Origin: Nocardioides albertanoniae
GTDB taxonomy: Bacteria > Actinomycetota > Actinomycetes > Propionibacteriales > Nocardioidaceae
Reading direction: 5' to 3'
DNA length: 64,000 nt
Assembly (NCBI RefSeq): GCF_006716315.1
Contig: NZ_VFOV01000001.1
Location: 4,666,501 to 4,730,500, forward strand
Shown: positions 1 through 64,000 of the stretch, one piece after another
How positions within the stretch are numbered: the first letter of the stretch is position 1
Layout: each line of letters starts with the position of its first letter
Program-made: the position numbers and the translations under genes
Notes under the pieces: model-generated
Told to the model about the DNA's origin: nothing
Seen by the model: the letters and a program-made list of their open reading frames with translations, nothing else
Databases searched by the model: none

Positions 1-32
1 TGGGTCCGAGATGGATGGAGGCGTTGGACATG

Positions 33-380
33 TCAGCTCCCTCGATAGGTGGAGTAGGCGAACGGGCTCAGCAGAAGCGGCACGTGGTGGTGTCGCCCGT
101 CGGTGACCGTGAAGGTGACGGAGACCTCCGGGTAGAAGCACTCCTGACCGGTCGCCGCGAAGTAGGCGGCGGTGTCGAACCGGAGCTGATAGGTGCCGGC
201 CGGGACCTGGTCGGGCCCCAGCTCGGACACGCGGCCGTCGTCGTCGGTGAAGGCGTCGACGGTGAGCGGGTGGTCGGGATCGATCCGGGTGAGCCGCACC
301 GCGACGCCTGCGGCCGGACGGCCGAGCGCGGTGTCGAGCACATGGGTGGTGATGGCGCTGGTGCTGTTCGATCCGCTCAT
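33..380 (-). CDS. uraH: 5-hydroxyisourate hydrolase
   Basis: This 115-residue protein is a transthyretin-like 5-hydroxyisourate hydrolase, which opens the product of urate oxidation to OHCU. The family marks are visible: an N-terminal TTHVLDTALGRPA segment, a central RIDPDHPL stretch and the C-terminal HVPLLLSPFAYSTYRGS tail, the family's YRGS signature. Length is normal for the family. The ATG at 380 overlaps the stop of the upstream uraD by 4 bp (ATGA), so the two are probably translationally coupled. Urate oxidase is not in the window; it may lie to the left of base 1. Confidence 0.95.
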   Translation of the reverse strand: MSGSNSTSAITTHVLDTALGRPAAGVAVRLTRIDPDHPLTVDAFTDDDGRVSELGPDQVPAGTYQLRFDTAAYFAATGQECFYPEVSVTFTVTDGRHHHVPLLLSPFAYSTYRGS

Positions 381-886
381 GCGGAGACCTCCTCGGTCGT
401 CAGGACCTGCTCGAGACGCAGCAGCGCGATGCGCCGCAGCTCGTCGGCGACCACGGCCGCCTCGTCGTCGGGCGTGTTGCCGAGCCGTTGGTGCAACGCG
501 GCGAGCACCTGGTCGGCGGCGAGCCCGGAGGCGCAGATCAGGAAGACCCGGCCGAAGCGCTCTTCGTAGGCCCGGTTGCCCTCGGCGAGCGCCTGCGCGG
601 TGGTCTGGTCGGTGCCGACCGCCGCCTGCTCCCGCCGCGACCAGGCGGCCTCGGCGTGCTCGCCCTCGGCCCGTTCTCCGATCCGGGGGTGGGCGGCCAG
701 GGCGCGCTCGACGTCGGCCGCCGTGAACCGGCGGGCGGCCGCATCGGCGACGCGTAGGACACCGGCGTCGTCTGCGTACGGCCGACCGGCCAGGACGGCA
801 TCGACCCAGCTCGGCACGTCGCAGCAGGCCCGCAACGCGGGCCGCAGCGCATCCTCCGGTGAGGTGTTGAAGGTATCGAGATCCAT
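377..886 (-). CDS. uraD: OHCU decarboxylase
   Basis: This 169-residue protein is 2-oxo-4-hydroxy-4-carboxy-5-ureidoimidazoline decarboxylase, the step after UraH that gives S-allantoin. Family features seen are HPRIGERAEG (the conserved HPxIG motif with the catalytic His), the Trp-Ser-rich EQAAV helix, the NRAYEERFGRVFLICASG core and an RLGNTPDDE segment. Length matches the family. It is the first gene of the uraD-uraH pair, and its ATG lies 20 nt from a GCGGAA/TTCCGC palindrome at 906-923 that is a likely repressor site. Confidence 0.95.
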   Translation of the reverse strand: MDLDTFNTSPEDALRPALRACCDVPSWVDAVLAGRPYADDAGVLRVADAAARRFTAADVERALAAHPRIGERAEGEHAEAAWSRREQAAVGTDQTTAQALAEGNRAYEERFGRVFLICASGLAADQVLAALHQRLGNTPDDEAAVVADELRRIALLRLEQVLTTEEVSA

Positions 887-905
887 GAACCATCTCTCTC
901 GCTAT

Positions 906-923
906 GCGGAAACTGACTTCCGC
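906..923. promoter_or_regulatory. Operator-like palindrome upstream of uraD
   Basis: GCGGAA and TTCCGC are separated by 6 bp, 20 nt upstream of the uraD start. The same half-sites recur in the promoter region of the IclR gene at 2857-2871 and 2927-2947, which suggests that the IclR protein controls both. Binding is inferred, not shown. Confidence 0.55.
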
Positions 924-1013
924 TCAGCAACAACGATGGCATGTGTCGCGCATCACAGTCAACAGTTTGTTGAAGTGCGAGGCGAGAAGGCCCTTCAAGC
1001 CCGAGAGAGTGAC

Positions 1014-1481
1014 CTAGCCGCGCTCGCGGTTCAGGTAGTTGTAGACGGTGAAGCGAGTGACCCCGAGCGCCTCGGCGACGATCTCGGCGCTCTTGCGGAA
1101 CTCGAAGGCACCGCGCTCCTCCAGGAGCCGCACGGCGCGCTGCTTTCCCGGGCGGTCCAAGGTTTTCAAGTCAGCACCGAGCCCCTCGGCGACCTCGGCG
1201 AGGAGCGCTTCCAACCCGTTCGCCGTACGTCGCGGCGCGGCGTGACCCTCGAGCCTGACCTGGAAGGTGATCTGGTCGGCGCCATGATCGAGCCCGGCTG
1301 CCGCCACCGAGGACAGCGCGCCCAGGACAGCCTCACGCTCGCCGCGGATCGAGGTGCCCAGCGGCCCGAAGTCGCACTCCAGACCGGCCTCCCGCGCAGC
1401 CTGGAGCGCCGCCGTCGCATGCTCAGGGGGCTCGCCCTCGCCACGGAACGGTTCGGTGGTGAACTCAGCCTCGACGCGCAT
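1014..1481 (-). CDS. Two-domain regulator: thiamine-binding-like fold plus DauR-type HTH
   Basis: This 155-residue protein has two parts. Residues 1-80 resemble the MTH1187/YkoF-like thiamine-binding (DUF77) fold, with an N-terminal RVEAEFTTEPFRGEGE strand, GPLGTSIRGE and a DHGADQITFQVRLEG strand. The C-terminal part (about 110-155) is a helix-turn-helix of the DauR/YheO C-terminal type, ending FRKSAEIVAEALGVTRFTVYNYLNRE (shown here only to mark the helix pair). It sits between uraD and the aldolase-like gene on the same strand and probably regulates the purine genes, with the first domain as a ligand sensor. The ligand is unknown. Confidence 0.7.
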   Translation of the reverse strand: MRVEAEFTTEPFRGEGEPPEHATAALQAAREAGLECDFGPLGTSIRGEREAVLGALSSVAAAGLDHGADQITFQVRLEGHAAPRRTANGLEALLAEVAEGLGADLKTLDRPGKQRAVRLLEERGAFEFRKSAEIVAEALGVTRFTVYNYLNRERG

Positions 1482-1526
1482 GTCGGCAGGCTACCCACTG
1501 GCACCCGCCGAGGGCGGCCCTCGGCC

Positions 1527-2777
1527 TCAGTCGATTCGTCGGCGCGCGAGCCGGGCCAGCTCGGCCCCGCCGACCCCGGCCAGGCTCTCGACCTCGGTGG
1601 CAGCGACCGCCCCGCACTCCACCCCGCGCAGCACGAACGCGGCGAGCGCGGCAGCAGTGGCGGGCTCGTCGAGATAGCCGGAGTCGCCGCCATGGACGTA
1701 GGCCCGCAACCGAGCGCCGGCCGTCTCGAGCCCGTCCCGGAAGAACGCATAGGTGGCGACGTAGCGACTGGGGAGCTGGGCGGGGTGCAGATCCCAGCCC
1801 TGGTAGATCCCGCGCGCCAGCGACCGGGTCACCAGGCGCGAGTGGAGGCGCCAGGCGGAGCGTACGGCCTCGGGGTCTCCGACCGGGAGCACGTTGGTCG
1901 AGCCGTCGGAGACGAAGACGCCGGTGCCCGCCGCGGCCACCTGCATCACGTCCTTGGCGTGGTCGGCGACCGGGTGCTCCATGCTCTGGTACGCCGCCGC
2001 GATCCCGAGCGAGGCGGAGTAGTCGTAGGTGCCGTAGTGAAGGCCGGTGACCCGGCCCGCACCGGCGGCGATCATCCGCGCGATCAACGCGGTGCCGTCC
2101 GCGCCGAGGATCGCCTGCGGCGTCTCGACCTGGATCTCGAACTCCAGAGGCGCAGCGACGCCGTGGGCGGTCTCGAGGGCGTCCAGCGCGGTGACCATCG
2201 CGGCGACCTGCTCGACCGAGGTCACCTTCGGGAGCGTGATCACGAAGCCGTCCCCCAGCCCTCCCGCGCGTGCGAGCTCACCGAGGAACAGGTCCAGCGT
2301 ACGCAGCCCGCGGTGGCGCGTCGGAGCCTCGAACGACTTGATCCGGATGCCGTGAAAGGGCGGCGCCGTGCCGTCACGCACGGTGGCGGCGAGCGCGGCC
2401 GCGGCGGCCACCACTGCGGCGTCCTCGTCCGCGTCCGGCCGGTCCCCGTAGCCGTCCTCGAAGTCGATCCGCAGGTCCTCGACGGGCTCCGCGGCCAGCT
2501 TCGCCTGCACCCGGTCGCCGAGCCCTTCGGCCAGGTCAGGGGCCAGACCGAACACCTCGGCGATCTCTGCCACCGAGCCCGCGTTCCGGGCGAGCGCCGC
2601 CTCGGCCTCGGCGGACCAGTCGGCAACGGTCTGCTCGTCATAGCGGTCACCCGGCACGTAGACGGTGTGCACCGGCTGACGGACGCCGCGATCACCCGGA
2701 TAGCTCGCGGCCAGCGCGGCATCCGCATCGGCGAGCGCTCCATCGATCCGGCCGGCAAGCTCCTCGAGACGGTTCAT
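1527..2777 (-). CDS. DUF6986-type aldolase-like protein (HpcH/HpaI or malyl-CoA lyase fold)
   Basis: This 416-residue protein looks like an acid-metal aldolase of the citrate lyase beta/HpcH superfamily, as found near actinobacterial ureide genes. Visible marks are VEDLRIDFEDGYG (acidic metal-site region), FHGIRIKSFE, FVITLPKVTSVEQV (conserved strand), LEFEIQVETPQAILG (Glu metal ligand) and GLHYGTYDYSASLG. The reaction is unknown; a role with glyoxylate from ureide breakdown is inferred from position only. It is read away from the IclR gene, and the spacer between them (2778-2973) carries two operator-like palindromes. Confidence 0.7.
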   Translation of the reverse strand: MNRLEELAGRIDGALADADAALAASYPGDRGVRQPVHTVYVPGDRYDEQTVADWSAEAEAALARNAGSVAEIAEVFGLAPDLAEGLGDRVQAKLAAEPVEDLRIDFEDGYGDRPDADEDAAVVAAAAALAATVRDGTAPPFHGIRIKSFEAPTRHRGLRTLDLFLGELARAGGLGDGFVITLPKVTSVEQVAAMVTALDALETAHGVAAPLEFEIQVETPQAILGADGTALIARMIAAGAGRVTGLHYGTYDYSASLGIAAAYQSMEHPVADHAKDVMQVAAAGTGVFVSDGSTNVLPVGDPEAVRSAWRLHSRLVTRSLARGIYQGWDLHPAQLPSRYVATYAFFRDGLETAGARLRAYVHGGDSGYLDEPATAAALAAFVLRGVECGAVAATEVESLAGVGGAELARLARRRID

Positions 2778-2856
2778 CGCGCGACCTCACTGGGGGGTTG
2801 ACTGTTCACGAGTGCCATCCTCTCGAGGCGACTTCTTCCTCATTATGGATATCTCT

Positions 2857-2947
2857 TTCCGCATTGCGGATGCTATGTCGTCACGCCCCGAGGCGCAATG
2901 GGCAGGATTTCCTCTACGCGACGTTAGACTTCCGTCATCCGGAAGTC
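2857..2947. promoter_or_regulatory. Two IclR operator-like palindromes
   Basis: Two sites share the pattern TTCCG-N5-CGGAA. The first (2857-2871) is TTCCG CATTG CGGAT. The second (2927-2947) has perfect 8-bp arms, GACTTCCG and CGGAAGTC, with a 5-bp spacer. Both lie in the divergent spacer between the aldolase-like gene and the IclR gene, so autoregulation and control of the divergent gene are likely. Confidence 0.55.
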
Positions 2948-2973
2948 AGTACCCAGTAGATCGCGGAGCACAG

Positions 2974-3741
2974 GTGAACGAGAACGAGAAGTCCCCGAAG
3001 GCACGCGGTGGCGCGGTGCAGTCGATCGAGAGGGCCTTCGCGCTGCTGGAGACGATGGCCGACGCCGGCGGCACCATGGGCCTCTCCCAGCTCGCCGCCG
3101 CATCCGGCCTCCCGCTCCCGACGATCCACCGGCTCGTGCGCACGCTCGTCGACCTGGGCTACGTACGCCAGGAGGCCAACCGGCAGTACGTCCTCGGCCC
3201 CAAGCTGATCCGGCTCGGCGAGAGCTCCTCCCGCATGCTCAGCACCTGGGCCCGCCCCCACCTCACCCGCCTCGTCGACGAGATCGGCGAGTCGGCCAAC
3301 CTGGCGATGCTCGACGGCGACCAGATCGTCTACGTCGCCCACACCGAGTCGCGCCAGTCGATGCGCATGTTCACCGAGGTCGGCCGGCGCGTGTCCCCGC
3401 ACTGCACCGCCGTCGGCAAGGCGATCCTCGCCGACATGGACCCCGCCCAGGTGCGCGACATCCTCCGGCGCACCGACATGGTGCCTTACACCCCCACCAC
3501 GATCACGTCCCGCGACGACTACCTCGGCCAGCTCGAGCAGGTGCGCGAGCGCCGCTACGCCACCGACGAGGGTGAGCAGGAGGAAGGCGTACGCTGCGTC
3601 GCCGTCGCCGTCGCCAACTACGCCCCTCGCCTGGCGATGTCGATCAGCGGCCCCACAGGACGGATGAGCGACGAGCTCATCGAGCGCGCCGTGCCGCTGC
3701 TCACCGAAGCCGGCAAGCAGCTCGCCGCTGACCTCGCCTGA
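2974..3741 (+). CDS. IclR-family transcriptional regulator
   Basis: This protein has about 255 residues from the GTG at 2974, the start I prefer because it follows CGGAGCACAG and gives a normal family length; an upstream in-frame ATG at 2812 would add 54 residues running through both operator palindromes. Residues 10-75 form the winged HTH (SIERAFALLETMADAGG, then LPLPTIHRLVRTLVDLGYV). The C-terminal effector domain has VAHTESRQSMRMFTEVGRR and VSPHCTAVGKAILA, typical of IclR sensors. Divergent from ureide genes, it is probably an AllR-like repressor responding to a purine breakdown product such as allantoin or glyoxylate. Confidence 0.88.
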   Translation: MNENEKSPKARGGAVQSIERAFALLETMADAGGTMGLSQLAAASGLPLPTIHRLVRTLVDLGYVRQEANRQYVLGPKLIRLGESSSRMLSTWARPHLTRLVDEIGESANLAMLDGDQIVYVAHTESRQSMRMFTEVGRRVSPHCTAVGKAILADMDPAQVRDILRRTDMVPYTPTTITSRDDYLGQLEQVRERRYATDEGEQEEGVRCVAVAVANYAPRLAMSISGPTGRMSDELIERAVPLLTEAGKQLAADLA

Positions 3742-3750
3742 GGCGGGCGG

Positions 3751-4128
3751 TCAGCCGGCGCCGTACGGGACCGTGATGATCTCGAGGTTGTGCCCGTCGG
3801 GGCTCTCCCAGTAGACGCCGCGGCCGTCGTCGTTGTGGTTGATCCGGCCCTCCTCGCGATGGAAGGGGTCGGCCCAGTAGGTGATGCCCCGCTCGGTGAT
3901 CCGGCCGAAGATCTCGTCGAACTCGGCCTCGGACACCTTGAACGCGTAGTGCTGCGGCCGGAAGTCGTGATCCTCCACGACGTCGAGGCTGACCTGGTTG
4001 GAGAGCTCGACGACCCGGAACGGCCCGAAGACCTGAGCCTCGGGAAGACCGAGGATCTCGGTCAGATGGGTTGCCATAGCCTCTCGGTCGGAGGCGTGCA
4101 CGATGGTGTGGTTCAGCTCGACGCTCAT
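3751..4128 (-). CDS. VOC-family (glyoxalase/dioxygenase fold) protein
   Basis: This 125-residue single-domain protein has the vicinal oxygen chelate fold: NHTIVHASDREAMATHLTEI with an early His ligand, the HYAFKVSEAEFDEIFGRI strand-helix and the terminal GRGVYWESPDGHNLEIIT, whose Glu is the usual last metal ligand. The substrate cannot be told. It starts 21 nt after the epimerase gene on the same strand, so it may be the last gene of the sialic-acid operon, though nothing in the fold links it to that pathway. It ends 9 bp from the convergent IclR gene. Confidence 0.8.
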   Translation of the reverse strand: MSVELNHTIVHASDREAMATHLTEILGLPEAQVFGPFRVVELSNQVSLDVVEDHDFRPQHYAFKVSEAEFDEIFGRITERGITYWADPFHREEGRINHNDDGRGVYWESPDGHNLEIITVPYGAG

Positions 4129-4149
4129 CGGAATCTCCTGTCTCGCTCC

Positions 4150-5355
4150 CTACGACTCTAGGCGCGCCGCCAAGGTCCGGGCGAGCGTAGGAGCGAGCGG
4201 GGCGTCGGGGAGCAGCAGCGCATTGACGGCGTGGTAGGCGTCCGGCTTGTCCGGCCACGTGCGGCCCGAGACCCGCATCGCGTCGTCGAGCTCATGGTGC
4301 CAGCTTCCGTGCCGGTGGTCGACGAAGTGGTTCTCGATCGCGCGCCACCACCGGTCGAGGTCGGCTGCGCCGGCGGCACCGTCGGTACGCCGCGCCAGGG
4401 TGTCGGCGGCCGCGACCGCCTCGGCCATCACCCAGTGGAAGCGCTCGCGAGTGACCGGCTCGCCCTCCCAGTCCGTGGTGTAGACGATCGTGTCGCCCAC
4501 GGAACCATCGCGTACCGCCCGGACGTAGAGCGCCGTGGCGGCCTCGACCAGCCATCTGGGCGGGTCGTCGAGCGCACCTTCGAGCCCGACCAGGAGGCGC
4601 GACCACTCGAGCCCGTGTCCTGGCGTCGCGCCGTAGGGCCGAAACGGATCGGCTGGGGCTCCGGCGTTGTAGTCGAGGAGGACCCGCCACTCGGCGTCGA
4701 AGTGCTCCGGCAGACGCCAGCCGTTGGCCCGCGCTCCGGCGACGACCTGCTCACAGATGCGCAGCGCGCGATCGCGCCAGCGCGGATCACCGGTGGCGTC
4801 GGAGGCGGTCAGGTAGGCCTCGACGGTGTGCATGTTGCTGTTGACGCCGCGGTACGCCTCGGCCGTCGTCCATCCCGCGTCCCACGCTTCGCGACATCGG
4901 CCGGCCTGCTCGTCCCAGAACCACCGGTCGTGAACGTCGAGCGCCTTGTCGAGCAGCTCGGCGGCGCCCGGGACTCCGGCGAGCCGCGCGGCCGACGCGG
5001 CCAGCACGACGAAAGCGTGCTCGTAGCAACCCTTGCGGGTCTCGGCCCGCCGATGATCGGCGGTCACGGCGGCGAACCAGCCGCCGTGCTCGGGATCCAC
5101 GAAGAAGTCACGCAACGCTCGAACACCGTGCTGGGCCAGCGGGTCGACAGCGCCCTCGCGCATCGAGGCGATCGCGAAGACGTACGTCATCCGGGCATTG
5201 ATCCACAGCTCGAGCCCGCGCTCCGTCTGAACCTCGCCGGCGGCGTCGAGCCGCCCGAAGCCGCCGTCGGGCAGTGCCGAGCGGCGCGCGAACCTGAGCA
5301 CGGAGTCGAGCTGCTGCTCGCGCCAGCGCCGGGAACCGGGGACGGGCATGGTCAC
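4150..5355 (-). CDS. AGE-family N-acylglucosamine 2-epimerase-like protein
   Basis: This 401-residue protein belongs to the AGE/mannose isomerase family, (alpha/alpha)6 barrels that interconvert ManNAc and GlcNAc or related sugars. Family features include GFGRLDAAGE near the N-terminus, WINARMTYVFAIAS, YEHAFVVLAASA, NSNMHTVEAYLTA, RERFHWVMAEAVAAA and a terminal HRHGSWHHELD. The GTG start at 5355 overlaps the stop of the upstream lyase gene (GTGA); an ATG lies two codons in. In this locus it would epimerise ManNAc released by the lyase, doing the job of NanE. Confidence 0.82.
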   Translation of the reverse strand: MTMPVPGSRRWREQQLDSVLRFARRSALPDGGFGRLDAAGEVQTERGLELWINARMTYVFAIASMREGAVDPLAQHGVRALRDFFVDPEHGGWFAAVTADHRRAETRKGCYEHAFVVLAASAARLAGVPGAAELLDKALDVHDRWFWDEQAGRCREAWDAGWTTAEAYRGVNSNMHTVEAYLTASDATGDPRWRDRALRICEQVVAGARANGWRLPEHFDAEWRVLLDYNAGAPADPFRPYGATPGHGLEWSRLLVGLEGALDDPPRWLVEAATALYVRAVRDGSVGDTIVYTTDWEGEPVTRERFHWVMAEAVAAADTLARRTDGAAGAADLDRWWRAIENHFVDHRHGSWHHELDDAMRVSGRTWPDKPDAYHAVNALLLPDAPLAPTLARTLAARLES

Positions 5356-6353
5356 GCTCCGATCGGGGTGGTGTCGACGGAGAGTGCGGGGAAGAGCTCG
5401 GGCAGCAGGGAACGGGCGTCGTCGCGGGCCGCGGCCACCGCGGAGTCAGGCGCCGACTGGTAAGGCCAGCGCACCCGCAGACCGATGTCGGCCCAGCCGC
5501 CGACGGCAGCGAGCAGCTTGTCGAGCGCGGGGTCGGAGACACCCGCGCTCTGGAGCGGGGCGACGTGCCGGGTGAACCACTCACCGATCCGGCGCTCGAG
5601 GTCACCGGCCAGGGCCGGATCGGCGGTCATCAGGTCATACCAGCGCGCCGCGCCCGCCGGGGAGAGACCGGCGATGTTGGAGTAGCTGCCCCGAGCACCG
5701 CGGGCCAGGCCCGACGCGAGCCGGTGGCCGGGCACGAAGACCGCGCAGCGCTCGAGCACGCCGAGCGTACGCAGCTCGTCCCACCACGCGTCGCCGCCGC
5801 CAGGCACCTTGACGCCGATCAGTGACGGTGTCTCGTCGAGGAGTCGACCGAGGAGCTGCGGCGTGAGCGTCGTGGTGGCGCGGCCAGGGTTGTAGAGGAC
5901 GAGCGGGATCGGCGCGGCGGCTGCGGCGATCCTGGTCACGAAGGCGACGCACTCGTCGTCGGTGAGCGGGAGCCAGTCGGGCAGTGCGACCTGGTACGCC
6001 GACGGCGCCAGGTCGCGGGTGCGAGCGATCCGCTCCAGCGTGACCTGCGGGACGGGGTGGCTGGCACCCAGCTGGAAGGGCTTGCCTGTCTCCGCGCACG
6101 CAGCCGCGAGCATCCGGCTCACCTGCTCGGCCTCGCCGTCCAGCAACAGGTGCAGCTCGCCCGCCGTCCCGTGAGCGTAGACACCGTGCAGCGGCGACGC
6201 CGCCAGCGTACGGATCTCGGCCTCGAGCCGATTCCAGTCGATGTCGTCGTCTGCTCGGAGCGGCAGCAGGACCGAGCCCCACACTCCCTGCAGACTCGCG
6301 GCCGAGAGGGGCGCGCTCATCGGGCCACTGCTCGCTCGCTGAGGCTCGCTCAT
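5352..6353 (-). CDS. DHDPS/NAL-family class I aldolase
   Basis: This protein of about 333 residues is in the dihydrodipicolinate synthase/N-acetylneuraminate lyase family. It shows VYAHGTAGELHLL (family GTxGE), VLYNPGRATTTLT (Tyr of the catalytic site) and SLIGVKVPGGG with the Schiff-base Lys. The ATG at 6353 overlaps the stop of the mutarotase gene (ATGA); an in-frame ATG at 6320 is also possible. It is the second such lyase in the locus. It could be an N-acetylneuraminate lyase variant or act on another keto-sugar acid; the sequence does not decide. Confidence 0.78.
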   Translation of the reverse strand: MSEPQRASSGPMSAPLSAASLQGVWGSVLLPLRADDDIDWNRLEAEIRTLAASPLHGVYAHGTAGELHLLLDGEAEQVSRMLAAACAETGKPFQLGASHPVPQVTLERIARTRDLAPSAYQVALPDWLPLTDDECVAFVTRIAAAAAPIPLVLYNPGRATTTLTPQLLGRLLDETPSLIGVKVPGGGDAWWDELRTLGVLERCAVFVPGHRLASGLARGARGSYSNIAGLSPAGAARWYDLMTADPALAGDLERRIGEWFTRHVAPLQSAGVSDPALDKLLAAVGGWADIGLRVRWPYQSAPDSAVAAARDDARSLLPELFPALSVDTTPIGA

Positions 6354-7558
6354 CGGCGTACCCGCCAGATCACAGGGGTGCGTACCCCTGGCCGGACCTC
6401 TCCGCTCGCGATGACGAGGTCGCCGTCCCACTCCACAGCGGGCGTCGTCACCTGCGACGGCCCGGGGAACCGGTCGACCGCCGACCATCGGTCGGTCCGC
6501 AGGTCGTAGCGGAGCACGTCGGTGTTGAACCCGGCGTGGTGGTCCTGGAGCCAGGCCACCACGTCGGCGTTCCCGGCCGCGCTGTGCTCCTGGATGAGGT
6601 CCCACCGCTCGACGTCGCCGTCACCGGCGTAGACCGTGATGCCGCGGCGGTCACCGATCCCGACCCCGGCCATGACGCACCAAGGCAGATCGGCCAGACG
6701 GGACCAGTTGCCGTTGCCGGGATCGAAGGAGTAGGCATCGGTGTGCAGCCTCCACGAGCCGTCCGGCTGCTGGTAGCGCCCGGAGATCAGGTGGAACCGG
6801 CGACCGTCGGAGGCCGCGACCGCGACGGTCCGCGGCCCACCTGGCCAGGTCGGCAACGTCCGCCAGCCGGAGTCCGGGTCGGCGAGATCCAGCGCGTAGA
6901 AGGACTCACCCTCGGCGACGTAGGCAGTCGTACCGACCATCGCGGCGGCACCGTAGGAGAGCGGTCGCGGTAGCGACGGCAGGTCCTCGCGTACGAGCGC
7001 CTCGGCCGCCGGATCGAAGCGGAGGAGATAGACATCGGCGAACTTCTCCACAGTGGCTCGTGCGGCGCCGTTCGGTCCGCCACGAAACCCCTCGCCACCG
7101 ATCACCAGGACGCCCCGCGGCGTGCTCAGGCACGCGGCGTACGCGACCGCGTCGGGCAGGGTGAGCGGCAGATCGAGCCATGCGTACGCCCCGCCCGACC
7201 GACGCAGCACGAACGCGTCGTTCCAGTAGACCTTGCCCAGCACCGGGTTGCGCCCGGCGGTGCGGCCCGGCTCGGGGAAGTTGGCTCCACCCGCGACGAT
7301 CAGGTGATCGCCGTGGGCGCCGGCGACCGGACCGGCGAGGCCGACCTGGCGCCAGTACGCCTCCCCCACCGGTATCTCCTCCGCCCAGTCCGTCCGGTTG
7401 GGCGGTAGGTCAGGCAGACGCTCCCAGCCGGCGGCGCGAGCGCCGGGAACGCCGGCGTCTCCCCCGGGTGCGGCCGCGGCACGGGTCAGCGACGTCAGTC
7501 CGAGACCCGCGCCGGCGGCACCGGCAGCACCGGCGAGCAGCGCGCGCCGGGTGGTCAT
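6350..7558 (-). CDS. Tat-exported kelch-repeat protein, probable N-acetylneuraminate mutarotase
   Basis: This 402-residue protein begins with a twin-arginine signal (TTRRALLAGAAGAAGAG, then an Ala-rich cleavage region near 30). The rest is a kelch beta-propeller with repeated GG-x-N/Y-F/P blades, such as DHLIVAGGANFPEPGRTAG, VLVIGGEGFRGG and SYGAAAMVGTTAYVAEGE. NanM-type mutarotases are exported kelch propellers that speed alpha/beta interconversion of free sialic acid, which fits its position between a sialidase and a lyase. The ATG overlaps the sialidase stop (ATGA). Function is from context plus fold. Confidence 0.78.
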   Translation of the reverse strand: MTTRRALLAGAAGAAGAGLGLTSLTRAAAAPGGDAGVPGARAAGWERLPDLPPNRTDWAEEIPVGEAYWRQVGLAGPVAGAHGDHLIVAGGANFPEPGRTAGRNPVLGKVYWNDAFVLRRSGGAYAWLDLPLTLPDAVAYAACLSTPRGVLVIGGEGFRGGPNGAARATVEKFADVYLLRFDPAAEALVREDLPSLPRPLSYGAAAMVGTTAYVAEGESFYALDLADPDSGWRTLPTWPGGPRTVAVAASDGRRFHLISGRYQQPDGSWRLHTDAYSFDPGNGNWSRLADLPWCVMAGVGIGDRRGITVYAGDGDVERWDLIQEHSAAGNADVVAWLQDHHAGFNTDVLRYDLRTDRWSAVDRFPGPSQVTTPAVEWDGDLVIASGEVRPGVRTPVIWRVRR

Positions 7559-8766
7559 CGCAGCTCGCTCAACGGGACGCGGCGGAAGGTGATGGTCTCG
7601 TTGGCCCCGTTGATGCCGGTCTCGTAGAGGAGCCCCAGCTGCCGGCCCGGGAGCTGCACCAGGTCGGAGTACGCAGCCGGGTCGGCCGACACGGCGAGAC
7701 GGTTCTCCCAGGTCTCACCAGCGTCTTCACTGACCCGCAGCGCCATCGCCGCACGCCGGGTCGGGTCGCTCGGACCGGAGTACACAAGCGGCCAGTCGCC
7801 ACCGCGCACCTGGAGCACGCTGCCCTGGACGACGGGCCCCACCAGGCCGGGCTCAGCGGCGAACGGCGTCACCAGCGACTCGCCGCCATCGACGGAGACG
7901 GCGTCGGCACGGGTGGCCGGCGAGCTCCCGTTCTGGTCTCGGGTGTTGAAGTAGAGGCTCCCGTCGCGCAGCTGGGTGGCGATCGACTCGTTGGTGTTGA
8001 GCTCGCCGTCGAAGGTGCTGTCGTCGAAGCCGATCCGCCAGGTGCGACCACCGTCGTCGCTGAGAAGACTGTGGGCGCCGTAGTACTTGGCCTCCGCACC
8101 GGTGTCGGCCGAGCCCGCTGGCGGCGCGCTGGAATGGTTGGCCGGGACCACCAGCCGCCCGTCGTGCGCGCCGCCGATCACGGCCACCGCGTGGCCCGGG
8201 CCGGTGGCGTACCAGCGCCAGTCCGGGAGCTTGGTGGTGGCGGTGATCTCCTCGAGCGGCGAGAACGTACGCCCGTCGTCGGTGCTGCGCTGCACGAACA
8301 CCCGGCGGCTGTCCTCCGCCGAGACCTCGCCACGCAAGATCTCGGCCTCGCTGGCGGTACCGGCGTTTCGGGTGCTGAGCAGGACCAGATCTCCGGTGCG
8401 GGGGTCGACCACTGGCGCGGGATTTCCGATGGTGTTCTCGGCCTGGTCGGCGACGACCGCCTGCGGGCCCCAGGTGCAGCCACCGTCGACCGACCGGCGC
8501 CGCACGATGTCGATCGAGCCGGCGTCGGACTTCGACTCGCGCGCTTCGGCGAAGGCGATGACCGCACCGTCATCGGCGCGGACGACCGCTGGGATGCGGT
8601 AGACGGCGTAGCCGCTCTCACCGGAGACGTAGGGGACCGATCCGGTGCAGCGGGACGACTCCGGGTCGGCTGAGGGGGTGCCTGCCCGGGCCGTTTCCGC
8701 GTTGATGAGCACGGGGATGGCCATGGTCGCCGCGGCGGCCGCGGCTGCGCGATGGAGGTTCCTCAT
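7555..8766 (-). CDS. Secreted exo-alpha-sialidase (GH33)
   Basis: This 403-residue protein has a signal peptide (LHRAAAAAAATMAIPVLINAETARA). The six-bladed sialidase propeller is clear: YRIPAVVRADDG holds the FRIP/YRIP motif with the catalytic-triad Arg, and Asp boxes occur as SVDGGCTW, STDDGRTF, SDDGGRTW and SEDAGETW. IAFAEARESKSDAGSIDI carries the acid/base region, and YSDLVQLPGRQLGLLYETG the Tyr/Glu pair. It should release sialic acid from glycans outside the cell. AAGGA precedes the ATG by about 8 nt. It heads the sialidase-mutarotase-lyase-epimerase run. Confidence 0.93.
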   Translation of the reverse strand: MRNLHRAAAAAAATMAIPVLINAETARAGTPSADPESSRCTGSVPYVSGESGYAVYRIPAVVRADDGAVIAFAEARESKSDAGSIDIVRRRSVDGGCTWGPQAVVADQAENTIGNPAPVVDPRTGDLVLLSTRNAGTASEAEILRGEVSAEDSRRVFVQRSTDDGRTFSPLEEITATTKLPDWRWYATGPGHAVAVIGGAHDGRLVVPANHSSAPPAGSADTGAEAKYYGAHSLLSDDGGRTWRIGFDDSTFDGELNTNESIATQLRDGSLYFNTRDQNGSSPATRADAVSVDGGESLVTPFAAEPGLVGPVVQGSVLQVRGGDWPLVYSGPSDPTRRAAMALRVSEDAGETWENRLAVSADPAAYSDLVQLPGRQLGLLYETGINGANETITFRRVPLSELR

Positions 8767-8850
8767 GGTGCGTTCCTTCTCTCTCGACGTCGATGAACGT
8801 GTCGTGTCGTTGTCGTTGGATGACGCTGGTCCTGATGGTCCTTCCGTCGC

Positions 8851-9537
8851 TCAGGCGCGTTCCTGCAGCAGCCGCGCCCGGACGCGTACGTCGTCGAAGT
8901 GCTCGAACATCCGGGCCGTGGCGAGGTCGGCGTCCCCTGCCTGCAGGGCCCGCACGATCGCGAGGTGAGCCTCGCCGCGGTTGCGTTCGGGACTTCCCGG
9001 GATGGTGTCGCCGACCCGGACGAAGAGCTCCCAGAACAGCTCGATCAGGTTCTCGACCAGTGGGTTGCCGAGGGTCTGGTAGAGCGAGAGGTGGAACTCC
9101 CGATCGACGTCGGCGAAGCTCTCGCCGCGCTGCTCCCGCTCGCTCATCTCGGTGGCCAGGTCGGCACACCGGGCCAGCGCTTCCTCCTCCTCGTCCCGCA
9201 GCCGGCACACGGCCGGCATCAGCCCGGCCTCCATCGCCTCACGGGCGGTGAGGAGCTCCTCCAGGGAGGCGCCCGGTTCGGCCAGTCCGTAGGGCAGTTG
9301 CTCGATCACCGGCCGGAAGGAGAACGTGGCGACGTAGAGCCCGTTGCCGGGTCGCGCCTCGATCACGCCGAGGGTCTGCAGGCTCCGCGATGCCTCGCGC
9401 AGAGAGAGCCGACTGACCTCGAGCTCGGCGGCCAGCACGGCCTCGGGCGGAAGCCGGTCGCCGGGCCTCAACCCGTGCTCTCGGATGAAGTCGCGCAACC
9501 GGGTCTGGGCCTCACGGTAGATGGATCCGCGCTTCAT
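8851..9537 (-). CDS. GntR/FadR-family regulator of the sialic-acid locus
   Basis: This protein of about 228 residues starts at the ATG at 9537, overlapping the stop of the upstream lyase (ATGA). Residues 5-70 are a GntR winged HTH (LRPGDRLPPEAVLAAELEVS, then SLREASRSLQTLGVIEARPG). The C-terminal FCD domain has the usual metal-binding His positions (DREFHLSLYQTLGNP, EAHLAIVRALQAGD, ARMFEHFDD). NanR-type regulators of sialate genes belong to this family, so the effector may be Neu5Ac or ManNAc-6-P. A palindrome within the promoter spacer upstream of the binding-protein gene is a candidate operator. Confidence 0.87.
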   Translation of the reverse strand: MKRGSIYREAQTRLRDFIREHGLRPGDRLPPEAVLAAELEVSRLSLREASRSLQTLGVIEARPGNGLYVATFSFRPVIEQLPYGLAEPGASLEELLTAREAMEAGLMPAVCRLRDEEEEALARCADLATEMSEREQRGESFADVDREFHLSLYQTLGNPLVENLIELFWELFVRVGDTIPGSPERNRGEAHLAIVRALQAGDADLATARMFEHFDDVRVRARLLQERA

Positions 9538-10454
9538 GACTGCCCGGCCTGCCCGGCCTGCCCGGCCTGCTCGACGGCGACCCGCAGTCTGGCGGCGAGA
9601 GCCTCCACCTCGGCGATGGCCGTCGCGTCCAGCGGACCCCATGGCGTACGCGGTGAGCCGGCGTCCGGGCCGAGCCGGTTCATCAGCTCCTTGACGAACC
9701 CGAGCCCTCCGTGACGGCCGGCGACGGCCGCGATCTCGCGGAAGGGCCGGTGCAGCTCGTAGGCGCGTTCAGGATCGCCCGCGTCGTACGCCTCGACGAC
9801 CCGGTGCGCGACGGGCGCGAGCCCGTTGTAGAGACTGCCGATCACCGCCTCCACGCCGATCGCCAGGCCGGCGGGGAGGAGCTCGTCGCGTCCGAAGTAG
9901 ACCCGGACCCCCGTCGCACGGGTGCGGTCGCACTCGATGAGGTCCTCGTCGGTGAACTTCACCCCGGCGAGAGTGGGGATCCGCTCCCGGGCGGCGGTGA
10001 CGACATCGGCCGGCAGATGGGTCGAGCCGGTCATGCTCGGAATGTGGTAGTAGCACATCGGGGTCTCCCCTGCCGCCTCCGCGATCCGGGCCAGGTGATC
10101 GACGACCAGCTCGACGCGCGGCGCCTCGCCGTAGAACGGCGCCGTCGCGGCCACGAGGTCGACACCGTGGTCAGTGGCGTGCGCCGCCAGCTCGGCCGCC
10201 TGGGCGAGGTCGTTGGAACCGACCTGTGCGGCCAACCCGAACCCGTCGGGCCGCACGGCTGCCCAGGCCTCGAGGAGGCCACGTCGCTCCTGGGTCGTCA
10301 GCGACGGATACTCACCGGTCGTACCGACCACGAACGCGCCGAACACACCGGCGCTGTGCAGATGCTCGGCCTGCGCCTCGATGACCGAGAGATCGAGACG
10401 TCCGTCCTGGTCGAAGGGCGTCGGTGTCGCCGCCCAGATTTCCAATCGACTCAA
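9534..10454 (-). CDS. nanA: N-acetylneuraminate lyase-like aldolase
   Basis: This protein of about 306 residues is in the DHDPS/NAL family and closer to sialate lyases: VVGTTGEYPSLT, the MCYYHIPSMTGSTHLP segment (NAL-like YxIPxxTG with the catalytic Tyr) and LAGVKFTDEDLIEC with the Schiff-base Lys. Cleavage of Neu5Ac to ManNAc and pyruvate is expected. I place the start at the TTG at 10454, which overlaps the permease stop (TTGA) and follows AAGGAG by 10 nt; no ATG or GTG in that area fits as well. The C-terminus ends in a short Ala-Gly-Gln repeat. Confidence 0.8.
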   Translation of the reverse strand: MSRLEIWAATPTPFDQDGRLDLSVIEAQAEHLHSAGVFGAFVVGTTGEYPSLTTQERRGLLEAWAAVRPDGFGLAAQVGSNDLAQAAELAAHATDHGVDLVAATAPFYGEAPRVELVVDHLARIAEAAGETPMCYYHIPSMTGSTHLPADVVTAARERIPTLAGVKFTDEDLIECDRTRATGVRVYFGRDELLPAGLAIGVEAVIGSLYNGLAPVAHRVVEAYDAGDPERAYELHRPFREIAAVAGRHGGLGFVKELMNRLGPDAGSPRTPWGPLDATAIAEVEALAARLRVAVEQAGQAGQAGQS

Positions 10455-11281
10455 CTCTTCGTCGCTCCTTCGGTCAGTCCAGCCACGATGTAGCGCTGGA
10501 GGAAGATGAACAGGACGATGACGGGCAGCGCGATGATCGCGGACACCGCCATCAGGTCGTTCCACTTGGTTCCGAATGCGTTGGTGATGCCGGCGAGCAC
10601 GACCGTAACCGGCTGGAATCTCTCGTCGGGTGCCAAGGCGAGACCGAAGACGAACTCGCCCCAGGCCTGCAGGAAGCTCACCGCGCCGACCGTGATGATG
10701 CCCGGGGTGCTGACCGGGACGGCCACTCGCCAGAACGCGGTGAGCTCGTTGCAGCCGTCGATCTTGGCCGCCTCGACGATCTCCTCGGGGATCGCGAGGA
10801 AGTAAGGCCGCAGGATGGTGATCGCCAGCGGCACGGCCAGCGAGCAGTTGGCGATGATCAAGCCGGCGTAGCTGTTGACGAGCCCGGCACCGCTGAAGAG
10901 CACGAACATCGGCAGCGCCAGGTTGACCGATGGCACCATCTGCACGGCCAGGAAGAGCATCAGGAACGCGGAGACGAAGCGCACCTTAAGCCGCGCCAGG
11001 GCGTACGCCGCCGGCAGCGCGACCAGCAGCGTGACGACGGTCGTGCCGACCGCGATGATGCCGCTGTTCATGAGCCCGCGGGCGATGTCGCCGTTCGAGA
11101 AGACCGCATCCGCGTACGACCCGAAGGTCGGGGGCAACGGAAGCAGGTCCGGCGGTGTCGCGAAGATGTCCTCCGCGCCCTTGAAGGACGTGTTGACCAT
11201 CCAGTAGACGGGGATCAGGTAGACGGCGGTGATGAACACGGCGGCGAACACCAGCAGCCGGCGCCGGGAGACGGCGGTCAT
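10451..11281 (-). CDS. Carbohydrate ABC permease, MalG type
   Basis: This 276-residue inner-membrane protein has six predicted helices, beginning LLVFAAVFITAVYLIPVYW. The EAA loop that contacts the ATPase is EEIVEAAKIDGCNELTAFWR, typical of CUT1 MalG-like subunits. The ATG overlaps the stop of the partner permease (ATGA). With the partner permease and lipoprotein it forms the importer of the sialic-acid locus. No ATPase gene is nearby, so a shared MsiK-like ATPase is probable, as is usual for actinobacterial CUT1 systems. Confidence 0.9.
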   Translation of the reverse strand: MTAVSRRRLLVFAAVFITAVYLIPVYWMVNTSFKGAEDIFATPPDLLPLPPTFGSYADAVFSNGDIARGLMNSGIIAVGTTVVTLLVALPAAYALARLKVRFVSAFLMLFLAVQMVPSVNLALPMFVLFSGAGLVNSYAGLIIANCSLAVPLAITILRPYFLAIPEEIVEAAKIDGCNELTAFWRVAVPVSTPGIITVGAVSFLQAWGEFVFGLALAPDERFQPVTVVLAGITNAFGTKWNDLMAVSAIIALPVIVLFIFLQRYIVAGLTEGATKS

Positions 11282-12216
11282 GCGCCCTCCTCGTTCCGCA
11301 GGGCACGGAAGTAGACCAGCGCGAGCGCGATGGAGATGACCATCAGCACCGTGGTCGCCACCGCCGCGGTGTCGAACCGGGAGAACTCGAACGCCTCGTT
11401 GTAGGCGTAGACCGGCAGCGTCTCGGTGGCGTTGCCCGGCCCTCCCCCGGTCATCAGGAAGATCGTGTCGAAGGTCTTGAAGGTGAAGATGAAGATCAGC
11501 AACGTGACCGTCAGACTGACCGGCCGCAGCAGCGGGAAGGTCAGCGAGCGGAACTGCTGCCATGCGGAGGCACCGTCGATGCGGGCAGCCTCGTAGTAGG
11601 TCGGCGAGATGCCCTGGAGCCCGGCCGCCAGCAGGATCATCGCGAACGGCGCGAAGCTCCAGGCCGTCGCCACGGTCACCGCCAGCAGCGCGGGGTTCGG
11701 CTCTCCGAGCCAGAACAGGTCGCGATCGAGCAGCCCTAGGCCGCTGAGCGCCGCGTTGAGCAGGCCATAGCTGCCGTCGAGCAGCCAGCGCCAGACGTTG
11801 GCGCTGACGACCGTGGGCAGGATCCAGGCCAGCAGGAGCAGCGCGCGCAGGACGTTGCGGCCCCGGAACTCACGGTGGAACAGCAGCGCCAGGCCCAGAC
11901 CGACCGCGAACGCGATCGCCACCGTGCCGACGGAGTAGACCAGCGAGACGACGACGGCGTGCCAGAACTCGGAGCGGCCGAGCTGGTCTCGGTAGTTGTC
12001 GAGCCCTACCCAGGCGGCGCCGCCCCGGACGACCTCACGGAGGCCGACGTCGAAGAAGCTCTGCAGGATGTTGTAGATCAACGGGTAGACGACGGTGAGG
12101 ACGACGAACGCGACCGCCGGGGCGAGGAAGAGATACGGCGCGACGTTCAGCCGTCCGCGCCTCGGCCGGACCGTCGTCCTCCGCACTGCCGGCTCCACTT
12201 CAGCGAGGGAGGTCAC
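11278..12216 (-). CDS. Carbohydrate ABC permease, MalF type
   Basis: This 312-residue membrane protein starts with a cytoplasmic Arg-rich tail and then a helix, VAPYLFLAPAVAFVVLTVVY. About six helices follow, with the EAA loop YYEAARIDGASAWQQFRSLT and the conserved GGPGNATETLPVYAY stretch of MalF/UgpA-like subunits. The GTG at 12216 overlaps the binding-protein stop (GTGA). It pairs with the MalG-like subunit to form the translocation channel, presumably for sialic acid or an oligosaccharide. Confidence 0.9.
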   Translation of the reverse strand: MTSLAEVEPAVRRTTVRPRRGRLNVAPYLFLAPAVAFVVLTVVYPLIYNILQSFFDVGLREVVRGGAAWVGLDNYRDQLGRSEFWHAVVVSLVYSVGTVAIAFAVGLGLALLFHREFRGRNVLRALLLLAWILPTVVSANVWRWLLDGSYGLLNAALSGLGLLDRDLFWLGEPNPALLAVTVATAWSFAPFAMILLAAGLQGISPTYYEAARIDGASAWQQFRSLTFPLLRPVSLTVTLLIFIFTFKTFDTIFLMTGGGPGNATETLPVYAYNEAFEFSRFDTAAVATTVLMVISIALALVYFRALRNEEGA

Positions 12217-13472
12217 GAACCGAGCGCGCTGTCGATCTTGGCCTGCGCCGCCTGAGCGGCGTCGGCCGGACTGCTGCTGCTGCTGATGGTGGCCTGCAGG
12301 GCCTCCTGGATCGCGGTCAGCGACTCGTTGGAGTGCGTCGCGACGTCTCCCTCAGGAGCCCAGGCATTCTCGAGCTGGTCGGCGAAGGTCTTGCGGATCG
12401 GGTCCTCGACCGCCTTGGGAACGTCGTCGCGGGCGGGCAGCTTGTTGCGCGCCGGGAGGTACTCCTCCAGCACCGACTGCTCCTGCAGATGAGCGATGAG
12501 GTCCCAGGCCGCGTCCGGGTCACCGCTGCCGGCGCCGATGGTGAGGTTCTCCGCCGAGAGGAAGGTCTTCGCTGCCTTGTCCTTCGGCAGCGGTGCCACG
12601 CCCCAGTTCAGGTCCGGCGCTTCGTCACGCAGGATGTTCACGTACGTCGCCGAGTTGATCATCATCGCGGCATTGCCGCCCGCGAAGTGGGTCTTGGCGT
12701 CGTCCTCGAGCCACGTCAGGAACCCCTTCGAGAGCCCGCCGTTGTCGACCATCCGCTCGAAGGACTCCAGCGCCGCGGCGCCGGTGCCGTCGCCGAACGT
12801 CTCGAGATCTCCACCGGCCGCGAGCTGACGGAGCAGGATCCCGGTGGCGCCCTCGGCGCCCTCCCGCCCGGAGACGGCCAGGCCGTACTTGACCTTCTTG
12901 GCCAAGGCCGCGGCAGTGCTCTCCATCTCGTCCCAGGTCGTGGGCGGCTGCACTCCGGCCGCCTCGAAGACGTCCTTGTTGTAGTAGAGCGCGTAGTCGT
13001 CCGCGACGTGCGGGACGCCATACGTCTTGCCGCCGACCTGCGTGGTCTCCCAGCTCGTCGGGTAGTAGGCGTCCTGCTCGCCCCACTCCTCGACGCGGTC
13101 GCTGATGTCCTCGATCACGCCCGCGTCGGCCATCTGCTGGGTGTCGAAGGCGTTGATCAGCGCGACGTCGGGGCCCTCGCCCGCGGCCGCGCCCTGCTGC
13201 AGGGTCCGGTTGAAGTCCTCGAAGGGGATGAACCGGATCTTCACCTTCACATCGTCGTTCTCGGCGTCGTACGCCTCGAGGGCGTCGTAGAGCGGCTTGC
13301 CGGTCGGCATCTGCTCATCGCCGTAGTACTGCCAGACCGTGACGGTTCCGTCCGAGGAACTCGACCCGGACTCGCCGCCCAGCGCACCACAGGCCGAGAG
13401 CGAGATGGCCAGCACGGAGACGAGACCGCCGATGGCGGTGCGGCCGACGACGTGTGTGCGAGTTCGGATCAT
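12213..13472 (-). CDS. Sugar-binding lipoprotein of the ABC importer
   Basis: This 419-residue extracellular solute-binding protein (family 1, CUT1) starts at the ATG at 13472, which follows GGAGG by 6 nt; another ATG five codons earlier lacks a site. The signal region ends in a lipobox (LAISLSAC), giving a lipid-anchored Cys. Later motifs include EDFNRTLQQGAAAGEGPDV, GVPHVADDYALYYNKDVF and PTTWDEMESTAAAL, typical of the family. It is the first gene of the transporter operon and sits just downstream of a well-formed promoter with an operator palindrome. Confidence 0.9.
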   Translation of the reverse strand: MIRTRTHVVGRTAIGGLVSVLAISLSACGALGGESGSSSSDGTVTVWQYYGDEQMPTGKPLYDALEAYDAENDDVKVKIRFIPFEDFNRTLQQGAAAGEGPDVALINAFDTQQMADAGVIEDISDRVEEWGEQDAYYPTSWETTQVGGKTYGVPHVADDYALYYNKDVFEAAGVQPPTTWDEMESTAAALAKKVKYGLAVSGREGAEGATGILLRQLAAGGDLETFGDGTGAAALESFERMVDNGGLSKGFLTWLEDDAKTHFAGGNAAMMINSATYVNILRDEAPDLNWGVAPLPKDKAAKTFLSAENLTIGAGSGDPDAAWDLIAHLQEQSVLEEYLPARNKLPARDDVPKAVEDPIRKTFADQLENAWAPEGDVATHSNESLTAIQEALQATISSSSSPADAAQAAQAKIDSALGS

Positions 13473-13507
13473 GACGTCCTCCGACATGGGGGTGTGTGAT
13501 GCCAGTC

Positions 13508-13536
13508 ACAGTAGTCAGATATCTGATAACTCGCAA
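13508..13536 (-). promoter_or_regulatory. Promoter with operator palindrome for the sialic-acid transport operon
   Basis: On the minus strand there is a -35 TTGCGA (13531-13536), a 17-bp spacer and a -10 TACTGT (13508-13513). The spacer holds the perfect 12-bp palindrome TCAGATATCTGA (13515-13526). A repressor bound there would block RNA polymerase directly. The GntR regulator encoded downstream is the obvious candidate. Confidence 0.55.
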
Positions 13537-13584
13537 GAGGTCTTCTGGCAGCCCGCCAGACATGTCCTCATGCCCGGTCGACGA

Positions 13585-14265
13585 TCACCAGCCCGACGGA
13601 CGCGTGTTGCCGAGCACCCGGGTCACCGTGATCTCGATGACGACACGCTCGGGGTTGGGCCGGGGCTGCTTGTAGCGCTCGGCGTAGCGCCGCTCGGCCT
13701 CGGCCACCGACTCCTGGTCCTCCTTGACGACCGCAGTGCCCTCCAACGTGCACCAGCGCCGCCCGTCGACCTGACTGACCGCCACCTGCGCGTCGGAGCC
13801 GGCCGCGCGTACGTTGCGGGCCTTCTTGCTCGCCCCGCTGCAGATGACGCGAGCGACGCCGGCCTCCGGGTCGAAGGTGACCCCCACCGGCACCAGGTGC
13901 GGGCTGCCGTCGGGGCGGCTCGTCGTCAGGAAGCAGACCCGCCGCTCCCGCCAGAACTCGTCGTTCTCCGAAGCGGTCGGAGCGTCGTCGACCTTGTCGT
14001 GCCGGCCGGCCAGGCGCATGTATTCACCCTGGAATCCGCTGCTGGTCGCAGTCTCCTGGAGCGCGCCGGTCGGCGCGAAGAGCAGCGCCAGGCGCTCCTT
14101 CTCGGCCGAACCATCTTCGGCGAGCGATGCCTCGATCCGCTCGACCTCGGCGATGAGGTCGGCCCCCGTGCCGAACGACGTCCACGTCGTGTCGAGCTCG
14201 GCCGAACGAAGCACGCCTAGCAGGTCTTTCACGATTGCCGCTCGACTATCACGCACGCTCGCCAC
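13585..14265 (-). CDS. PPOX-class F420-type protein with an extra N-terminal domain
   Basis: This protein has about 226 residues from the GTG at 14265, which follows GAGGGG by 9 nt; a TTG at 14295 is also open. Residues from about 100 to the end form a split-barrel flavin/F420-binding domain of the pyridoxamine-phosphate-oxidase type (VCFLTTSRPDGSPHLVPVGV, GASKKARNVRAAG, RRWCTLEGTAVV). The first 90 residues are a separate acidic helical segment with LLFAPTGALQETATSSGF, a pattern I know only loosely from small actinobacterial proteins. The fusion is unusual. No operon partner is evident. Confidence 0.7.
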   Translation of the reverse strand: MASVRDSRAAIVKDLLGVLRSAELDTTWTSFGTGADLIAEVERIEASLAEDGSAEKERLALLFAPTGALQETATSSGFQGEYMRLAGRHDKVDDAPTASENDEFWRERRVCFLTTSRPDGSPHLVPVGVTFDPEAGVARVICSGASKKARNVRAAGSDAQVAVSQVDGRRWCTLEGTAVVKEDQESVAEAERRYAERYKQPRPNPERVVIEITVTRVLGNTRPSGW

Positions 14266-14331
14266 CGTAGCCTGCCCCTCGCTGTCACGTTGCAACCGGC
14301 GAAGACATGGACAGGACGCTCACGTCGCCGA

Positions 14332-14355
14332 AATACGGAGGCGTATTCGCATACG
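14332..14355. promoter_or_regulatory. Overlapping operator-like palindromes before the TetR gene
   Basis: AATACG and CGTATT (4-bp spacer) and then CGTAT and ATACG (4-bp spacer) share the middle arm, so three half-sites lie in 24 bp. They end 18 nt before the TetR start. Two TetR dimers could bind here cooperatively; autorepression is inferred. Confidence 0.5.
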
Positions 14356-14373
14356 GCGCGGTACCTTAAAGGC

Positions 14374-14994
14374 ATGCAACGACGCCCCACCCGCGCCGAG
14401 CGCCGAGAACAGACGCGCGCCGACCTGGTCGACGCAGCGGCCCAGCTCTTCTCCACGGAAGGGGTCGCGAAGGTCTCCGTCGAGTCGGTCGCCGAGGCCG
14501 CCGGCTACAGCCGCGGCGCCTATCACAGCAACTTCGAGAACCGCGACGAGCTGCTCGACGCCGTGGTCGACGCCGTGGTCACCGATCTCGGTCCGGAGCT
14601 CGGGCGGAGGACCGCAGAGGCACGCGGCGCGCTCGATCAGCTCGAGGCCTACATCCGCACCTTCGTGGCCTACTGCGCACGCGAGCCTGTTCGCACCCGT
14701 GCGCTCGTCGCGGTGGTGTCCCATCGAGCCACGACCGGCGGCGCCGCGTACGACACGATGGTCGACGAGTCGCTCGCAGACCTGGTCACGATCTTCGAGC
14801 AGGGAAGCAAGACCGGCGAGATGCGTACGTTCGACCCGACACTGATGGCGAGGATGCTGCGCCGCACCCTCGACGGCGAGGCATCGAGGATCGCCGGCGG
14901 AGCAGCCGCGGCCCCGATCGCCGACGAGCTCGTCACGACCTTCGTGCGCGCCACGGGTGCTGACACAGGCGCCGAAACGACGGAGGGATCATGA
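14374..14994 (+). CDS. TetR-family regulator
   Basis: This 206-residue protein starts at the ATG at 14374, preceded by an AAAGG site. The HTH is in residues 8-55 (ADLVDAAAQLFSTEGVAKVS, then VAEAAGYSRGAYHSNFENRD). The rest is a helical ligand domain of ordinary TetR length with no recognisable subtype. Its stop overlaps the start of the downstream reductase (ATGA), so it probably controls that gene, acting through the palindromes just upstream. Confidence 0.9.
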   Translation: MQRRPTRAERREQTRADLVDAAAQLFSTEGVAKVSVESVAEAAGYSRGAYHSNFENRDELLDAVVDAVVTDLGPELGRRTAEARGALDQLEAYIRTFVAYCAREPVRTRALVAVVSHRATTGGAAYDTMVDESLADLVTIFEQGSKTGEMRTFDPTLMARMLRRTLDGEASRIAGGAAAAPIADELVTTFVRATGADTGAETTEGS

Positions 14995-16013
14995 CCCCGG
15001 CCAGCAACCACCGACTCGTACTGCGCCGCCGCCCGGCAGACAGGATCACACCGGACACCTTCGGGTTCGAGGAGCGACCGATCGCTCCCCTCGCCGACGG
15101 CGAGGCCCTGATCGAGGTCGCCTGGCTCGGGATCGACGCGACGCAGCGTACGTGGCTCAACGAGGGCTCGACCTACGTCGATCCGGTCGGGATCGGTGAG
15201 GTCATGCGCGGCAGCGGCGTCGGGAAGGTCGTGGCCACGAAGAGTCCGGACCTCTCCGTCGGCCAGTGGGTCTACGGCACGCTGGGATGGCAGCGCTACG
15301 CCGTCGCCCGCGGCGAAGGCCTCTTCGGGGTCAACCCGGTGCCCGACGGCATCGACCCCAAGCACATGCTCACCGTCTTCGGGGTGAGCGGCCTGACGGC
15401 GTACGTCGGGATCGACCGTGTGCTCGGGGTGGGCGAGGGCGACGTCGTGCTCGTCACCGCGGCGGCCGGGAGCGTGGGATCCCTCGCGGGCCAGATCGCC
15501 AGGCTGCGCGGCGCCCGGGTCATCGGGACGGCCGGATCAGCAGCGAAGGTCGACTGGGTGCGCGACGTGGCCGGCTTCGACTGCGTCGACTACCACGACG
15601 ACCTCGCCGAAGCGTTCAGCACCTTCGCACCCGACGGCTTCACCGCGGTCTTCGACAACGTCGGCGGAAGCCAGCTCGAGACCGCCCTCGACCACCTCGC
15701 GCTCCATGGCCGGATCGCGCTGTGCGGATCGGTCTCCTCCGGCTACACCGCCGACGGCTACGGCACCGGCCCGCGCAACTACATGCAGCTCGCCTTCAAA
15801 CGGGCGAAGATGGAGGGCTTCATCTTCCTCGACCACGTCGCCGACTTCCCCGCCGCGCTCGGTGATCTGGCCGGCTGGTTCGGCGCCGGCCGGCTCACCT
15901 GGGCCGAGGACGTCGTCTCCGGTCTCGAGCACGCCCCCGCCGCGCTCCAAGGGATCTTCGACGGCGACAACCTCGGAAAGCGCCTGGTGCGGGTCGACAG
16001 GCCGCTCGCCTGA
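14991..16013 (+). CDS. Medium-chain NADP-dependent reductase (PTGR/LTB4DH-like)
   Basis: This 340-residue zinc-independent MDR protein has the Rossmann motif VVLVTAAAGSVGSLAGQIA, then ARVIGTAGS, and FDNVGGSQLETALDHL. YGTGPRNYMQLAFKRAKMEG is typical of the leukotriene B4 dehydrogenase/CurA group that reduces the double bond of alpha,beta-unsaturated ketones. No zinc-binding Cys cluster is present. It is the second gene of the TetR operon, so it may detoxify a reactive enone that the regulator senses. A strong hairpin follows. Confidence 0.88.
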   Translation: MTPASNHRLVLRRRPADRITPDTFGFEERPIAPLADGEALIEVAWLGIDATQRTWLNEGSTYVDPVGIGEVMRGSGVGKVVATKSPDLSVGQWVYGTLGWQRYAVARGEGLFGVNPVPDGIDPKHMLTVFGVSGLTAYVGIDRVLGVGEGDVVLVTAAAGSVGSLAGQIARLRGARVIGTAGSAAKVDWVRDVAGFDCVDYHDDLAEAFSTFAPDGFTAVFDNVGGSQLETALDHLALHGRIALCGSVSSGYTADGYGTGPRNYMQLAFKRAKMEGFIFLDHVADFPAALGDLAGWFGAGRLTWAEDVVSGLEHAPAALQGIFDGDNLGKRLVRVDRPLA

Positions 16014-16027
16014 CCCCGGAAAAGCGA

Positions 16028-16069
16028 AACACCCCGGTGGCCAACGTTTCCGCTGGTCACCGGGGTGTT
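16028..16069. terminator. Hairpin terminator between reductase gene and tRNA-Tyr
   Basis: Perfect 12-bp arms, AACACCCCGGTG and CACCGGGGTGTT, with the stem extending inward with one mismatch. It sits 15 nt after the reductase stop and 10 nt beyond the 3' end of the convergent tRNA, so it can serve both directions. No long T run follows, which is common in high-GC actinobacteria. Confidence 0.75.
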
Positions 16070-16079
16070 CTCCCAGGCG

Positions 16080-16161
16080 TGGCAGATGAAGGATTCGAAC
16101 CTTCGAAGGCAAAGCCGACGGATTTACAGTCCGCTCCCATTGGCCGCTCGGGCAATCTGCC
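16080..16161 (-). tRNA. tRNA-Tyr (GTA)
   Basis: This 82-nt type II tRNA has acceptor arms GGCAGAT and ATCTGCC with discriminator A, a D-arm CCCGAGCGGCCAATGGG, an anticodon arm CGGACTGTAAATCCG (anticodon GTA), a long variable arm and a T-arm with GGTTCGAATCC. The CCA end is not encoded. Confidence 0.95.
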
Positions 16162-16301
16162 TGGGTTGTGTGCACGCTCCCGCGAAGGGATCGCGACAGC
16201 AAGAAACAATAGCGCAGGGCCCGGCGGCGTACGAAAACGGCACGAGGTTCTAGTGTGAGGTCGGTACGTTCCCGCGGGCAGGTAGCAAAGAGGAGATGGT
16301 C

Positions 16302-16793
16302 ATGGCTGACTCGTCGTTCGACATCGTGAGCAAGATCGACCGCCAGGAGGTCGACAACGCGCTGAGCCAGACCGCGCGGGAGGTCGCGACGCGGTTCGAC
16401 TTCAAGGGCACCAACGCGACGATCGAGTGGAGCGGTGAGCAGGCGATCGAGATCTCCGCCTCGGCCGACGACCGCGCCAGCGCTGTGCTCTCGGTCTTCC
16501 AGGACAAGCTGATCAAGCGCAAGCAGTCGCTGAAGATCCTCGACGCGGGCGAGCCGCGCCAGTCGGGCCAGGTCTCCAAGATCTCGATCACCCTCAAGGA
16601 GGGCATCTCCTCCGAGGACGCCAAGAAGATCTCCAAGCTGATCCGCGACGAGGGCCCGAAGGGCGTCAAGGCGCAGATCCAGGGCGACGAGCTCCGGGTC
16701 TCCTCCAAGAAGCGCGACGACCTGCAGACCGTGATCACGCTGGTCAAGGGCCAGGACTACGACTTCGCGGTGCAGTTCATCAACTACCGCTGA
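16302..16793 (+). CDS. YajQ-family nucleotide-binding protein
   Basis: This 163-residue protein begins [20 protein letters not shown] and carries [18 protein letters not shown], the YajQ signature, and ends [12 protein letters not shown] as the family does. The ATG at 16302 is chosen over the one at 16296 because AGAGGAG lies 6 nt before it. Some YajQ proteins bind cyclic di-GMP and act with a transcription factor; in actinobacteria the role is not settled. It is a single gene, convergent with the response regulator and overlapping it by 10 bp. Confidence 0.95.
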
Positions 16794-17509
16794 GACCAAC
16801 GCTCCGGGCCCGGCCCAGTCCCAGGCCACGTCGGGGCTCCGGTCGCCTCGACAAGCCCCGTCTCGTACGCCACCATCACCAGCTGCGCCCGGTCGCGCGC
16901 CCGCAACTTGGCGAGCAGGCGTCCGATGTGGGTCTTCGTAGTGGCCATGCTCAGGTGCAGGTGCTGGGTGATCTCGGTGTTGGACAGCCCACGGGCGATC
17001 AGCGTGAGCACCTCGAGCTCCCGCTCGGTGATGCCTTGGAGCGAGCGGGCGGGCTGCCGCCCCGGTTCGGGGCGGCTGGCGAACTCTGCGATCAGACGCC
17101 GGGTCACCGAGGGTGCCAACAGCGAGTCGCCGGCGGCGACCACGCAGACCGCAGCCAGGACCTCGCTCGGCGGAGTGTCCTTGAGGAGGAAACCCGAGGC
17201 TCCGGCACGCAGTGATGCGTAGACGTACTCATCGAGATCGAACGTGGTCAGGATCAGCACTCGTACGCCGCTGAGCACTGGATCAGCGCAGATGCGACGT
17301 GTGGCCTCGATGCCGTCCAGCCCGGGCATGCGCACATCCATCAAGATGACGTCCGGCCGCTCGCGGTGGGCCAGCGCGATCGCCTGGTCGCCGTCGGCTG
17401 CCTCGCCTACCGCGGTCATTCCGGGAGAGTGCTCGATCAGCGCTCGGAAGCTGCCCCGCAACATCGCCTGGTCGTCGGCGATCAACACCCTGATGTCGTC
17501 CCCGGTCAT
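16784..17509 (-). CDS. NarL/LuxR-type response regulator
   Basis: This 241-residue protein has a receiver domain in residues 5-125, with the acidic pair in [10 protein letters not shown], phosphoacceptor Asp in [13 protein letters not shown] and the Lys of [10 protein letters not shown]. The LuxR HTH is in residues 150-210 ([20 protein letters not shown], then [19 protein letters not shown]). It ends with a short tail of Pro, Gly and Trp. The ATG overlaps the kinase stop (ATGA), forming a cognate pair. Confidence 0.93.
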
Positions 17510-18696
17510 CGCCGCTCCCCGTGGAGGAGGCGCACGGACACCCCGAAGCCGCCTTCGGGCCGCGGGCCGGCGGTCAGGCTGCCGCCGTACATCGTCGCCC
17601 GCTCCCGCATGCCGAGGAGACCGTTACCACCGCCCGGCAGGCCAGGTGTCGTCGCCATCCGGCCTGCTGCGGGGCCGTCGTCGACGACATCGATGCGGAT
17701 CTCGAACGCGTCTGCCTCGACCGTGGCGCGGCATCGGGTCGGGGCTGCGTGGCGCACGACGTTGGTGAGAGCTTCTTGCACGATGCGGTGGACGGTCAGC
17801 TCAACGTCGTCCGAGAACCCGTCGGCGCCGTCAACGCTCAGGGTGACGTCGACCCCGGCCCGACCGGCCTCGTCGGCCAGCGACTCCAGGCCCGCGAGAC
17901 CCGGTGCGGGGCCCAGCGGAGCCCCGGAAGTACGCAGCACCCCCAGCGTCCGTCGCATCGCAGCGAGAGAGGACCGGCTGGTCTCCTCGATGACCTCGAG
18001 CGCGTCGAGCGCCTGCTGAGCCTCTCGCCCGTCGAGCGCAACATGGCGCGCGATCCCCGCCTTGACCGCGATCAGGCTGAGGCTGTGGGACACGATGTCG
18101 TGCAGCTCCCGGGCGATGCGCAGCCGCTCCTCGTCGAGCGCGCGCTCTGCTCGGCGCTGTTGCTGCCGCTCGGCTTCTTCGCGACGCCCTCGCACCACCG
18201 CACCCGCCGCCCCCGATGCTGCGATCACCAACGTCACCAGCGCGGCCACCCCTACCGCCCCGCGCCAGTCCTGAGCAGGGGTGATCACGGCCTCCCCGAC
18301 GATGACACCGCCGACGGCAACCGGGAGAGCGACGGCGAGCGCGGATGCGGAGCGGCGTACGGGTTCAGCGAGTCCGACGAGGTAGGCGGCCAAGCCGGCT
18401 GCAACATAAGGCTCTCGGGTGATGTCGAGCAGGGAGGCTGCCGTCAGGGCGGCCGTGACCACGGCCAGCACCCAGATCGGCCAGCGGCGGCGTACGGCGA
18501 CGGGCAGTCCGACGGCGACAGCGATCGTCCAGCCCAGCCACGACGGTCCGGCGAAGGCGGGGAGGCCATCGTCCGAGGACATGTTGGCGAAGCCGAGATA
18601 GACGACGGCGACGACCAACCCTGCGACAAGGTCGAGCACGAGCAGGAGGCGGCTGCTTGTGCGCTGCATGATGTGATCGTATCCGCGCCGGAGCAT
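17506..18696 (-). CDS. Sensor histidine kinase (HisKA_3 type)
   Basis: This 396-residue protein has an N-terminal region of about five helices, then a HisKA_3 domain with phosphoaccepting His in RIARELHDIVSHSLSLIAVK, and a HATPase with the G-box NGLLGMRERATMYGGSL. Such membrane-embedded kinases pair with NarL-type regulators. The ATG at 18696 directly follows the TAG of the upstream membrane protein; a second ATG lies at 18669, so the start is not certain. The signal may involve the co-transcribed membrane protein. Confidence 0.92.
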   Translation of the reverse strand: MLRRGYDHIMQRTSSRLLLVLDLVAGLVVAVVYLGFANMSSDDGLPAFAGPSWLGWTIAVAVGLPVAVRRRWPIWVLAVVTAALTAASLLDITREPYVAAGLAAYLVGLAEPVRRSASALAVALPVAVGGVIVGEAVITPAQDWRGAVGVAALVTLVIAASGAAGAVVRGRREEAERQQQRRAERALDEERLRIARELHDIVSHSLSLIAVKAGIARHVALDGREAQQALDALEVIEETSRSSLAAMRRTLGVLRTSGAPLGPAPGLAGLESLADEAGRAGVDVTLSVDGADGFSDDVELTVHRIVQEALTNVVRHAAPTRCRATVEADAFEIRIDVVDDGPAAGRMATTPGLPGGGNGLLGMRERATMYGGSLTAGPRPEGGFGVSVRLLHGERR

Positions 18697-19482
18697 CTAG
18701 CCCGCCTGCCCCAACAGGGTCAGCAGGCCGAGTGTCACCATCGTCACCAGGGACCAGCGGACGACCGCGCCCGTGGCTGGGCGGGGGAAGTCGCGCAGCA
18801 GACCGACGCCCATGGGAACCAGCGCGATGCACAGGCCCGTCAGAGCGACCAGGGACATCGGCGTCGTGCCCTTCAGGACACCGATCGGCAGCGCCGCCAT
18901 CGACCCGAGCGCCAGGGACCGGACAGGGCCGAGCACTCCGGTGAGCCAGGCTCCGACGGCCAGGACGATCCATCCGACGAGGATCGCGACGTTCAGTACG
19001 GAGAAGATGTGGAAGGCGGCGTAGCCGGATGCGACCGTCTCCGTGGCGGCTACCGGTCCGTGAGCGTCGACGAGGCGGAACGCCATGTGGTCCGTCCCGG
19101 CGTGAAAGGCCCGCGCGAACAGGCCGAAGGTCGCCAGGGTCCCGCCCCACACCGCCCAGCCAGGGCTGCGGTCGCTGATCCGTGCGGCCAGCAGGGCGAC
19201 CGCCGGCCACAGCAGCACGCTGCCGGTGGCGAAGAAACCGTACGCCGTGGCCATCAGCACTGGTTCGCGCGCATAGCCCGCCAGTTGCTCGGGAAAGAAG
19301 AACGGAACCTCGACCCGCAGCAGAGCGCCGACCAGCATCAGCACAGGGCCGAGCATCATTCCGGCTGCCCCGACCCAGCGGCCCGGGAAACCAACGGGTT
19401 CCAGTGGTTCGACCGGGAACAGGCTACGGGCCCGGGCCCCGATCGTGGCCTGCGATGCACGGGGTGCGGTCTGTTTCGTCAT
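18697..19482 (-). CDS. Multi-pass membrane protein of unknown function
   Basis: This 261-residue protein has about seven predicted helices (for example WVGAAGMMLGPVLMLVGALL, VLMATAYGFFATGSVLLWPA). It also has FHAGTDHMAFRLVDAHGP, with His residues between helices that may bind a ligand or metal. I do not recognise the family. It is directly upstream of the histidine kinase with no gap, so it may be the sensory partner or target of that system. Confidence 0.75.
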   Translation of the reverse strand: MTKQTAPRASQATIGARARSLFPVEPLEPVGFPGRWVGAAGMMLGPVLMLVGALLRVEVPFFFPEQLAGYAREPVLMATAYGFFATGSVLLWPAVALLAARISDRSPGWAVWGGTLATFGLFARAFHAGTDHMAFRLVDAHGPVAATETVASGYAAFHIFSVLNVAILVGWIVLAVGAWLTGVLGPVRSLALGSMAALPIGVLKGTTPMSLVALTGLCIALVPMGVGLLRDFPRPATGAVVRWSLVTMVTLGLLTLLGQAG

Positions 19483-19542
19483 GGCACGAGAGTGCCGCGA
19501 ACCGGCAGCGCGACGCGTCGGAGCGGGGTCGGAAGTCCGGCG

Positions 19543-19558
19543 TCAGACCTGGGTCTGA
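19543..19558. promoter_or_regulatory. Inverted repeat in divergent promoter region
   Basis: Perfect arms TCAGAC and GTCTGA with a 4-bp spacer, 18 bp before the START-type gene and 61 bp before the divergent membrane-protein gene. It may be a binding site for the LuxR-type regulator or for an unlinked factor. Confidence 0.4.
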
Positions 19559-19575
19559 TCATCTAGTCTCCAGCC

Positions 19576-20070
19576 GTGACCTACGAGCATCCGAGCGCGT
19601 CGATCTCGATCGACGCCCCGATCGAGACGGTGTGGCGGGTGATGATCGAGACCGAGGCGTACGCAGAGTGGAACCCGTTCGTCGTGCGCGTCGAGACCGC
19701 GCAGCCGGCGGCGGTGGGCAACCCGATCGTGCTGCACGTCGCGTGGGCCGGTGGCAGCCGGTCGCGCTCGCCCGAACGGATCACGGCGCTCGAGCCGCCG
19801 GTCGTCGGCGACGACGGGGTGGCGGCGGCCCGGATGGCCTATGTCTACGAGGGGTGGCCGGCCAGGCTCGGCCTCGTGCGCGGCGTACGTCATCAGCGAC
19901 TGAGCCAGCGACCGCACGGGCCCACGGTCTACGAGACCGTCGAGGAGTTCTCCGGACCGCTGGTGAGGCTTGCGGGGCCCGAGCGGGTCGCCGACGGCTT
20001 CCGGCGGCATGCACACGGCCTCAAGAAGCGCGCCGAGGCCGACACGGGAGAATGTCGACTTAACCACTAG
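19576..20070 (+). CDS. SRPBCC (START-like) domain protein
   Basis: This 164-residue protein has the polyketide cyclase/dehydrase fold: SISIDAPIETVWRVMIETEA then YAEWNPFVVRVET, the usual start of this hydrophobic-pocket domain. The final strand and long helix end in GPERVADGFRRHAHGLKKRAE. Ligand and function are unknown. The start is GTG at 19576. It is a single gene between a divergent membrane protein and the Rrf2 gene. Confidence 0.8.
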   Translation: MTYEHPSASISIDAPIETVWRVMIETEAYAEWNPFVVRVETAQPAAVGNPIVLHVAWAGGSRSRSPERITALEPPVVGDDGVAAARMAYVYEGWPARLGLVRGVRHQRLSQRPHGPTVYETVEEFSGPLVRLAGPERVADGFRRHAHGLKKRAEADTGECRLNH

Positions 20071-20109
20071 ATTGAGCGAAATTCTGCATTCATCTGCAAG
20101 AATGTGGCC

Positions 20110-20568
20110 GTGCGAGTATCTGCCAAGTCCGACTACGCCCTCCGCGCCCTCATCGAGATGGCATCGCGGGAGGACGGAAAAGCTGTCAGCGCCGAGGAGC
20201 TCGGCCGCGCCCAGGAGATCCCCCACGGGTTCCTCCAGGCGATCCTCGCCGACCTCCGCAAGGCCGGCGTCGTCATCTCCCAGCGCGGGCAGTCCGGCGG
20301 TTGGCGCCTGGCCCGCAAGGCCACCGACGTCTCCGTCGCCGACGTGATCCGCGCCGTCGACGGACCGCTCGTCTCGGTCTACGGCCTGCGCCCCGAAGCG
20401 GTCACCTACAACGAGCGCGCTGACGTGCTCCAGCATGTCTGGATCGCCGCCCGCGACTCCCTGCGCGATGTCTTCGAGAAGGTCTCCATCGCCGAGCTCG
20501 CCTCTCGCGACCTGCCCGAAGAGGTCACCACCCGCACCGCGCGCGACGAGGCCTGGCTGCCTCACTGA
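20110..20568 (+). CDS. Rrf2-family regulator lacking cluster cysteines
   Basis: This 152-residue protein starts at the GTG at 20110, giving the classical Rrf2 start RVSAKSDYALRALIEMA; a GTG two codons earlier is also open. The winged HTH contains AQEIPHGFLQAILADLRKAG and the wing QRGQSGGWRLARKA. There are no Cys residues at all, so it cannot hold the Fe-S cluster of IscR or NsrR. This matches the cysteine-metabolism branch of the family (CymR). It is convergent with the sulfate transporter, which makes sulfur control likely, although that is inference. Confidence 0.87.
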   Translation: MRVSAKSDYALRALIEMASREDGKAVSAEELGRAQEIPHGFLQAILADLRKAGVVISQRGQSGGWRLARKATDVSVADVIRAVDGPLVSVYGLRPEAVTYNERADVLQHVWIAARDSLRDVFEKVSIAELASRDLPEEVTTRTARDEAWLPH

Positions 20569-20612
20569 TCCCACGGAGTGAGATCCGGACCATGACTGGA
20601 CAGGCACTTCCC

Positions 20613-20646
20613 GGGCTGGACGGGTGTTTCAGTGCCCGTCCAGCCC
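20613..20646. terminator. Hairpin terminator of the Rrf2 gene
   Basis: Perfect 12-bp arms GGGCTGGACGGG and CCCGTCCAGCCC with a 10-nt loop, 44 nt after the stop codon. Confidence 0.75.
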
Positions 20647-20647
20647 A

Positions 20648-20673
20648 GGGATACCCGGTCGACCGGGTATCCC
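20648..20673. terminator. Palindromic terminator of the sulfate transporter operon
   Basis: A perfect 26-bp palindrome with arms GGGATACCCGG and CCGGGTATCCC around TCGA. It lies 7 nt past the cysA stop and next to the Rrf2 terminator, so the convergent operons have one hairpin each. Confidence 0.7.
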
Positions 20674-20680
20674 AACGCCC

Positions 20681-21658
20681 CTACGCCGCCGACACAGGCG
20701 CCGGCATCGTGTAAGCCCCCGGCGTCGGCGTGACGAACACGTTGGCCCCTTCGTCGAGCTGCAGAGCTCGGGCATGCGTACGCGTCAGCTCGGCGGTCAC
20801 GACCTCGCCGTCGTCGGTGAGCACCGTGAGGCGCACCTCGAAGCCGATCCGCAGCACCCTCGAGATGGTGCCCTCGAGCGAGTGCTCGGAGATCGGTGAG
20901 GGCGTGACCTCGACGTCGTGGGGCCGGATCAGCGAGCCGCCCAGCGTGGTCACGTCACCGAGGAACGACATCACGAAGTCGTTGGCCGGCTCGTCGTAGA
21001 GCTGCTCGGGGGTGCCGATCTGCTCGATGCCACCCTGGTTGACGACGACGATCTCGTCGGCGACCTCGAGGGCCTCCTCCTGGTCGTGGGTGACGAAGAC
21101 GGTGGTCACGTGCACCTCGTCGTGGAGCCGCCGCAGCCAGTCGCGCAGCTCCTTGCGCACCTTCGCGTCCAGAGCGCCGAACGGCTCGTCGAGCAGCAGC
21201 ACCGACGGCTGGATCGCCAGCGCCCTGGCCAGCGCCATCCGCTGGCGTTGGCCGCCGGAGAGCCGCGAGGGCAGCCGGTGGGCGAACTGGGAGAGGTGCA
21301 CGAGCTCGAGCAGCTCCTCCACCTTCGCCTGGATCTCCGGGCGCGGGCGCTTGCGGATCTCCAGCCCGAACGCGACGTTCTTCGCCACCGAAAGGTGCTT
21401 GAACGCCGCGTAGTGCTGGAAGACGAAGCCGACGTTGCGCTTCTGGACCGGCAACGACGTCGCGTCCTTGCCCTCGATCACGACCGACCCGGTGTCGGGT
21501 GTCTCCAGGCCGGCGATGACCCGCAGCAGCGTGGTCTTGCCGCCGCCGGAGGGGCCCAGCAGTGCCGTCAGCTGCCCGGTCGGGATGGTCAGATTGATGT
21601 CTTCCAGCGCGACGAAATCGCCGTAGCGCTTGTTGACACCGATTACTTCGATGCTCAT
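20681..21658 (-). CDS. cysA: Sulfate/thiosulfate ABC transporter ATPase
   Basis: This 325-residue ATPase has Walker [16 protein letters not shown]-loop [14 protein letters not shown], signature [15 protein letters not shown], Walker [16 protein letters not shown] and H-loop [10 protein letters not shown]. The C-terminal 90 residues are a TOBE-like domain ([10 protein letters not shown] onward). The ATG at 21658 follows the cysW stop by 13 nt. It powers sulfate uptake with CysT and CysW. Confidence 0.95.
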
Positions 21659-21671
21659 GGGATATGCCCTT

Positions 21672-22514
21672 TCACCGCACGCGCGCACCACGGGCGCGCA
21701 GCACGAAGACGACGAGGATGCAGACGACCGAGACGCTGGCGAGGAGGAAGGCGACGGCGTACGCGCCCTGCTGGTCGAAGTTGAGATACTTCTCCTCGAC
21801 CGCGAGGGTCGCGGTGCGGGTCTGGCCGAGCACGTTGCCGGAGACGACCTTGACCGCGCCGAACTCGCCCAGCGACCGCGCCAGGGTGAGCACGACGCCA
21901 TAGATGACGGCCCACTTGATGCCCGGCAGGGTGATCCGCCAGAAGGTCTGCCAGGCGCTCGCACCGAGCGAGGCGGCGGCCTGCTCCTGCTCGGTGCCGA
22001 TCTCCTCGAGCACCGGGATGACCTCGCGGATGACCAGCGGCAGCGACACGAACGCGGTCGCCATGATGATGCCGGGCGTCGCGAAGATGACCTGGAAGCC
22101 GGCCGACCCCAGCGTCGGCCCGAACCACCCGTCGCGGCCGCCGTAGACCAGCACGAGCGCCAGGCCCACCACGATCGGCGAGACCGACAGCGGCAGGTCG
22201 ATCAGTGCGCTGAGGATGCGCTTGCCGGGAAACTCCGTACGCACCAGCAGCAGCGAGATCGAGACGCCGAAGACCAGGTTGATCAGCGTCGCCACCACAG
22301 CGGCGACGCAGGTCAGCTGGATCGCATGCACCATCTGCGGGTCGCTGAAGATGTCGTCGAAGGCCTCGGTCGTGAACCCGACGTCGGGCACGTGGAAGGC
22401 GTTCCAGGCGACCAGCACGACCGGCCAGGCGACCAGGAGGCCGAGGTAGGCGATGACGACGACGCGGAGGACGTACGTCAGGGGTGTGCGGGGCGCACGA
22501 CGGGTCTCAGCCAC
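21672..22514 (-). CDS. cysW: Sulfate ABC permease
   Basis: This 280-residue protein has six helices and the EAA-type loop [20 protein letters not shown], plus [20 protein letters not shown], which is diagnostic for sulfate permeases. Its start overlaps the cysT stop by 8 bp. It forms the channel with CysT. Confidence 0.94.
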
Positions 22515-23349
22515 GGCGCACCATCCTCCGCTGGATCAGGTCGAGCACGACGATGACGAGCAGCGAGACGAGCAGCAGCATCGCCGCGATCGCCGCCGCG
22601 CCCTCCGGGTTGTCGTTCTCGATCGCCGACAGGATCCGCACCGAGGCGACCTCCGACTTGAACGGCAGGTTGCCCGAGAGCAGCACGAGCGAGCCGTACT
22701 CCCCCATCCCGCGCGCGAAGGAGAGCGCCGCGCCCGCTGCGATCGCGGGCGCCAGGGAGGGCAGGATGATCCGCCGGAACGTGGTGAACCGGGAGGCCCC
22801 CAGCGAGGCCGCGGCCTCCTCCACGTCGGCGTCCAGCTCCTCGAGCACCGGCTGCACCATGCGTACGACGAAGGGCAGGGTCACGAACGCGAGCGCCAGG
22901 TAGACCGACATCGAGGTGTTGGCCCAGTGCAGCCCGAGCGGTGACGACGTGCCGTAGAGGGAGAGCAGCACGAGGCCCGCGACGATCGTCGGTAGCGCGA
23001 ACGGGATGTCGATGATGACTTCTAGGAGTCCCTTACCCCAGAAACGATCGCGCACGAGCACCCAGGCGATGACGGTGCCGATGACGACGTTGATCAGGGT
23101 GACGACCAGAGCGGCACGGATCGTCAGCCAGATCGCGGCCGCGGTCTGGCCGTTGCCGAGCTGGTTCGCGAAGGCGGACCAGCCGCCGGTCGAGGCGGTG
23201 ATGATCACCGCGACCAGCGGGATGAGCACGAGCAGGCTGAACCAGAGCATCGTGATGCCGAGTCCGATGCCGCTGGTGCGAGTCAGAGTGTTGCCCGGCC
23301 GGCGGACACGAGAAGCAGCCGGCCGGGCAGCAGGGATGGTTGTCGTCAT
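22507..23349 (-). CDS. cysT: Sulfate ABC permease
   Basis: This 280-residue protein has six helices. The loop [20 protein letters not shown] and FARGMGEYGSLVLLSGNLP are typical of CysT/CysU. An Arg- and Ala-rich cytoplasmic start precedes the first helix. It follows the binding-protein gene by 7 nt and overlaps cysW, forming one operon. Confidence 0.94.
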   Translation of the reverse strand: MTTTIPAARPAASRVRRPGNTLTRTSGIGLGITMLWFSLLVLIPLVAVIITASTGGWSAFANQLGNGQTAAAIWLTIRAALVVTLINVVIGTVIAWVLVRDRFWGKGLLEVIIDIPFALPTIVAGLVLLSLYGTSSPLGLHWANTSMSVYLALAFVTLPFVVRMVQPVLEELDADVEEAAASLGASRFTTFRRIILPSLAPAIAAGAALSFARGMGEYGSLVLLSGNLPFKSEVASVRILSAIENDNPEGAAAIAAMLLLVSLLVIVVLDLIQRRMVRRG

Positions 23350-23356
23350 GACCGGG

Positions 23357-24430
23357 CTACTGCGAGGCCTTGCCGGACTTGGCGATGGCGTCGGTCACGA
23401 TGCCGACGGCCTCGCCGTCCTCACCGGTGCCGAAGAGCTTCTCCTTGACGCCGGACCAGTCGCGGCCACCGAAGTCGTTCTCCAGGGTGAGCAGCTGCTT
23501 CGGAGCCGGGAACGGGTCGGCAGGATCCTTGGCTCCCTCGATGTCCTCCGGCTTCAGACCGATCGCGTCCCAGTCGACCACGCCGGGCTCGGCGGTGTTG
23601 ATCGGGCGGAAGCCGGTCAGCGCGAACTGCTTCTGGCCACCCTTCGGGTCGAGCACGAAGTCGAGCCAGTCCTGCGAGGGCTTGGAGGCGTCCTTGGTGA
23701 TGGCGCCGGGGTTCTCGATCAGCACGGTGGAGTCGGGGACGATGTAGTCGAAGCCCTCACCCTGCTGAGCAGCGAGGATCGCCTCGTTCTCGTAGGCGAG
23801 CAGCACGTCACCGGTGCCGCCGAGGAAGGCGGTGGTGGCGTCGCGGCCCGAGTTGGTCAGCGTGACGACGTTCTTGAACAGCTTGTCGAGGTAGGCCTTG
23901 CCCTCCTCCTCGGTGCCACCGTTCTTCACCACGGAGCCCCAGGCGGCCAGCGCGTTCCAGCGGGCCGCGCCGGACGAGGCCGGGTTGGCCGTCACGACGC
24001 CGACGCCCGGCTTGGCGAGGTCGTCCCAGCCCTTGATGTTCTTCGGGTTGCCCTTGCGTACGCCGAGCACGACGACCGAGCTCGACACGATGCCCTTGTT
24101 GTCACCGTCGTCCCACTTCGGGTCGACCAGGCCGGCCTTCTCCAGGCGCTGCACGTCGGTGCCGACGGAGAGGTGGACGTAGTCGGCCTTCAGCCCCGAC
24201 TCCACCGCACGGCTCTGGTCACCGGAGGCGCCGTAGGAGGTCTCGAAACCGACACCCTCGCCCTCGGGGGTCTTGTTGAACTCCTTGGCGATCGCCTTGT
24301 TGGCCGTCTCCGGGACGGCGAAACCGACGATGGAGATCGACTCGGCATCGCCGGAGCCGGAGCCACCGCAGGCGGTGAGCGCCAGCATCCCGACGGCGGC
24401 GAGCGCCGCTGCAGCCTTGAACTTCCTCAT
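23357..24430 (-). CDS. sbp: Sulfate-binding lipoprotein
   Basis: This 357-residue periplasmic-type sulfate-binding protein starts at the ATG at 24430, with an AGAGGA site 6 nt before. The signal ends in a lipobox (MLALTAC), so it is a lipoprotein. GASGDQSRAVESGLKADYVH, SGRDATTAFLGGTGDVLLAY and TGFRPIN are conserved in Sbp/CysP. It is the first gene of the sbp-cysTWA operon. Confidence 0.94.
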   Translation of the reverse strand: MRKFKAAAALAAVGMLALTACGGSGSGDAESISIVGFAVPETANKAIAKEFNKTPEGEGVGFETSYGASGDQSRAVESGLKADYVHLSVGTDVQRLEKAGLVDPKWDDGDNKGIVSSSVVVLGVRKGNPKNIKGWDDLAKPGVGVVTANPASSGAARWNALAAWGSVVKNGGTEEEGKAYLDKLFKNVVTLTNSGRDATTAFLGGTGDVLLAYENEAILAAQQGEGFDYIVPDSTVLIENPGAITKDASKPSQDWLDFVLDPKGGQKQFALTGFRPINTAEPGVVDWDAIGLKPEDIEGAKDPADPFPAPKQLLTLENDFGGRDWSGVKEKLFGTGEDGEAVGIVTDAIAKSGKASQ

Positions 24431-24542
24431 CTGATTCCTCTTTTCTTGCCCCAACTGCGTGCCCTGCCGAGCCAAGGTCCATCGGATTACGAATGTCGAG
24501 GACAATACTGGAGTTAGTTGAAGACATGGGAAAACTCGCGAT

Positions 24543-24561
24543 AGGTCCGACTGGTGGACCT
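24543..24561. promoter_or_regulatory. Inverted repeat between rarD and sbp
   Basis: Perfect arms AGGTCC and GGACCT with a 7-bp spacer, 23 nt after the rarD stop and 113 bp upstream of the sbp start. It could be a weak terminator for rarD or a regulator site for the sulfate operon; nothing settles it. Confidence 0.35.
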
Positions 24562-24583
24562 GCGACGACCCGCCGTTGCCGGG

Positions 24584-25504
24584 TTATGCCTCGGCGCGGG
24601 TGCTCACCGGGGCGAGCGCTGCCCGCAGCACCACGCGCCGGTGGTGGACCGCCTCGGCGCTGAAGATGATCAGCGCGACCCAGACGATCGCGAAGCCGAC
24701 CCAGCGACCCGGCGGCATCGCCTCGTGGGCGATGAAGACACCGACGGCGAACTGCAGGATCGGCGCCAGATACTGCAGGAGCCCGATGGTGACCATCGGG
24801 ACCCTGATGGCGGCGGCGCCGAAGCAGGCCAGCGGCACCACGGTGGCCACCCCCAGGCTCATCAGGAGGATCACGTGGACCGGCCCGTGGCCCACGAGCG
24901 TGCCGTTGCCGGTGGCCTGGAGCGCGACGATCAGCGTCAGCGCGAACGGCGCGGTGACCGCCGTCTCCACGGCCAGCGACTCGAACGGCCCCACACCGGC
25001 GCTCTTCTTCAACAGTCCGTAGGTGCCGAACGAGAAGGCCAGGATCAGCGCGACCCAGGGCAGCCTGCCGTAGTCGACCGTCAGGACGATCACCGCCACG
25101 AACGCGATCCCCAGCGCCACCCACTGCAGCCTCCGCAGCCGCTCCCGCAGGATGAGCACACCCATCAGCATCGTGACCAGCGGGTTGGTGAAGTAGCCCA
25201 GGCTCGTCTCCACGATCCGCCCGTTGTTCACGCCCCAGATGTAGGTCACCCAGTTGATCGAGATCACCGCCGCCGCCCCGGCCAGCAGCACCAGCTTGCG
25301 TCGATCCCGCAGGACGCCCATCACCTGCGTACGCCGACCGAGCACGAGCACCAGCGCACCCGCCACCACGAGCGACCACAGGATCCGGTGTCCGAGGATC
25401 TCCCACGCCCCGGCCGGCTCGAGCAGCGGGAAGTAGAGCGGGAACACACCCCACATGACGTACGCCGCGGCGCCGAACATCACCCCGCGCCGCTGCTCGT
25501 TCAC
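24584..25504 (-). CDS. rarD: EamA/RarD-family transporter
   Basis: This 306-residue protein has ten predicted helices and the RarD start GVMFGAAAYVMWGVFPLYFP with LLEPAGAWEILGHRILWSL. SINWVTYIWGVNNGRIVETS and LGYFTNPLVTMLMGVLILRE are typical. RarD-type proteins are drug/metabolite exporters, and the substrate is not known. The start is GTG at 25504, about 20 bp from the edge of the 21-bp repeat array, so the array could influence its expression. Confidence 0.92.
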   Translation of the reverse strand: MNEQRRGVMFGAAAYVMWGVFPLYFPLLEPAGAWEILGHRILWSLVVAGALVLVLGRRTQVMGVLRDRRKLVLLAGAAAVISINWVTYIWGVNNGRIVETSLGYFTNPLVTMLMGVLILRERLRRLQWVALGIAFVAVIVLTVDYGRLPWVALILAFSFGTYGLLKKSAGVGPFESLAVETAVTAPFALTLIVALQATGNGTLVGHGPVHVILLMSLGVATVVPLACFGAAAIRVPMVTIGLLQYLAPILQFAVGVFIAHEAMPPGRWVGFAIVWVALIIFSAEAVHHRRVVLRAALAPVSTRAEA

Positions 25505-25524
25505 GGCCTCACGCTACCGCCCCG

Positions 25525-25825
25525 CCGAGAAGTCACGTCTGCAGGTCGAAGCGTCACGTCTGCAGGTCGAAGCGTCACGTCTGCAGGTCGAAGCGTCACG
25601 TCTGCAGGTCGAAGCGTCACGTCTGCAGGTCGAAGCGTCACGTCTGCAGGTCGAAGCGTCACGTCTGCAGGTCGAGTGGGCATCTCGATGCCCACTCGAC
25701 CTGCAGGACTGACTTCTCACCCTGCAGGACTGACTTCTCACCCTGCGCGGGTGACCACTCGGCCTGCAGACGTGACTTCTCGGCCGGCCTACGTGACCTC
25801 TCGGCCTGCAGACGTGACTTCTCGG
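25525..25825. repeat. Phased 21-bp repeat array with central hairpin
   Basis: This fills most of the 333-bp gap between rarD and the polyprenyl synthase gene. Seven head-to-tail units of 21 bp (core TCACGTCTGCAGG) run from 25525 to 25671; units 2-7 are identical. The centre (25665-25706) is a perfect inverted repeat with 20-bp arms and a TC loop. Six inverted units of the same length follow to 25825, more divergent, two of them with core CCTGCAGACGTGACTTCTC. A 21-bp period equals two helical turns, so every unit faces the same side. No spacers or cas genes occur. Confidence 0.9.
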
Positions 25826-25837
25826 CGCGGGGAGAGG

Positions 25838-26860
25838 TCAGGCGGAGCGTACGGCGACGATGTCGGCGAAGGACTCGAGGGCGGCGCGTACGGGGCCTTC
25901 GGGGAGCGGGGCGAGGGCGGCCTTGGCCTCCTCGGCGCGTGCCTTGACGTAGGACCGGGCCTCGGCGAGGGCCGGGTGGGCGCGGAGGAGGGCGACGCAC
26001 TCGGCGAGAGCTTCGTCGTCGGTGAGGTCGGAGTCGAGCAGCTCGAGGAGGCGTACGTCGCCGGCCTCCGTGGAGCGCCGGGCCAGCAGCACGGGCAGCG
26101 TCGGCACACCCTCGCGCAGGTCGGTGCCCGGGGTCTTGCCGGACTCGTCGGAGTCGGAAGCGATGTCGAGGATGTCGTCGGAGAGCTGGAAGGCGACGCC
26201 GACGATGTCGCCGTAGGCGACCAGAGCATCCTGGATCTTCTTGTCGGCGCCGGCGAAGAGCGCACCGTAGAGAGCCGAGGTGGCGATCAGCACGCCGGTC
26301 TTGCCGGCCAGCACCTCGAGGTGGTGACCCACCGGGTCGACGCCTTCGGACGGCTCGACACCCTCGAGGATCTGGCCCTCGACGAGCTTGGCGAAGGTGG
26401 TCGCCTGGATGCGTACGGCCTCCGGGCCCAGCTCGGCGGTGAGCTCGGAGGAGCGGGCGAAGAGGAAGTCGCCGGTCAGGATGGCGACGTGGTTGTCGAA
26501 GCGAGCGTTGGCGGTGTCTTCGCCGCGGCGCAGCAGCGCCTCGTCCATGACGTCGTCATGGTAGAGCGAGGCCTGGTGGGTGAGCTCGACGACGCAGGCG
26601 GCCGTGACGACCTCGTCGGCGAGCGTGTCGGGCCCGCACTCGGCAGCCAGCAGCACGAGCAGCGGGCGGAACCGTTTGCCGCCGGCCTCCAGCAGATGCG
26701 AGGCGGCCTCCGCGACGAACGGAGAGCTGCTGCTGCGGGCATAGCCCGCCAGCTTCTCCTCCACGACCGCCATCCGAGCAAGCAGCCGCTGCTCGAGCTC
26801 GGGATCGGTGATCGGGAGGGCGAGGTCAGGGACTCGGTCGGTAGGTGCGCTGGTGCTCAC
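25838..26860 (-). CDS. Long-chain polyprenyl diphosphate synthase
   Basis: This 340-residue trans-prenyltransferase has the first Asp-rich motif LYHDDVMDEALLRRG and the second FQLSDDILDIASD. GGKRFRPLLVLLAAE and KTGVLIATSALYG are also conserved. It builds the isoprenoid tail, most likely for menaquinone. The GTG at 26860 overlaps the nuoN stop (GTGA), so it belongs to the complex I operon. Heptaprenyl, octaprenyl or nonaprenyl length cannot be set from the sequence alone. Confidence 0.92.
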   Translation of the reverse strand: MSTSAPTDRVPDLALPITDPELEQRLLARMAVVEEKLAGYARSSSSPFVAEAASHLLEAGGKRFRPLLVLLAAECGPDTLADEVVTAACVVELTHQASLYHDDVMDEALLRRGEDTANARFDNHVAILTGDFLFARSSELTAELGPEAVRIQATTFAKLVEGQILEGVEPSEGVDPVGHHLEVLAGKTGVLIATSALYGALFAGADKKIQDALVAYGDIVGVAFQLSDDILDIASDSDESGKTPGTDLREGVPTLPVLLARRSTEAGDVRLLELLDSDLTDDEALAECVALLRAHPALAEARSYVKARAEEAKAALAPLPEGPVRAALESFADIVAVRSA

Positions 26861-28416
26861 CCGATGAATCCTCCCGCATCCATCAACAGGTTGAGCACAG
26901 GGCCCGGAATTACGCCCAACAGAACGGTCGCGAAAGCGCTCACGGCGATCACTGCGGTGGTCGCATAGGACGGTGCGACGACCGTGGCCGCGTCGTCGCT
27001 CGGGTCGTTGAAGAACATGAGCATGATCATCCGCACGTAGAAGAAGATCGCGATGATGCTCGAGACGATCGCGACCCCGACGACGGGCCACTGCCCGGCT
27101 GAGAGCGCGGCGGCGAAGACGCCCCACTTGCCGATGAACCCGGCGGTGAGCGGAAGGCCCGCCATCGAGAGCAGGAAGACGGCGAAGGCGCCCGCGACCC
27201 ACGGGTTGGTGCGGCCCAGCCCGGCCCAGCGGTCGAGAGACCCGACCTCGCCGTTGGGCCCGCGCAGCAGAGACACGATCGCGAAGGCGCCGAGCGTCGC
27301 GAACCCGTAGGCGGTCAGGTAGAAGAGCACCGCCTGGGTCGAGCCGAAGGCGTCGTCACGCACGGCGCCGAGGAGTCCGGTGAGCAGGAAGCCGGTGTGG
27401 GCGACGGCGGAGTAGCCGAGCATACGTTTCACATCGGTCTGCACGATCGCGAAGGAAGCACCCAGCAGCATCGTCAGCACGGCGACGACGCCGATGGCCG
27501 GTCGCCAGATGTCACCCTCGGAGCCGAAGGCGACGTAGAACAGCCGCAGCATCGCGGCGAAGGCGGCGATCTTCGTGGCAGCCGACATCCACGCGGTCAC
27601 CGGCGTCGGAGCGCCCTGGTAGACGTCGGGGGTCCAGGAGTGGAACGGCACCGCGCCGGTCTTGAACAGCAGCCCGACCGCCATCAGACCGATGCCGAGC
27701 AGCAGCAGCGGGCTGGAGCCGTCGTTCTCCGCCGCCGCACCGATCTCGGCCAGCGACATCGTGCCGGCGAAGCCGTAGACCAGCGCGAGACCGTAGAGGA
27801 AGATGCCCGACGAGAACGCGCCGAGGAGGAAGTACTTCAGCGCCGCCTCCTGAGAGAGCAGCCGCCGACGCCGCGCCAACCCGGTCAGCAGGTAGAGCGG
27901 CAGCGAGAGCACCTCGAGAGCCACGAAGAGCATCAGCAGGTCGCCGGAGATGCAGAAGAGCATCATCCCGCCGACCGCGAACATCATCAGCGGGTAGACC
28001 TCGGTGTGCTCCAGCCCGCGCTGCGAGGCGGTGCGCTCAGCCGGCGTGCCGGGCAGCGCAGCAGCCTGACCTGCGAAGACGCTGACCCCGTTGTCGAGAC
28101 GTCGCTCGGCGAAGAGGGCCACACCGCCCAGGGAGACCAGCAGCACCAGCCCCTGGGAGAAGACGCCGGGGCCGTCGATGACGAGAGCGCCCTCGCCGGT
28201 CGAGGAGCCGAGCCCGGAGCCCGCGCCGACGGCAACCGTGCCGGCGAGCGCGGCGACCAGCCCGGCGGACGCGAGCGAGACCTGGGCGTTGAACCGTGCG
28301 GCGCGCGGCGCGAACGCCTCCACCACCACACCCGCGCAGGCCACGCCCAGCACCAGCAGGACGGGCCACAGGGTGGCGTACGAAATTCCGGGGGACTCGA
28401 ACATCGCGTCACTCAC
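26857..28416 (-). CDS. nuoN: NADH-quinone oxidoreductase subunit N
   Basis: This 519-residue antiporter-like membrane subunit has about 14 helices. Characteristic stretches are LLFKTGAVPFHSWTPDVYQG, PTPVTAWMSAATKIAAFAAM and VKRMLGYSAVAHTGFLLTG, with the Lys residues of the proton path. Two starts are open: GTG at 28416, which overlaps nuoM, and ATG at 28404. It is followed in the same operon by the prenyl synthase. Confidence 0.97.
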   Translation of the reverse strand: MSDAMFESPGISYATLWPVLLVLGVACAGVVVEAFAPRAARFNAQVSLASAGLVAALAGTVAVGAGSGLGSSTGEGALVIDGPGVFSQGLVLLVSLGGVALFAERRLDNGVSVFAGQAAALPGTPAERTASQRGLEHTEVYPLMMFAVGGMMLFCISGDLLMLFVALEVLSLPLYLLTGLARRRRLLSQEAALKYFLLGAFSSGIFLYGLALVYGFAGTMSLAEIGAAAENDGSSPLLLLGIGLMAVGLLFKTGAVPFHSWTPDVYQGAPTPVTAWMSAATKIAAFAAMLRLFYVAFGSEGDIWRPAIGVVAVLTMLLGASFAIVQTDVKRMLGYSAVAHTGFLLTGLLGAVRDDAFGSTQAVLFYLTAYGFATLGAFAIVSLLRGPNGEVGSLDRWAGLGRTNPWVAGAFAVFLLSMAGLPLTAGFIGKWGVFAAALSAGQWPVVGVAIVSSIIAIFFYVRMIMLMFFNDPSDDAATVVAPSYATTAVIAVSAFATVLLGVIPGPVLNLLMDAGGFIG

Positions 28417-29833
28417 CTGCCTGGATCACATTGACGAGAGGCTCCACGACCGGCGATGCCGCCGAGATCAGCGGTCCGGGGACGAAGCCGAAGAAGAGGA
28501 GCGCGACCAGCAACGGCACGAGCACGCCGACCTCCCGCCGGTCGAGGTCCTTGACCGGTCGCGGGGAGCTCTCCGCGGGCCCGGTGAAGATCCGCTGGTA
28601 GGCCCACAGCACGTAGATCGCGGCGAGCACGATCGCGGTCACGGCGATGACCCCGATCAGCCAGTGGTAGTCGAAGGCGCTGATCAGCACCATGATCTCG
28701 GAGACGAACTGGGAGAGCCCGGGAAGACCGGCGGTGGCCAGCCCGGCGACGAGGAACGTGCCGGCCAGCACCGGCGTCGCCTTCTCGAGACCGCGCATCG
28801 ACGAGATCGACGCGGTGCCCTTGCGGGAGATCAGGAACCCGGCGATCAGGAACATCGCCGCCGTCGCCACACCGTGGTTGACCATGTAGAGGATCGATCC
28901 GACCAGGCCTTCGCGGGTGGCCGCGAAGATGCCGAGGGTGATCAGCCCGAAGTGGCTGAGCGAGGTGAGGCCGATCAGGCGGAGCAGGTCGTCCTGCCCG
29001 ATCGCCAGCACCGCACCGTAGACGATCGAGATCAGCGCCAGCACCACCACGACCGGTGTGGCCCATGCCGATGCCTCCGGCACCAGGCCCAGGCAGAGCC
29101 TGATCATGCCGAAGGTGCCGATCTTGTCGAGGATGCACACCAGGAGCACCGACGTCGCCGGAGTGGCCTGCTCGGTCGTGTCGGCCAGCCAGGTGTGCAC
29201 CGGGAAGAGCGGCGCCTTGACCGCGAACGCGATGAACATCGCCACGAAGATCCAGCGCTGTGCCGTGGTGCCGATGTCGAGCTGGGCGAGGTCGCTGATC
29301 AGGTAGGACGGTGTGCCGGCCTCCGAGGAGACCACGAAGAAGCCGATCAGCGCGCCGAGCAGCACCAGGCCACCGCCGAGCTGGAACATCAGGAACTTCA
29401 GCGCCGCCTTGGCCCGCTTGGGCCCGCCGTGCTGACCGATCATGAAGTACGCCGGGATCAGCGTCGCCTCGAAGGCGATGTAGAAGACGAACAGGTCGGC
29501 GGCGAGGAAGGTCAGCAGCCCGAACGCCTCCAGGGCCAGCGCCCAGGCGTACCACCGCTTGTCGTGGTCCTTGACCGCCGCGACCATCACCAGCGGCACC
29601 AGCACGACGGTCAGCAGCACCATCAGCTTGCCGAAGCCGTCCAGCTCGAGCGCCCAGTGGACGCCGAGCGGCTTCATCCAGGCCAGGTCGGTGTCGGGCG
29701 CGGTGAACATCGTGACGATGCCGACCAGCAGCGTGGCCAGAGCGAACCCGAACGCCCACAGCTTGGGCCGGGCCGGCATCACCGCGGTGATCAGCGCCCC
29801 CGCGAACGGGATCAGGACGAGGATGGAGAGCAA
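28409..29833 (-). CDS. nuoM: NADH-quinone oxidoreductase subunit M
   Basis: This 474-residue subunit has about 14 helices. APLFPVHTWLADTTEQATPA and KIGTFGMIRLCLGLVPEAS are typical for NuoM, as is LTSLSHFGLITLGIFAATRE. The start is a TTG at 29833, one base after the nuoL stop; no ATG or GTG in the right place gives the family start LSILVLIPFAGALI. Confidence 0.96.
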   Translation of the reverse strand: MLSILVLIPFAGALITAVMPARPKLWAFGFALATLLVGIVTMFTAPDTDLAWMKPLGVHWALELDGFGKLMVLLTVVLVPLVMVAAVKDHDKRWYAWALALEAFGLLTFLAADLFVFYIAFEATLIPAYFMIGQHGGPKRAKAALKFLMFQLGGGLVLLGALIGFFVVSSEAGTPSYLISDLAQLDIGTTAQRWIFVAMFIAFAVKAPLFPVHTWLADTTEQATPATSVLLVCILDKIGTFGMIRLCLGLVPEASAWATPVVVVLALISIVYGAVLAIGQDDLLRLIGLTSLSHFGLITLGIFAATREGLVGSILYMVNHGVATAAMFLIAGFLISRKGTASISSMRGLEKATPVLAGTFLVAGLATAGLPGLSQFVSEIMVLISAFDYHWLIGVIAVTAIVLAAIYVLWAYQRIFTGPAESSPRPVKDLDRREVGVLVPLLVALLFFGFVPGPLISAASPVVEPLVNVIQAGE

Positions 29834-29834
29834 G

Positions 29835-31708
<1,874 letters not shown>

Positions 31709-31712
<4 letters not shown>

Positions 31713-32014
31713 CACTTGAGCATCCTTGGCTCGTCGACCGAAGCCGTGTTTCGGGTGCGGAAGATGGTCATGATGATCGCCAGCCCGACGACCACCTCGG
31801 CGGCCGCGACGACCATCACGAAGAAGGCCGTGACCTGCCCGTCGAGGTTGCCGTGCAGCCGCGAGAAGGCGACCAGGGCCAGGTTGGCGGCGTTGAGCAT
31901 CAGCTCGACGCACATGAAGACGACGATCGCGTTACGCCTGGTCAGCACGCCGATGGTGCCGATCGTGAAGAGGATCGCCGACAAGATGACGTAGGCCGTG
32001 GTGTTGTCGCTCAT
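31709..32014 (-). CDS. nuoK: NADH-quinone oxidoreductase subunit K
   Basis: This 101-residue subunit has three helices. [20 protein letters not shown] and [16 protein letters not shown] carry the conserved Glu of the E-channel. Its ATG overlaps the nuoJ stop by 4 bp. Confidence 0.97.
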
Positions 32015-32739
32015 TCGTCGTCCTCCCGAGTGGGCGCCCCGGACGGTCCGTTCGATCCGCCGCCGTTGGCGAGGATCGCCGGCACCGACCGCTTGCTCTG
32101 CGAGCCGTCGGGCAGCAGGGCCGGGGTGTCGTTGCTGTTGTGGCGTGCGAAGGTGCCCGGCGCGGGCAGCGGGCCGAGGTGCTTGCCGCTCGCCGCGTAG
32201 TCGCTCACCCGCTGCTGGGCCAGGTCGGTCTGGGTCTGCTTCGGGTCGAGCCGCTCCCGGTGGGCGAGCACCATCGCCCCGATCGCAGCGGTGATCAGCA
32301 ACGCGCTGGTCGCCTCGAAGGCGACCACGTAGCGCGAGAAGAGCAGGTCAGCCAGGCGTTGTACGTTGCCGCCCTCGTTGGCGCCGGCGAGCCCGCGCAT
32401 CGTGGCGATGCTCGCCTGGCCGACGCCCGCGACCAGCAGGGCGCCGAGGCCGACGCCCAGCACCCCTGCGAGCACCTTCTGCCCGGCGATCGTCTCCTTG
32501 AGGGTGTCGGCGGTGTCGACGCCGACCAGCATGATCACGAAGAGGAACAGCATCAGGATCGCGCCGGTGTAGACCACGATCTGCACCGCGAAGAGGAACG
32601 GAGCCTCCAGCGTCGCGTAGATCATCGCCAGGCCGATCATCACGATCGCCAGCGACAGCGCGGCGTGCACGGGCTTGCGCGCGAACAGCAGCCCCAGCGC
32701 CGCGATCACAGTGATCGAGGCGAGAATCACGAAGCTCAC
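32011..32739 (-). CDS. nuoJ: NADH-quinone oxidoreductase subunit J
   Basis: This 242-residue subunit has five helices in residues 1-170, with [20 protein letters not shown] typical for NuoJ. About 70 polar residues follow, rich in Pro, Gly and Ser and ending [10 protein letters not shown]. Such a cytoplasmic tail is absent from the short E. coli protein and occurs in actinobacterial homologues. The GTG start at 32739 overlaps nuoI (GTGA). Confidence 0.95.
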
Positions 32740-33275
32740 TGGACCCGCTCCTTGGGCTCTGGAGCGTAGTAGGACGTGTCGTCGTTGCCGAGGAACATCG
32801 GGTGCGGCGGCGCCTCCATGCCCTCCTCGAGCGGCGCGAGCAGATCCTGCTTCTCGTAGATCAGGCTCTCGCGCGAGGTGTCGGCCAGCTCGTACTCGTT
32901 GGTCATCGTCAGCGCCCTGGTCGGGCAGGCCTCGATGCACAGCCCGCACAGGATGCAGCGCAGGTAGTTGATCTGGTAGACGCGGCCGTAGCGCTCCCCC
33001 GGCGAGAAACGCTCCTCCTCGGTGTTGGACGCACCCTCCACGTAGATGGCGTCGGCCGGGCAGGCCCAGGCGCACAGCTCGCAGCCGATGCACTTCTCCA
33101 GCCCGTCGGGATGCCGGTTGAGCTGGTGACGACCGTGGAAACGCTCCTCGGTCGGCTCCTTCTGCTGCGGATACTGCTCGGTGACCGGCTTCTTGAACTG
33201 GGTGCCGAACGTCACCGCGAAACCCGAGACCGGATCCCAGAAACGCTCCTTGAACGAGCGGTCTTCGTTGCTCAC
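32736..33275 (-). CDS. nuoI: NADH-quinone oxidoreductase subunit I
   Basis: This 179-residue ferredoxin-like subunit has two 4Fe-4S motifs, [12 protein letters not shown] and [12 protein letters not shown]. It binds clusters N6a and N6b that pass electrons to NuoB. The GTG at 33275 overlaps nuoH (GTGA). Confidence 0.97.
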
Positions 33276-34570
33276 CGTTGAGCCTCCTCACGAGAGGGAA
33301 GAATGCGTACGCCGTTGCGGGCCGGGACCACGGCGCCCGGACCGAACACCAGGGGCTGTGCGGCACCCTTGACCGCGCCGCCCTGCGGCAGGGCCGGGGT
33401 CGGGAAGCCACCGGCGGGCGTGCTGACCTGGGGCTCCTTCTCGGGGAGCCGGTTGAGGAAGCCGAGCACGACCACCACTGTGACGGCCAGGCCGAACCCG
33501 AAGAGGAACCAGTTGGGGCTGAAGCCGCCCTCGATCGCGGTCATCTTGATCACCGCGACGGCGACGATCCAGGCCAGGCTCGAGGGGAGCAGGACCTTCC
33601 AGCCGAGCGACATGAACTGGTCGTAGCGCAGCCGCGGCAGGGTGCCGCGCAGCCAGATGAAGATCCAGATGAAGAAGAACATCTTCAGGAAGAACCACAG
33701 CACCGGCAGGTAGCCTTCGTTGGCGCCGGCCCAGAGGGTGCCGAGGCCGAGCGGGGCCCGCCAGCCGCCGAGGAACAGGGTCGTGGCGAGCGCGCTGACG
33801 GTGGCCATGTTGATGTATTCGGCCAGGAAGAAGAGCGCGAACTTCAGGCTGGAGTATTCGGTGTGGAAGCCGCCGACCAGCTCACCCTCGGCCTCGGGGA
33901 GGTCGAACGGCGCCCGGTTGGTCTCGCCGACCATCGAGATGCAGTAGATCACGAACGACGGCAGCAGCAGCGCCCCGAACCACCAGTCGCGCTGGGCGTC
34001 GACGATCTCGCTCGTCGACAGGCTGCCGGACATCAGGAAGACGGTGACGAGCGCCAGCCCCATCGAGACCTCGTAGGAGATCATCTGGGCGCTCGAGCGG
34101 AGCCCGCCGAGCAGGGAGTAGGTCGAGCCGGACGCCCAGCCGCCGAGCACGATGCCGTAGATGCCGATGCTGGCGATCGCCATCACGAACAGCACCGCGA
34201 CCGGAAGGTCGGTCAGCTGCAGCGGCGTACGCTCCCCGAAGAGGTTGACCTCGGGGCCGAACGGGATCACCGAGAACGTCACGAACGCGGGCACACAGGC
34301 GAGCACCGGCGCGGTGAGGAAGACGATCTTGTCGGCCTTCTCCGGGGTCAGATCCTCCTTGAGCGCGAGCTTCACGCCGTCGGCGAGGCTCTGCAGGAGG
34401 CCGAACGGTCCGTGCCGGTTGGGCCCGATCCGGTGCTGCATCCGGGCGACGACCTTGCGCTCCCACCAGATGTTGAACAGCGTCAGCACCACGCAGACGA
34501 CGAAGACCAGCAGCACCTTGATCGCGATGATCCACCAAGGATCCTGGCCGAACTGCTCCAGGCCGTTCAC
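33272..34570 (-). CDS. nuoH: NADH-quinone oxidoreductase subunit H
   Basis: This 432-residue quinone-site membrane subunit has about eight helices. [40 protein letters not shown] and the [19 protein letters not shown] helix are diagnostic. A Pro- and Gly-rich tail of about 60 residues follows the last helix. The GTG at 34570 overlaps nuoG (GTGA). Confidence 0.97.
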
Positions 34571-36774
34571 TTGGCCCCCTCCACGCTCACGGTCGATCCC
34601 GGCGAGGCCAGGTCGGCCCATACGCCGCGCCCGAACGAGTTGGTCGGCACCCAGACGGTGCCCTCGGCCAGCTCTCCCGCCTCTGCCGGGAGCGTCCAGC
34701 TGCCCCGGTCGCCGGTGATCGTGACGACGTCACCGACCTGCGCGTGGAGCGCTGCCGGGAGGCGTACGACGGCGGGCCGGGCGGTCGCGCTCAGCGCCTT
34801 GTCGCCGCTCTGCAGCGTGCCGTTGTCGAGCATCAGGTGCCAGGTCGCCAGGCGGAAGGTCGAGGTGTTGGTTTCGACACCGCTCGCTGCGCTCGCGGGC
34901 TCAACCAGCAGTGCGTCGCTGGTCGAGCCGCCGGAGCCGCTAGGCGGAGGCGTGTCGAGACCAACAGAGTCGTATTCGCGGGTGATGTGCCCCAGCACCT
35001 CGGCATCCGAATAGGTCGCGGGCTTGTCGAAGACCTTCCCGAACGGCCTGCGGCGGCCCTCCCAGGTCACGAAGGTGCCCGCCTTCTCCGCGGCGGCAGC
35101 GACCGGGAGCACCACGTCGGCACGCTCGGTCACGGCGGTGACCCGCTGCTCGAGGCTGACCACGAAACCGGCGTTGTCGAGCGCGGCCAGGAAGGCGGCC
35201 GGGTCGGCGGTGTCGTCGGGGTCGACGCCCGCGACGAGCAGGGCGTCGAGGCCGCCGTGCACGATGCCGGCGGCGTCGAGACCGCCCTCCCCCGGGAGCA
35301 GGTCGGCTTCGACCGCGCCCCGGTCGCCCGCACGACGCGGCACCCAGGTGATCATCGCGCCGGTGCGCTCGGCCAGCTCGACGGCCGCGTCGAGCGCGCC
35401 GGGGCTGGTCGCCAGGCGCTCGCCGACCAGGATCACCGAAGCGTCGGTGACGTCGCCGACCTGCGACAACGCGCTCTTCTCGGCACCGGGAGGGGTCAGG
35501 ATGACCTCGGCGCCGAGCTTGCGGGAGCCCTCCGAGGCGTACGGGCTGAGGGTGGTGATGCGCAGCCCGGCCTGGTTGGCCTTGCGCAGCCGCAGGAACA
35601 GGGTGCCGGCCTCGTCCTCGGGCTCGAGCCCGGCCAGCACGACATGGTCGGCGACCGCGAGGTCGGCGTAGGTGACGCTCGTGCCCGCCACGTGCGAACG
35701 CAGGAACCTGGTCTCCTCCTCGGAGACGGGTCGCGAGCGGAAGTCGACGTGGGGCGTGCGCAGGCTCTCGCGCGCGAACGTCGCGTAGGCCTTCGCGTCC
35801 TCCAGCGTGAGCCGGCCACCGGTCAGCACACCGGTCGAGCCGGCGGCGGCGAGCCCCTGGGCGGCCATCGCGACGGCCTCCAGCCAGGAAGCCGGGCGGA
35901 GCTCGCCGTCTTCACGGACCATCGGTGAGGTGAGCCGGTCACGGACGCCGTAGCGGAAGCCGAAGCGGTCCTTGTCGGAGATCCACTCCTCGTTGACCTC
36001 CGGGTCGTTGCCGGAGAGCCGCCGCATGACCTTGCCGCGGCGGTGGTCGATGCGGATCGCCGCGCCGCAGGCGTCGTGCTCGGCGACGCTGGGTGTCGAG
36101 ACCAGGTCGAACGGGCGGGCCCGGAAGCGGTAGTCGTCGGAGGTCAGCGCGCCGACCGGGCAGATCTGGATGACGTTGCCCGAGAAGTAGGAGGAGAACG
36201 GCTTGTCCTCGGCGATGCCGATCTGCTGGGTCGCGCCGCGCTCGACCAGCGCGATCCCCGGGTCGCCCGGGATCTCGGCGGCGAAGCGGGTGCAGCGCTG
36301 GCAGACGATGCACCGCTCGCGGTCGAGGAGGATGTTGGCCGAGAGGTTGATCGGCTTCGGGAACGTACGCTTCGTGCCCTCGAACCGGGTCTCACCCTGC
36401 CCGTGGGACATCGCCTGGTTCTGCAGCGGGCACTCGCCGCCCTTGTCGCAGACCGGGCAGTCCAGGGGGTGGTTGACCAGCAGGAACTCCATGATGCCCT
36501 GCTGCGCCTTGACCGCGGTGGAGTTCTGCGTCTCGACCACCATGCCCTCGGCGACCGGGATCGTGCAGGAGGCCTGCGGCTTCGGGAAACCGCGTCCGTT
36601 GCCGGCGTCGGGGATGTCGACCAGGCACTGCCGGCACGCGCCCACGGGCGCGAGCAGCGGATGGTCGCAGAAGCGCGGGATCTCGATGCCCGCCTGCTCC
36701 GCGGCCCGGATCACCAGCGTGCCCTCCGGCACCGCCACCTCATGTCCGTCGATCTTGACGGTCACGTCAGTCAC
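34567..36774 (-). CDS. nuoG: NADH-quinone oxidoreductase subunit G, with an in-frame insertion
   Basis: This 735-residue subunit holds the N-terminal 2Fe-2S ligands ([15 protein letters not shown]), [30 protein letters not shown] and [10 protein letters not shown], followed by a molybdopterin-type fold. The GTG at 36774 overlaps nuoF. Between residues around 600 and 640, a 99-bp palindromic element encodes a low-complexity stretch ([20 protein letters not shown], then [11 protein letters not shown]) that breaks the otherwise conserved run from YDSV to [11 protein letters not shown]. The frame stays open, so the protein is probably functional. Confidence 0.95.
34867..34965. repeat. Palindromic element inserted in nuoG
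   Basis: 99 bp, exactly 33 codons. The outer arms GTTGGTTTCGACAC (34867-34880) and GTGTCGAGACCAAC (34952-34965) pair with one mismatch. The inside holds CGCTCGCTGCGCTCGC and two GGTCGAG/CTCAACC-type half-sites. This resembles a dispersed intergenic repeat of Nocardioides-like genomes, here within a coding sequence. Confidence 0.75.
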
Positions 36775-38084
36775 TGCTTCGCCTCCGCCCATGCGGTCGA
36801 CTTCGTGGGATCGAAGGGGCAGCCACCCTGCTCGAGGTGGGCCAGGTATTCGTCCCGGAAGTATTTGATCGAGCTCGTGATCGGGCTCGTCGCACCATCA
36901 CCCAGCGCGCAGAACGAGCGGCCGAGGATGTTGTCGCACTGGTCGAGCAGCAGGTCGAGGTCTTCGGGGACACCGTCGCCCTTCTCCAGCCGCTCCAGCA
37001 CCTGCACCAGCCACCAGGTGCCTTCACGGCACGGGGTGCACTTGCCGCACGACTCGTGCTTGTAGAACTCCGTCCACCGCAGCACCGCGCGCACCACGCA
37101 CACCGAGTCGTCGAAGATCTGCAGTGCTCGGGTGCCGAGCATCGACCCGGCCGCCTGCACCCCTTCGAAGTCGAGGGGCACGTCGAGGTGCTCCTGGGTG
37201 AACAGCGGGGTCGAGGAGCCGCCGGGGGTCCAGAACTTCAGCTCGTGCCCCTTGCGTACGCCGCCGGCGAGCTCGATCAGCTTGCGCAGCGTGATGCCGA
37301 GCGGGGCCTCGAACTGGCCGGGCGTCTCGACGTGACCGGAGAGCGAGAAGATGCCGACGCCAGCCGACTTCTCGGTGCCCATGCCGGAGAACCAGTCGGC
37401 GCCGTTCTTCACGATCGCCGGCACCGAGGCGATCGACTCGGCGTTGTTGATCACCGTCGGGCTCGCGTAGAGACCGGCGACGGCCGGGAACGGCGGCCGG
37501 AGCCGGGGCTGACCACGGCGCCCCTCGAGCGAGTCGAGCAGCGCGGTCTCCTCACCACAGATGTAGGCCCCGGCACCGGCGTGCACGACCAGCTCGAGGT
37601 CGTAGCCGGAGCCGTGGATATTCTTGCCGAGGTGGCCGGCCGCGTACGCCTCGCGGACCGCAGCCTGCAGCCGCCGGATCACGTGCAGCACCTCGCCGCG
37701 TACGTAGATGAAGGCACGCTCGGCGCGGATCGCGTAGGAGGAGATGATCACGCCCTCGACCAGGGTGTGCGGCGAGGCCATCATCAGCGGGATGTCCTTG
37801 CACGTGCCCGGCTCGGACTCGTCGGCGTTGACCACGAGATAGCGCGGCTTGGGGTTGTCCGGGTCGGCCGGCGGCAGGAAGCCCCACTTCACGCCGGTCG
37901 GGAAGCCCGCACCACCACGGCCCCGGAGGCCGGAGTCCTTCACGGTCGTCTGCACGTCCTCCGGCGCCATCCCGAGCGCGACATCGAGAGCGTCGTAGCC
38001 CCCGGTCGCCGCGTAGGCGGACAGCGTCCAGGCCCGTTCGTCGCCCCAGTTGCTGGTCAGCACCGGGGTCAAGGTGTCGGTCAT
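36771..38084 (-). CDS. nuoF: NADH-quinone oxidoreductase subunit F
   Basis: This 437-residue NADH-binding subunit has GLRGRGGAGFPTGVKWGFLP for NADH/FMN, GAGAYICGEETALLDSLEG and the 4Fe-4S motif ESCGKCTPCREGTWW. It accepts electrons from NADH and passes them to NuoG. The ATG overlaps nuoE (ATGA). Confidence 0.98.
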   Translation of the reverse strand: MTDTLTPVLTSNWGDERAWTLSAYAATGGYDALDVALGMAPEDVQTTVKDSGLRGRGGAGFPTGVKWGFLPPADPDNPKPRYLVVNADESEPGTCKDIPLMMASPHTLVEGVIISSYAIRAERAFIYVRGEVLHVIRRLQAAVREAYAAGHLGKNIHGSGYDLELVVHAGAGAYICGEETALLDSLEGRRGQPRLRPPFPAVAGLYASPTVINNAESIASVPAIVKNGADWFSGMGTEKSAGVGIFSLSGHVETPGQFEAPLGITLRKLIELAGGVRKGHELKFWTPGGSSTPLFTQEHLDVPLDFEGVQAAGSMLGTRALQIFDDSVCVVRAVLRWTEFYKHESCGKCTPCREGTWWLVQVLERLEKGDGVPEDLDLLLDQCDNILGRSFCALGDGATSPITSSIKYFRDEYLAHLEQGGCPFDPTKSTAWAEAKQ

Positions 38085-38722
38085 GCCTCCGGCGCCTTCC
38101 AGTCGTTCTCGGCGGCCAGTCTCAGACCGACCTGGGATGCCTCGCCCGCCGCCGGGCCCTCGTCGACCAGCCCGTCCTCGAAGCCGGCCAGGACCCGCTC
38201 GGCCTCGCGCCAGGAGGTGATCTTCGCGCCGCGGGAGGCGACGACCTCGCGGCCCGCGCTCAGGTCGTCGACCAGCCTCATCGCCGACTCCGGCGTCTGG
38301 TTGTCGAAGAACTCCCAGTTGACCATCACCACCGGCGCGTAGTCGCAGGCCGCGTTGCACTCGATGTGCTCGAGCGTGACCGAACCGTCGGCGCTGGTCT
38401 CGTCGTTGCCGATCTCGAGCTTCTCGCGCAGGCAGGCGAAGATCTCGTCGCCGCCCATGACAGCGCACAGGGTGTTGGTGCAGACCCCGACGTGGTGAGT
38501 GCCGACGGGGTGGCGCTTGTACATCGTGTAGAACGTCGCCACGCCGCTGACCTCGGCAGGGGTCAGCCCCAGCACCTCGGCGCACGCGTCGATGCCCTCG
38601 GGCGTGACGCGTCCTTCCACCGACTGCACCAGGTGGAGCATCGGCAGCAGCCCGGACCGGGCCTGCGGGTAGCGAGCGGCGATCTCCCGCAGCTCGTCGA
38701 ACGTCTCCGGAGCCAACGTCAT
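38081..38722 (-). CDS. nuoE: NADH-quinone oxidoreductase subunit E
   Basis: This 213-residue thioredoxin-like 2Fe-2S subunit has [31 protein letters not shown] and [17 protein letters not shown], which supply the four Cys. The ATG overlaps nuoD (ATGA). Confidence 0.97.
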
Positions 38723-40041
38723 CGGTCGACGCCTCCCATCACCGGGTCGATGGACGCGATCGCCACGATCACGTCGGCCACCATGCCGCCCTCGGACATC
38801 ACGCTCGTGGCCTGCAGGTTGGTGAACGACGGGTCGCGGAAGTGGACCCGGTAGGGCTTGGTGCCACCGTCGCTGACCACGTGGGCGCCGAGCTCGCCGC
38901 GCGGCGACTCGAGCGCGACGTACGCCTGGCCGGCAGGCACGCGGAAGCCCTCGGTGACCAGCTTGAAGTGGTGGATCAGGGCCTCCATCGACTCACCCAT
39001 GATGTGGCGGATGTGGTCGAGCGAGTTGCCCTGGCCGTCGGAGCCGACGGAGAGCTGCGATGGCCAGGCGATCTTCTTGTCGGCGACCATGACGGGCGCC
39101 CCCTCGAGGTCGGCGAGCCGCTTGGTGGCCTGCTCCATCAGGCGCAGCGACTCCCACATCTCGGCGAGCCGGATCCGGAAGCGGCCGTAGGAGTCGGAGG
39201 TGTCCCAGGTGATGACCTCGAACTCGTACTCCTCGTAGCCGCAGTAGGGCTGCGTCTTGCGCAGGTCCCACGGGTAGCCGGTCGCGCGCAGGATCGGGCC
39301 GGTGAGCCCGAGCGCGAGGCAGCCCTCCAGGTCGAGGTAGCCGACCTGCTCGAGGCGGCCCTTGAAGATCGGGTTGGCGTTGCACAGCGCGGCGTACTCC
39401 TCGAGCCGCTTCTTCATCAGCTCGATGAACTCCTCGAGCCGCGCGACGGTGCCCTCGGGCACGTCCTGGGCGATGCCGCCGGGGCGGATGTAGGCGTGGT
39501 TCATCCGGAGGCCGGTGATGAACTCGAACAGGTCGAGGCACAGCTCACGCTCGCGGAACCCGATGGTCATCACGGTCAGCGCGCCGAGCTCCATGCCGCC
39601 GGTCGCGATCGCGACCAGGTGGGAGGAGATCCGGTTGAGCTCCATCAGCAGGAGCCGGATCACGTTGGCCTTCTCCGGCACCTCGGCGCCGATGCCGAGC
39701 AGCTTCTCCACACCCAGGACGTACGCCGTCTCGTTGAAGATCGGCGAGAGGTAGTCCATCCGGGTGACGAAGGTGGTGCCCTGCGTCCAGGAGCGGAACT
39801 CCATGTTCTTCTCGATGCCCGTGTGCAGGTAGCCGATGCCGGCACGCGCCTCGGTGACGGTCTCGCCCTCGAGCTCGAGGATCAGTCGCAGCACCCCGTG
39901 GGTCGAGGGATGCTGCGGACCCATGTTGACGACGATCCGCTCGTCCTTGACGTCCTTGAGGGCGTCGGTCAGCTCGTCCCAGTCCTGGCCGGTGACGGTG
40001 AACGTACGCTCGTCGCCGGTCGGCTCAGCGGTCGCGGTCAT
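38719..40041 (-). CDS. nuoD: NADH-quinone oxidoreductase subunit D
   Basis: This 440-residue 49-kDa-type subunit has [20 protein letters not shown], the quinone-site start, and [36 protein letters not shown] and the terminal [18 protein letters not shown] are conserved. It forms the quinone pocket with NuoB and NuoH. The ATG overlaps nuoC (ATGA). Confidence 0.98.
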
Positions 40042-40718
40042 GAGTAGGACCTCCTCTGGTCCGGCGGCGGGATCGTCGCGCCCTTGTATTCCACGGGGAT
40101 GCCGCCGAGCGGGTAGTCCTTGCGCTGCGGATGGCCTGGCCAGTCGTCGGGCATCAGGATGCGGGTCAGGCCCGGGTGGCCGTCGAAGACGATCCCGAAC
40201 ATGTCGTAGGTCTCCCGCTCGTGCCAGTCGAGCGTGGGGTAGACGCTCACGCCGCTCGGCACGTGCGGGTCGGCGTCGGGGGCCGACGTCTCGATCCGCA
40301 CCCGGCGGTTGAAGGTCATCGAGAGCAGGTGGTACACCGCGTGCAGCTCGCCACCGTGATCGCTCAACCCCTGGTCAGCGGGGTAGTGAACCCCGGAGAC
40401 CCCCGAGCAGAGCTCGAAACGCAGCTCGTCGCGCAGCACCTTCAAGGCCTCGAACAGCCGCTCGCGGCGTACGTGGAAGGTCAGCTCGCCGCGGTGGATG
40501 ACCGCGTCGGCGTCGGCGAACGCGAGCGCATCGGCGACCTCCTTGAACCAGCCGCCGTAGGGCTGCACGCCGACGTCACTGGTGCGGCTCGGCATCGCGT
40601 GCTGACGGGTCAGCCCGCCGTAGCCGCTGGTGTCGCCGGAGTCCTGCACGCCGAACATGCCGGTGCTCTGGTTGTCTCCGGCCTGGTTGCTTCCGGCCTG
40701 GTCGTTCGCCTCGTTCAC
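40038..40718 (-). CDS. nuoC: NADH-quinone oxidoreductase subunit C
   Basis: This 226-residue 30-kDa-type subunit has a polar N-terminal extension of about 50 residues, rich in Asn, Gln and Gly. The core has [20 protein letters not shown] and [20 protein letters not shown], then [20 protein letters not shown]. The GTG at 40718 overlaps nuoB (GTGA). Confidence 0.96.
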
Positions 40719-41269
40719 CGCAGGAGTCCCGTCTGGTCGATCAGCGGCAGCTGGCGCAGCGCGGCGGTCTCCTGAGCGGCTTCCTCGGCCTCGGCGTTGA
40801 CGCCGAGCGAGCCACCCTGGATCTGTTCGTGGAGCTTCACGATCGCGTCGATCAGCATCTCGGGCCGCGGCGGGCAGCCGGGCAGATACATGTCGACGGG
40901 CACGATGTGGTCGACGCCCTGCACGATCGCGTAGTTGTTGAACATGCCGCCGCTGCTGGCGCAGACGCCCATCGCGAGCACCCACTTCGGCTCCGGCATC
41001 TGGTCGTAGATCTGGCGCAGCACCGGGGCCATCTTCTGGCTCACCCGACCGGCGACGATCATCAGGTCGGCCTGCCGCGGCGAGGCCCGGAAGACCTCCA
41101 TGCCATACCTGGCCAGGTCGTACTTCGGCCCGCCCGACGTCATCATCTCGATCGCGCAGCACGCGAGACCGAACGTCGCCGGCCACAGGCTCGCCTTGCG
41201 GAAGTAGCCGGCCAGACCTTCGACCGTGGTCAGCAGTACGCCCGAGGGAAGCTTCTCTTCTAGACCCAT
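40715..41269 (-). CDS. nuoB: NADH-quinone oxidoreductase subunit B
   Basis: This 184-residue subunit binds cluster N2. The ligand motifs are [28 protein letters not shown] and [14 protein letters not shown]. The ATG at 41269 follows an AGAGGA site. It is 135 bp from nuoA, the only sizeable gap in the operon. Confidence 0.98.
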
Positions 41270-41404
41270 ATCAGTTTCCTCTCGCTGAGGGTCGCGAGGC
41301 GCTGCGCATGCCAAGGCCGACGAGGGAGGTCGACCTTCGTGCTGAGCGCAGCGGAGCGGTCGACGACCGAGGAGAACGCAGGCAGGTGCAGTGCATCGCG
41401 GGCC
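41270..41404 (-). other. nuoA-nuoB spacer with palindromic repeat remnant
   Basis: No gene. About 41326-41377 contains two GGTCGAC blocks enclosing a core read on the minus strand as CGCTCCGCTGCGCTCAGC. This resembles the core CGCTCGCTGCGCTCGC in the nuoG insertion, so it is probably a degenerate copy of the same dispersed element. Confidence 0.45.
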
Positions 41405-41761
41405 TCAGTCCCATTCCAGTCCGCCGCGACGCCAGACGTAGGCGTACGCAACAAAGACGGTCAGCAGGAACAGGCCCATCTCGGCGAGACCGAACCACCC
41501 CATCGAGTCGAACCTGACGGCCCACGGGTAGAGGAAGATGATCTCGATGTCGAAGATGATGAAGAGCATCGCGGTGATGTAGTACTTCACCGGGAATCGA
41601 CCGCCGAGCGCCTGTGGCGTGGCCTCGATCCCGCACTCGTAGGGGTCGGCCTTGGCCTGGTTGGCTCGGCTCGGTCCGACGACCGAGCTCATGACCACCG
41701 AACCGACCGCGAAGAGCGTCGCCAGTCCCGCCAAGGCGAGCACCGGCACGTAGAGCTCCAT
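41405..41761 (-). CDS. nuoA: NADH-quinone oxidoreductase subunit A
   Basis: This 118-residue subunit has three helices. KADPYECGIEATPQALGGRF and YYITAMLFIIFDIEIIFLYP carry the conserved acidic residues. The ATG at 41761 follows GGAGGCGAG closely. It is the first gene of the nuoA-N operon. Confidence 0.97.
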   Translation of the reverse strand: MELYVPVLALAGLATLFAVGSVVMSSVVGPSRANQAKADPYECGIEATPQALGGRFPVKYYITAMLFIIFDIEIIFLYPWAVRFDSMGWFGLAEMGLFLLTVFVAYAYVWRRGGLEWD

Positions 41762-41788
41762 CTCGCCTCCATACACACGCTTGTTGCG

Positions 41789-41805
41789 CTGCTGGCTTCC
41801 AGCAG
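41789..41805 (-). promoter_or_regulatory. Small hairpin in the nuoA leader
   Basis: Perfect arms CTGCTGG and CCAGCAG with a 3-nt loop, about 28 nt before the nuoA start. It is probably in the mRNA leader and may affect stability. Confidence 0.35.
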
Positions 41806-41824
41806 TGAGCGCCACTTCGTGACT

Positions 41825-41858
41825 TTGTGAACCGAATCACAATGTGCGCCGGGTCACA
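41825..41858. promoter_or_regulatory. Two tandem CRP/GlxR-type boxes upstream of nuoA
   Basis: Box 1 (41825-41842) is TTGTGA-N6-TCACAA, a perfect match to the CRP pattern TGTGA-N6-TCACA. Box 2 (41843-41858) is TGTGC-N6-TCACA, one mismatch. Their centres are 17 bp apart. They lie 64-97 bp upstream of nuoA, so a cAMP-responsive Crp/GlxR-type regulator probably controls complex I. Confidence 0.6.
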
Positions 41859-41993
41859 TCTTGCCACTCCTGAGGGGGATTGCAAGCGGCTTGCGGGATC
41901 GCAGCCTCTGCACTTTTACGCAGCGGCGTGGAGGTGCGTGATCATCCGGCGGCAAACTCCCGCAGAATCACGCCATGGTGTGGATCCGGTCGG

Positions 41994-42671
41994 TCAGGCG
42001 TCGGGGTCCGAGTCTGAGCCCGGGGCCGGGTCCGGACGGATCCAGCCGTTGGCGATGCCGTTCCTGACGATCGCGTCCGTGGCTTTGCCGAGAGTCGTGC
42101 TCGCCGCGACCACGCCGGCCTCGCGGCCGCGGATCTTCGACTCGGTCGCGCCCGGCATCCGCCAGGTGCCGCCGCGGTTGAGCCAGTTGAGCAGCATCGG
42201 CTCGAGGCGGTCGATGCCCTTGCAGAACCTGGCTTCCGGGGTCTCGGCGGCCTCGAACTCGTCCCACAGGGCCCGGATCTCGCGCGCCTGGTCCTCCGGG
42301 AGCAACGGGAAGAGCCGCTCTGCCGCCGCGACCTCGCGTTCGACCTGGCCGACGACGGCCGCGGGGTCGAAGACCGGGCTGTCACCGGCATAGATCTCGA
42401 CCATGTCGTGGATGATCACGAGCTTCATCGCATGGCCGACATCGATCGGCTCGTTGGCGTACTCGGCCAGGAGCAGCACCATCAGCGCGAGATGCCAGGA
42501 GTGCTCCGCGTCGTTCTCGCGGCGCTCCACCGCGGCCAGCCCCGAGGCGCGCAGGATCGTCTTGAGCCTGTCGGCCTCGGCGATGAAGGTCAGCTGCGCT
42601 CGCAGCCGATCATCGATCTCGTCCGGGAGCGGGTTCAGGTCGATGATCAGGTCGGCGGGCGAGTCGTCCAT
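41994..42671 (-). CDS. HD-domain hydrolase (YfbR/HDDC2-like)
   Basis: This 225-residue protein has the HD metal site: AEHSWHLALMVLLLAEYAN gives the first His, VIIHDMVEIYAGD the HD pair. The pattern and length fit 5'-deoxynucleotidases of the YfbR/HDDC2 type that remove phosphate from dNMPs. A C-terminal region (MPGATESKIRGREAGVVAAS) is less familiar. It is on the same strand as the ankyrin gene and ends before the nuo promoter. Confidence 0.82.
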   Translation of the reverse strand: MDDSPADLIIDLNPLPDEIDDRLRAQLTFIAEADRLKTILRASGLAAVERRENDAEHSWHLALMVLLLAEYANEPIDVGHAMKLVIIHDMVEIYAGDSPVFDPAAVVGQVEREVAAAERLFPLLPEDQAREIRALWDEFEAAETPEARFCKGIDRLEPMLLNWLNRGGTWRMPGATESKIRGREAGVVAASTTLGKATDAIVRNGIANGWIRPDPAPGSDSDPDA

Positions 42672-42721
42672 GCGCCGACCTTCGCATGCGGCGTACGTCC
42701 GGGGGAAGCGACTTACTCCGG

Positions 42722-43393
42722 TCAGCGAGCGGGCAGGGGCCTCGTCGAACGGGTCACGTACGCCGCCCCCTCGGGCCCCACCACGGCGTAGGAGTCGCCG
42801 AGCCGGGAGCTGTACTCGAGGTGGGCACGGCCCCAGAACATGCCGATCCGGATACCGCCGTACATGCCCGGAGCGGTGAACCAGGCCTCCTCGGGGCCGC
42901 GCTCCTCGCAGATGAGCCGGATGTCGAACGTACGCAGCTGGTGGTCGCCACGGAAGTCGTGGGTCAGCTCGCCGAGGGTGGCGTTCACGTGATGGTTGAC
43001 GCCCTCGAGATGGTCGCCGAGCGGCGTGCCGGGGCGGAAGTAGGGGTCGAGCATGTCGAGCAGGTGGGCGTGCCCCCGCCGCTTGGCGAGCTGGTAGGGG
43101 GTCTCGCCGTGAGCGGTGGGCAGCGACCGGACCCCACCCAGCGAGAGCAGCTCCTGCACGGTCTCCCTCGGCGCACCGAGGTAGGCGGCGTGGTGGAGCG
43201 GCGTGAACATCGACTCGCCGCCGATCTTCCAGGTGTTGACGCCGACGGTGTAGTCGTTGCGCACCTGTGAGAGCGCCCGGCGCCAGTCGCCCTGGGCGGC
43301 GGCGTCGGTCAGGGAGTCCCGGGCCTTCACCGCGGCGGGACCATAGGCCTCGCGGGGCATCAAGATGCCATCCCATGGCAACGTGGTTGTCAT
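42722..43393 (-). CDS. Ankyrin-repeat protein
   Basis: This 223-residue protein has at least two ankyrin repeats (MFTPLHHAAYLGAPRETVQE, then ETPYQLAKRRGHAHLLDML) in residues 60-140. The C-terminal 80 residues have HHVNATLGELTHDF, RLICEERGPEEAW and RAHLEYSSRLGDSYAVVG, a compact domain I cannot assign. It may bind a partner protein. The start is ATG at 43393. Confidence 0.75.
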   Translation of the reverse strand: MTTTLPWDGILMPREAYGPAAVKARDSLTDAAAQGDWRRALSQVRNDYTVGVNTWKIGGESMFTPLHHAAYLGAPRETVQELLSLGGVRSLPTAHGETPYQLAKRRGHAHLLDMLDPYFRPGTPLGDHLEGVNHHVNATLGELTHDFRGDHQLRTFDIRLICEERGPEEAWFTAPGMYGGIRIGMFWGRAHLEYSSRLGDSYAVVGPEGAAYVTRSTRPLPAR

Positions 43394-43413
43394 ATTCCGA
43401 ACTTTCGCAGAGA

Positions 43414-44103
43414 TCAGGCGGTTGCGTGATGAAGTGCGACGATTCCGCCGGACAGGTTCGTCCAGGTCGGCGTCTGCCAACCGGCTGAGGAGAGCATCGC
43501 GGCCAGCCCCGCCTGGTCGGGCCAGGCCCGGATGGACTCGGCGAGGTAGACGTAGGCGTCAGGAGATGAGGACACTGCCCGGGCGACCGGCGGAAGCGCC
43601 TTCATGAGGTATTCGACGTAGACCGTGCGGAACGGCTTCCAGGTCGGGTGCGAGAACTCGCAGACCACGATCCGGCCGCCGGGGCGGGTGACGCGGCGCA
43701 GCTCACGCAGACCCGCCTCCGGGTCGACGATGTTGCGCAGGCCGAACGAGATGGTGACCGCGTCGAACGTGCCGTCGCGGTAGGGCAGCCTGGTGCCGTC
43801 GCCCGCGGTGAACGGCAGGTGCGGCTTGGCCTCCTTGCCGACCTGGAGCATGCCGATCGAGAAGTCGGTCGGCACGACCTCGGCGCCCGCGTCGAGGAAC
43901 GGCTGCGACGAGGTGCCGGTGCCGGCGGCGAGGTCGAGGACGATCTCCCCCGGCTTGGGATCGACCGCCTTGATGACCTCGCGTCGCCAGCGCCGGTCCT
44001 GCCCGAGCGAGAGCACGTCGTTGGTGACGTCGTAGCGCTTGGCCACGGCGTCGAACATCCGGCGAACCTCACCGGGCTGCTTGTCCAGATCTGCTCGGGT
44101 CAC
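43414..44103 (-). CDS. menG: Demethylmenaquinone methyltransferase
   Basis: This 229-residue class I SAM methyltransferase of the UbiE/MenG family has [40 protein letters not shown] (SAM loop) and [20 protein letters not shown]. It does the last step of menaquinone synthesis. The GTG at 44103 is the only good start. It is divergent from menF across the small membrane-anchored gene. Confidence 0.94.
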
Positions 44104-44125
44104 GGGTGTGTAGGCCCCGGTCTCC

Positions 44126-44707
44126 TCAGGCGAGCTTCTTGAAGATCTCGTCGGCGTACTTCGCCGCTTCCTTCTTCGAGGTCGCGGTGGCCTGGACGGT
44201 CACGTCGTCGGTGGCGTGCGAGCAGGTCGCCTGCGTCTGACCGGTCTGCTGGTCGGCGCTGGAGTAGCAGACGTTGTCGCGCACGTTGGAGACCTCGCCA
44301 CCGCCGTAGTAGGCGCTGCCGTCGCCCGCGAAGGCGCGGATCAGGACAGACTTCTTCATGTCCTTGGAGATGTAGGTGCGCGAAGCCATCGAGAAGCCGA
44401 GCGCCTTGGACACGTTGCGGTCCTCGGTCTTCGCACCAGCCGCGCTCTGCTTGATGAAGGTGTCGAGCTGGTCCTCGGTGGCACCCTGCTTCTTGATCAC
44501 GTCGAGGTCGTAGGACGACTTCTTGTCAGCGGGGTTCAGGCCGCCGGAGAGCGTCTGCGGGAGGCTGATCTTCGCGCCGGACGAGGACTCGGAGTCGCCA
44601 ACCCATCGCGGCAGGCCCACGCCGAGCACGACCAGCAGCGCAAGGCCGATGATGCCGAGGGTGATGCCGTTCTCTGCGATGAACGACTGTTCTTTGTTGG
44701 TACTCAC
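44126..44707 (-). CDS. Membrane-anchored extracytoplasmic protein, unknown
   Basis: This 193-residue protein has one N-terminal helix ([20 protein letters not shown]) and an external domain with two Cys in [21 protein letters not shown], likely a disulfide. I do not recognise the family. The GTG start at 44707 lies 121 bp from the divergent menF start and the stop is 23 bp upstream of menG. Confidence 0.65.
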
Positions 44708-44827
44708 GCCAGCGCACGCTACAACCCAGGTGGTGACCAACGGAAGCGGGGGCTCGATGGCCGATATCACCTCCGATCGGATCACTTCGGCTCGTCTCCC
44801 CCGCCACCACGCCGATATCCTGGGTCG

Positions 44828-46150
44828 GTGAGCCAACTCCCCACAACGTCCTCGCTTCGCTCCGGGGGCCACGGCGACCCCGAGAAGAGTGAGTCTGAGC
44901 AGCGGGCTCTGGTCGCCACGACCGTGGCGCTCGACGCGGGCTCGGAAACCCTGGACGACCTGCTCGCACTGCTCCCCGCCCGGCGCCGAGTCCTCTCCTG
45001 GGTCCGCCACGGCGAAGGCCTCGTCGGCTGGGGCACCGCGGCCCAGATCCGCACGTCGGGCCCCGAACGGTTCGCGCACGCGACCAAGTGGTTCGACGAG
45101 CTCGCCGCCGCCTCGACGGTCTCCGACGAGGTCGAGGTGCCCGGCAGCGGCCTGATCGGCTTCGGGTCCTTCGCGTTCGCCGACCTGCCCGGCTATTCGG
45201 TGTTCACGGTGCCGTCGGTCGTCGTCGGCCGCCGCGGTGACGCGGCCTGGGTGACCACCATCGGGCCGGCCGCCTCGCCGCCGCCGGTGCTGGCACCCAC
45301 CGCCCCGCCCGAGTCGCCGCGCGATGTCGTGTTCGCCGATGCGTACGTCGACGGCGAGCACTGGATGCGCATCGTCGCCGACGCCGTCTCCCGCCTCCAG
45401 GCCGGCGATCTCGACAAGGTCGTCCTCGCTCGAGACCTGCTGGCCGCCGCCGACGCCCCGATCGACATCCGCGCGGTGCTGCGGCGCTTGGCCGACACCT
45501 ACCCGACGTGCTGGACGTTCCACGTCGACGACCTCTTCGGCGCGACACCCGAGCTCCTCGTACGCCGCGAGCGCGGCCTGGTCACCTCGCGCGTGCTCGC
45601 CGGCACGATCTGGCCGACCGGCGAGGATGCCGACCCGCAACGATCCAGCGACCTCGCCCTGGCCGCCTCGCTCTCCGAGTCGTCGAAGAACCTCGAGGAG
45701 CACGAGTACGCCGCCAGGTCGGTCGCCGACGCCCTGGAGCCGCACTGCTCCTCGATGAACGTGCCCGAGGCTCCGTTCGTGCTCAAGCTCCCCAACGTGA
45801 TGCACCTGGCCACCGACATCACGGGCGTGGCCAGCGACGGGGTGAGCTCGCTCGACCTCGCCGCCGCGCTGCACCCCTCGGCCGCGGTCGGCGGCACCCC
45901 TCGCGAGCAAGCCGTCGACCTGATCGCCGAGATCGAGTCGATGGAGCGTGCCCGATACGCCGGACCGGTCGGCTGGATGGACGCCACCGGTGACGGCGAG
46001 TGGGGCATCGCGCTGCGGTCTGCCGAGATGATCGACGACCACACCGCCCGGCTGTTCGCCGGCTGCGGCATCGTCGCGGGCTCCGACCCGGAGACCGAGC
46101 TGGCCGAGACCCAGGCCAAGTTCGTCCCCATCCGCGACGCCCTGTCCTGA
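44828..46150 (+). CDS. menF: Isochorismate synthase
   Basis: This 440-residue chorismate-using enzyme has FHVDDLFGATPELLVRRERG, ASLSESSKNLEEHEYAARSV, LHPSAAVGGTPREQAVDLI and GPVGWMDATGDGEWGIALRS, all typical of MenF/DhbC. It makes isochorismate for menaquinone; a siderophore use cannot be excluded but no such genes are near. The GTG at 44828 has a weak site, so the start may shift. Confidence 0.9.
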   Translation: MSQLPTTSSLRSGGHGDPEKSESEQRALVATTVALDAGSETLDDLLALLPARRRVLSWVRHGEGLVGWGTAAQIRTSGPERFAHATKWFDELAAASTVSDEVEVPGSGLIGFGSFAFADLPGYSVFTVPSVVVGRRGDAAWVTTIGPAASPPPVLAPTAPPESPRDVVFADAYVDGEHWMRIVADAVSRLQAGDLDKVVLARDLLAAADAPIDIRAVLRRLADTYPTCWTFHVDDLFGATPELLVRRERGLVTSRVLAGTIWPTGEDADPQRSSDLALAASLSESSKNLEEHEYAARSVADALEPHCSSMNVPEAPFVLKLPNVMHLATDITGVASDGVSSLDLAAALHPSAAVGGTPREQAVDLIAEIESMERARYAGPVGWMDATGDGEWGIALRSAEMIDDHTARLFAGCGIVAGSDPETELAETQAKFVPIRDALS

Positions 46151-46217
46151 CCCGTAGCCCTGACCGGCAGCCCTGACCGGCGCCGTGGGGTGGATCCCGC
46201 GCGATAGGTTCGTCGGC

Positions 46218-46850
46218 ATGAGGATCACGAAGTTCGGCCATGCCTGTGTCCGGATCGAGCACGACGGGGCGGTGGTGGTCGTCGACCCGGGCGTCTTCAC
46301 CCAGCCCGAGGCGCTCGACGGCGCGACGGCGGTGCTGATCACCCACGAGCACCCCGACCACTACAGCCCCGCGCTCCTGGAGGGCAACGACGCCCCGGTC
46401 TACACGATCGGCGCTGTCGCGGCACAGATCGAGAAGGGTGCGCCCGCGGTGCACGAACGTACGACGGTGGTGGGCCCGGGCGAGTCGTTCGACGCCGGCC
46501 TGCCCGTCACCGCGGTCAACGAGAAGCACGCGGTGATCCACCCCGACATGCCCCACTTCGACAACTCCGGCTACCTGATCACCGCCGGCGACCAGACCCT
46601 CTTCCACCCGGGCGACGCCCTCGACGGCCCCGGCCGTCCGGTGGACGTGCTCTTCCTGCCCGTCTCCGCGCCGTGGGCACGCTCGTCGGAGCTGATCGAC
46701 TTCGCCCGCGACACCGGCGCCTCCCGCACCGTCGCCATCCACGACCGGATCTACTCCGACGCCGGCGCCAACGTCTTCGACACCCAGGCCGGTGCCCTGA
46801 TCCCCGCCGAGCGCGGCTACGTACGCCTCGCGGACGGAGCCGATCTCTGA
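46218..46850 (+). CDS. MBL-fold metal-dependent hydrolase
   Basis: This 210-residue protein resembles UlaG/YcfH-like beta-lactamase-fold hydrolases. It starts with RITKFGHACVRIEHDGAVVV and has the metal motif LITHEHPDHYSP, then LFHPGDALDGPG. The substrate is unknown. The stop shares a base with the start of the YciI-like gene (TGATG). Confidence 0.85.
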   Translation: MRITKFGHACVRIEHDGAVVVVDPGVFTQPEALDGATAVLITHEHPDHYSPALLEGNDAPVYTIGAVAAQIEKGAPAVHERTTVVGPGESFDAGLPVTAVNEKHAVIHPDMPHFDNSGYLITAGDQTLFHPGDALDGPGRPVDVLFLPVSAPWARSSELIDFARDTGASRTVAIHDRIYSDAGANVFDTQAGALIPAERGYVRLADGADL

Positions 46851-47134
46851 TGGCTCTGATCGCAGTCACCTACACCTACAACGACCTTCCCGAGCTGCGC
46901 GCCGCCCACCTGAGCGCACACCGTGAGTTCCTCGGAAGCCTGCCCGGCCTGGTGCTCTCCGGCCCCACCTCCACCGGCTCCGCCCTCCTCCTCTTCGAGG
47001 GCGACGTCGACACAGAATCCATCGAGACCACCCTCGACGACGACCCCTTCCGCGCCGTCGGCCTCATCGACGCACGTCAGGTGTTCGAGTGGACTCCGGT
47101 TCTGGGGAGCTGGAAGGACACGCTGGGGCTCTGA
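46850..47134 (+). CDS. YciI-like dimeric alpha-beta barrel protein
   Basis: This 94-residue protein has a YCII-type fold: AVTYTYNDLPELRAAHLSAH with the conserved His, then SGPTSTGSALLLFEGDVD and a terminal VFEWTPVLG. The function of the family is not known. It is translationally coupled to the MBL-fold gene. Confidence 0.75.
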   Translation: MALIAVTYTYNDLPELRAAHLSAHREFLGSLPGLVLSGPTSTGSALLLFEGDVDTESIETTLDDDPFRAVGLIDARQVFEWTPVLGSWKDTLGL

Positions 47135-47214
47135 GTCTTGGGGCGCGCCTGAGCATTGGGCGTACGTTCGCGCGGCTGCGCACTCGCTGGGTGCTGTTGT
47201 TGCGTGGGACTGTT

Positions 47215-47385
47215 TGCCGCCGACCCGTACGCGGAGGGTGTTTCACGCCGGCACCCGGAGTCAAGGACGGCCTGCGGCCGCCGGCTTCGCCGGTCGCCTT
47301 CGGCGATCCTTGACACCGGGCACCGCCGAGAATTTTGGCTGTCTATCGGGTCGGCGGCAGGGGTCTGGTACGACACATTCGGGTT
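47215..47385 (+). repeat. Left copy of cloverleaf-foldable inverted element
   Basis: This stretch matches the reverse complement of 48885-49052. It can fold into a closing stem (CCCGGAGTCAAGGA with TCCTTGACACCGGG, one mismatch) and three hairpin arms: CGGCC-TGC-GGCCG, CCGGC-TTC-GCCGG and TCGCC-TTC-GGCGA. Beyond the fold, both copies share GGCTG-ATCGGG-CGGCGGCA-type sequence. Confidence 0.7.
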
Positions 47386-47459
47386 GGGTGCCGGGCCGAG
47401 AATGGGGGCAGGTCTGGCTGCCCGCCGAGGCGGTCGCGGGTCGCTGTACTAGACGATGA

Positions 47460-47484
47460 CGCTTTGTGAATCGTTCACAAAGCG
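47460..47484 (-). terminator. Hairpin terminator of the HNH gene
   Basis: Perfect 11-bp arms CGCTTTGTGAA and TTCACAAAGCG with a 3-nt loop, 11 nt past the stop codon. Confidence 0.65.
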
Positions 47485-47494
47485 AATGCCTGGA

Positions 47495-48769
47495 TCAGGG
47501 CCGGCGAGTGAACCGGATCGTCCCGTCGGGCAGACGTTCGTGGGTGAAACCGGGTGCGTGCGCCAACCGATGGTGATGGGGACACAGCAGGACCCCGTCT
47601 TTCAGGTCTGTCTTCCCGCCTAACGACCATGGAGTCAGATGGTGGGCGTCGCACCATTCCGGTGGCATGTCACAACCCTCGGCTTGGCAGCACTTCTGCT
47701 GCAACCGGAGTGCTTTGCGCTGGATCGGCTGGAAGAACCTGCTCGAACGACCCGCATCAAGGACCTGGCCATCGCTGCCGAGCACCCACGGGATGATCGT
47801 GGCGTTGCAGGCAATCTTGCGGGCCTCGGTGGCACTGATCATGGTCCCGTTGGTCTCGTCGAACCCCAAGATGGCGGTGCCAAGCTCTTTGCGGAGGTCA
47901 TCGAGCGAGATCACCACGTTGATGGTCGTCGCGTCACCACCGTGGCGGGGCAGGGCGACGGGGTCGATGGTCTCGATCAGACGGGCGAAGCCTTGGCCCA
48001 CGAGTCGCTCCCACGGCGGGAGCGGTGTGCCCTTCTCCGCCAACTGTTGCTTACGGGGCTGTGCCCAGGCTTCGACGTGGGTCTTGAACCGCATCCCCAT
48101 GGCGACCGGCAACACGCCGTCGAAGCCAACTGTGCCGTCGTGGTTGTCCCAGATCCGTAGCGCGGTCTTCTGCTGAGCCCGTTCTTCCTCAGCCAGGAGG
48201 GCTTTGGCTTCGGCGTCTTCGAACCGGGCTGGGTCGATCTCGACCAGGATCCGCTTCCCAACGACCCGAAGTTCGTTGGCGGTCAGCCGGGTGGCGTAGT
48301 CGACGAGGAGTTTCTCGGCGAGCAACAAGTCTTCTGCGCTCGCGGCAGAGTTCGCCTCGATCGCGTTCAAAGCTTTGGTGATCACTCGGGCTTTGTCGTG
48401 GGAGATCACACCGTCGGCTAGGCCGGTGGCGAGCAGCTCGTGTTTGGCTACGGCGGCTGCGAGCTTGATCTGAGCCCGGGCTGCCGATTTGTCGACAAGG
48501 AGATTTGCCCGGATCCAGGCGGAGGCGTCTCGGTCGCCTGCCTCTTCTGCGATGTCGCCAGCAGTGGCGAGCACCCGCAGCTCGAGCGCAGCCTGCTGCG
48601 CCTTCAAGGTTTCGAGCCGCGCCAAGACGTCCTTCTTCTGGCTGGTTCGCCAGTACGCGGGGTCCATGGTGAGCAGGTCGCCGAGAGCGGTTTCGATGGC
48701 AGCGAGAGCAGCCGAGACGGGGTCGCCGGGGCTGGTGCCCCAGTGGTCGACGTGGTTCTCGACGCTCAT
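47495..48769 (-). CDS. DUF222/HNH endonuclease, 13E12-repeat family
   Basis: This 424-residue protein has the DUF222 region in residues 30-300 (ASAWIRANLLVDKSAARAQI, LAAAVAKHELLATGLADGVI) and a C-terminal HNH domain with two Cys, CCQAEGCDMPPEWCDAHHL and DGVLLCPHHHRLAH. This family includes the mycobacterial REP13E12 proteins, which are repeated in genomes and may be mobile. Base use is less GC-biased at third positions than in neighbouring genes. It is flanked by inverted structured repeats, consistent with a self-contained element. Confidence 0.92.
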   Translation of the reverse strand: MSVENHVDHWGTSPGDPVSAALAAIETALGDLLTMDPAYWRTSQKKDVLARLETLKAQQAALELRVLATAGDIAEEAGDRDASAWIRANLLVDKSAARAQIKLAAAVAKHELLATGLADGVISHDKARVITKALNAIEANSAASAEDLLLAEKLLVDYATRLTANELRVVGKRILVEIDPARFEDAEAKALLAEEERAQQKTALRIWDNHDGTVGFDGVLPVAMGMRFKTHVEAWAQPRKQQLAEKGTPLPPWERLVGQGFARLIETIDPVALPRHGGDATTINVVISLDDLRKELGTAILGFDETNGTMISATEARKIACNATIIPWVLGSDGQVLDAGRSSRFFQPIQRKALRLQQKCCQAEGCDMPPEWCDAHHLTPWSLGGKTDLKDGVLLCPHHHRLAHAPGFTHERLPDGTIRFTRRP

Positions 48770-48809
48770 TGCTGACCCCCTCTCAAGGTGCCCTTCGGGT
48801 ACCCCTGAT

Positions 48810-48832
48810 TTTACTCTCTACCAACGAGTAAA
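48810..48832. promoter_or_regulatory. Inverted repeat upstream of the HNH gene
   Basis: Perfect arms TTTACTC and GAGTAAA with a 9-bp spacer, 41 bp upstream of the HNH start. Candidate promoter-overlapping operator. Confidence 0.4.
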
Positions 48833-48884
48833 GCCAGTCATTTCCGCAGGTCAAACCCTATTTTGCGGCAGCGAACCAACGGTC

Positions 48885-49052
48885 ATACCTCCCGGCCACA
48901 CCGGTGCCGCCGCCCCGATAATCAGCCAAATCTTTTCTCGATCTGGCCCGGAGTCCAGGACCGCGAAGCGGCCGGCGAAGCCGGCGCCCGCAGGGCGTCC
49001 TTGACGCCGGGCCAGATCGAGAAGACCGTGAAGAACGGGTCGGCGGCACGCA
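48885..49052 (-). repeat. Right copy of cloverleaf-foldable inverted element
   Basis: Inverted relative to the left copy. The closing stem is longer here: TCTCGATCTGGCCCGG pairs perfectly with CCGGGCCAGATCGAGA and continues inward with mismatches. The arms are CGCCC-TGC-GGGCG, GCCGGC-TTC-GCCGGC and CCGC-TTC-GCGG. The first arm differs from the left copy by a paired change that keeps base pairing. It ends 15 bp past the lysozyme gene. Confidence 0.72.
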
Positions 49053-49067
49053 TGCCCCCGAAGAACA

Positions 49068-49946
49068 TCAACCTCGCGCGAGCGCCTGAAGCCGGTCGTA
49101 CGCTCCGTTGAACGTGTTCTGATCCAACGGCGAAGACGTGTACTGCCAGAACGTATAGAACCCCCAGCCCGCCGGCAGCGTGCCGGGACCAGACGCATAT
49201 CGCGCGATCCACAATGGGTGAGCGGACGAGAACTGCGAGGTGTTACCCGTGCAGGTCGTCCACCAGTCGGTGGTCGTGTAGATCACCGCGTCGCGGCCGG
49301 TGCGGGAGCGGTAGCGGTCGAGGAAGGCCGCGATCCAGGAGCGCATGGAGGCCTGCGAGAGCCCGTAGCAGGTGCCGCCGTCGTACGGGTTGTACTCGAT
49401 GTCGAGCACCCCGGGAAGGGTCTTCCCGTCGCCCGACCAGCCGCCGCCGTTGTCGACGAAGTAGTCGGCCTGGGCGGCGCCGCCGGAGTCGGACGGGTTG
49501 GCGAAGTGGTAGGCGCCGCGGATGAATCCCTGGTTGTAGGAGCCGTTGTACTGCTGCGGGAAGTAGGTGCTGTTCTTGTAGTAGCTGCCCTCGGTCGCCT
49601 TGACGTAGGCGAACCGCTTGCCCTGGCCCCACCAGTAGGCCCAGTCGACGTTGCCCTGGTGACCGGAGACGTCCATGCCGCTCACGGTGGCCTGCGCGGA
49701 GATGGGCTCCTTGTGGGGGCTGCCGCCCTGGGCGTGGGAGCCCTTGGTCGACCAGCCGACGTAGGCGCCGTCCTTCAGCGTGACACCGTGGCTCTTCGCG
49801 TTGTCGGTGAGATGGCGGTCGTTCTTCTTCGGGGTCGCGGCGGCGGGCTCGGCGCCGGCCGGCGCTGTCGGGGACAAGGAGAGAGCGAGGAGGAGACCGG
49901 CGGCGATCGCGGTCGCTCTGACGGATCTGAGGCGCAAAGGACTCAT
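49068..49946 (-). CDS. Secreted GH25 lysozyme
   Basis: This 292-residue protein has a signal peptide (ATAIAAGLLLALSLSPTAPA). The GH25 muramidase domain in residues 85-290 has GMDVSGHQGNVDWAYWWGQG, FAYVKATEGSYYKNSTYFPQ and LPGVLDIEYN with the catalytic Asp-Glu pair, then LWIARYASG and FYTFWQYTSSP. It cleaves peptidoglycan between MurNAc and GlcNAc. The ATG at 49946 gives a good signal peptide. It is a single gene, next to the structured repeat. Confidence 0.92.
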   Translation of the reverse strand: MSPLRLRSVRATAIAAGLLLALSLSPTAPAGAEPAAATPKKNDRHLTDNAKSHGVTLKDGAYVGWSTKGSHAQGGSPHKEPISAQATVSGMDVSGHQGNVDWAYWWGQGKRFAYVKATEGSYYKNSTYFPQQYNGSYNQGFIRGAYHFANPSDSGGAAQADYFVDNGGGWSGDGKTLPGVLDIEYNPYDGGTCYGLSQASMRSWIAAFLDRYRSRTGRDAVIYTTTDWWTTCTGNTSQFSSAHPLWIARYASGPGTLPAGWGFYTFWQYTSSPLDQNTFNGAYDRLQALARG

Positions 49947-50048
49947 GGGGGCTGGGCCTTTCCCGAGGAGACGGTTCGATCTGGTCCGGACGGAGTTGCC
50001 CGGCCCCATCATCGTGCCGCACCCCACGTCCCCCGGGGCATGATTCGC

Positions 50049-50126
50049 GAGTAACAAAGTTACTCAACCAATTGGTTGACAAACGTCGACGAGGCCGCCT
50101 AACCTTGTTATCAACCAAACGGTTGA
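50049..50126 (+). promoter_or_regulatory. ArsR promoter with operator palindromes
   Basis: A -35 TTGACA (50076-50081), 18-bp spacer and TAACCT (50100-50105) form a promoter. TCAACCAATTGGTTGA (50064-50079, perfect) overlaps the -35, and TCAACC/GGTTGA with a 4-bp spacer (50111-50126) lies just after the -10. A third palindrome, GAGTAAC/GTTACTC, is at 50049-50065. Two matching sites flanking the promoter fit ArsR autorepression. Confidence 0.7.
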
Positions 50127-50144
50127 CATCAAGGATGGAGCGAG

Positions 50145-50492
50145 ATGAGCGAGGACAGGCTCTCCCGAGTCTTTGCGGCACTGGCAGACCCGACCCGTCG
50201 CGACCTGGTCGCCCGGCTCTCGGCGGCCGACACGACGGTCGGCGACCTCGCCGCGCCGTACGACGTCAGTCTCCAGGCGGTCTCGAAGCACCTCAAGGTG
50301 CTCGAGGACGCGGGCCTCGTCAGCAGGGAGTCGCGCCGTGCCCCCGTGCGTCTCGAAGCGGAGGTGTTCGACCTCATGACGAAGTGGATCGAGCGATACC
50401 AGCAGCAGGCCGAGGAGCGCTACCGGCGCTTGGACGCGCTGCTCGACGACATGCAGCACAACCCATCAGGACGAGAAGAGGACGCATCATGA
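50145..50492 (+). CDS. ArsR-family regulator
   Basis: This 115-residue winged HTH protein has RVFAALADPTRRDLVARLSA and VSLQAVSKHLKVLEDAGLVS, typical of ArsR/SmtB types that sit before AHSA1 proteins. There are no metal-binding Cys. The stop overlaps the next start (ATGA). It probably represses its own operon through the palindromes at 50064-50126. Confidence 0.92.
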   Translation: MSEDRLSRVFAALADPTRRDLVARLSAADTTVGDLAAPYDVSLQAVSKHLKVLEDAGLVSRESRRAPVRLEAEVFDLMTKWIERYQQQAEERYRRLDALLDDMQHNPSGREEDAS

Positions 50493-50977
50493 CCACGACG
50501 AAGAACGAGACCCTGATCGAGGCCTCGAAGGAGACCCCGACGATCACCATCACCCGCGAGTTCGACGCTCCGCCGGAGCTCGTCTTCCGCGCCCACGCCG
50601 AGAAGGAGCTGTACGCCAAGTGGCTGGGCCCCGCCGACGTCGGCATGCACATCACCGACTGGGACTTCCGCACCGGCGGCGCCTGGGCCTACTCCGCCGA
50701 GCGCGACGGTGACGAGTTCACCCAGTTCTTCGGCAGCTTCCACGAGGTGCGCGAGAACGAGCGCATCGTGCAGACCTTCACCTGGCGCGGCGCCCCCGAC
50801 GGGGCCTCGCTGGAATACCTCACCTTCGAGCCCCTCCCCGGCGGCCGCACCCGTCTGATCGGCTTCAGCGTCGTGGAGTCGTTCGAGACCCAGGCGGCGA
50901 TCATGTCCAGCGGCATGGACAAGGGCGTCATCCAGGGCTACGAGCAGCTCGACGAGCTCCTCGCGGGGCTCTCGTGA
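50489..50977 (+). CDS. AHSA1/SRPBCC-domain protein
   Basis: This 162-residue protein has ITREFDAPPELVFRAHAEKE, LYAKWLGPADVGMHITDWDF and FFGSFHEVRENERIVQTFTW, the usual AHSA1 pattern. Such proteins bind hydrophobic ligands; function is unknown. Operons of ArsR plus AHSA1 are widespread in actinobacteria. The stop overlaps the next start (GTGA). Confidence 0.9.
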   Translation: MTTTKNETLIEASKETPTITITREFDAPPELVFRAHAEKELYAKWLGPADVGMHITDWDFRTGGAWAYSAERDGDEFTQFFGSFHEVRENERIVQTFTWRGAPDGASLEYLTFEPLPGGRTRLIGFSVVESFETQAAIMSSGMDKGVIQGYEQLDELLAGLS

Positions 50978-51543
50978 CCTCCTCCGACCTGAGCGGGCGC
51001 GAGCAGCACGCGTACGACGCGGGCCGGTTCGCCGAGCTCATCGGCTCCGCCGCCACCGAGGACTGGGCCCGTCCCAGCCCGGTGGCGGCCTGGACCGCGC
51101 TCGACGTCGTCAGCCACCTCGTCGAGTGGTCACGAGCCTTCCTCAGCGGATCGGCCGGCGTCGATCTCGCGCCGCTCGATGTCCGGACCGACCCGGCCGC
51201 AGCCTGGAAGGTCCACACCTCCGACATCCAGCAGCTCTTCGACGACCCCGCCGGCCGGGCGGTCTCCAACCCGCACGTGGGCGACAAACCGCTCGACGTG
51301 GCTCTCGCCGAGATCTACACGCCCGACGTCTGGATGCACTCCTGGGACCTCGCTCGCGCCCTCGGACAGGACTTCGACCTCGGCGCCGACCGCGCCGCGG
51401 CCATGCTGGCCGCCGCGCCCGCGATGGAGGACGCCATGCGCGGCTCCGGTCAGTTCGGCCCCCGGGTCGAGGTCTCCCCCGACGCCACCCCTCAGGAGCA
51501 GCTTCTCGGCTTCATCGGCCGCGACCCGCACTGGACCCCCTGA
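50974..51543 (+). CDS. TIGR03086-type DinB/maleylpyruvate isomerase-like protein
   Basis: This 189-residue helical protein has WTALDVVSHLVEWSRAFLSG near the N-terminus and EIYTPDVWMHSWDLARALGQ with His positions that would bind a metal. Proteins like this are often thiol-dependent (mycothiol) transferases or isomerases. It is the third gene of the ArsR operon and starts with GTG overlapping by 4 bp. Confidence 0.82.
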   Translation: MTSSDLSGREQHAYDAGRFAELIGSAATEDWARPSPVAAWTALDVVSHLVEWSRAFLSGSAGVDLAPLDVRTDPAAAWKVHTSDIQQLFDDPAGRAVSNPHVGDKPLDVALAEIYTPDVWMHSWDLARALGQDFDLGADRAAAMLAAAPAMEDAMRGSGQFGPRVEVSPDATPQEQLLGFIGRDPHWTP

Positions 51544-51546
51544 TGC

Positions 51547-51640
51547 CGAGTCGGCTCGTTCTAACGAGCCGACTCGACGTCCGGATCGGTCAGAACGAGC
51601 CGACTCGGCCTCGGGATCGGTCAGAACGAGCCGACTCGGC
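51547..51640. repeat. 31-bp phased repeats with hairpin between convergent operons
   Basis: AACGAGCCGACTCG occurs three times at 51563, 51594 and 51625, a period of 31 bp (three helical turns). The first copy pairs with an inverted copy at 51547-51560 (CGAGTCGGCTCGTT) to make a perfect 14-bp stem with a CT loop. Copies two and three are identical over 27 bp. The hairpin probably ends transcription of both convergent operons. Confidence 0.8.
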
Positions 51641-51649
51641 GTACGGGCT

Positions 51650-53254
51650 TCAGGAACGCGCGAGGGCGCGGATGGCGAGGTCGAGGTCGCGGCGGCCCCT
51701 GCGGGAGACCACGGCCTCGACGACCTCGATGCCGCCGTTGGGGGACGCGAGGGTGGCTTCGAGCTCGGGCACGGAGGTGACCGCGAGATGCGGGATGCGA
51801 TGGGCGGCGCAAAGGGCTTCCAGCGAGGTGCCGTGAGGTGTGCCGAAGAGACGCTCGAAGCTGTCGGCATACTCGTCGGCGCCCTGCTCCAGCGAGGCGA
51901 AGATCGAGCCGCCGTCGTCGTTGCCCACGACGATGGTGAGGTCGGGACGGACCTCCTCGGGGCCGAGCAGGAGGCCACCGCTGTCGTGCAGGAAGGTGAC
52001 GTCGCCCATCAGCGCCAGCGAGCGCGTCGACCAGGAGCGGCCCACGGCGGCGCCGATCGCCGTGGAGACGATCCCGTCGATGCCGGCCAGGCCGCGGTTG
52101 GCGATCACCTTGCGCCGCCCGCCGACGTTGTTGGACCGCATCATCACGTCCAGGTCGCGCACCGGGTTGGACGGGCCGAGCATCAGCAGCCCACGGTCGG
52201 GCAGGGCGCGGGCGACCACGGCGGCGACGTCGTACGCCGTCATCTCCGGCTGCTCGTGAAGCAGCCGGTCCACACCACGACCGAGGTCGCGATCCGCGGA
52301 ACGCCACTCCTCCAGCCATGCCGGGTCGGGCTCGCCCTCGACATGGAGCCGGGTGCGGATCGTGCGGTCGACGCGGAACGGGCGCGCCGGCCAGGCACCC
52401 TCGACGGGCGCCGCGATGATCTCGACGTCGGCGCGAGCGAGCAGGTTGGTGACCGGCCGGGAGAGCGTCGGGTGGCCATAGACGACGACCCGCTCGACCC
52501 GCTCGGCGAGCGGTGACTCCAGCAGGAGACGGTAGGTGCGCAGAGCGTTGTCGCCCGTGCGCGCGCCCGAGGAGGGCTCGGCGAGGAGCGGCCAGCCACC
52601 CTCCTGGGCGAGGATGCGCGAAGGTGGGCCGGCATCGTCACCGGCGACGACGACCGTGCGCGGCGTTCCGGCGCCGGTCTCGATCGACTCGAAGATCATC
52701 AGCTCGGGACGTACCGGCTCCGGACGGGCCTCGATCCGCCCCGGCTCCCACCGGTCGGGTGGGGTGAGCGGGTCGTCGAGCTGGACGTTCCAGTGGACGG
52801 GCCCGCGCGCGAGATCGAGGGTCTCGACATCGCCCGCCTCGGGCGCCACGTGCAGGTCGACGGTCTCCACCAGCCGACCGAAGACGCCGACCTGGTCGGT
52901 GACCTGGTTGGCGCCGGTCTCGCGCAGCCGGGACGGCCGGTCGGCGGTGACCACGGCCAGCGGCACCCCGGCATGGGCTGCCTCGAGCACGGCCGGGTGC
53001 AGGTTGGCGACCGCGGTGCCCGAGGTGCACATCACCGCCGCCCGCGCGCCGACCTTGGTCAGGCCGAGCGCGAAGAAGCCGGCGGAGCGCTCGTCGATGC
53101 GGGTGTGCAGGCGCAGCAGACCCGCCCGTGAGGCGTCGAGCACCGCGAACGACAGCGGCGCGTTGCGCGACCCCGGCGCGATGACGACGTCGGTGACCCG
53201 CGCCTCGACGAGCGCGGTGACGACCGCCCGGGCAAGGTCGGTAGCGGTCGTCAT
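51650..53254 (-). CDS. menD: SEPHCHC synthase
   Basis: This 534-residue thiamine-diphosphate enzyme has VVIAPGSRNAPLSFAVLDAS, CTSGTAVANLHPAVLEAAHA and the TPP site around MGDVTFLHDSGGLLLG. It condenses isochorismate with 2-oxoglutarate in menaquinone synthesis. The ATG at 53254 gives the family start. It follows menC by 61 bp on the same strand. Confidence 0.95.
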   Translation of the reverse strand: MTTATDLARAVVTALVEARVTDVVIAPGSRNAPLSFAVLDASRAGLLRLHTRIDERSAGFFALGLTKVGARAAVMCTSGTAVANLHPAVLEAAHAGVPLAVVTADRPSRLRETGANQVTDQVGVFGRLVETVDLHVAPEAGDVETLDLARGPVHWNVQLDDPLTPPDRWEPGRIEARPEPVRPELMIFESIETGAGTPRTVVVAGDDAGPPSRILAQEGGWPLLAEPSSGARTGDNALRTYRLLLESPLAERVERVVVYGHPTLSRPVTNLLARADVEIIAAPVEGAWPARPFRVDRTIRTRLHVEGEPDPAWLEEWRSADRDLGRGVDRLLHEQPEMTAYDVAAVVARALPDRGLLMLGPSNPVRDLDVMMRSNNVGGRRKVIANRGLAGIDGIVSTAIGAAVGRSWSTRSLALMGDVTFLHDSGGLLLGPEEVRPDLTIVVGNDDGGSIFASLEQGADEYADSFERLFGTPHGTSLEALCAAHRIPHLAVTSVPELEATLASPNGGIEVVEAVVSRRGRRDLDLAIRALARS

Positions 53255-53315
53255 GGTGCTCCTCTGTGTTGATGCGTCGGCGCCATTTTCCCGCCCTGGC
53301 AGGATTCTGCCCCGC

Positions 53316-54284
53316 TCACCGGAGCGACTCCCGATAGGCGAGCACGTCCTCCAGACGCTGCTGCCAGAACCGCGCCCGCTCCGGGGTCGCTCGCAGCGCC
53401 TGCTCGGCGACCAGCCGCTCGGGCGCCGGCGACGTGCTGAGCACCGGGAGGGCTCCGGCGGAAGGCAGCAGCGGCTCGGCGGCGGTGTCGGCGGTGAACA
53501 TCGAGACCGTGCCCAGCCCGCACGCGTAGGGCAGCTCGGGCAGTGCCGCCGCGAGCGCGACACCTGCGGCCATCCCGACCGAGGTCTCCAGCGCCGAGGA
53601 GACCACGCACGGCAGCCCGATGTCCTCCGCGATCCGCAGGCACGCGCGTACGCCGCCCAGCGGCTGCACCTTCAGCACGGCCACGTCGGCGGCTTCGAGG
53701 TCGCGTACGCGATAAGGGTCCGCGGCTCGCCTGATCGACTCGTCGGCCGCGACCGGCACATCCACCTTGCGGCGTACGTCGGCGAGCTCCTCGACCGTGG
53801 GGCAGGGCTGTTCGACGTACTCCAGCCCGCCGGCGGCACGGTCGAGCACGCCGATCGCGGCGACCGCCTCCTCGACCGACCAGAGTCCGTTGACGTCGAT
53901 CCGCACGCGTCCGGAAGAGCCGAGGGCGTCGCGCACCGCCTCGACCCGGGCGATGTCGTCGGTCAGGCTCTGGCCCGGGTCGGCGACCTTCACCTTGGCG
54001 GTCGCACACCCGGAGCGCGCCACGATCTGGTGAGCTCGCTCGGGTCCCACCGCCGGCACGGTCACGTTGACGGGCACCGTCTCGCGCAGCGGGGCCGGCC
54101 AGTCACCCGCCGCGGCCTCCTCGGCGCAGCGCAGCCAGGGTTCGACCTCGGGGGTGTCGTAGTCGAGGAACGGCGACCACTCGCCCCACCCGCCGGCGCC
54201 CTCGAAGACCACACCCTCGCGCTCGGTGATCCCGCGGAACCGGGTGGTCATCGGCAGGGAGAACGTGTGCAAGGCGTACGTCAC
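53316..54284 (-). CDS. menC: o-Succinylbenzoate synthase
   Basis: This 322-residue enolase-superfamily dehydratase has the catalytic Lys of CATAKVKVADPGQSL, metal ligands in GRVRIDVNGLWS, EYVEQPCPTVEEL and VPVAADESIRR, and the second Lys in DVAVLKVQPLGG. The GTG at 54284 overlaps menE (GTGA). Confidence 0.95.
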   Translation of the reverse strand: MTYALHTFSLPMTTRFRGITEREGVVFEGAGGWGEWSPFLDYDTPEVEPWLRCAEEAAAGDWPAPLRETVPVNVTVPAVGPERAHQIVARSGCATAKVKVADPGQSLTDDIARVEAVRDALGSSGRVRIDVNGLWSVEEAVAAIGVLDRAAGGLEYVEQPCPTVEELADVRRKVDVPVAADESIRRAADPYRVRDLEAADVAVLKVQPLGGVRACLRIAEDIGLPCVVSSALETSVGMAAGVALAAALPELPYACGLGTVSMFTADTAAEPLLPSAGALPVLSTSPAPERLVAEQALRATPERARFWQQRLEDVLAYRESLR

Positions 54285-55318
54285 CGCGGCTCCTCCGCTC
54301 CGGTGGCCAGCGCGAGCATGGCCCGACGGTCGGGCTTGCCGTTGCCGAGGAGCGGGATCTCGTCGAGCGTGACGATCTGGCGCGGCGCCCATGATCGGGG
54401 GTGCTCCGCGGCGACCCAGTCACGGGCGCCGGCTGCGTCGAGGTCGCCGACGACGAAGGCGACCAGCCGCTGGCCCCACTCCTCGTCGGGTGCGCCGAGC
54501 GCTTCCGCGGCCGCGACGGCCGGGTGCTCGCGGAGCCGTCGGGCGACCAGCGCCGCCGGCACCTTGACTCCTCCGGTGATCACCATGTCGTCGATCCGGC
54601 CGAGGATCTTGAGCCGGCCGTCGTCGTCCAGGGTGCCGGCGTCGGAGGTGAGGAACCAGCCGTCGACCAGGGCGTTCGCGGTCTGCTCGGGGTCGTCCTG
54701 GTAGCCGTCGAAGAGCGTCGGACCGGTGATCCGCACCCGTCCGTCGGTGCCGATCGCGATCCCGACCCCGTCGAGCGGCATCGCGTCGTAGACGCATCCT
54801 CCGCAGGTCTCGGCAGAGCCGTAGGTGGCGACGATCTCGATCCCGCCCGCCGCGGCCCGGGCACGCAGCGACGGGTCGATCGGCCCGCCACCGAGCAGCA
54901 GTGTGTGGAACCCGGCGAGCGCGGCGAGATCGTCACCGCCCGCCTCGAGGATGCGGTGCAGCTGGGTCGGCACCAGCGAGACGAACCGCGGCCCGGGGGC
55001 CATCGCGGCCGCGGCCTTCGCGAAGGACTCGTGGGCGTCGGCGATCACCGGCTCGTGGCCGGCCAGCAAGGAGCGCGCGATCACGTTGGCCCCGGCGACG
55101 TAGGAGTCCGGGAGGGTCAGCAGCCACTGCCCGCTCGCTCCGAGACGTCGCGCCGACGCCGCCGCCGACGCCTTCATGGCTTCCCGCGACAGGATCACCC
55201 GCTTGGGGCTCCCCGTCGACCCCGAGGTCTCCACGACCCAGTGCTCCGGCCCGCCTCCGGCGAGCCACTCGGCCATCGCGGCGACGGTGCTCTCAGCCCG
55301 TTCCACCGCGTCGCTCAC
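54281..55318 (-). CDS. menE: o-Succinylbenzoyl-CoA ligase
   Basis: This 345-residue short acyl-CoA ligase has the nucleotide loop VVETSGSTGSPKRVILS, EIVATYGSAETCGGCVYDAM, GWFLTSDAGTLDDDGRLKIL with the hinge after GRIDDMVITGG, and a terminal LGNGKPDRRAM with the catalytic Lys. It is shorter than the E. coli enzyme, as is common in actinobacteria. The start is GTG at 55318. Confidence 0.93.
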   Translation of the reverse strand: MSDAVERAESTVAAMAEWLAGGGPEHWVVETSGSTGSPKRVILSREAMKASAAASARRLGASGQWLLTLPDSYVAGANVIARSLLAGHEPVIADAHESFAKAAAAMAPGPRFVSLVPTQLHRILEAGGDDLAALAGFHTLLLGGGPIDPSLRARAAAGGIEIVATYGSAETCGGCVYDAMPLDGVGIAIGTDGRVRITGPTLFDGYQDDPEQTANALVDGWFLTSDAGTLDDDGRLKILGRIDDMVITGGVKVPAALVARRLREHPAVAAAEALGAPDEEWGQRLVAFVVGDLDAAGARDWVAAEHPRSWAPRQIVTLDEIPLLGNGKPDRRAMLALATGAEEPR

Positions 55319-55372
55319 ACCCCAACGCTATCCCCTGAGGTGCGCGGGCGCGCGCCGGGTCGGCGGGGTCTG

Positions 55373-55453
55373 CGAGCTGTAACACGCTGTTCGTAGGACT
55401 ATCCGGTCGTTCTGATAGGGCGAGTAGTCCTCCGAACGACGTGTTACAGCTCG
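55373..55453. terminator. Long imperfect hairpin between menE and the T4SS-like locus
   Basis: Arms of about 30 nt pair with only four mismatches. The outer parts CGAGCTGTAACACG and CGTGTTACAGCTCG pair perfectly. A further TATC/GATA pairing can close the loop. It lies 32 nt past the stop of the downstream end of the T4SS-like operon and 55 bp upstream of menE, and is probably a terminator of that operon. Confidence 0.6.
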
Positions 55454-55484
55454 AGCGGACCGCAACAGCTCGCGCCGACGCGGG

Positions 55485-57434
55485 CTACTGACCCCGGATC
55501 TTGAAGTCGGCGATGAGCCCGCGGTGGTCGGACTCGAGAGGGAACGTGGCCTGGCTGGTCGCGTCGGCGGTCGAGCGGGAGCCGAAGAGCCAGTCGATGG
55601 TGCCACCGCCGTCGTGGGTGGCCCAGCCCTGCGGCGGCGCGCCGAGGGTCTCGAAGGAGGAGGTCATCCCGGCCTTGGTCATCAGCGGCTTCGGCCCCCA
55701 GGCGTCACCGTTGCCGCCGCTGCGCGGGTAGGGGGAGTTGAGGTCGCCGCCGACGAGCACGGGGCCGTACTTCTGCAGCCCCTGCGCGAGCCCGGCGAGC
55801 TTCGCGAACCCGCGCTGGGCCTCGTCCTTCCGCGCCTGCGGGCTCTTCGCGGGCGAGGTCATCGTGTGGGTCGAGATGACCGAGATGCGCCCGGAGCCGT
55901 CGCTGCTCGCGAGGACCACCCAGGTGGCGTACCGGCTGTCGTTCTTGACCCCCGTGACCGGCTTGGTGAGCTGCACGGTGCCCTTGTCGACGGCCACCCA
56001 GCGGTCGGTGCGCCACATGACGACGGGGCTGAGTGCCTGGCTGCGCTTGCCGTACTCCTCCGCCGAGGCGCGGTAGGTGCCGTAGCCCTTGACCGAGATG
56101 TCGGAGACCGTACGCGACTGGGCCTCGTTGAGGGAGACGAAGTCGGGCCCGTGCTCCATGACATCGGCCAGGTCGGAGCGGTATTTCGCCCGCGGCAAGG
56201 AGACCTTGATGTTGGCCTGCGCCAGGCGCACCTGCGGGCCGGAGACAGCGGCCGGCGAGGACCCGATCTGCCCGGCGGCACCCGGCAGCCCCGCGACCTG
56301 CTTGGTCGCCTCGAGGGACTTGCCGATGTTCTTCTTCAGCCATGCGACCGGGTCGACCTGGTCCTGCAGGTAGCCGCCACCGTGCGGGTGCACCTCGAAG
56401 TGGAGGTGGCACCCGGTCGAGTTGCCCTCGCTGCCGACCTGCCCGATGACCTGGCCGGCCTTGACCTGCTGGCCCTCCTTCACCGAGAGCGCCTGCATGT
56501 GGCCGTACCAGGTGGTCAGGTTGCCCTCGGCGGTCTGCACCTTCACCAACCAGCGCCCCGACCAGCCCCAGCCGCCGCCCGACTCGAGCACGATGGTACC
56601 GCCGTGAGCAGCCTGCACGGGCGTGCCGCACGGCGAGGAGTAGTCGTTGCCGGTGTGCATGTTGGCCCAGTTGGAGCCGGAGTTGCCGTAGTTGTCGTTG
56701 TCGGTCGCCAGGCCCGCCTGGATGGGGCGTACGACGGAGGTGCTGATCCCGGCCTGGCCGATGGTGCAGGAGACGTCGGTCGCGGTGGCCTTCAGATCGG
56801 CGGCGGTGACGCCGTCGGCGATCGCGGCGACGAGCGCCCGGGCCTCCTCCTCGTGCTGGGCGTACGCCAGCGGGAACCCCGACCGCTGCACCGCCTGCGC
56901 CGCCGCGGTGACCTGCATCTTGCGCCACCCCGGGATGTCGAGGAGTCCGGTGTTGCCGGTGTGGGCGGCGACGCCGTAGAACGCCTGGGCCGACTTGACC
57001 GGGTTCATGATGTCGGCGTTGGTGCCCCAGCCCGAGACCGGACGCTGCTGGAAGAGGCCCACCGAGTCGCGGTCACCGTGGCCGAGGTTGCGCAGCCCGC
57101 TCTCCTGCATCGCGGTCGCCAGCGCGATCACCCAGCCGTAGGCGGGCACACCGGCCTGCTTGCCGACCGCGACGATCGTGCGGGCGTTCTGGAGCTGCTC
57201 GTTGGTCATCCCGGCGAGGCTGCCCTCGGGCTCCTCACCGTCGGCACCGCCGAGATCGCCGGCGGGCACCGCGTTGGTGCCGCCGACGCAGCCCGACTCG
57301 GCCTGGTCCTGGCTGCTCTGCTCGGTGCTCGCCAGACCACCGATGAGGATCACCAAGACGCCCGTGACCACCAGGACGATCGTGGCCGCCGCGGCCACGA
57401 GTCCCCAGATCAGACGCGCCTTGAAGATCCACAT
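55485..57434 (-). CDS. Membrane-anchored three-domain protein: lysozyme-like, LytM peptidase, DNase I-like nuclease
   Basis: This 649-residue protein has an N-terminal anchor (LIWGLVAAAATIVLVVTGVL). Residues 80-215 are a transglycosylase-like domain with WVIALATAMQESGLRNLGHG and VGLFQQRPVSGWG. Residues 255-370 are an M23/LytM domain with the metal motifs MHTGNDYSSPCG and GCHLHFEVHPHG. Residues 405-649 are an endonuclease/exonuclease/phosphatase domain with FVSLNEAQS, STHTMT, VLVGGDLNSP, GTIDWLFGS and LESDHRGLIADF, all catalytic positions kept. It ends the T4SS-like operon. A nuclease joined to two wall hydrolases is unusual. Confidence 0.85.
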   Translation of the reverse strand: MWIFKARLIWGLVAAAATIVLVVTGVLVILIGGLASTEQSSQDQAESGCVGGTNAVPAGDLGGADGEEPEGSLAGMTNEQLQNARTIVAVGKQAGVPAYGWVIALATAMQESGLRNLGHGDRDSVGLFQQRPVSGWGTNADIMNPVKSAQAFYGVAAHTGNTGLLDIPGWRKMQVTAAAQAVQRSGFPLAYAQHEEEARALVAAIADGVTAADLKATATDVSCTIGQAGISTSVVRPIQAGLATDNDNYGNSGSNWANMHTGNDYSSPCGTPVQAAHGGTIVLESGGGWGWSGRWLVKVQTAEGNLTTWYGHMQALSVKEGQQVKAGQVIGQVGSEGNSTGCHLHFEVHPHGGGYLQDQVDPVAWLKKNIGKSLEATKQVAGLPGAAGQIGSSPAAVSGPQVRLAQANIKVSLPRAKYRSDLADVMEHGPDFVSLNEAQSRTVSDISVKGYGTYRASAEEYGKRSQALSPVVMWRTDRWVAVDKGTVQLTKPVTGVKNDSRYATWVVLASSDGSGRISVISTHTMTSPAKSPQARKDEAQRGFAKLAGLAQGLQKYGPVLVGGDLNSPYPRSGGNGDAWGPKPLMTKAGMTSSFETLGAPPQGWATHDGGGTIDWLFGSRSTADATSQATFPLESDHRGLIADFKIRGQ

Positions 57435-57437
57435 GGG

Positions 57438-57980
57438 CTATCCAGCCGAGCCCGGGAGGATGTTGGCGACGTACCAGACGTTGTCGATGAGAGTCAGGTA
57501 GACGGTGACCTTGGGCCCGTCGGTGGCGACGTCGACGCTGGCCTCGGAGTCCGTCTGCTCGAGCACCTGGGGAGACCCGACGACCTTGGTCGCGTCGATG
57601 GTGGCCGGATCGGTCGTGCCGAGCGCCTGGGCGAGCGACTCGTCGGGGTGCGCCGCGTTGATGCCGGCCCACCACTGGTCGGTGGTGAGGTCGGGGCGAG
57701 CCCAGGCGGCGACGAACTTGGTCGCAGCCGCACCCGGGTCGGGCACCGGCGCCGCGGACGCACCGGCAGAGGCGCTTCCGCCCGCCGAGGCCGAGGCCGA
57801 TCCCCGCTCCGGCTGGGAGGCCGGATCCGCGTCGGGTGCGTCGCTCCACTGGGATATCCCCCAGATCACGAAGACGATGGCGGCAACCACCGAGAAGAAT
57901 CGCAGCGGAGACCGCATGGGCCACCTCAGCAGCGGCGCGATGACCTCCCACAGCACACCACGCGTCGTCGTCGACCGCAC
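57438..57980 (-). CDS. VirB8/TcpC-like conjugation-type protein
   Basis: This 180-residue protein has a single N-terminal helix (LRFFSVVAAIVFVIWGISQW), an Ala-, Ser- and Gly-rich linker and a small alpha-beta domain (FVAAWARPDLTTDQWWAGIN, VTVYLTLIDNVWYVANI) with an NTF2-like look, as in VirB8/TcpC scaffold subunits. The GTG at 57980 overlaps the preceding stop by one base. The assignment rests on topology and position. Confidence 0.65.
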   Translation of the reverse strand: MRSTTTRGVLWEVIAPLLRWPMRSPLRFFSVVAAIVFVIWGISQWSDAPDADPASQPERGSASASAGGSASAGASAAPVPDPGAAATKFVAAWARPDLTTDQWWAGINAAHPDESLAQALGTTDPATIDATKVVGSPQVLEQTDSEASVDVATDGPKVTVYLTLIDNVWYVANILPGSAG

Positions 57981-60133
57981 TACCGGGATCCTCCTTCAGA
58001 CGAGCGGTTGTCGACCGGGACCGATCGGTTCCCGCTCGGCGAGTAGATGACGAAGACCGCGTTGCCGTCGGCGTCGTAGTCGACGTTGGCCTCCGCGATC
58101 GGAGTCTGCTGCGGCGGCTCCGGCTCACGCTCGTAGCTGCCGGCGGTGTAGTCGACCGGGTCGGGTGCCGAGGGGCGGTCGCCCCAGGTCTGAGCGGCTG
58201 CCGGCCCGGTGCCCTGCCCGAAGGCGGGGTCGTCACGATTGGCCGTCAGGTCGCGCTCGGTGGAGCGCGAGTCGAACCACTGTCCGGCGACCCGGTCGCT
58301 GCTGGTGCCGCTCATCGGGGGTTCGAGGGCGTACGTCGCCGAGCTCTGACCCGACCCCGACCCCAGCGCCGCAGCCGCCGTCACCGGAGGCTGGTTGGGC
58401 ACCTGCTCGGCGGTCGTCCGCGGCCGGCTGCCGCCGGTGAGCTCGTGGCCGGGCATGTAGACCCCGCCGGGGCTGGAGACCTGACCGCCGCCCGCCGGCG
58501 CGGTCACCGGGCCGCCGGTGACCGACGGCCGATCCTCGGTCGCCTCACGGATCCCGGCCTCGGTGCCCGTGCGGGCTCCGACGTAGGAGGTGAGCATCGA
58601 CGTCAACCGGCCCATGCCCGGCAGCGGGATCCCGTACGCAGCGGGCCGGGTGAGCCGCCACGCCAGCACGGTCAGCACCGCGATCAGCCCCAGCTTGAGC
58701 ACGAACCACATCGACGAGGTCAAGAGCGCCGAGTCGAGCCGCAGCAGCAACAACGCGACCAGGAAGTAGATCGGGCCCATCACCAGCGGCCCCACCACCC
58801 GCTTCAGCATCGCCACCGCCGCGTCGCGGGTGTGGTCGAGCATGAACAGCACACCCGCGGCCGGCGCGAACGGCACGATCAGTCGGATCAACGCGAACGA
58901 CAACAGGATCGCCAACCCCGCCACCAGCAAGAACCCGCACACCACCACGACCACGGCGAGGTTCACCAGCGCCGTGGTCGCCCGCTGCGACCAGTGCTCA
59001 CCCTTGAAGAACTCATACGCGACCGGGTCGTTCTTCTTCACCGCCTCGGCGTGCTTCTTGAAGGCGTCCTGCTTGGCCTCCAGGACCTTCTTGCCCTCGC
59101 CGTTGGGGTCCTTGCGATAGGTGTCGTACTCCTGCCAGGAGAAGTGCGTCGCCCGGAACACCCGCGGTCCGTAGGTGCGCGCGGTGGCCGAGTCGGGATC
59201 GCCGAACGCCCCCGCCAGCCAGGTGCGGTACTGCGTCGAGCGCACCACCTCGTCCATCTGACCGTCGATGGCCTTGACCGCGTCGGTCTCACCGAACTTG
59301 TCGTCGTTGACCCCGGGCACGGTGCGACCGTCGTTGAACCCGGTCGCGATCATCCCCGTCGCCGACCGCACCCCGTCGTCGACCAGCTTCGTCGACTCCG
59401 TCGGATACTGGATCAGCCACGACGTCACCACCAGTACACCCAGCGCCCAGCCGGCAGCCGTCACCGCCCGGGCGAACCGGCCGTCACGCGCCCGGATCAT
59501 CACCGTCGCCGCCACCAGCAGCAGCACCACGCTCACCCAGGGCGCCCACACCCCGTCGGTGACCGCCTTCGACGCCGCCACGATCGGGCCGTCGAGCGCC
59601 TTGAGGAACGAGTTCTCCCCGATCACCGCGTTCAGCAACGCGTGCGACCAGTTCGGCAGGATCCCCGATATCTCCATCATGATGTTGCCGATGGCCGTGC
59701 CCGCGCCCGCGACGAACTGGCCCGTGCAGCCGTTGTCGTAGGTCCACCACTGCGGGCTCGTGCCGTAGGCCGACTCCAACGAGACCTTGTCCTTGTTGCG
59801 GAACGGGTCCAGTTCGTCGTTGACCTTCTCGGGGTCGTTGAGCTTGGTGCCCGCCTTCGACGCCGCCCCCAACGCCGTCATCCGCACGATGAAGCTGCCA
59901 TCGCCGTAAGGCGACGCCGGCATCGGCGCATCCAGGTTGTTGCACGCGTCGCCGACACCCGAGAGCCCACCGGTGGGGTCGAACGGGATCGGGATGTCGA
60001 TCCCCTTCGGACCTATCGCCGACGCCGGCCCCGCGAGCGCGAGAAGAGCCAGGACGAGCACGACCAGGGCAGCGGCCCTGCGACGCAGCCGTCCCGGCAC
60101 AGTCCTCTTCTCATGAGCGGGGCGCGCAGCCAT
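57980..60133 (-). CDS. VirB6/TrbL-like polytopic membrane protein
   Basis: This 717-residue protein has a signal-like start (RAAALVVLVLALLALAGPAS), an external region with Cys in DACNNLDAPMPAS and DNGCTGQFVAG, and about seven helices between residues 195 and 500 (WVSVVLLLVAATVMIRARDG, LVVVVCGFLLVAGLAILLSF). A Pro-, Gly- and Thr-rich cytoplasmic tail of about 200 residues follows. The layout is that of VirB6/TrbL channel proteins. It overlaps or touches its neighbours, in one operon. Confidence 0.75.
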   Translation of the reverse strand: MAARPAHEKRTVPGRLRRRAAALVVLVLALLALAGPASAIGPKGIDIPIPFDPTGGLSGVGDACNNLDAPMPASPYGDGSFIVRMTALGAASKAGTKLNDPEKVNDELDPFRNKDKVSLESAYGTSPQWWTYDNGCTGQFVAGAGTAIGNIMMEISGILPNWSHALLNAVIGENSFLKALDGPIVAASKAVTDGVWAPWVSVVLLLVAATVMIRARDGRFARAVTAAGWALGVLVVTSWLIQYPTESTKLVDDGVRSATGMIATGFNDGRTVPGVNDDKFGETDAVKAIDGQMDEVVRSTQYRTWLAGAFGDPDSATARTYGPRVFRATHFSWQEYDTYRKDPNGEGKKVLEAKQDAFKKHAEAVKKNDPVAYEFFKGEHWSQRATTALVNLAVVVVVCGFLLVAGLAILLSFALIRLIVPFAPAAGVLFMLDHTRDAAVAMLKRVVGPLVMGPIYFLVALLLLRLDSALLTSSMWFVLKLGLIAVLTVLAWRLTRPAAYGIPLPGMGRLTSMLTSYVGARTGTEAGIREATEDRPSVTGGPVTAPAGGGQVSSPGGVYMPGHELTGGSRPRTTAEQVPNQPPVTAAAALGSGSGQSSATYALEPPMSGTSSDRVAGQWFDSRSTERDLTANRDDPAFGQGTGPAAAQTWGDRPSAPDPVDYTAGSYEREPEPPQQTPIAEANVDYDADGNAVFVIYSPSGNRSVPVDNRSSEGGSR

Positions 60134-62856
60134 CAGTCGAGCCCGTCCCCGGAAGGGTCAGCCGCGGAGAGACCGGCCGACTCGCCACCGAGCGCCCTGC
60201 TGACGCGGCGGGTCGGGTCGGCGGTGGTGTTGAGCGCCTCCTGCAGACCGGGGTGGTGGTTGAGGGTGACCTTGATGATCTCCATGCCGCCGTGGCCGGT
60301 GTCGCCGCCGAGACCGTCGCGGTAGATGAACTCGCGGAAGCCGAGCTGCTCGTCGCCGCGCCGCGTGCGCGGTGAGAGCCGGGCCAGGATCGACTCGTAG
60401 CCCAGGCCCTCGGGCTTGCCGAGCAGCTTGAGCGCGTCGCGCTGGGCAGACTCGTCCTGCGTACGCCCCACGAAGGCGGCGCCGACGAAGTTGTTGATGT
60501 CGGAGCCCAGGATCGCGGAGGCGTTCTGGGTGGAGACCAGCGCGGCACAGTTGTTCTTGCGGGAGTCGCTGGAGAGCTTGTGCACCAGGGCACGACCGGT
60601 GCCGCCGCTCGCCTGGGTGACCTCGTGGGCCTCGTCGAGCGCGAACAGCTTCCGCTCGTTGGGGTCGCTGCGGTAGATCAGGTGCAGCGCCGACCAGGCC
60701 GCGAGGGTCATGATCGGGCGGGCCATCTGCTCCTCGGCGCTCCACTCCTCGCGCGGCACGTGCTCGGGCGGAGTGTTGAGGCCCTTGAGGTTGTAGAAGG
60801 TGAACGGCGTGCCCTTCAGCTCCTCGTCGGCCTGACGGAAGTCGTTGCCGAAGAAGAGGCGGCCGAGCTCGCGCTCGCGGGCGGCGGCCAGCTCGCGGGC
60901 GATCTCCTGGTCACCGCCGTCGCCCTCGAAGAGCATCTTCACGATGGTCGAGGTGTCGGCGCCACGGTCGGCCTGCGCCTCCATGACACGCGCGCGGATG
61001 CGCTTGAGCACGTCCTCGTTGTTGGACAGCCCGACCGGCAGGCAGGCGCGGAGCACCGAGACCGTCAGGTCACGGCGCTGCTGCACGGCGGCCGACCGCT
61101 CCCGGTGGAGGCGCTCGGCGAACTCGTGCTCCGACATCGCCTCGGCCCTGATGAGCTCGGGGTTGGGGTCGGGCACGACGGCGTACGGCGAGAGCGAGCC
61201 GGGGCGACCGCCCAGCACGTCGACGCTGCGCGCCCGGGCCGGCACCTGCTGGCCGTTGAAGACCCCGCCACCGATCTCCGGCAGCGTCATCAGCCGCTGC
61301 AGACGACCCGCCGGGTCCATCGCGACGCCGTGCACACCGCTCAGGATCGACATGTAGATGACGACACCCATCAGGGTCGACTTGCCCGAACCGGGCGTGC
61401 CGACCAGCGGGATCAGGCCGGCCTGCTCCATGACCTCGGTCAGATACCACGGGTCCATCAGCACCGCCCGCGACGCCATCGCGGAGGTCTCACCGAGATA
61501 GAAGCCGCGCTTGTCGCCGACCTCCGCGGTGACTGCCGGGAGTCCGGCGGCGACCTTGAGCACGGGGAACTTGCGCGCGTGGGCGGTGCTCGCCAGCGGC
61601 TCACCGGGCACGAACTCGCGCGCCAGGTGATACTGCCCCAGCTGGCGGGTGATCTTGATCTGGGGGCGGTAGAGGTCGACGACCTTCTGCGCCTTGTCGA
61701 GCGCCTCCGCCTCGGTGCGGCCGGTGACCGCGATCCGATACCAGCCCCGGGTGCGGGTGGAGAGGCCGGTGAACTCCGAGCGCATCTCGTCCTCGACGTC
61801 GGCGGCGCGGCCGGCCTGACGGCTGAGCTGCTTGGGCGGGCGCTTGCCGTGGTCGTCGGACCAGTGGCTGACCTGGCCGTCGATACGCCGCGTCAGCGAC
61901 GACATCTCCCGGGAGACATCCTCCGGAGAGCGCGGCTCCACCCGGAAGGACCACTCCACCGGGAAGCCGAGCGCGTCGGTCTTCGCCATCCACGGCGCGT
62001 GGGTCTCGGGCACCTCGATGTCACCGATGCGCGAGACGGTCACGACGCAGACGTGGCTGGTCTCCTGGCGACCGCCGATGCTGCTGGTGACCTGCACGGT
62101 CGGCGCCAGCGGCTCGGCCGACCATGACACCGACTCGAACCACTCGGCCATGTCGTCGGTGTCGAGGAAGTTCTGCTGAGCCTCGCCGGGCTCGGGCACG
62201 GGGATCTTGGCGCCCAGCGAGAGCGAGCGCGCGATCATCCACTCCATGTCGTGGCCGACCGCCGGCCGCGCGGAGAAGCCGGCCCGCGACATCACCCGGT
62301 TGACCGTGTCGAGCCGCTCGCTGATCGCGGCCATCTCACGCTCGGCGGCGCCGGCGGAGAACTTCGCCAGCGTACGCACCGTGGCGTCGCGCCTGCCGAG
62401 GTCGACGCCGTAGTAGACGAGCTTGTCGGCCTGGCTGTGCGCGGCCATGTGGGCCTGGTTGCGCGCCATCATCTCCTCGAACCCGGGCTGGGGATCGGGA
62501 GCGTTGGCGAACGCTGCATGCGCCCAGTGGCGTACGGGATAGGGGCGGGTGGTCACGCGGCCGTGGACCGTGTTGCCGACCAGGTCAGCGAGCTGGCTGG
62601 CCTGGTCGGTGATCAGCCCCTCGAGGTCGGAGTGGGCACGGAACGACCAGGTCTGCGGCTCGGCGAGATACCAGGCGATGATGCGGTCGGCCGTGAAGGT
62701 CAGGTGGCCACGCACCTCCTCCAGCGCCCACTTGTCGCCTCTCGGCTCACGCGCGCCCTTCGAGTCGTCGCCGCCCTTGCCGAAGACGCCCTTGCGTCCC
62801 GACCTGGGCTTCTCGAAGCCGGGCCCGTAGGCCCGCTCCGTTCGCGGCCGCCTCAT
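60133..62856 (-). CDS. VirB4/TraC-like T4SS ATPase
   Basis: This 907-residue protein has Walker A LVGTPGSGKSTLMGVVIYMS near residue 490 and Walker B KLFALDEAHEVTQASGG near 735, with VSTQNASAILGSDINNF as the later conserved motif. The N-terminal 400 residues (FTADRIIAWYLAEPQTWSF, AEALDKAQKVVDLYRP) resemble the actinobacterial VirB4-type arrangement. It would energise assembly or transport in the secretion channel. The ATG at 62856 overlaps the upstream gene (ATGA). Confidence 0.88.
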   Translation of the reverse strand: MRRPRTERAYGPGFEKPRSGRKGVFGKGGDDSKGAREPRGDKWALEEVRGHLTFTADRIIAWYLAEPQTWSFRAHSDLEGLITDQASQLADLVGNTVHGRVTTRPYPVRHWAHAAFANAPDPQPGFEEMMARNQAHMAAHSQADKLVYYGVDLGRRDATVRTLAKFSAGAAEREMAAISERLDTVNRVMSRAGFSARPAVGHDMEWMIARSLSLGAKIPVPEPGEAQQNFLDTDDMAEWFESVSWSAEPLAPTVQVTSSIGGRQETSHVCVVTVSRIGDIEVPETHAPWMAKTDALGFPVEWSFRVEPRSPEDVSREMSSLTRRIDGQVSHWSDDHGKRPPKQLSRQAGRAADVEDEMRSEFTGLSTRTRGWYRIAVTGRTEAEALDKAQKVVDLYRPQIKITRQLGQYHLAREFVPGEPLASTAHARKFPVLKVAAGLPAVTAEVGDKRGFYLGETSAMASRAVLMDPWYLTEVMEQAGLIPLVGTPGSGKSTLMGVVIYMSILSGVHGVAMDPAGRLQRLMTLPEIGGGVFNGQQVPARARSVDVLGGRPGSLSPYAVVPDPNPELIRAEAMSEHEFAERLHRERSAAVQQRRDLTVSVLRACLPVGLSNNEDVLKRIRARVMEAQADRGADTSTIVKMLFEGDGGDQEIARELAAARERELGRLFFGNDFRQADEELKGTPFTFYNLKGLNTPPEHVPREEWSAEEQMARPIMTLAAWSALHLIYRSDPNERKLFALDEAHEVTQASGGTGRALVHKLSSDSRKNNCAALVSTQNASAILGSDINNFVGAAFVGRTQDESAQRDALKLLGKPEGLGYESILARLSPRTRRGDEQLGFREFIYRDGLGGDTGHGGMEIIKVTLNHHPGLQEALNTTADPTRRVSRALGGESAGLSAADPSGDGLD

Positions 62857-64000
62857 GCGGTTCCTCCGTCAGCTGGTCCGTCAATTGGTCCGTCGGTTGG
62901 TGCGTCGTCGCCATCGAGGCGCTTGCGGTAGTCGTTCACGCTCTGCGGTCGCTGCTGGTCGGAGACCACCGGCTGATCCTGATTCTCCCTGCGACGCGTA
63001 CGCCCCGAGGGCTCATCTCCGATCTCGTCGACCGCGTCGACCTCGTCGAGCCCGGGCTCCGGGGCGATCTTCACCTCGGGCCGCACCGCCGGCGCGAGCG
63101 GCTGCCTCGCCGGGTTCGGTGCAGGTGGCGCGGCTTGCTGGGGCGGCGCGGGCGGAGCCTGGCCGGTCGGGCGTGCCGGAGGCGGAGGAGCAGTCGGTGC
63201 GGCCGGTGCGGCGGGTGCAGCCGGAGCGGCGGGAGACGACGCGGCTGCGGGCTCCGGCTCCTGCTGCTGCGCCGGCTGGGTCTGCTGGGTCTGCTGCTCC
63301 GGTTGCGCTGCCTGCTTGCGCTCCTGCCACGGCGCCCCGCCCTTCCACGGAACGTCGCGCGGCTCGCGCGGAGACGACGAGGGCCGGCTCGACCAGCCAC
63401 CCTTGGCGGGGCGTACGCCACTCGTCGGCTGCTGCCGCTCGGCCTGGGCGTCGCGCACCGATGCCGGCAGCGCGCCTTCGACGATCTTGGCCTCGATGAC
63501 CGGCCGCACGGGCGCCGCCTTCTTCCGCACCGGCGGTGTCTGCACGGCGGGCTTGGCAGCCGAGGTCTTCAGCACCCGCGGCGCAGGCGTCGCGGCGGCG
63601 GCCGGCTGCGGGGTGTAGAGGCGTCCAGCCCTGCGCTGCGCCTTCGCCCAGCCGCCGCGCGGACGCGACGCGTGCCGGAAGGCGACCGCGACGCCACCGG
63701 CGTAGTGGGCCTCGGTCTCCACGCGCGGAGTCGTCAGCTCGTGCCAGAAGGTCATCAGCCACGCGCCGGCCGAGCTCTCCGAGCTGATGTAGTCGGAGGC
63801 CTTCATCGAGAGGTAGGACGCGGCGATCAGCCACAGCCCCATGCTGAGCAGGGTCACCGGCATGCCGAGCTTGCGCAGCAGCACAAGCGTCACTGGTGCG
63901 ATCACCAGGAACAGGAAGATGGTGCGATAACGCATCTCCCCGATGTAGCGACGAGGAGGACCGAGATAGGTCTGGTCGACCTCGTACAGCTCGTCGTCGT
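62853..64000 (-). CDS. SCO6880/PrgI-like membrane protein, N-terminus beyond the window
   Basis: The frame stays open through the right edge, with YEVDQTYLGPPRRYIGEMRY before the first local ATG at 63935, so the real start lies past 64000. Two close helices (IFLFLVIAPVTLVLLRKLG, VTLLSMGLWLIAASYLS) are followed by a 250-residue tail very rich in Pro, Ala and Gln. Two-helix proteins next to VirB4-type ATPases are common (PrgI/SCO6880 group). It overlaps the ATPase gene by 4 bp. Confidence 0.72.
   Translation of the reverse strand, partial: DDELYEVDQTYLGPPRRYIGEMRYRTIFLFLVIAPVTLVLLRKLGMPVTLLSMGLWLIAASYLSMKASDYISSESSAGAWLMTFWHELTTPRVETEAHYAGGVAVAFRHASRPRGGWAKAQRRAGRLYTPQPAAAATPAPRVLKTSAAKPAVQTPPVRKKAAPVRPVIEAKIVEGALPASVRDAQAERQQPTSGVRPAKGGWSSRPSSSPREPRDVPWKGGAPWQERKQAAQPEQQTQQTQPAQQQEPEPAAASSPAAPAAPAAPAAPTAPPPPARPTGQAPPAPPQQAAPPAPNPARQPLAPAVRPEVKIAPEPGLDEVDAVDEIGDEPSGRTRRRENQDQPVVSDQQRPQSVNDYRKRLDGDDAPTDGPIDGPADGGTA

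Follow-up and report, generated by a model that had tools for sequence, protein, structure and literature searches.

The DNA stretch analyzed here, called the window, comprises 64,000 nucleotides of a Nocardioides genome (G000; 4,970,507 bases, or 4.97 Mb, in a single contig). It harbors a unit some 1.83 kb long, not counting its short outer arms, that sits between the stop codons of two genes ending at 47134 and 49068. The gene ending at 49068 encodes a glycosyl-hydrolase-25 (lysozyme-type) protein. The unit carries an HNH endonuclease gene of the DUF222/13E12 family (47495..48769, minus strand), which encodes a protein of 424 residues. A 21-bp palindrome, CTTTGTGAATCGTTCACAAAG, is located directly beyond the HNH stop codon (47462..47482). 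Four overlapping open reading frames within the element gave no Pfam match. A gene-position scan by codon score was not used, the strands being ambiguous in this high-GC genome.

Both ends of the unit can be drawn as cloverleafs. The upstream end, U, lies on the minus strand at 48906..49047 (142 nt), with the closing stem GCCGCCGACCC/GGGGCGGCGGC, a long inner stem and three hairpins. The downstream end, D, lies on the plus strand at 47216..47358 (143 nt); it is inverted with respect to U and has the closing stem GCCGCCGACCC/GGGTCGGCGGC. The inverted arms at 47254-47297 and 48968-49011 are 91% complementary. The original prediction had placed two such copies face to face around the HNH gene, and they were found there. 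The arm one that it described is also present, as GGCC-TGC-GGCC versus GCCC-TGC-GGGC. Its size of about 170 bp per copy has to be reduced to 142 and 143 nt, measured from closing stem to closing stem.

Next to the D cloverleaf is an outer stretch of 80 nt (47136..47215) without counterpart in the empty sites described below. The inner 25 nt or so of this stretch alone is clearly common to the copies, so the exact end on the D side is not fixed. On the other side, a gap of 20 nt (49048..49067) separates the U cloverleaf from the adjoining stop codon. Several other copies, like the gene-less mini-elements, have outside U an outer arm rich in G and T and about 50 nt long, and CTCCCTGCCGG is present in the U outer arm of several G000 copies. 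Repeats of the CTCCCTGCCGG and GGTCGAGCTTGTCGAGACC types adjoin U ends in G000, G113 and G038 (for example in L042 and L101); they are possibly a preferred target or a separate repeat family.

The window protein scores 19.8 bits against PF01844, slightly under the cut-off of 21.4. At E 1e-3, this model is matched by 10 of 26 aligned members (best 3.3e-11), and the C-terminal motif C..C..AHH..GG.TDL..LLC..H is kept in five aligned copies. PF02720 (DUF222) is matched by 20 of the 26 (best 3.7e-26), and three G000 copies match it at 1.5e-25 to 4.5e-24. The window protein does not reach E 1e-3 against PF02720; it exhibits 68% identity to the protein of L036, itself a copy matching that model. Judged by these matches, the gene belongs to the 13E12/DUF222-HNH repeats. 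The N-terminal 190 residues form a predicted helical domain, for which the nearest listed shapes are Noc/ParB DNA-binding regions, a likeness too weak to build on. Among seven intact genes of the window's subfamily, pairwise dN/dS is 0.07-0.10 with a mean of 0.087, a ratio at which the HNH protein is judged to be under strong purifying selection. The dS among the same seven genes is 0.44-0.84, and the G000 copies are therefore not young. The L036 protein is mosaic-like, its N-terminal half being near the window subfamily and its later part like the other subfamily, which suggests conversion between subfamilies.

A search of the genome for further copies had been set beforehand as a test, and it yielded 16 HNH units and 24 whole cloverleafs, of which 15 are U ends and 9 are D ends. 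The D end gave 32 BLAST matches in G000, mostly facing pairs 1.5-1.8 kb apart, a few of the 32 being the opposite strand of one place. The HNH protein gave 19 matches, merged into 16 copies at 16 different sites, all of which were taken with their flanks and oriented by the gene. The ends of the G000 copies start with GCCGCCGACCC and finish with GGGTCGGCGGC. Both cloverleafs are whole in nine copies (L028-L036) and damaged in seven. The D hairpin is mostly deleted inside its closing stem in three of the damaged copies (L037, L038 and L040), and the 3′ side is lost in four (L039, L041, L042 and L043), L043 also being without the U hairpin. Co-orientation with replication was counted by hand in 22 of 35 copies, taking position 1 as the origin, and constitutes no reportable bias.

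Folded as single-strand DNA, the ends form the closing stem, the long inner stem and three hairpins, each with a loop of 3 nt. The closing stem pairs GCCGCCGACCC with GGG[G/T]CGGCGGC. DNA folding gave z values of -5.6 to -8.65, none of 200 shuffles was equally stable, and three arms appeared in four of four strands. The RNA folds likewise have energies well under those of shuffles (z -4.9 to -8.3); the minimum-energy RNA fold merges arms in two of four strands and has three arms in the other two.

An alignment of 22 ends (A1) was made without L034_D, which has a 7-nt duplication in arm one, and without L030_D, which the pattern missed. The differences among the 22 aligned ends do not break pairing as often as they keep it. 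The stated structure pairs 96.0% of cells in A1 versus 91.1 in shuffles, and 43 cells are changed on both sides versus 12.4 in shuffles, a number reached by none of 500 shuffles. Sliding the partner columns by 1-3 leaves 1-7 both-side-changed cells. Further pair types in A1 number 18, no excess over shuffles (178 of 500). One-sided intermediates of the paired changes are almost never present in A1.

In the same seven copies the per-site divergence of the cloverleafs is 0.097 for U and 0.090 for D, compared with 0.44-0.84 at the synonymous sites of their HNH genes. It is 0.19-0.21 in the spacers, and in the outer arms it ranges from 0.27 over 25 nt at D to 0.88 over 50 nt at U. Of the non-coding parts of the unit, the cloverleaf is by this measure under the strongest constraint. 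Covariation alone is no proof of selection on the fold, because templated correction of imperfect palindromes can give the same outcome. The selection on the folded shape proposed in the original prediction is nevertheless favored by covariation taken together with slow evolution and with strand-specific wobbles.

Read from outside to inside, the three-base loops follow a T-N-C rule with a free middle base, kept in 64 of 66 loops of A1. The rule was examined in 115 distinct cloverleafs from loci of G000, G038, G071, G051, G113, G110, N. turkmenicus and N. luteus, and a strict parser found T-N-C in 237 of 242 three-base loops. This parser resolved 113 of the 115, with 2 unparsed, and called two arms in 75, three in 37 and four in 1; the two-arm calls are probably due to its strict segment cut. 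It also gave 23 loops of four or five bases. In a looser loop count T-N-C was found in 317 of 364, and 35 of the remainder are an A-A-G loop, which may be read as another register of the T-N-C loop. The opposite strand of the T-N-C loop is C(GNA)G. Three-base C(GNA)G loops with a free middle base are extra-stable DNA mini-hairpins (compare the GCGAAGC mini-hairpins).

Wobble-type mismatches concentrate on the GNA strand, as seen when A.C and G.T are counted on the T-N-C strand. The ratio A.C:G.T is 17:4 in A1 and 101:14 in the model alignment. It is 56:3 over 60 distinct inner stems in an alignment that treats both kinds alike, cut to the stem and with 14 unparsable sequences left out. Within the latter count, G-type ends give 43:1 and T-type ends 13:2, and 44 versus 3 distinct sequence contexts lie behind the whole; a sign test on the bias ignores the relatedness of the sequences. 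With a wider cut that extended past the stem, the bias was weaker at 85:24, and the T-type ends alone gave 19:22, no bias. As read from the loops and the inner stems, the fold is strand-specific. Neither a plain duplex palindrome nor a protein reading double-stranded DNA predicts the wobble strand bias. The loop rule and the bias are also regularities that templated palindrome correction does not explain. Strand-biased mutation of an exposed strand could be the source of the bias, and would still mark that strand as exposed. At U as at D, the GNA strand runs with its 3′ end pointing away from the element; the two ends are thus mirror images, not same-strand hairpins.

Copies were searched in relatives with and without an HNH gene, and eight gene-less mini-elements of 449-552 bp, with both cloverleafs facing, were found in G071 and G051. 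No HNH relative was found by tblastn between the cloverleafs at these eight places. By eye, the inner flanks are those of one D end and one U end. Most mini-elements (L147-L154) contain between the cloverleafs several palindromes of about 20 bp of the TGAACGAATTTTCGTTCA kind, with an AATTTT core, and the gene-bearing copies, likewise compared by eye, have a single related palindrome after the HNH stop. Palindromes of this kind are possible protein-binding sites. The L148 mini-element lies directly after a stop codon in G071. This insertion is also found whole or partial in G207, G051, G113, G110 and G038. At this site a 26-nt match is left in G014, the G010 contig stops at the outer arm, and G000 has no match, its flanks being separated by other sequence of about 570 bp. 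The retention of both cloverleafs in HNH-less mini-elements is the strongest single reason why the ends look like the mobile part.

Empty sites were compared among nine species. The window site is vacant in five of them (G014, G010, G071, G051 and G207), where the gap between the convergent genes is 19-27 bp and leaves no room for the element. It is occupied in G000, G113, G038 and G110. The last three carry there an element of the other subfamily in the same orientation, with HNH proteins 58-59% identical to that of the window. A second insertion, next to rpiB (PF02502), sits between two gene starts; it is occupied in six of the nine species (G000, G038, G110, G113, G014 and G010) and vacant in three (G207, G071 and G051). 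The D end at this site is shortened in G113 and G014, and the G010 contig stops inside the element. The flanking genes diverge by 12-14% between G000 and the other eight species, and by 4-13% among these eight. No target-site duplication or exact terminus was found in the compared species, whose intergenic DNA is strongly diverged. Excision scars at the empty rpiB sites were considered and found no support, since the outer-arm likeness score was reached by 60, 49 and 63 of 200 shuffles.

Positional counterparts at the window site, 58-59% identical, are less alike than the G000 sisters of the window's subfamily, which are 79-91% identical. The other site shared with G113, G038 and G110 behaves likewise, L031 having 77% identity to the positional counterpart in G038 and 88-90% to six G000 copies. 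Part of the pattern is thus accounted for by conversion or replacement of old insertions.

HNH relatives are found in 143 of 147 genomes of the genus, and DUF222/13E12 HNH genes in 38 of 198 phylum genomes at E 1e-20. The structural model R1 gave at least 52 matches in G000, at least 72 in G051, at least 60 in G113, at least 47 in G071 and at least 84 in G038, with both strands counted and at most 150 candidates per genome scored. At E 1e-6 with stricter filters, 6 of the 245 genomes in the order had an R1 match: G000 itself and five that belong to other genera. Seven R1 matches in other genera (E 1.5e-13 to 1.5e-9) have no HNH relative within 1.5 kb by tblastn with the window protein. Facing repeats around 20 HNH copies of the genus, about 40-47% identical, did not rise above the control maximum; three of these loci (38, 37 and 37) outscored all but one control (45; 107 pairings). 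At 22 DUF222 loci elsewhere in the phylum that had sufficient flanking sequence, no facing repeats exceeded the 98% control level (58), and four loci (45, 42, 40 and 37) were above the 90% level (36). As the distant HNH copies examined are without such ends, the form with cloverleaf ends looks like a lineage-specific variant within a gene family that is itself widespread.

A set of 20 extra single matches from G038 and G071 was considered as solitary cloverleafs, independent repeats in their own right. This was rejected, as most of them precede an HNH-like frame, a diverged one that starts about 110 nt inside (ATGAACGAGACC or similar, by eye). Some resemble ends with a decayed partner.

The arrangement is best read as a transposon-like element of about 1.83 kb, consisting of an HNH gene and two inverted ends that would work as folded DNA, with the HNH protein acting on them. 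We lean toward this reading, by a small margin of belief. The ends would become single-stranded or extrude from supercoiled DNA, and the 3′-outward strand would fold up as a stem that bears three C(GNA)G mini-hairpins. At each end this GNA-strand fold could be bound by the HNH protein, perhaps via the helical N-terminal domain of the latter, and nicked at or near the base of the cloverleaf, leading to copying or transfer into intergenic sites. The mini-elements would move in trans by using the HNH protein, and gene conversion would then keep the copies alike. That the ends are recognised for movement of the HNH unit, as the original prediction offered, appears well supported by the multiple copies, the empty sites and the two-ended mini-elements lacking the HNH gene. 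Another of its suggestions, structured terminators, is not needed and fails to explain the paired facing ends of the mini-elements. A bolder claim, which we regard as tentative, is that the element represents a new transposon class. In such a class the reading of folded DNA ends would fall to an HNH nuclease in place of a DDE, serine, tyrosine or HUH enzyme, the signal being a C(GNA)G-capped three-hairpin cloverleaf on the 3′-outward strand, and miniatures would be served in trans.

The main rival on mechanism, also named in the original prediction, is that the cloverleafs act as RNA. Outward transcripts would fold and either control the element or serve the HNH protein as a guide or anchor, like the structured RNAs beside other HNH nucleases. 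One-strand wobbles of the G.U type are as compatible with RNA as with single-strand DNA, the ends have strong RNA folding, and at D the folded strand is the HNH mRNA strand. The folded strand at U, however, is antisense to the gene, and the mini-elements keep their ends without any HNH gene. No Rfam family reaches the gathering score at the ends, the sole one in the window being a tRNA at 16080-16161. The C(GNA)G loops are of the kind known from DNA mini-hairpins, and three arms form in four of four DNA folds and two of four RNA folds. We consider action as RNA unlikely.

The units might instead be repeats of old age that for the most part do not move and owe their likeness to gene conversion, with the arm changes arising from templated correction of imperfect palindromes. 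The near absence of one-sided intermediates among the paired changes of A1 agrees with this, as do the copies within a genome being closer than positional counterparts between genomes, and the mosaic look of L036. REP13E12 loci are also described as conversion hotspots in the available text of PMC13061034. What gene conversion leaves unexplained is that different sites are empty in different species, that mini-elements exist, and that the loops obey T-N-C with a 56:3 strand bias of the wobbles. As a full alternative to movement of the element it is improbable. A free-standing homing-type HNH gene, inserted by repair among bystander intergenic repeats such as transcription terminators, would suit the position of the window copy between two stop codons and that of the L148 mini-element after one. 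Such a gene would be expected neither at 16 different sites, instead of one homing site, nor between two gene starts as at rpiB. The two facing ends are retained where the gene is absent, and the mini-elements thus disfavor this origin, to which we give very little credence.

The 13E12 repeat family was first named in Mycobacterium tuberculosis, where a phage attachment site inside the repeat is a feature of REP13E12. Like this family, the present units have a DUF222-HNH gene, are multicopy and show conversion between copies. The available text of PMC13061034 reports such conversion at the M. tuberculosis REP13E12 loci and describes REP13E12 as being without a defined biological function, and that of PMC10589994 classes REP13E12/HNH endonuclease/DUF222 among 'other repetitive elements'. 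In the titles and abstracts of the literature searched, no folded ends, mini-elements or mechanism were found for DUF222-HNH repeats; by those descriptions REP13E12 is unlike the present units, with their paired cloverleaf ends and gene-less mini-elements.

The IS200/IS605 ends act on one strand. In the present element, the loop rule and the wobble bias point to opposite strands as the folded ones at U and D, which would be a difference from IS200/IS605. Folded hairpins at both ends, here from computed folds and covariation, are a feature in common with IS200/IS605 and with REP sequences and their TnpA-REP/RAYT (REPtrons, REPINs). As far as the available text of PMC6006769, PMC8266576 and PMC3116915 goes, palindromic folded ends accompany a single nuclease gene in the REP/RAYT and IS200/IS605 systems, and gene-less repeats are thought to be mobilised in trans. 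Unlike in these systems, the enzyme here is an HNH protein matching only HNH/DUF222 models, with no HUH/Y1 transposase, and the ends are about 143 nt.

MITEs and insertion sequences with terminal inverted repeats likewise have inverted ends, and occur as gene-bearing and short gene-less copies. They differ from the present element, which has no recognised transposase, whose inverted ends are themselves folded, and for which no target-site duplication was detected among the diverged species compared. Free-standing HNH homing endonuclease genes are similar in that an HNH nuclease lies in an intergenic insertion absent from relatives; the present element differs by its many sites per genome and its dedicated structured ends. 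With a DUF222-HNH lineage that has clear, structured, conserved ends and gene-less derivatives, the nature of these repeats becomes a bench question. If the proposed reading is true, HNH nucleases would have to be counted among the few chemistries by which DNA is moved, and recognition signals would gain a new kind in the strand-specific three-hairpin end.

Several other arrangements were observed. In N. luteus JCM 3358 (L202:1563-2250), three tandem cloverleafs in the same orientation lie upstream of one HNH gene. G059 carries nine HNH copies of about 45% identity (L276-L284), with 87-90% DNA likeness to the query copy. These nine have a different structured 5′ region of about 200 nt in common and no downstream end, and their homology ends near the stop codon.

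A larger element of G038, in units of 3.2 kb, was considered and proved to be a form of the same element whose HNH gene is interrupted by an IS110-family transposase gene (PF01548, PF02371). Since the 3.2 kb unit is the same element with an insertion, the IS110-family insertion does not account for the ends. In seven HNH copies of G038 (L101-L107) the IS110-family unit occupies one and the same position within the HNH motif (CDAH). The unit is 100% identical in all seven over the compared part, and the 5′ parts of the host copies differ by 6-15%. Insertion into the catalytic codons of the nuclease has apparently been repeated and targeted, which would make the IS110-family unit a parasite of a parasite.
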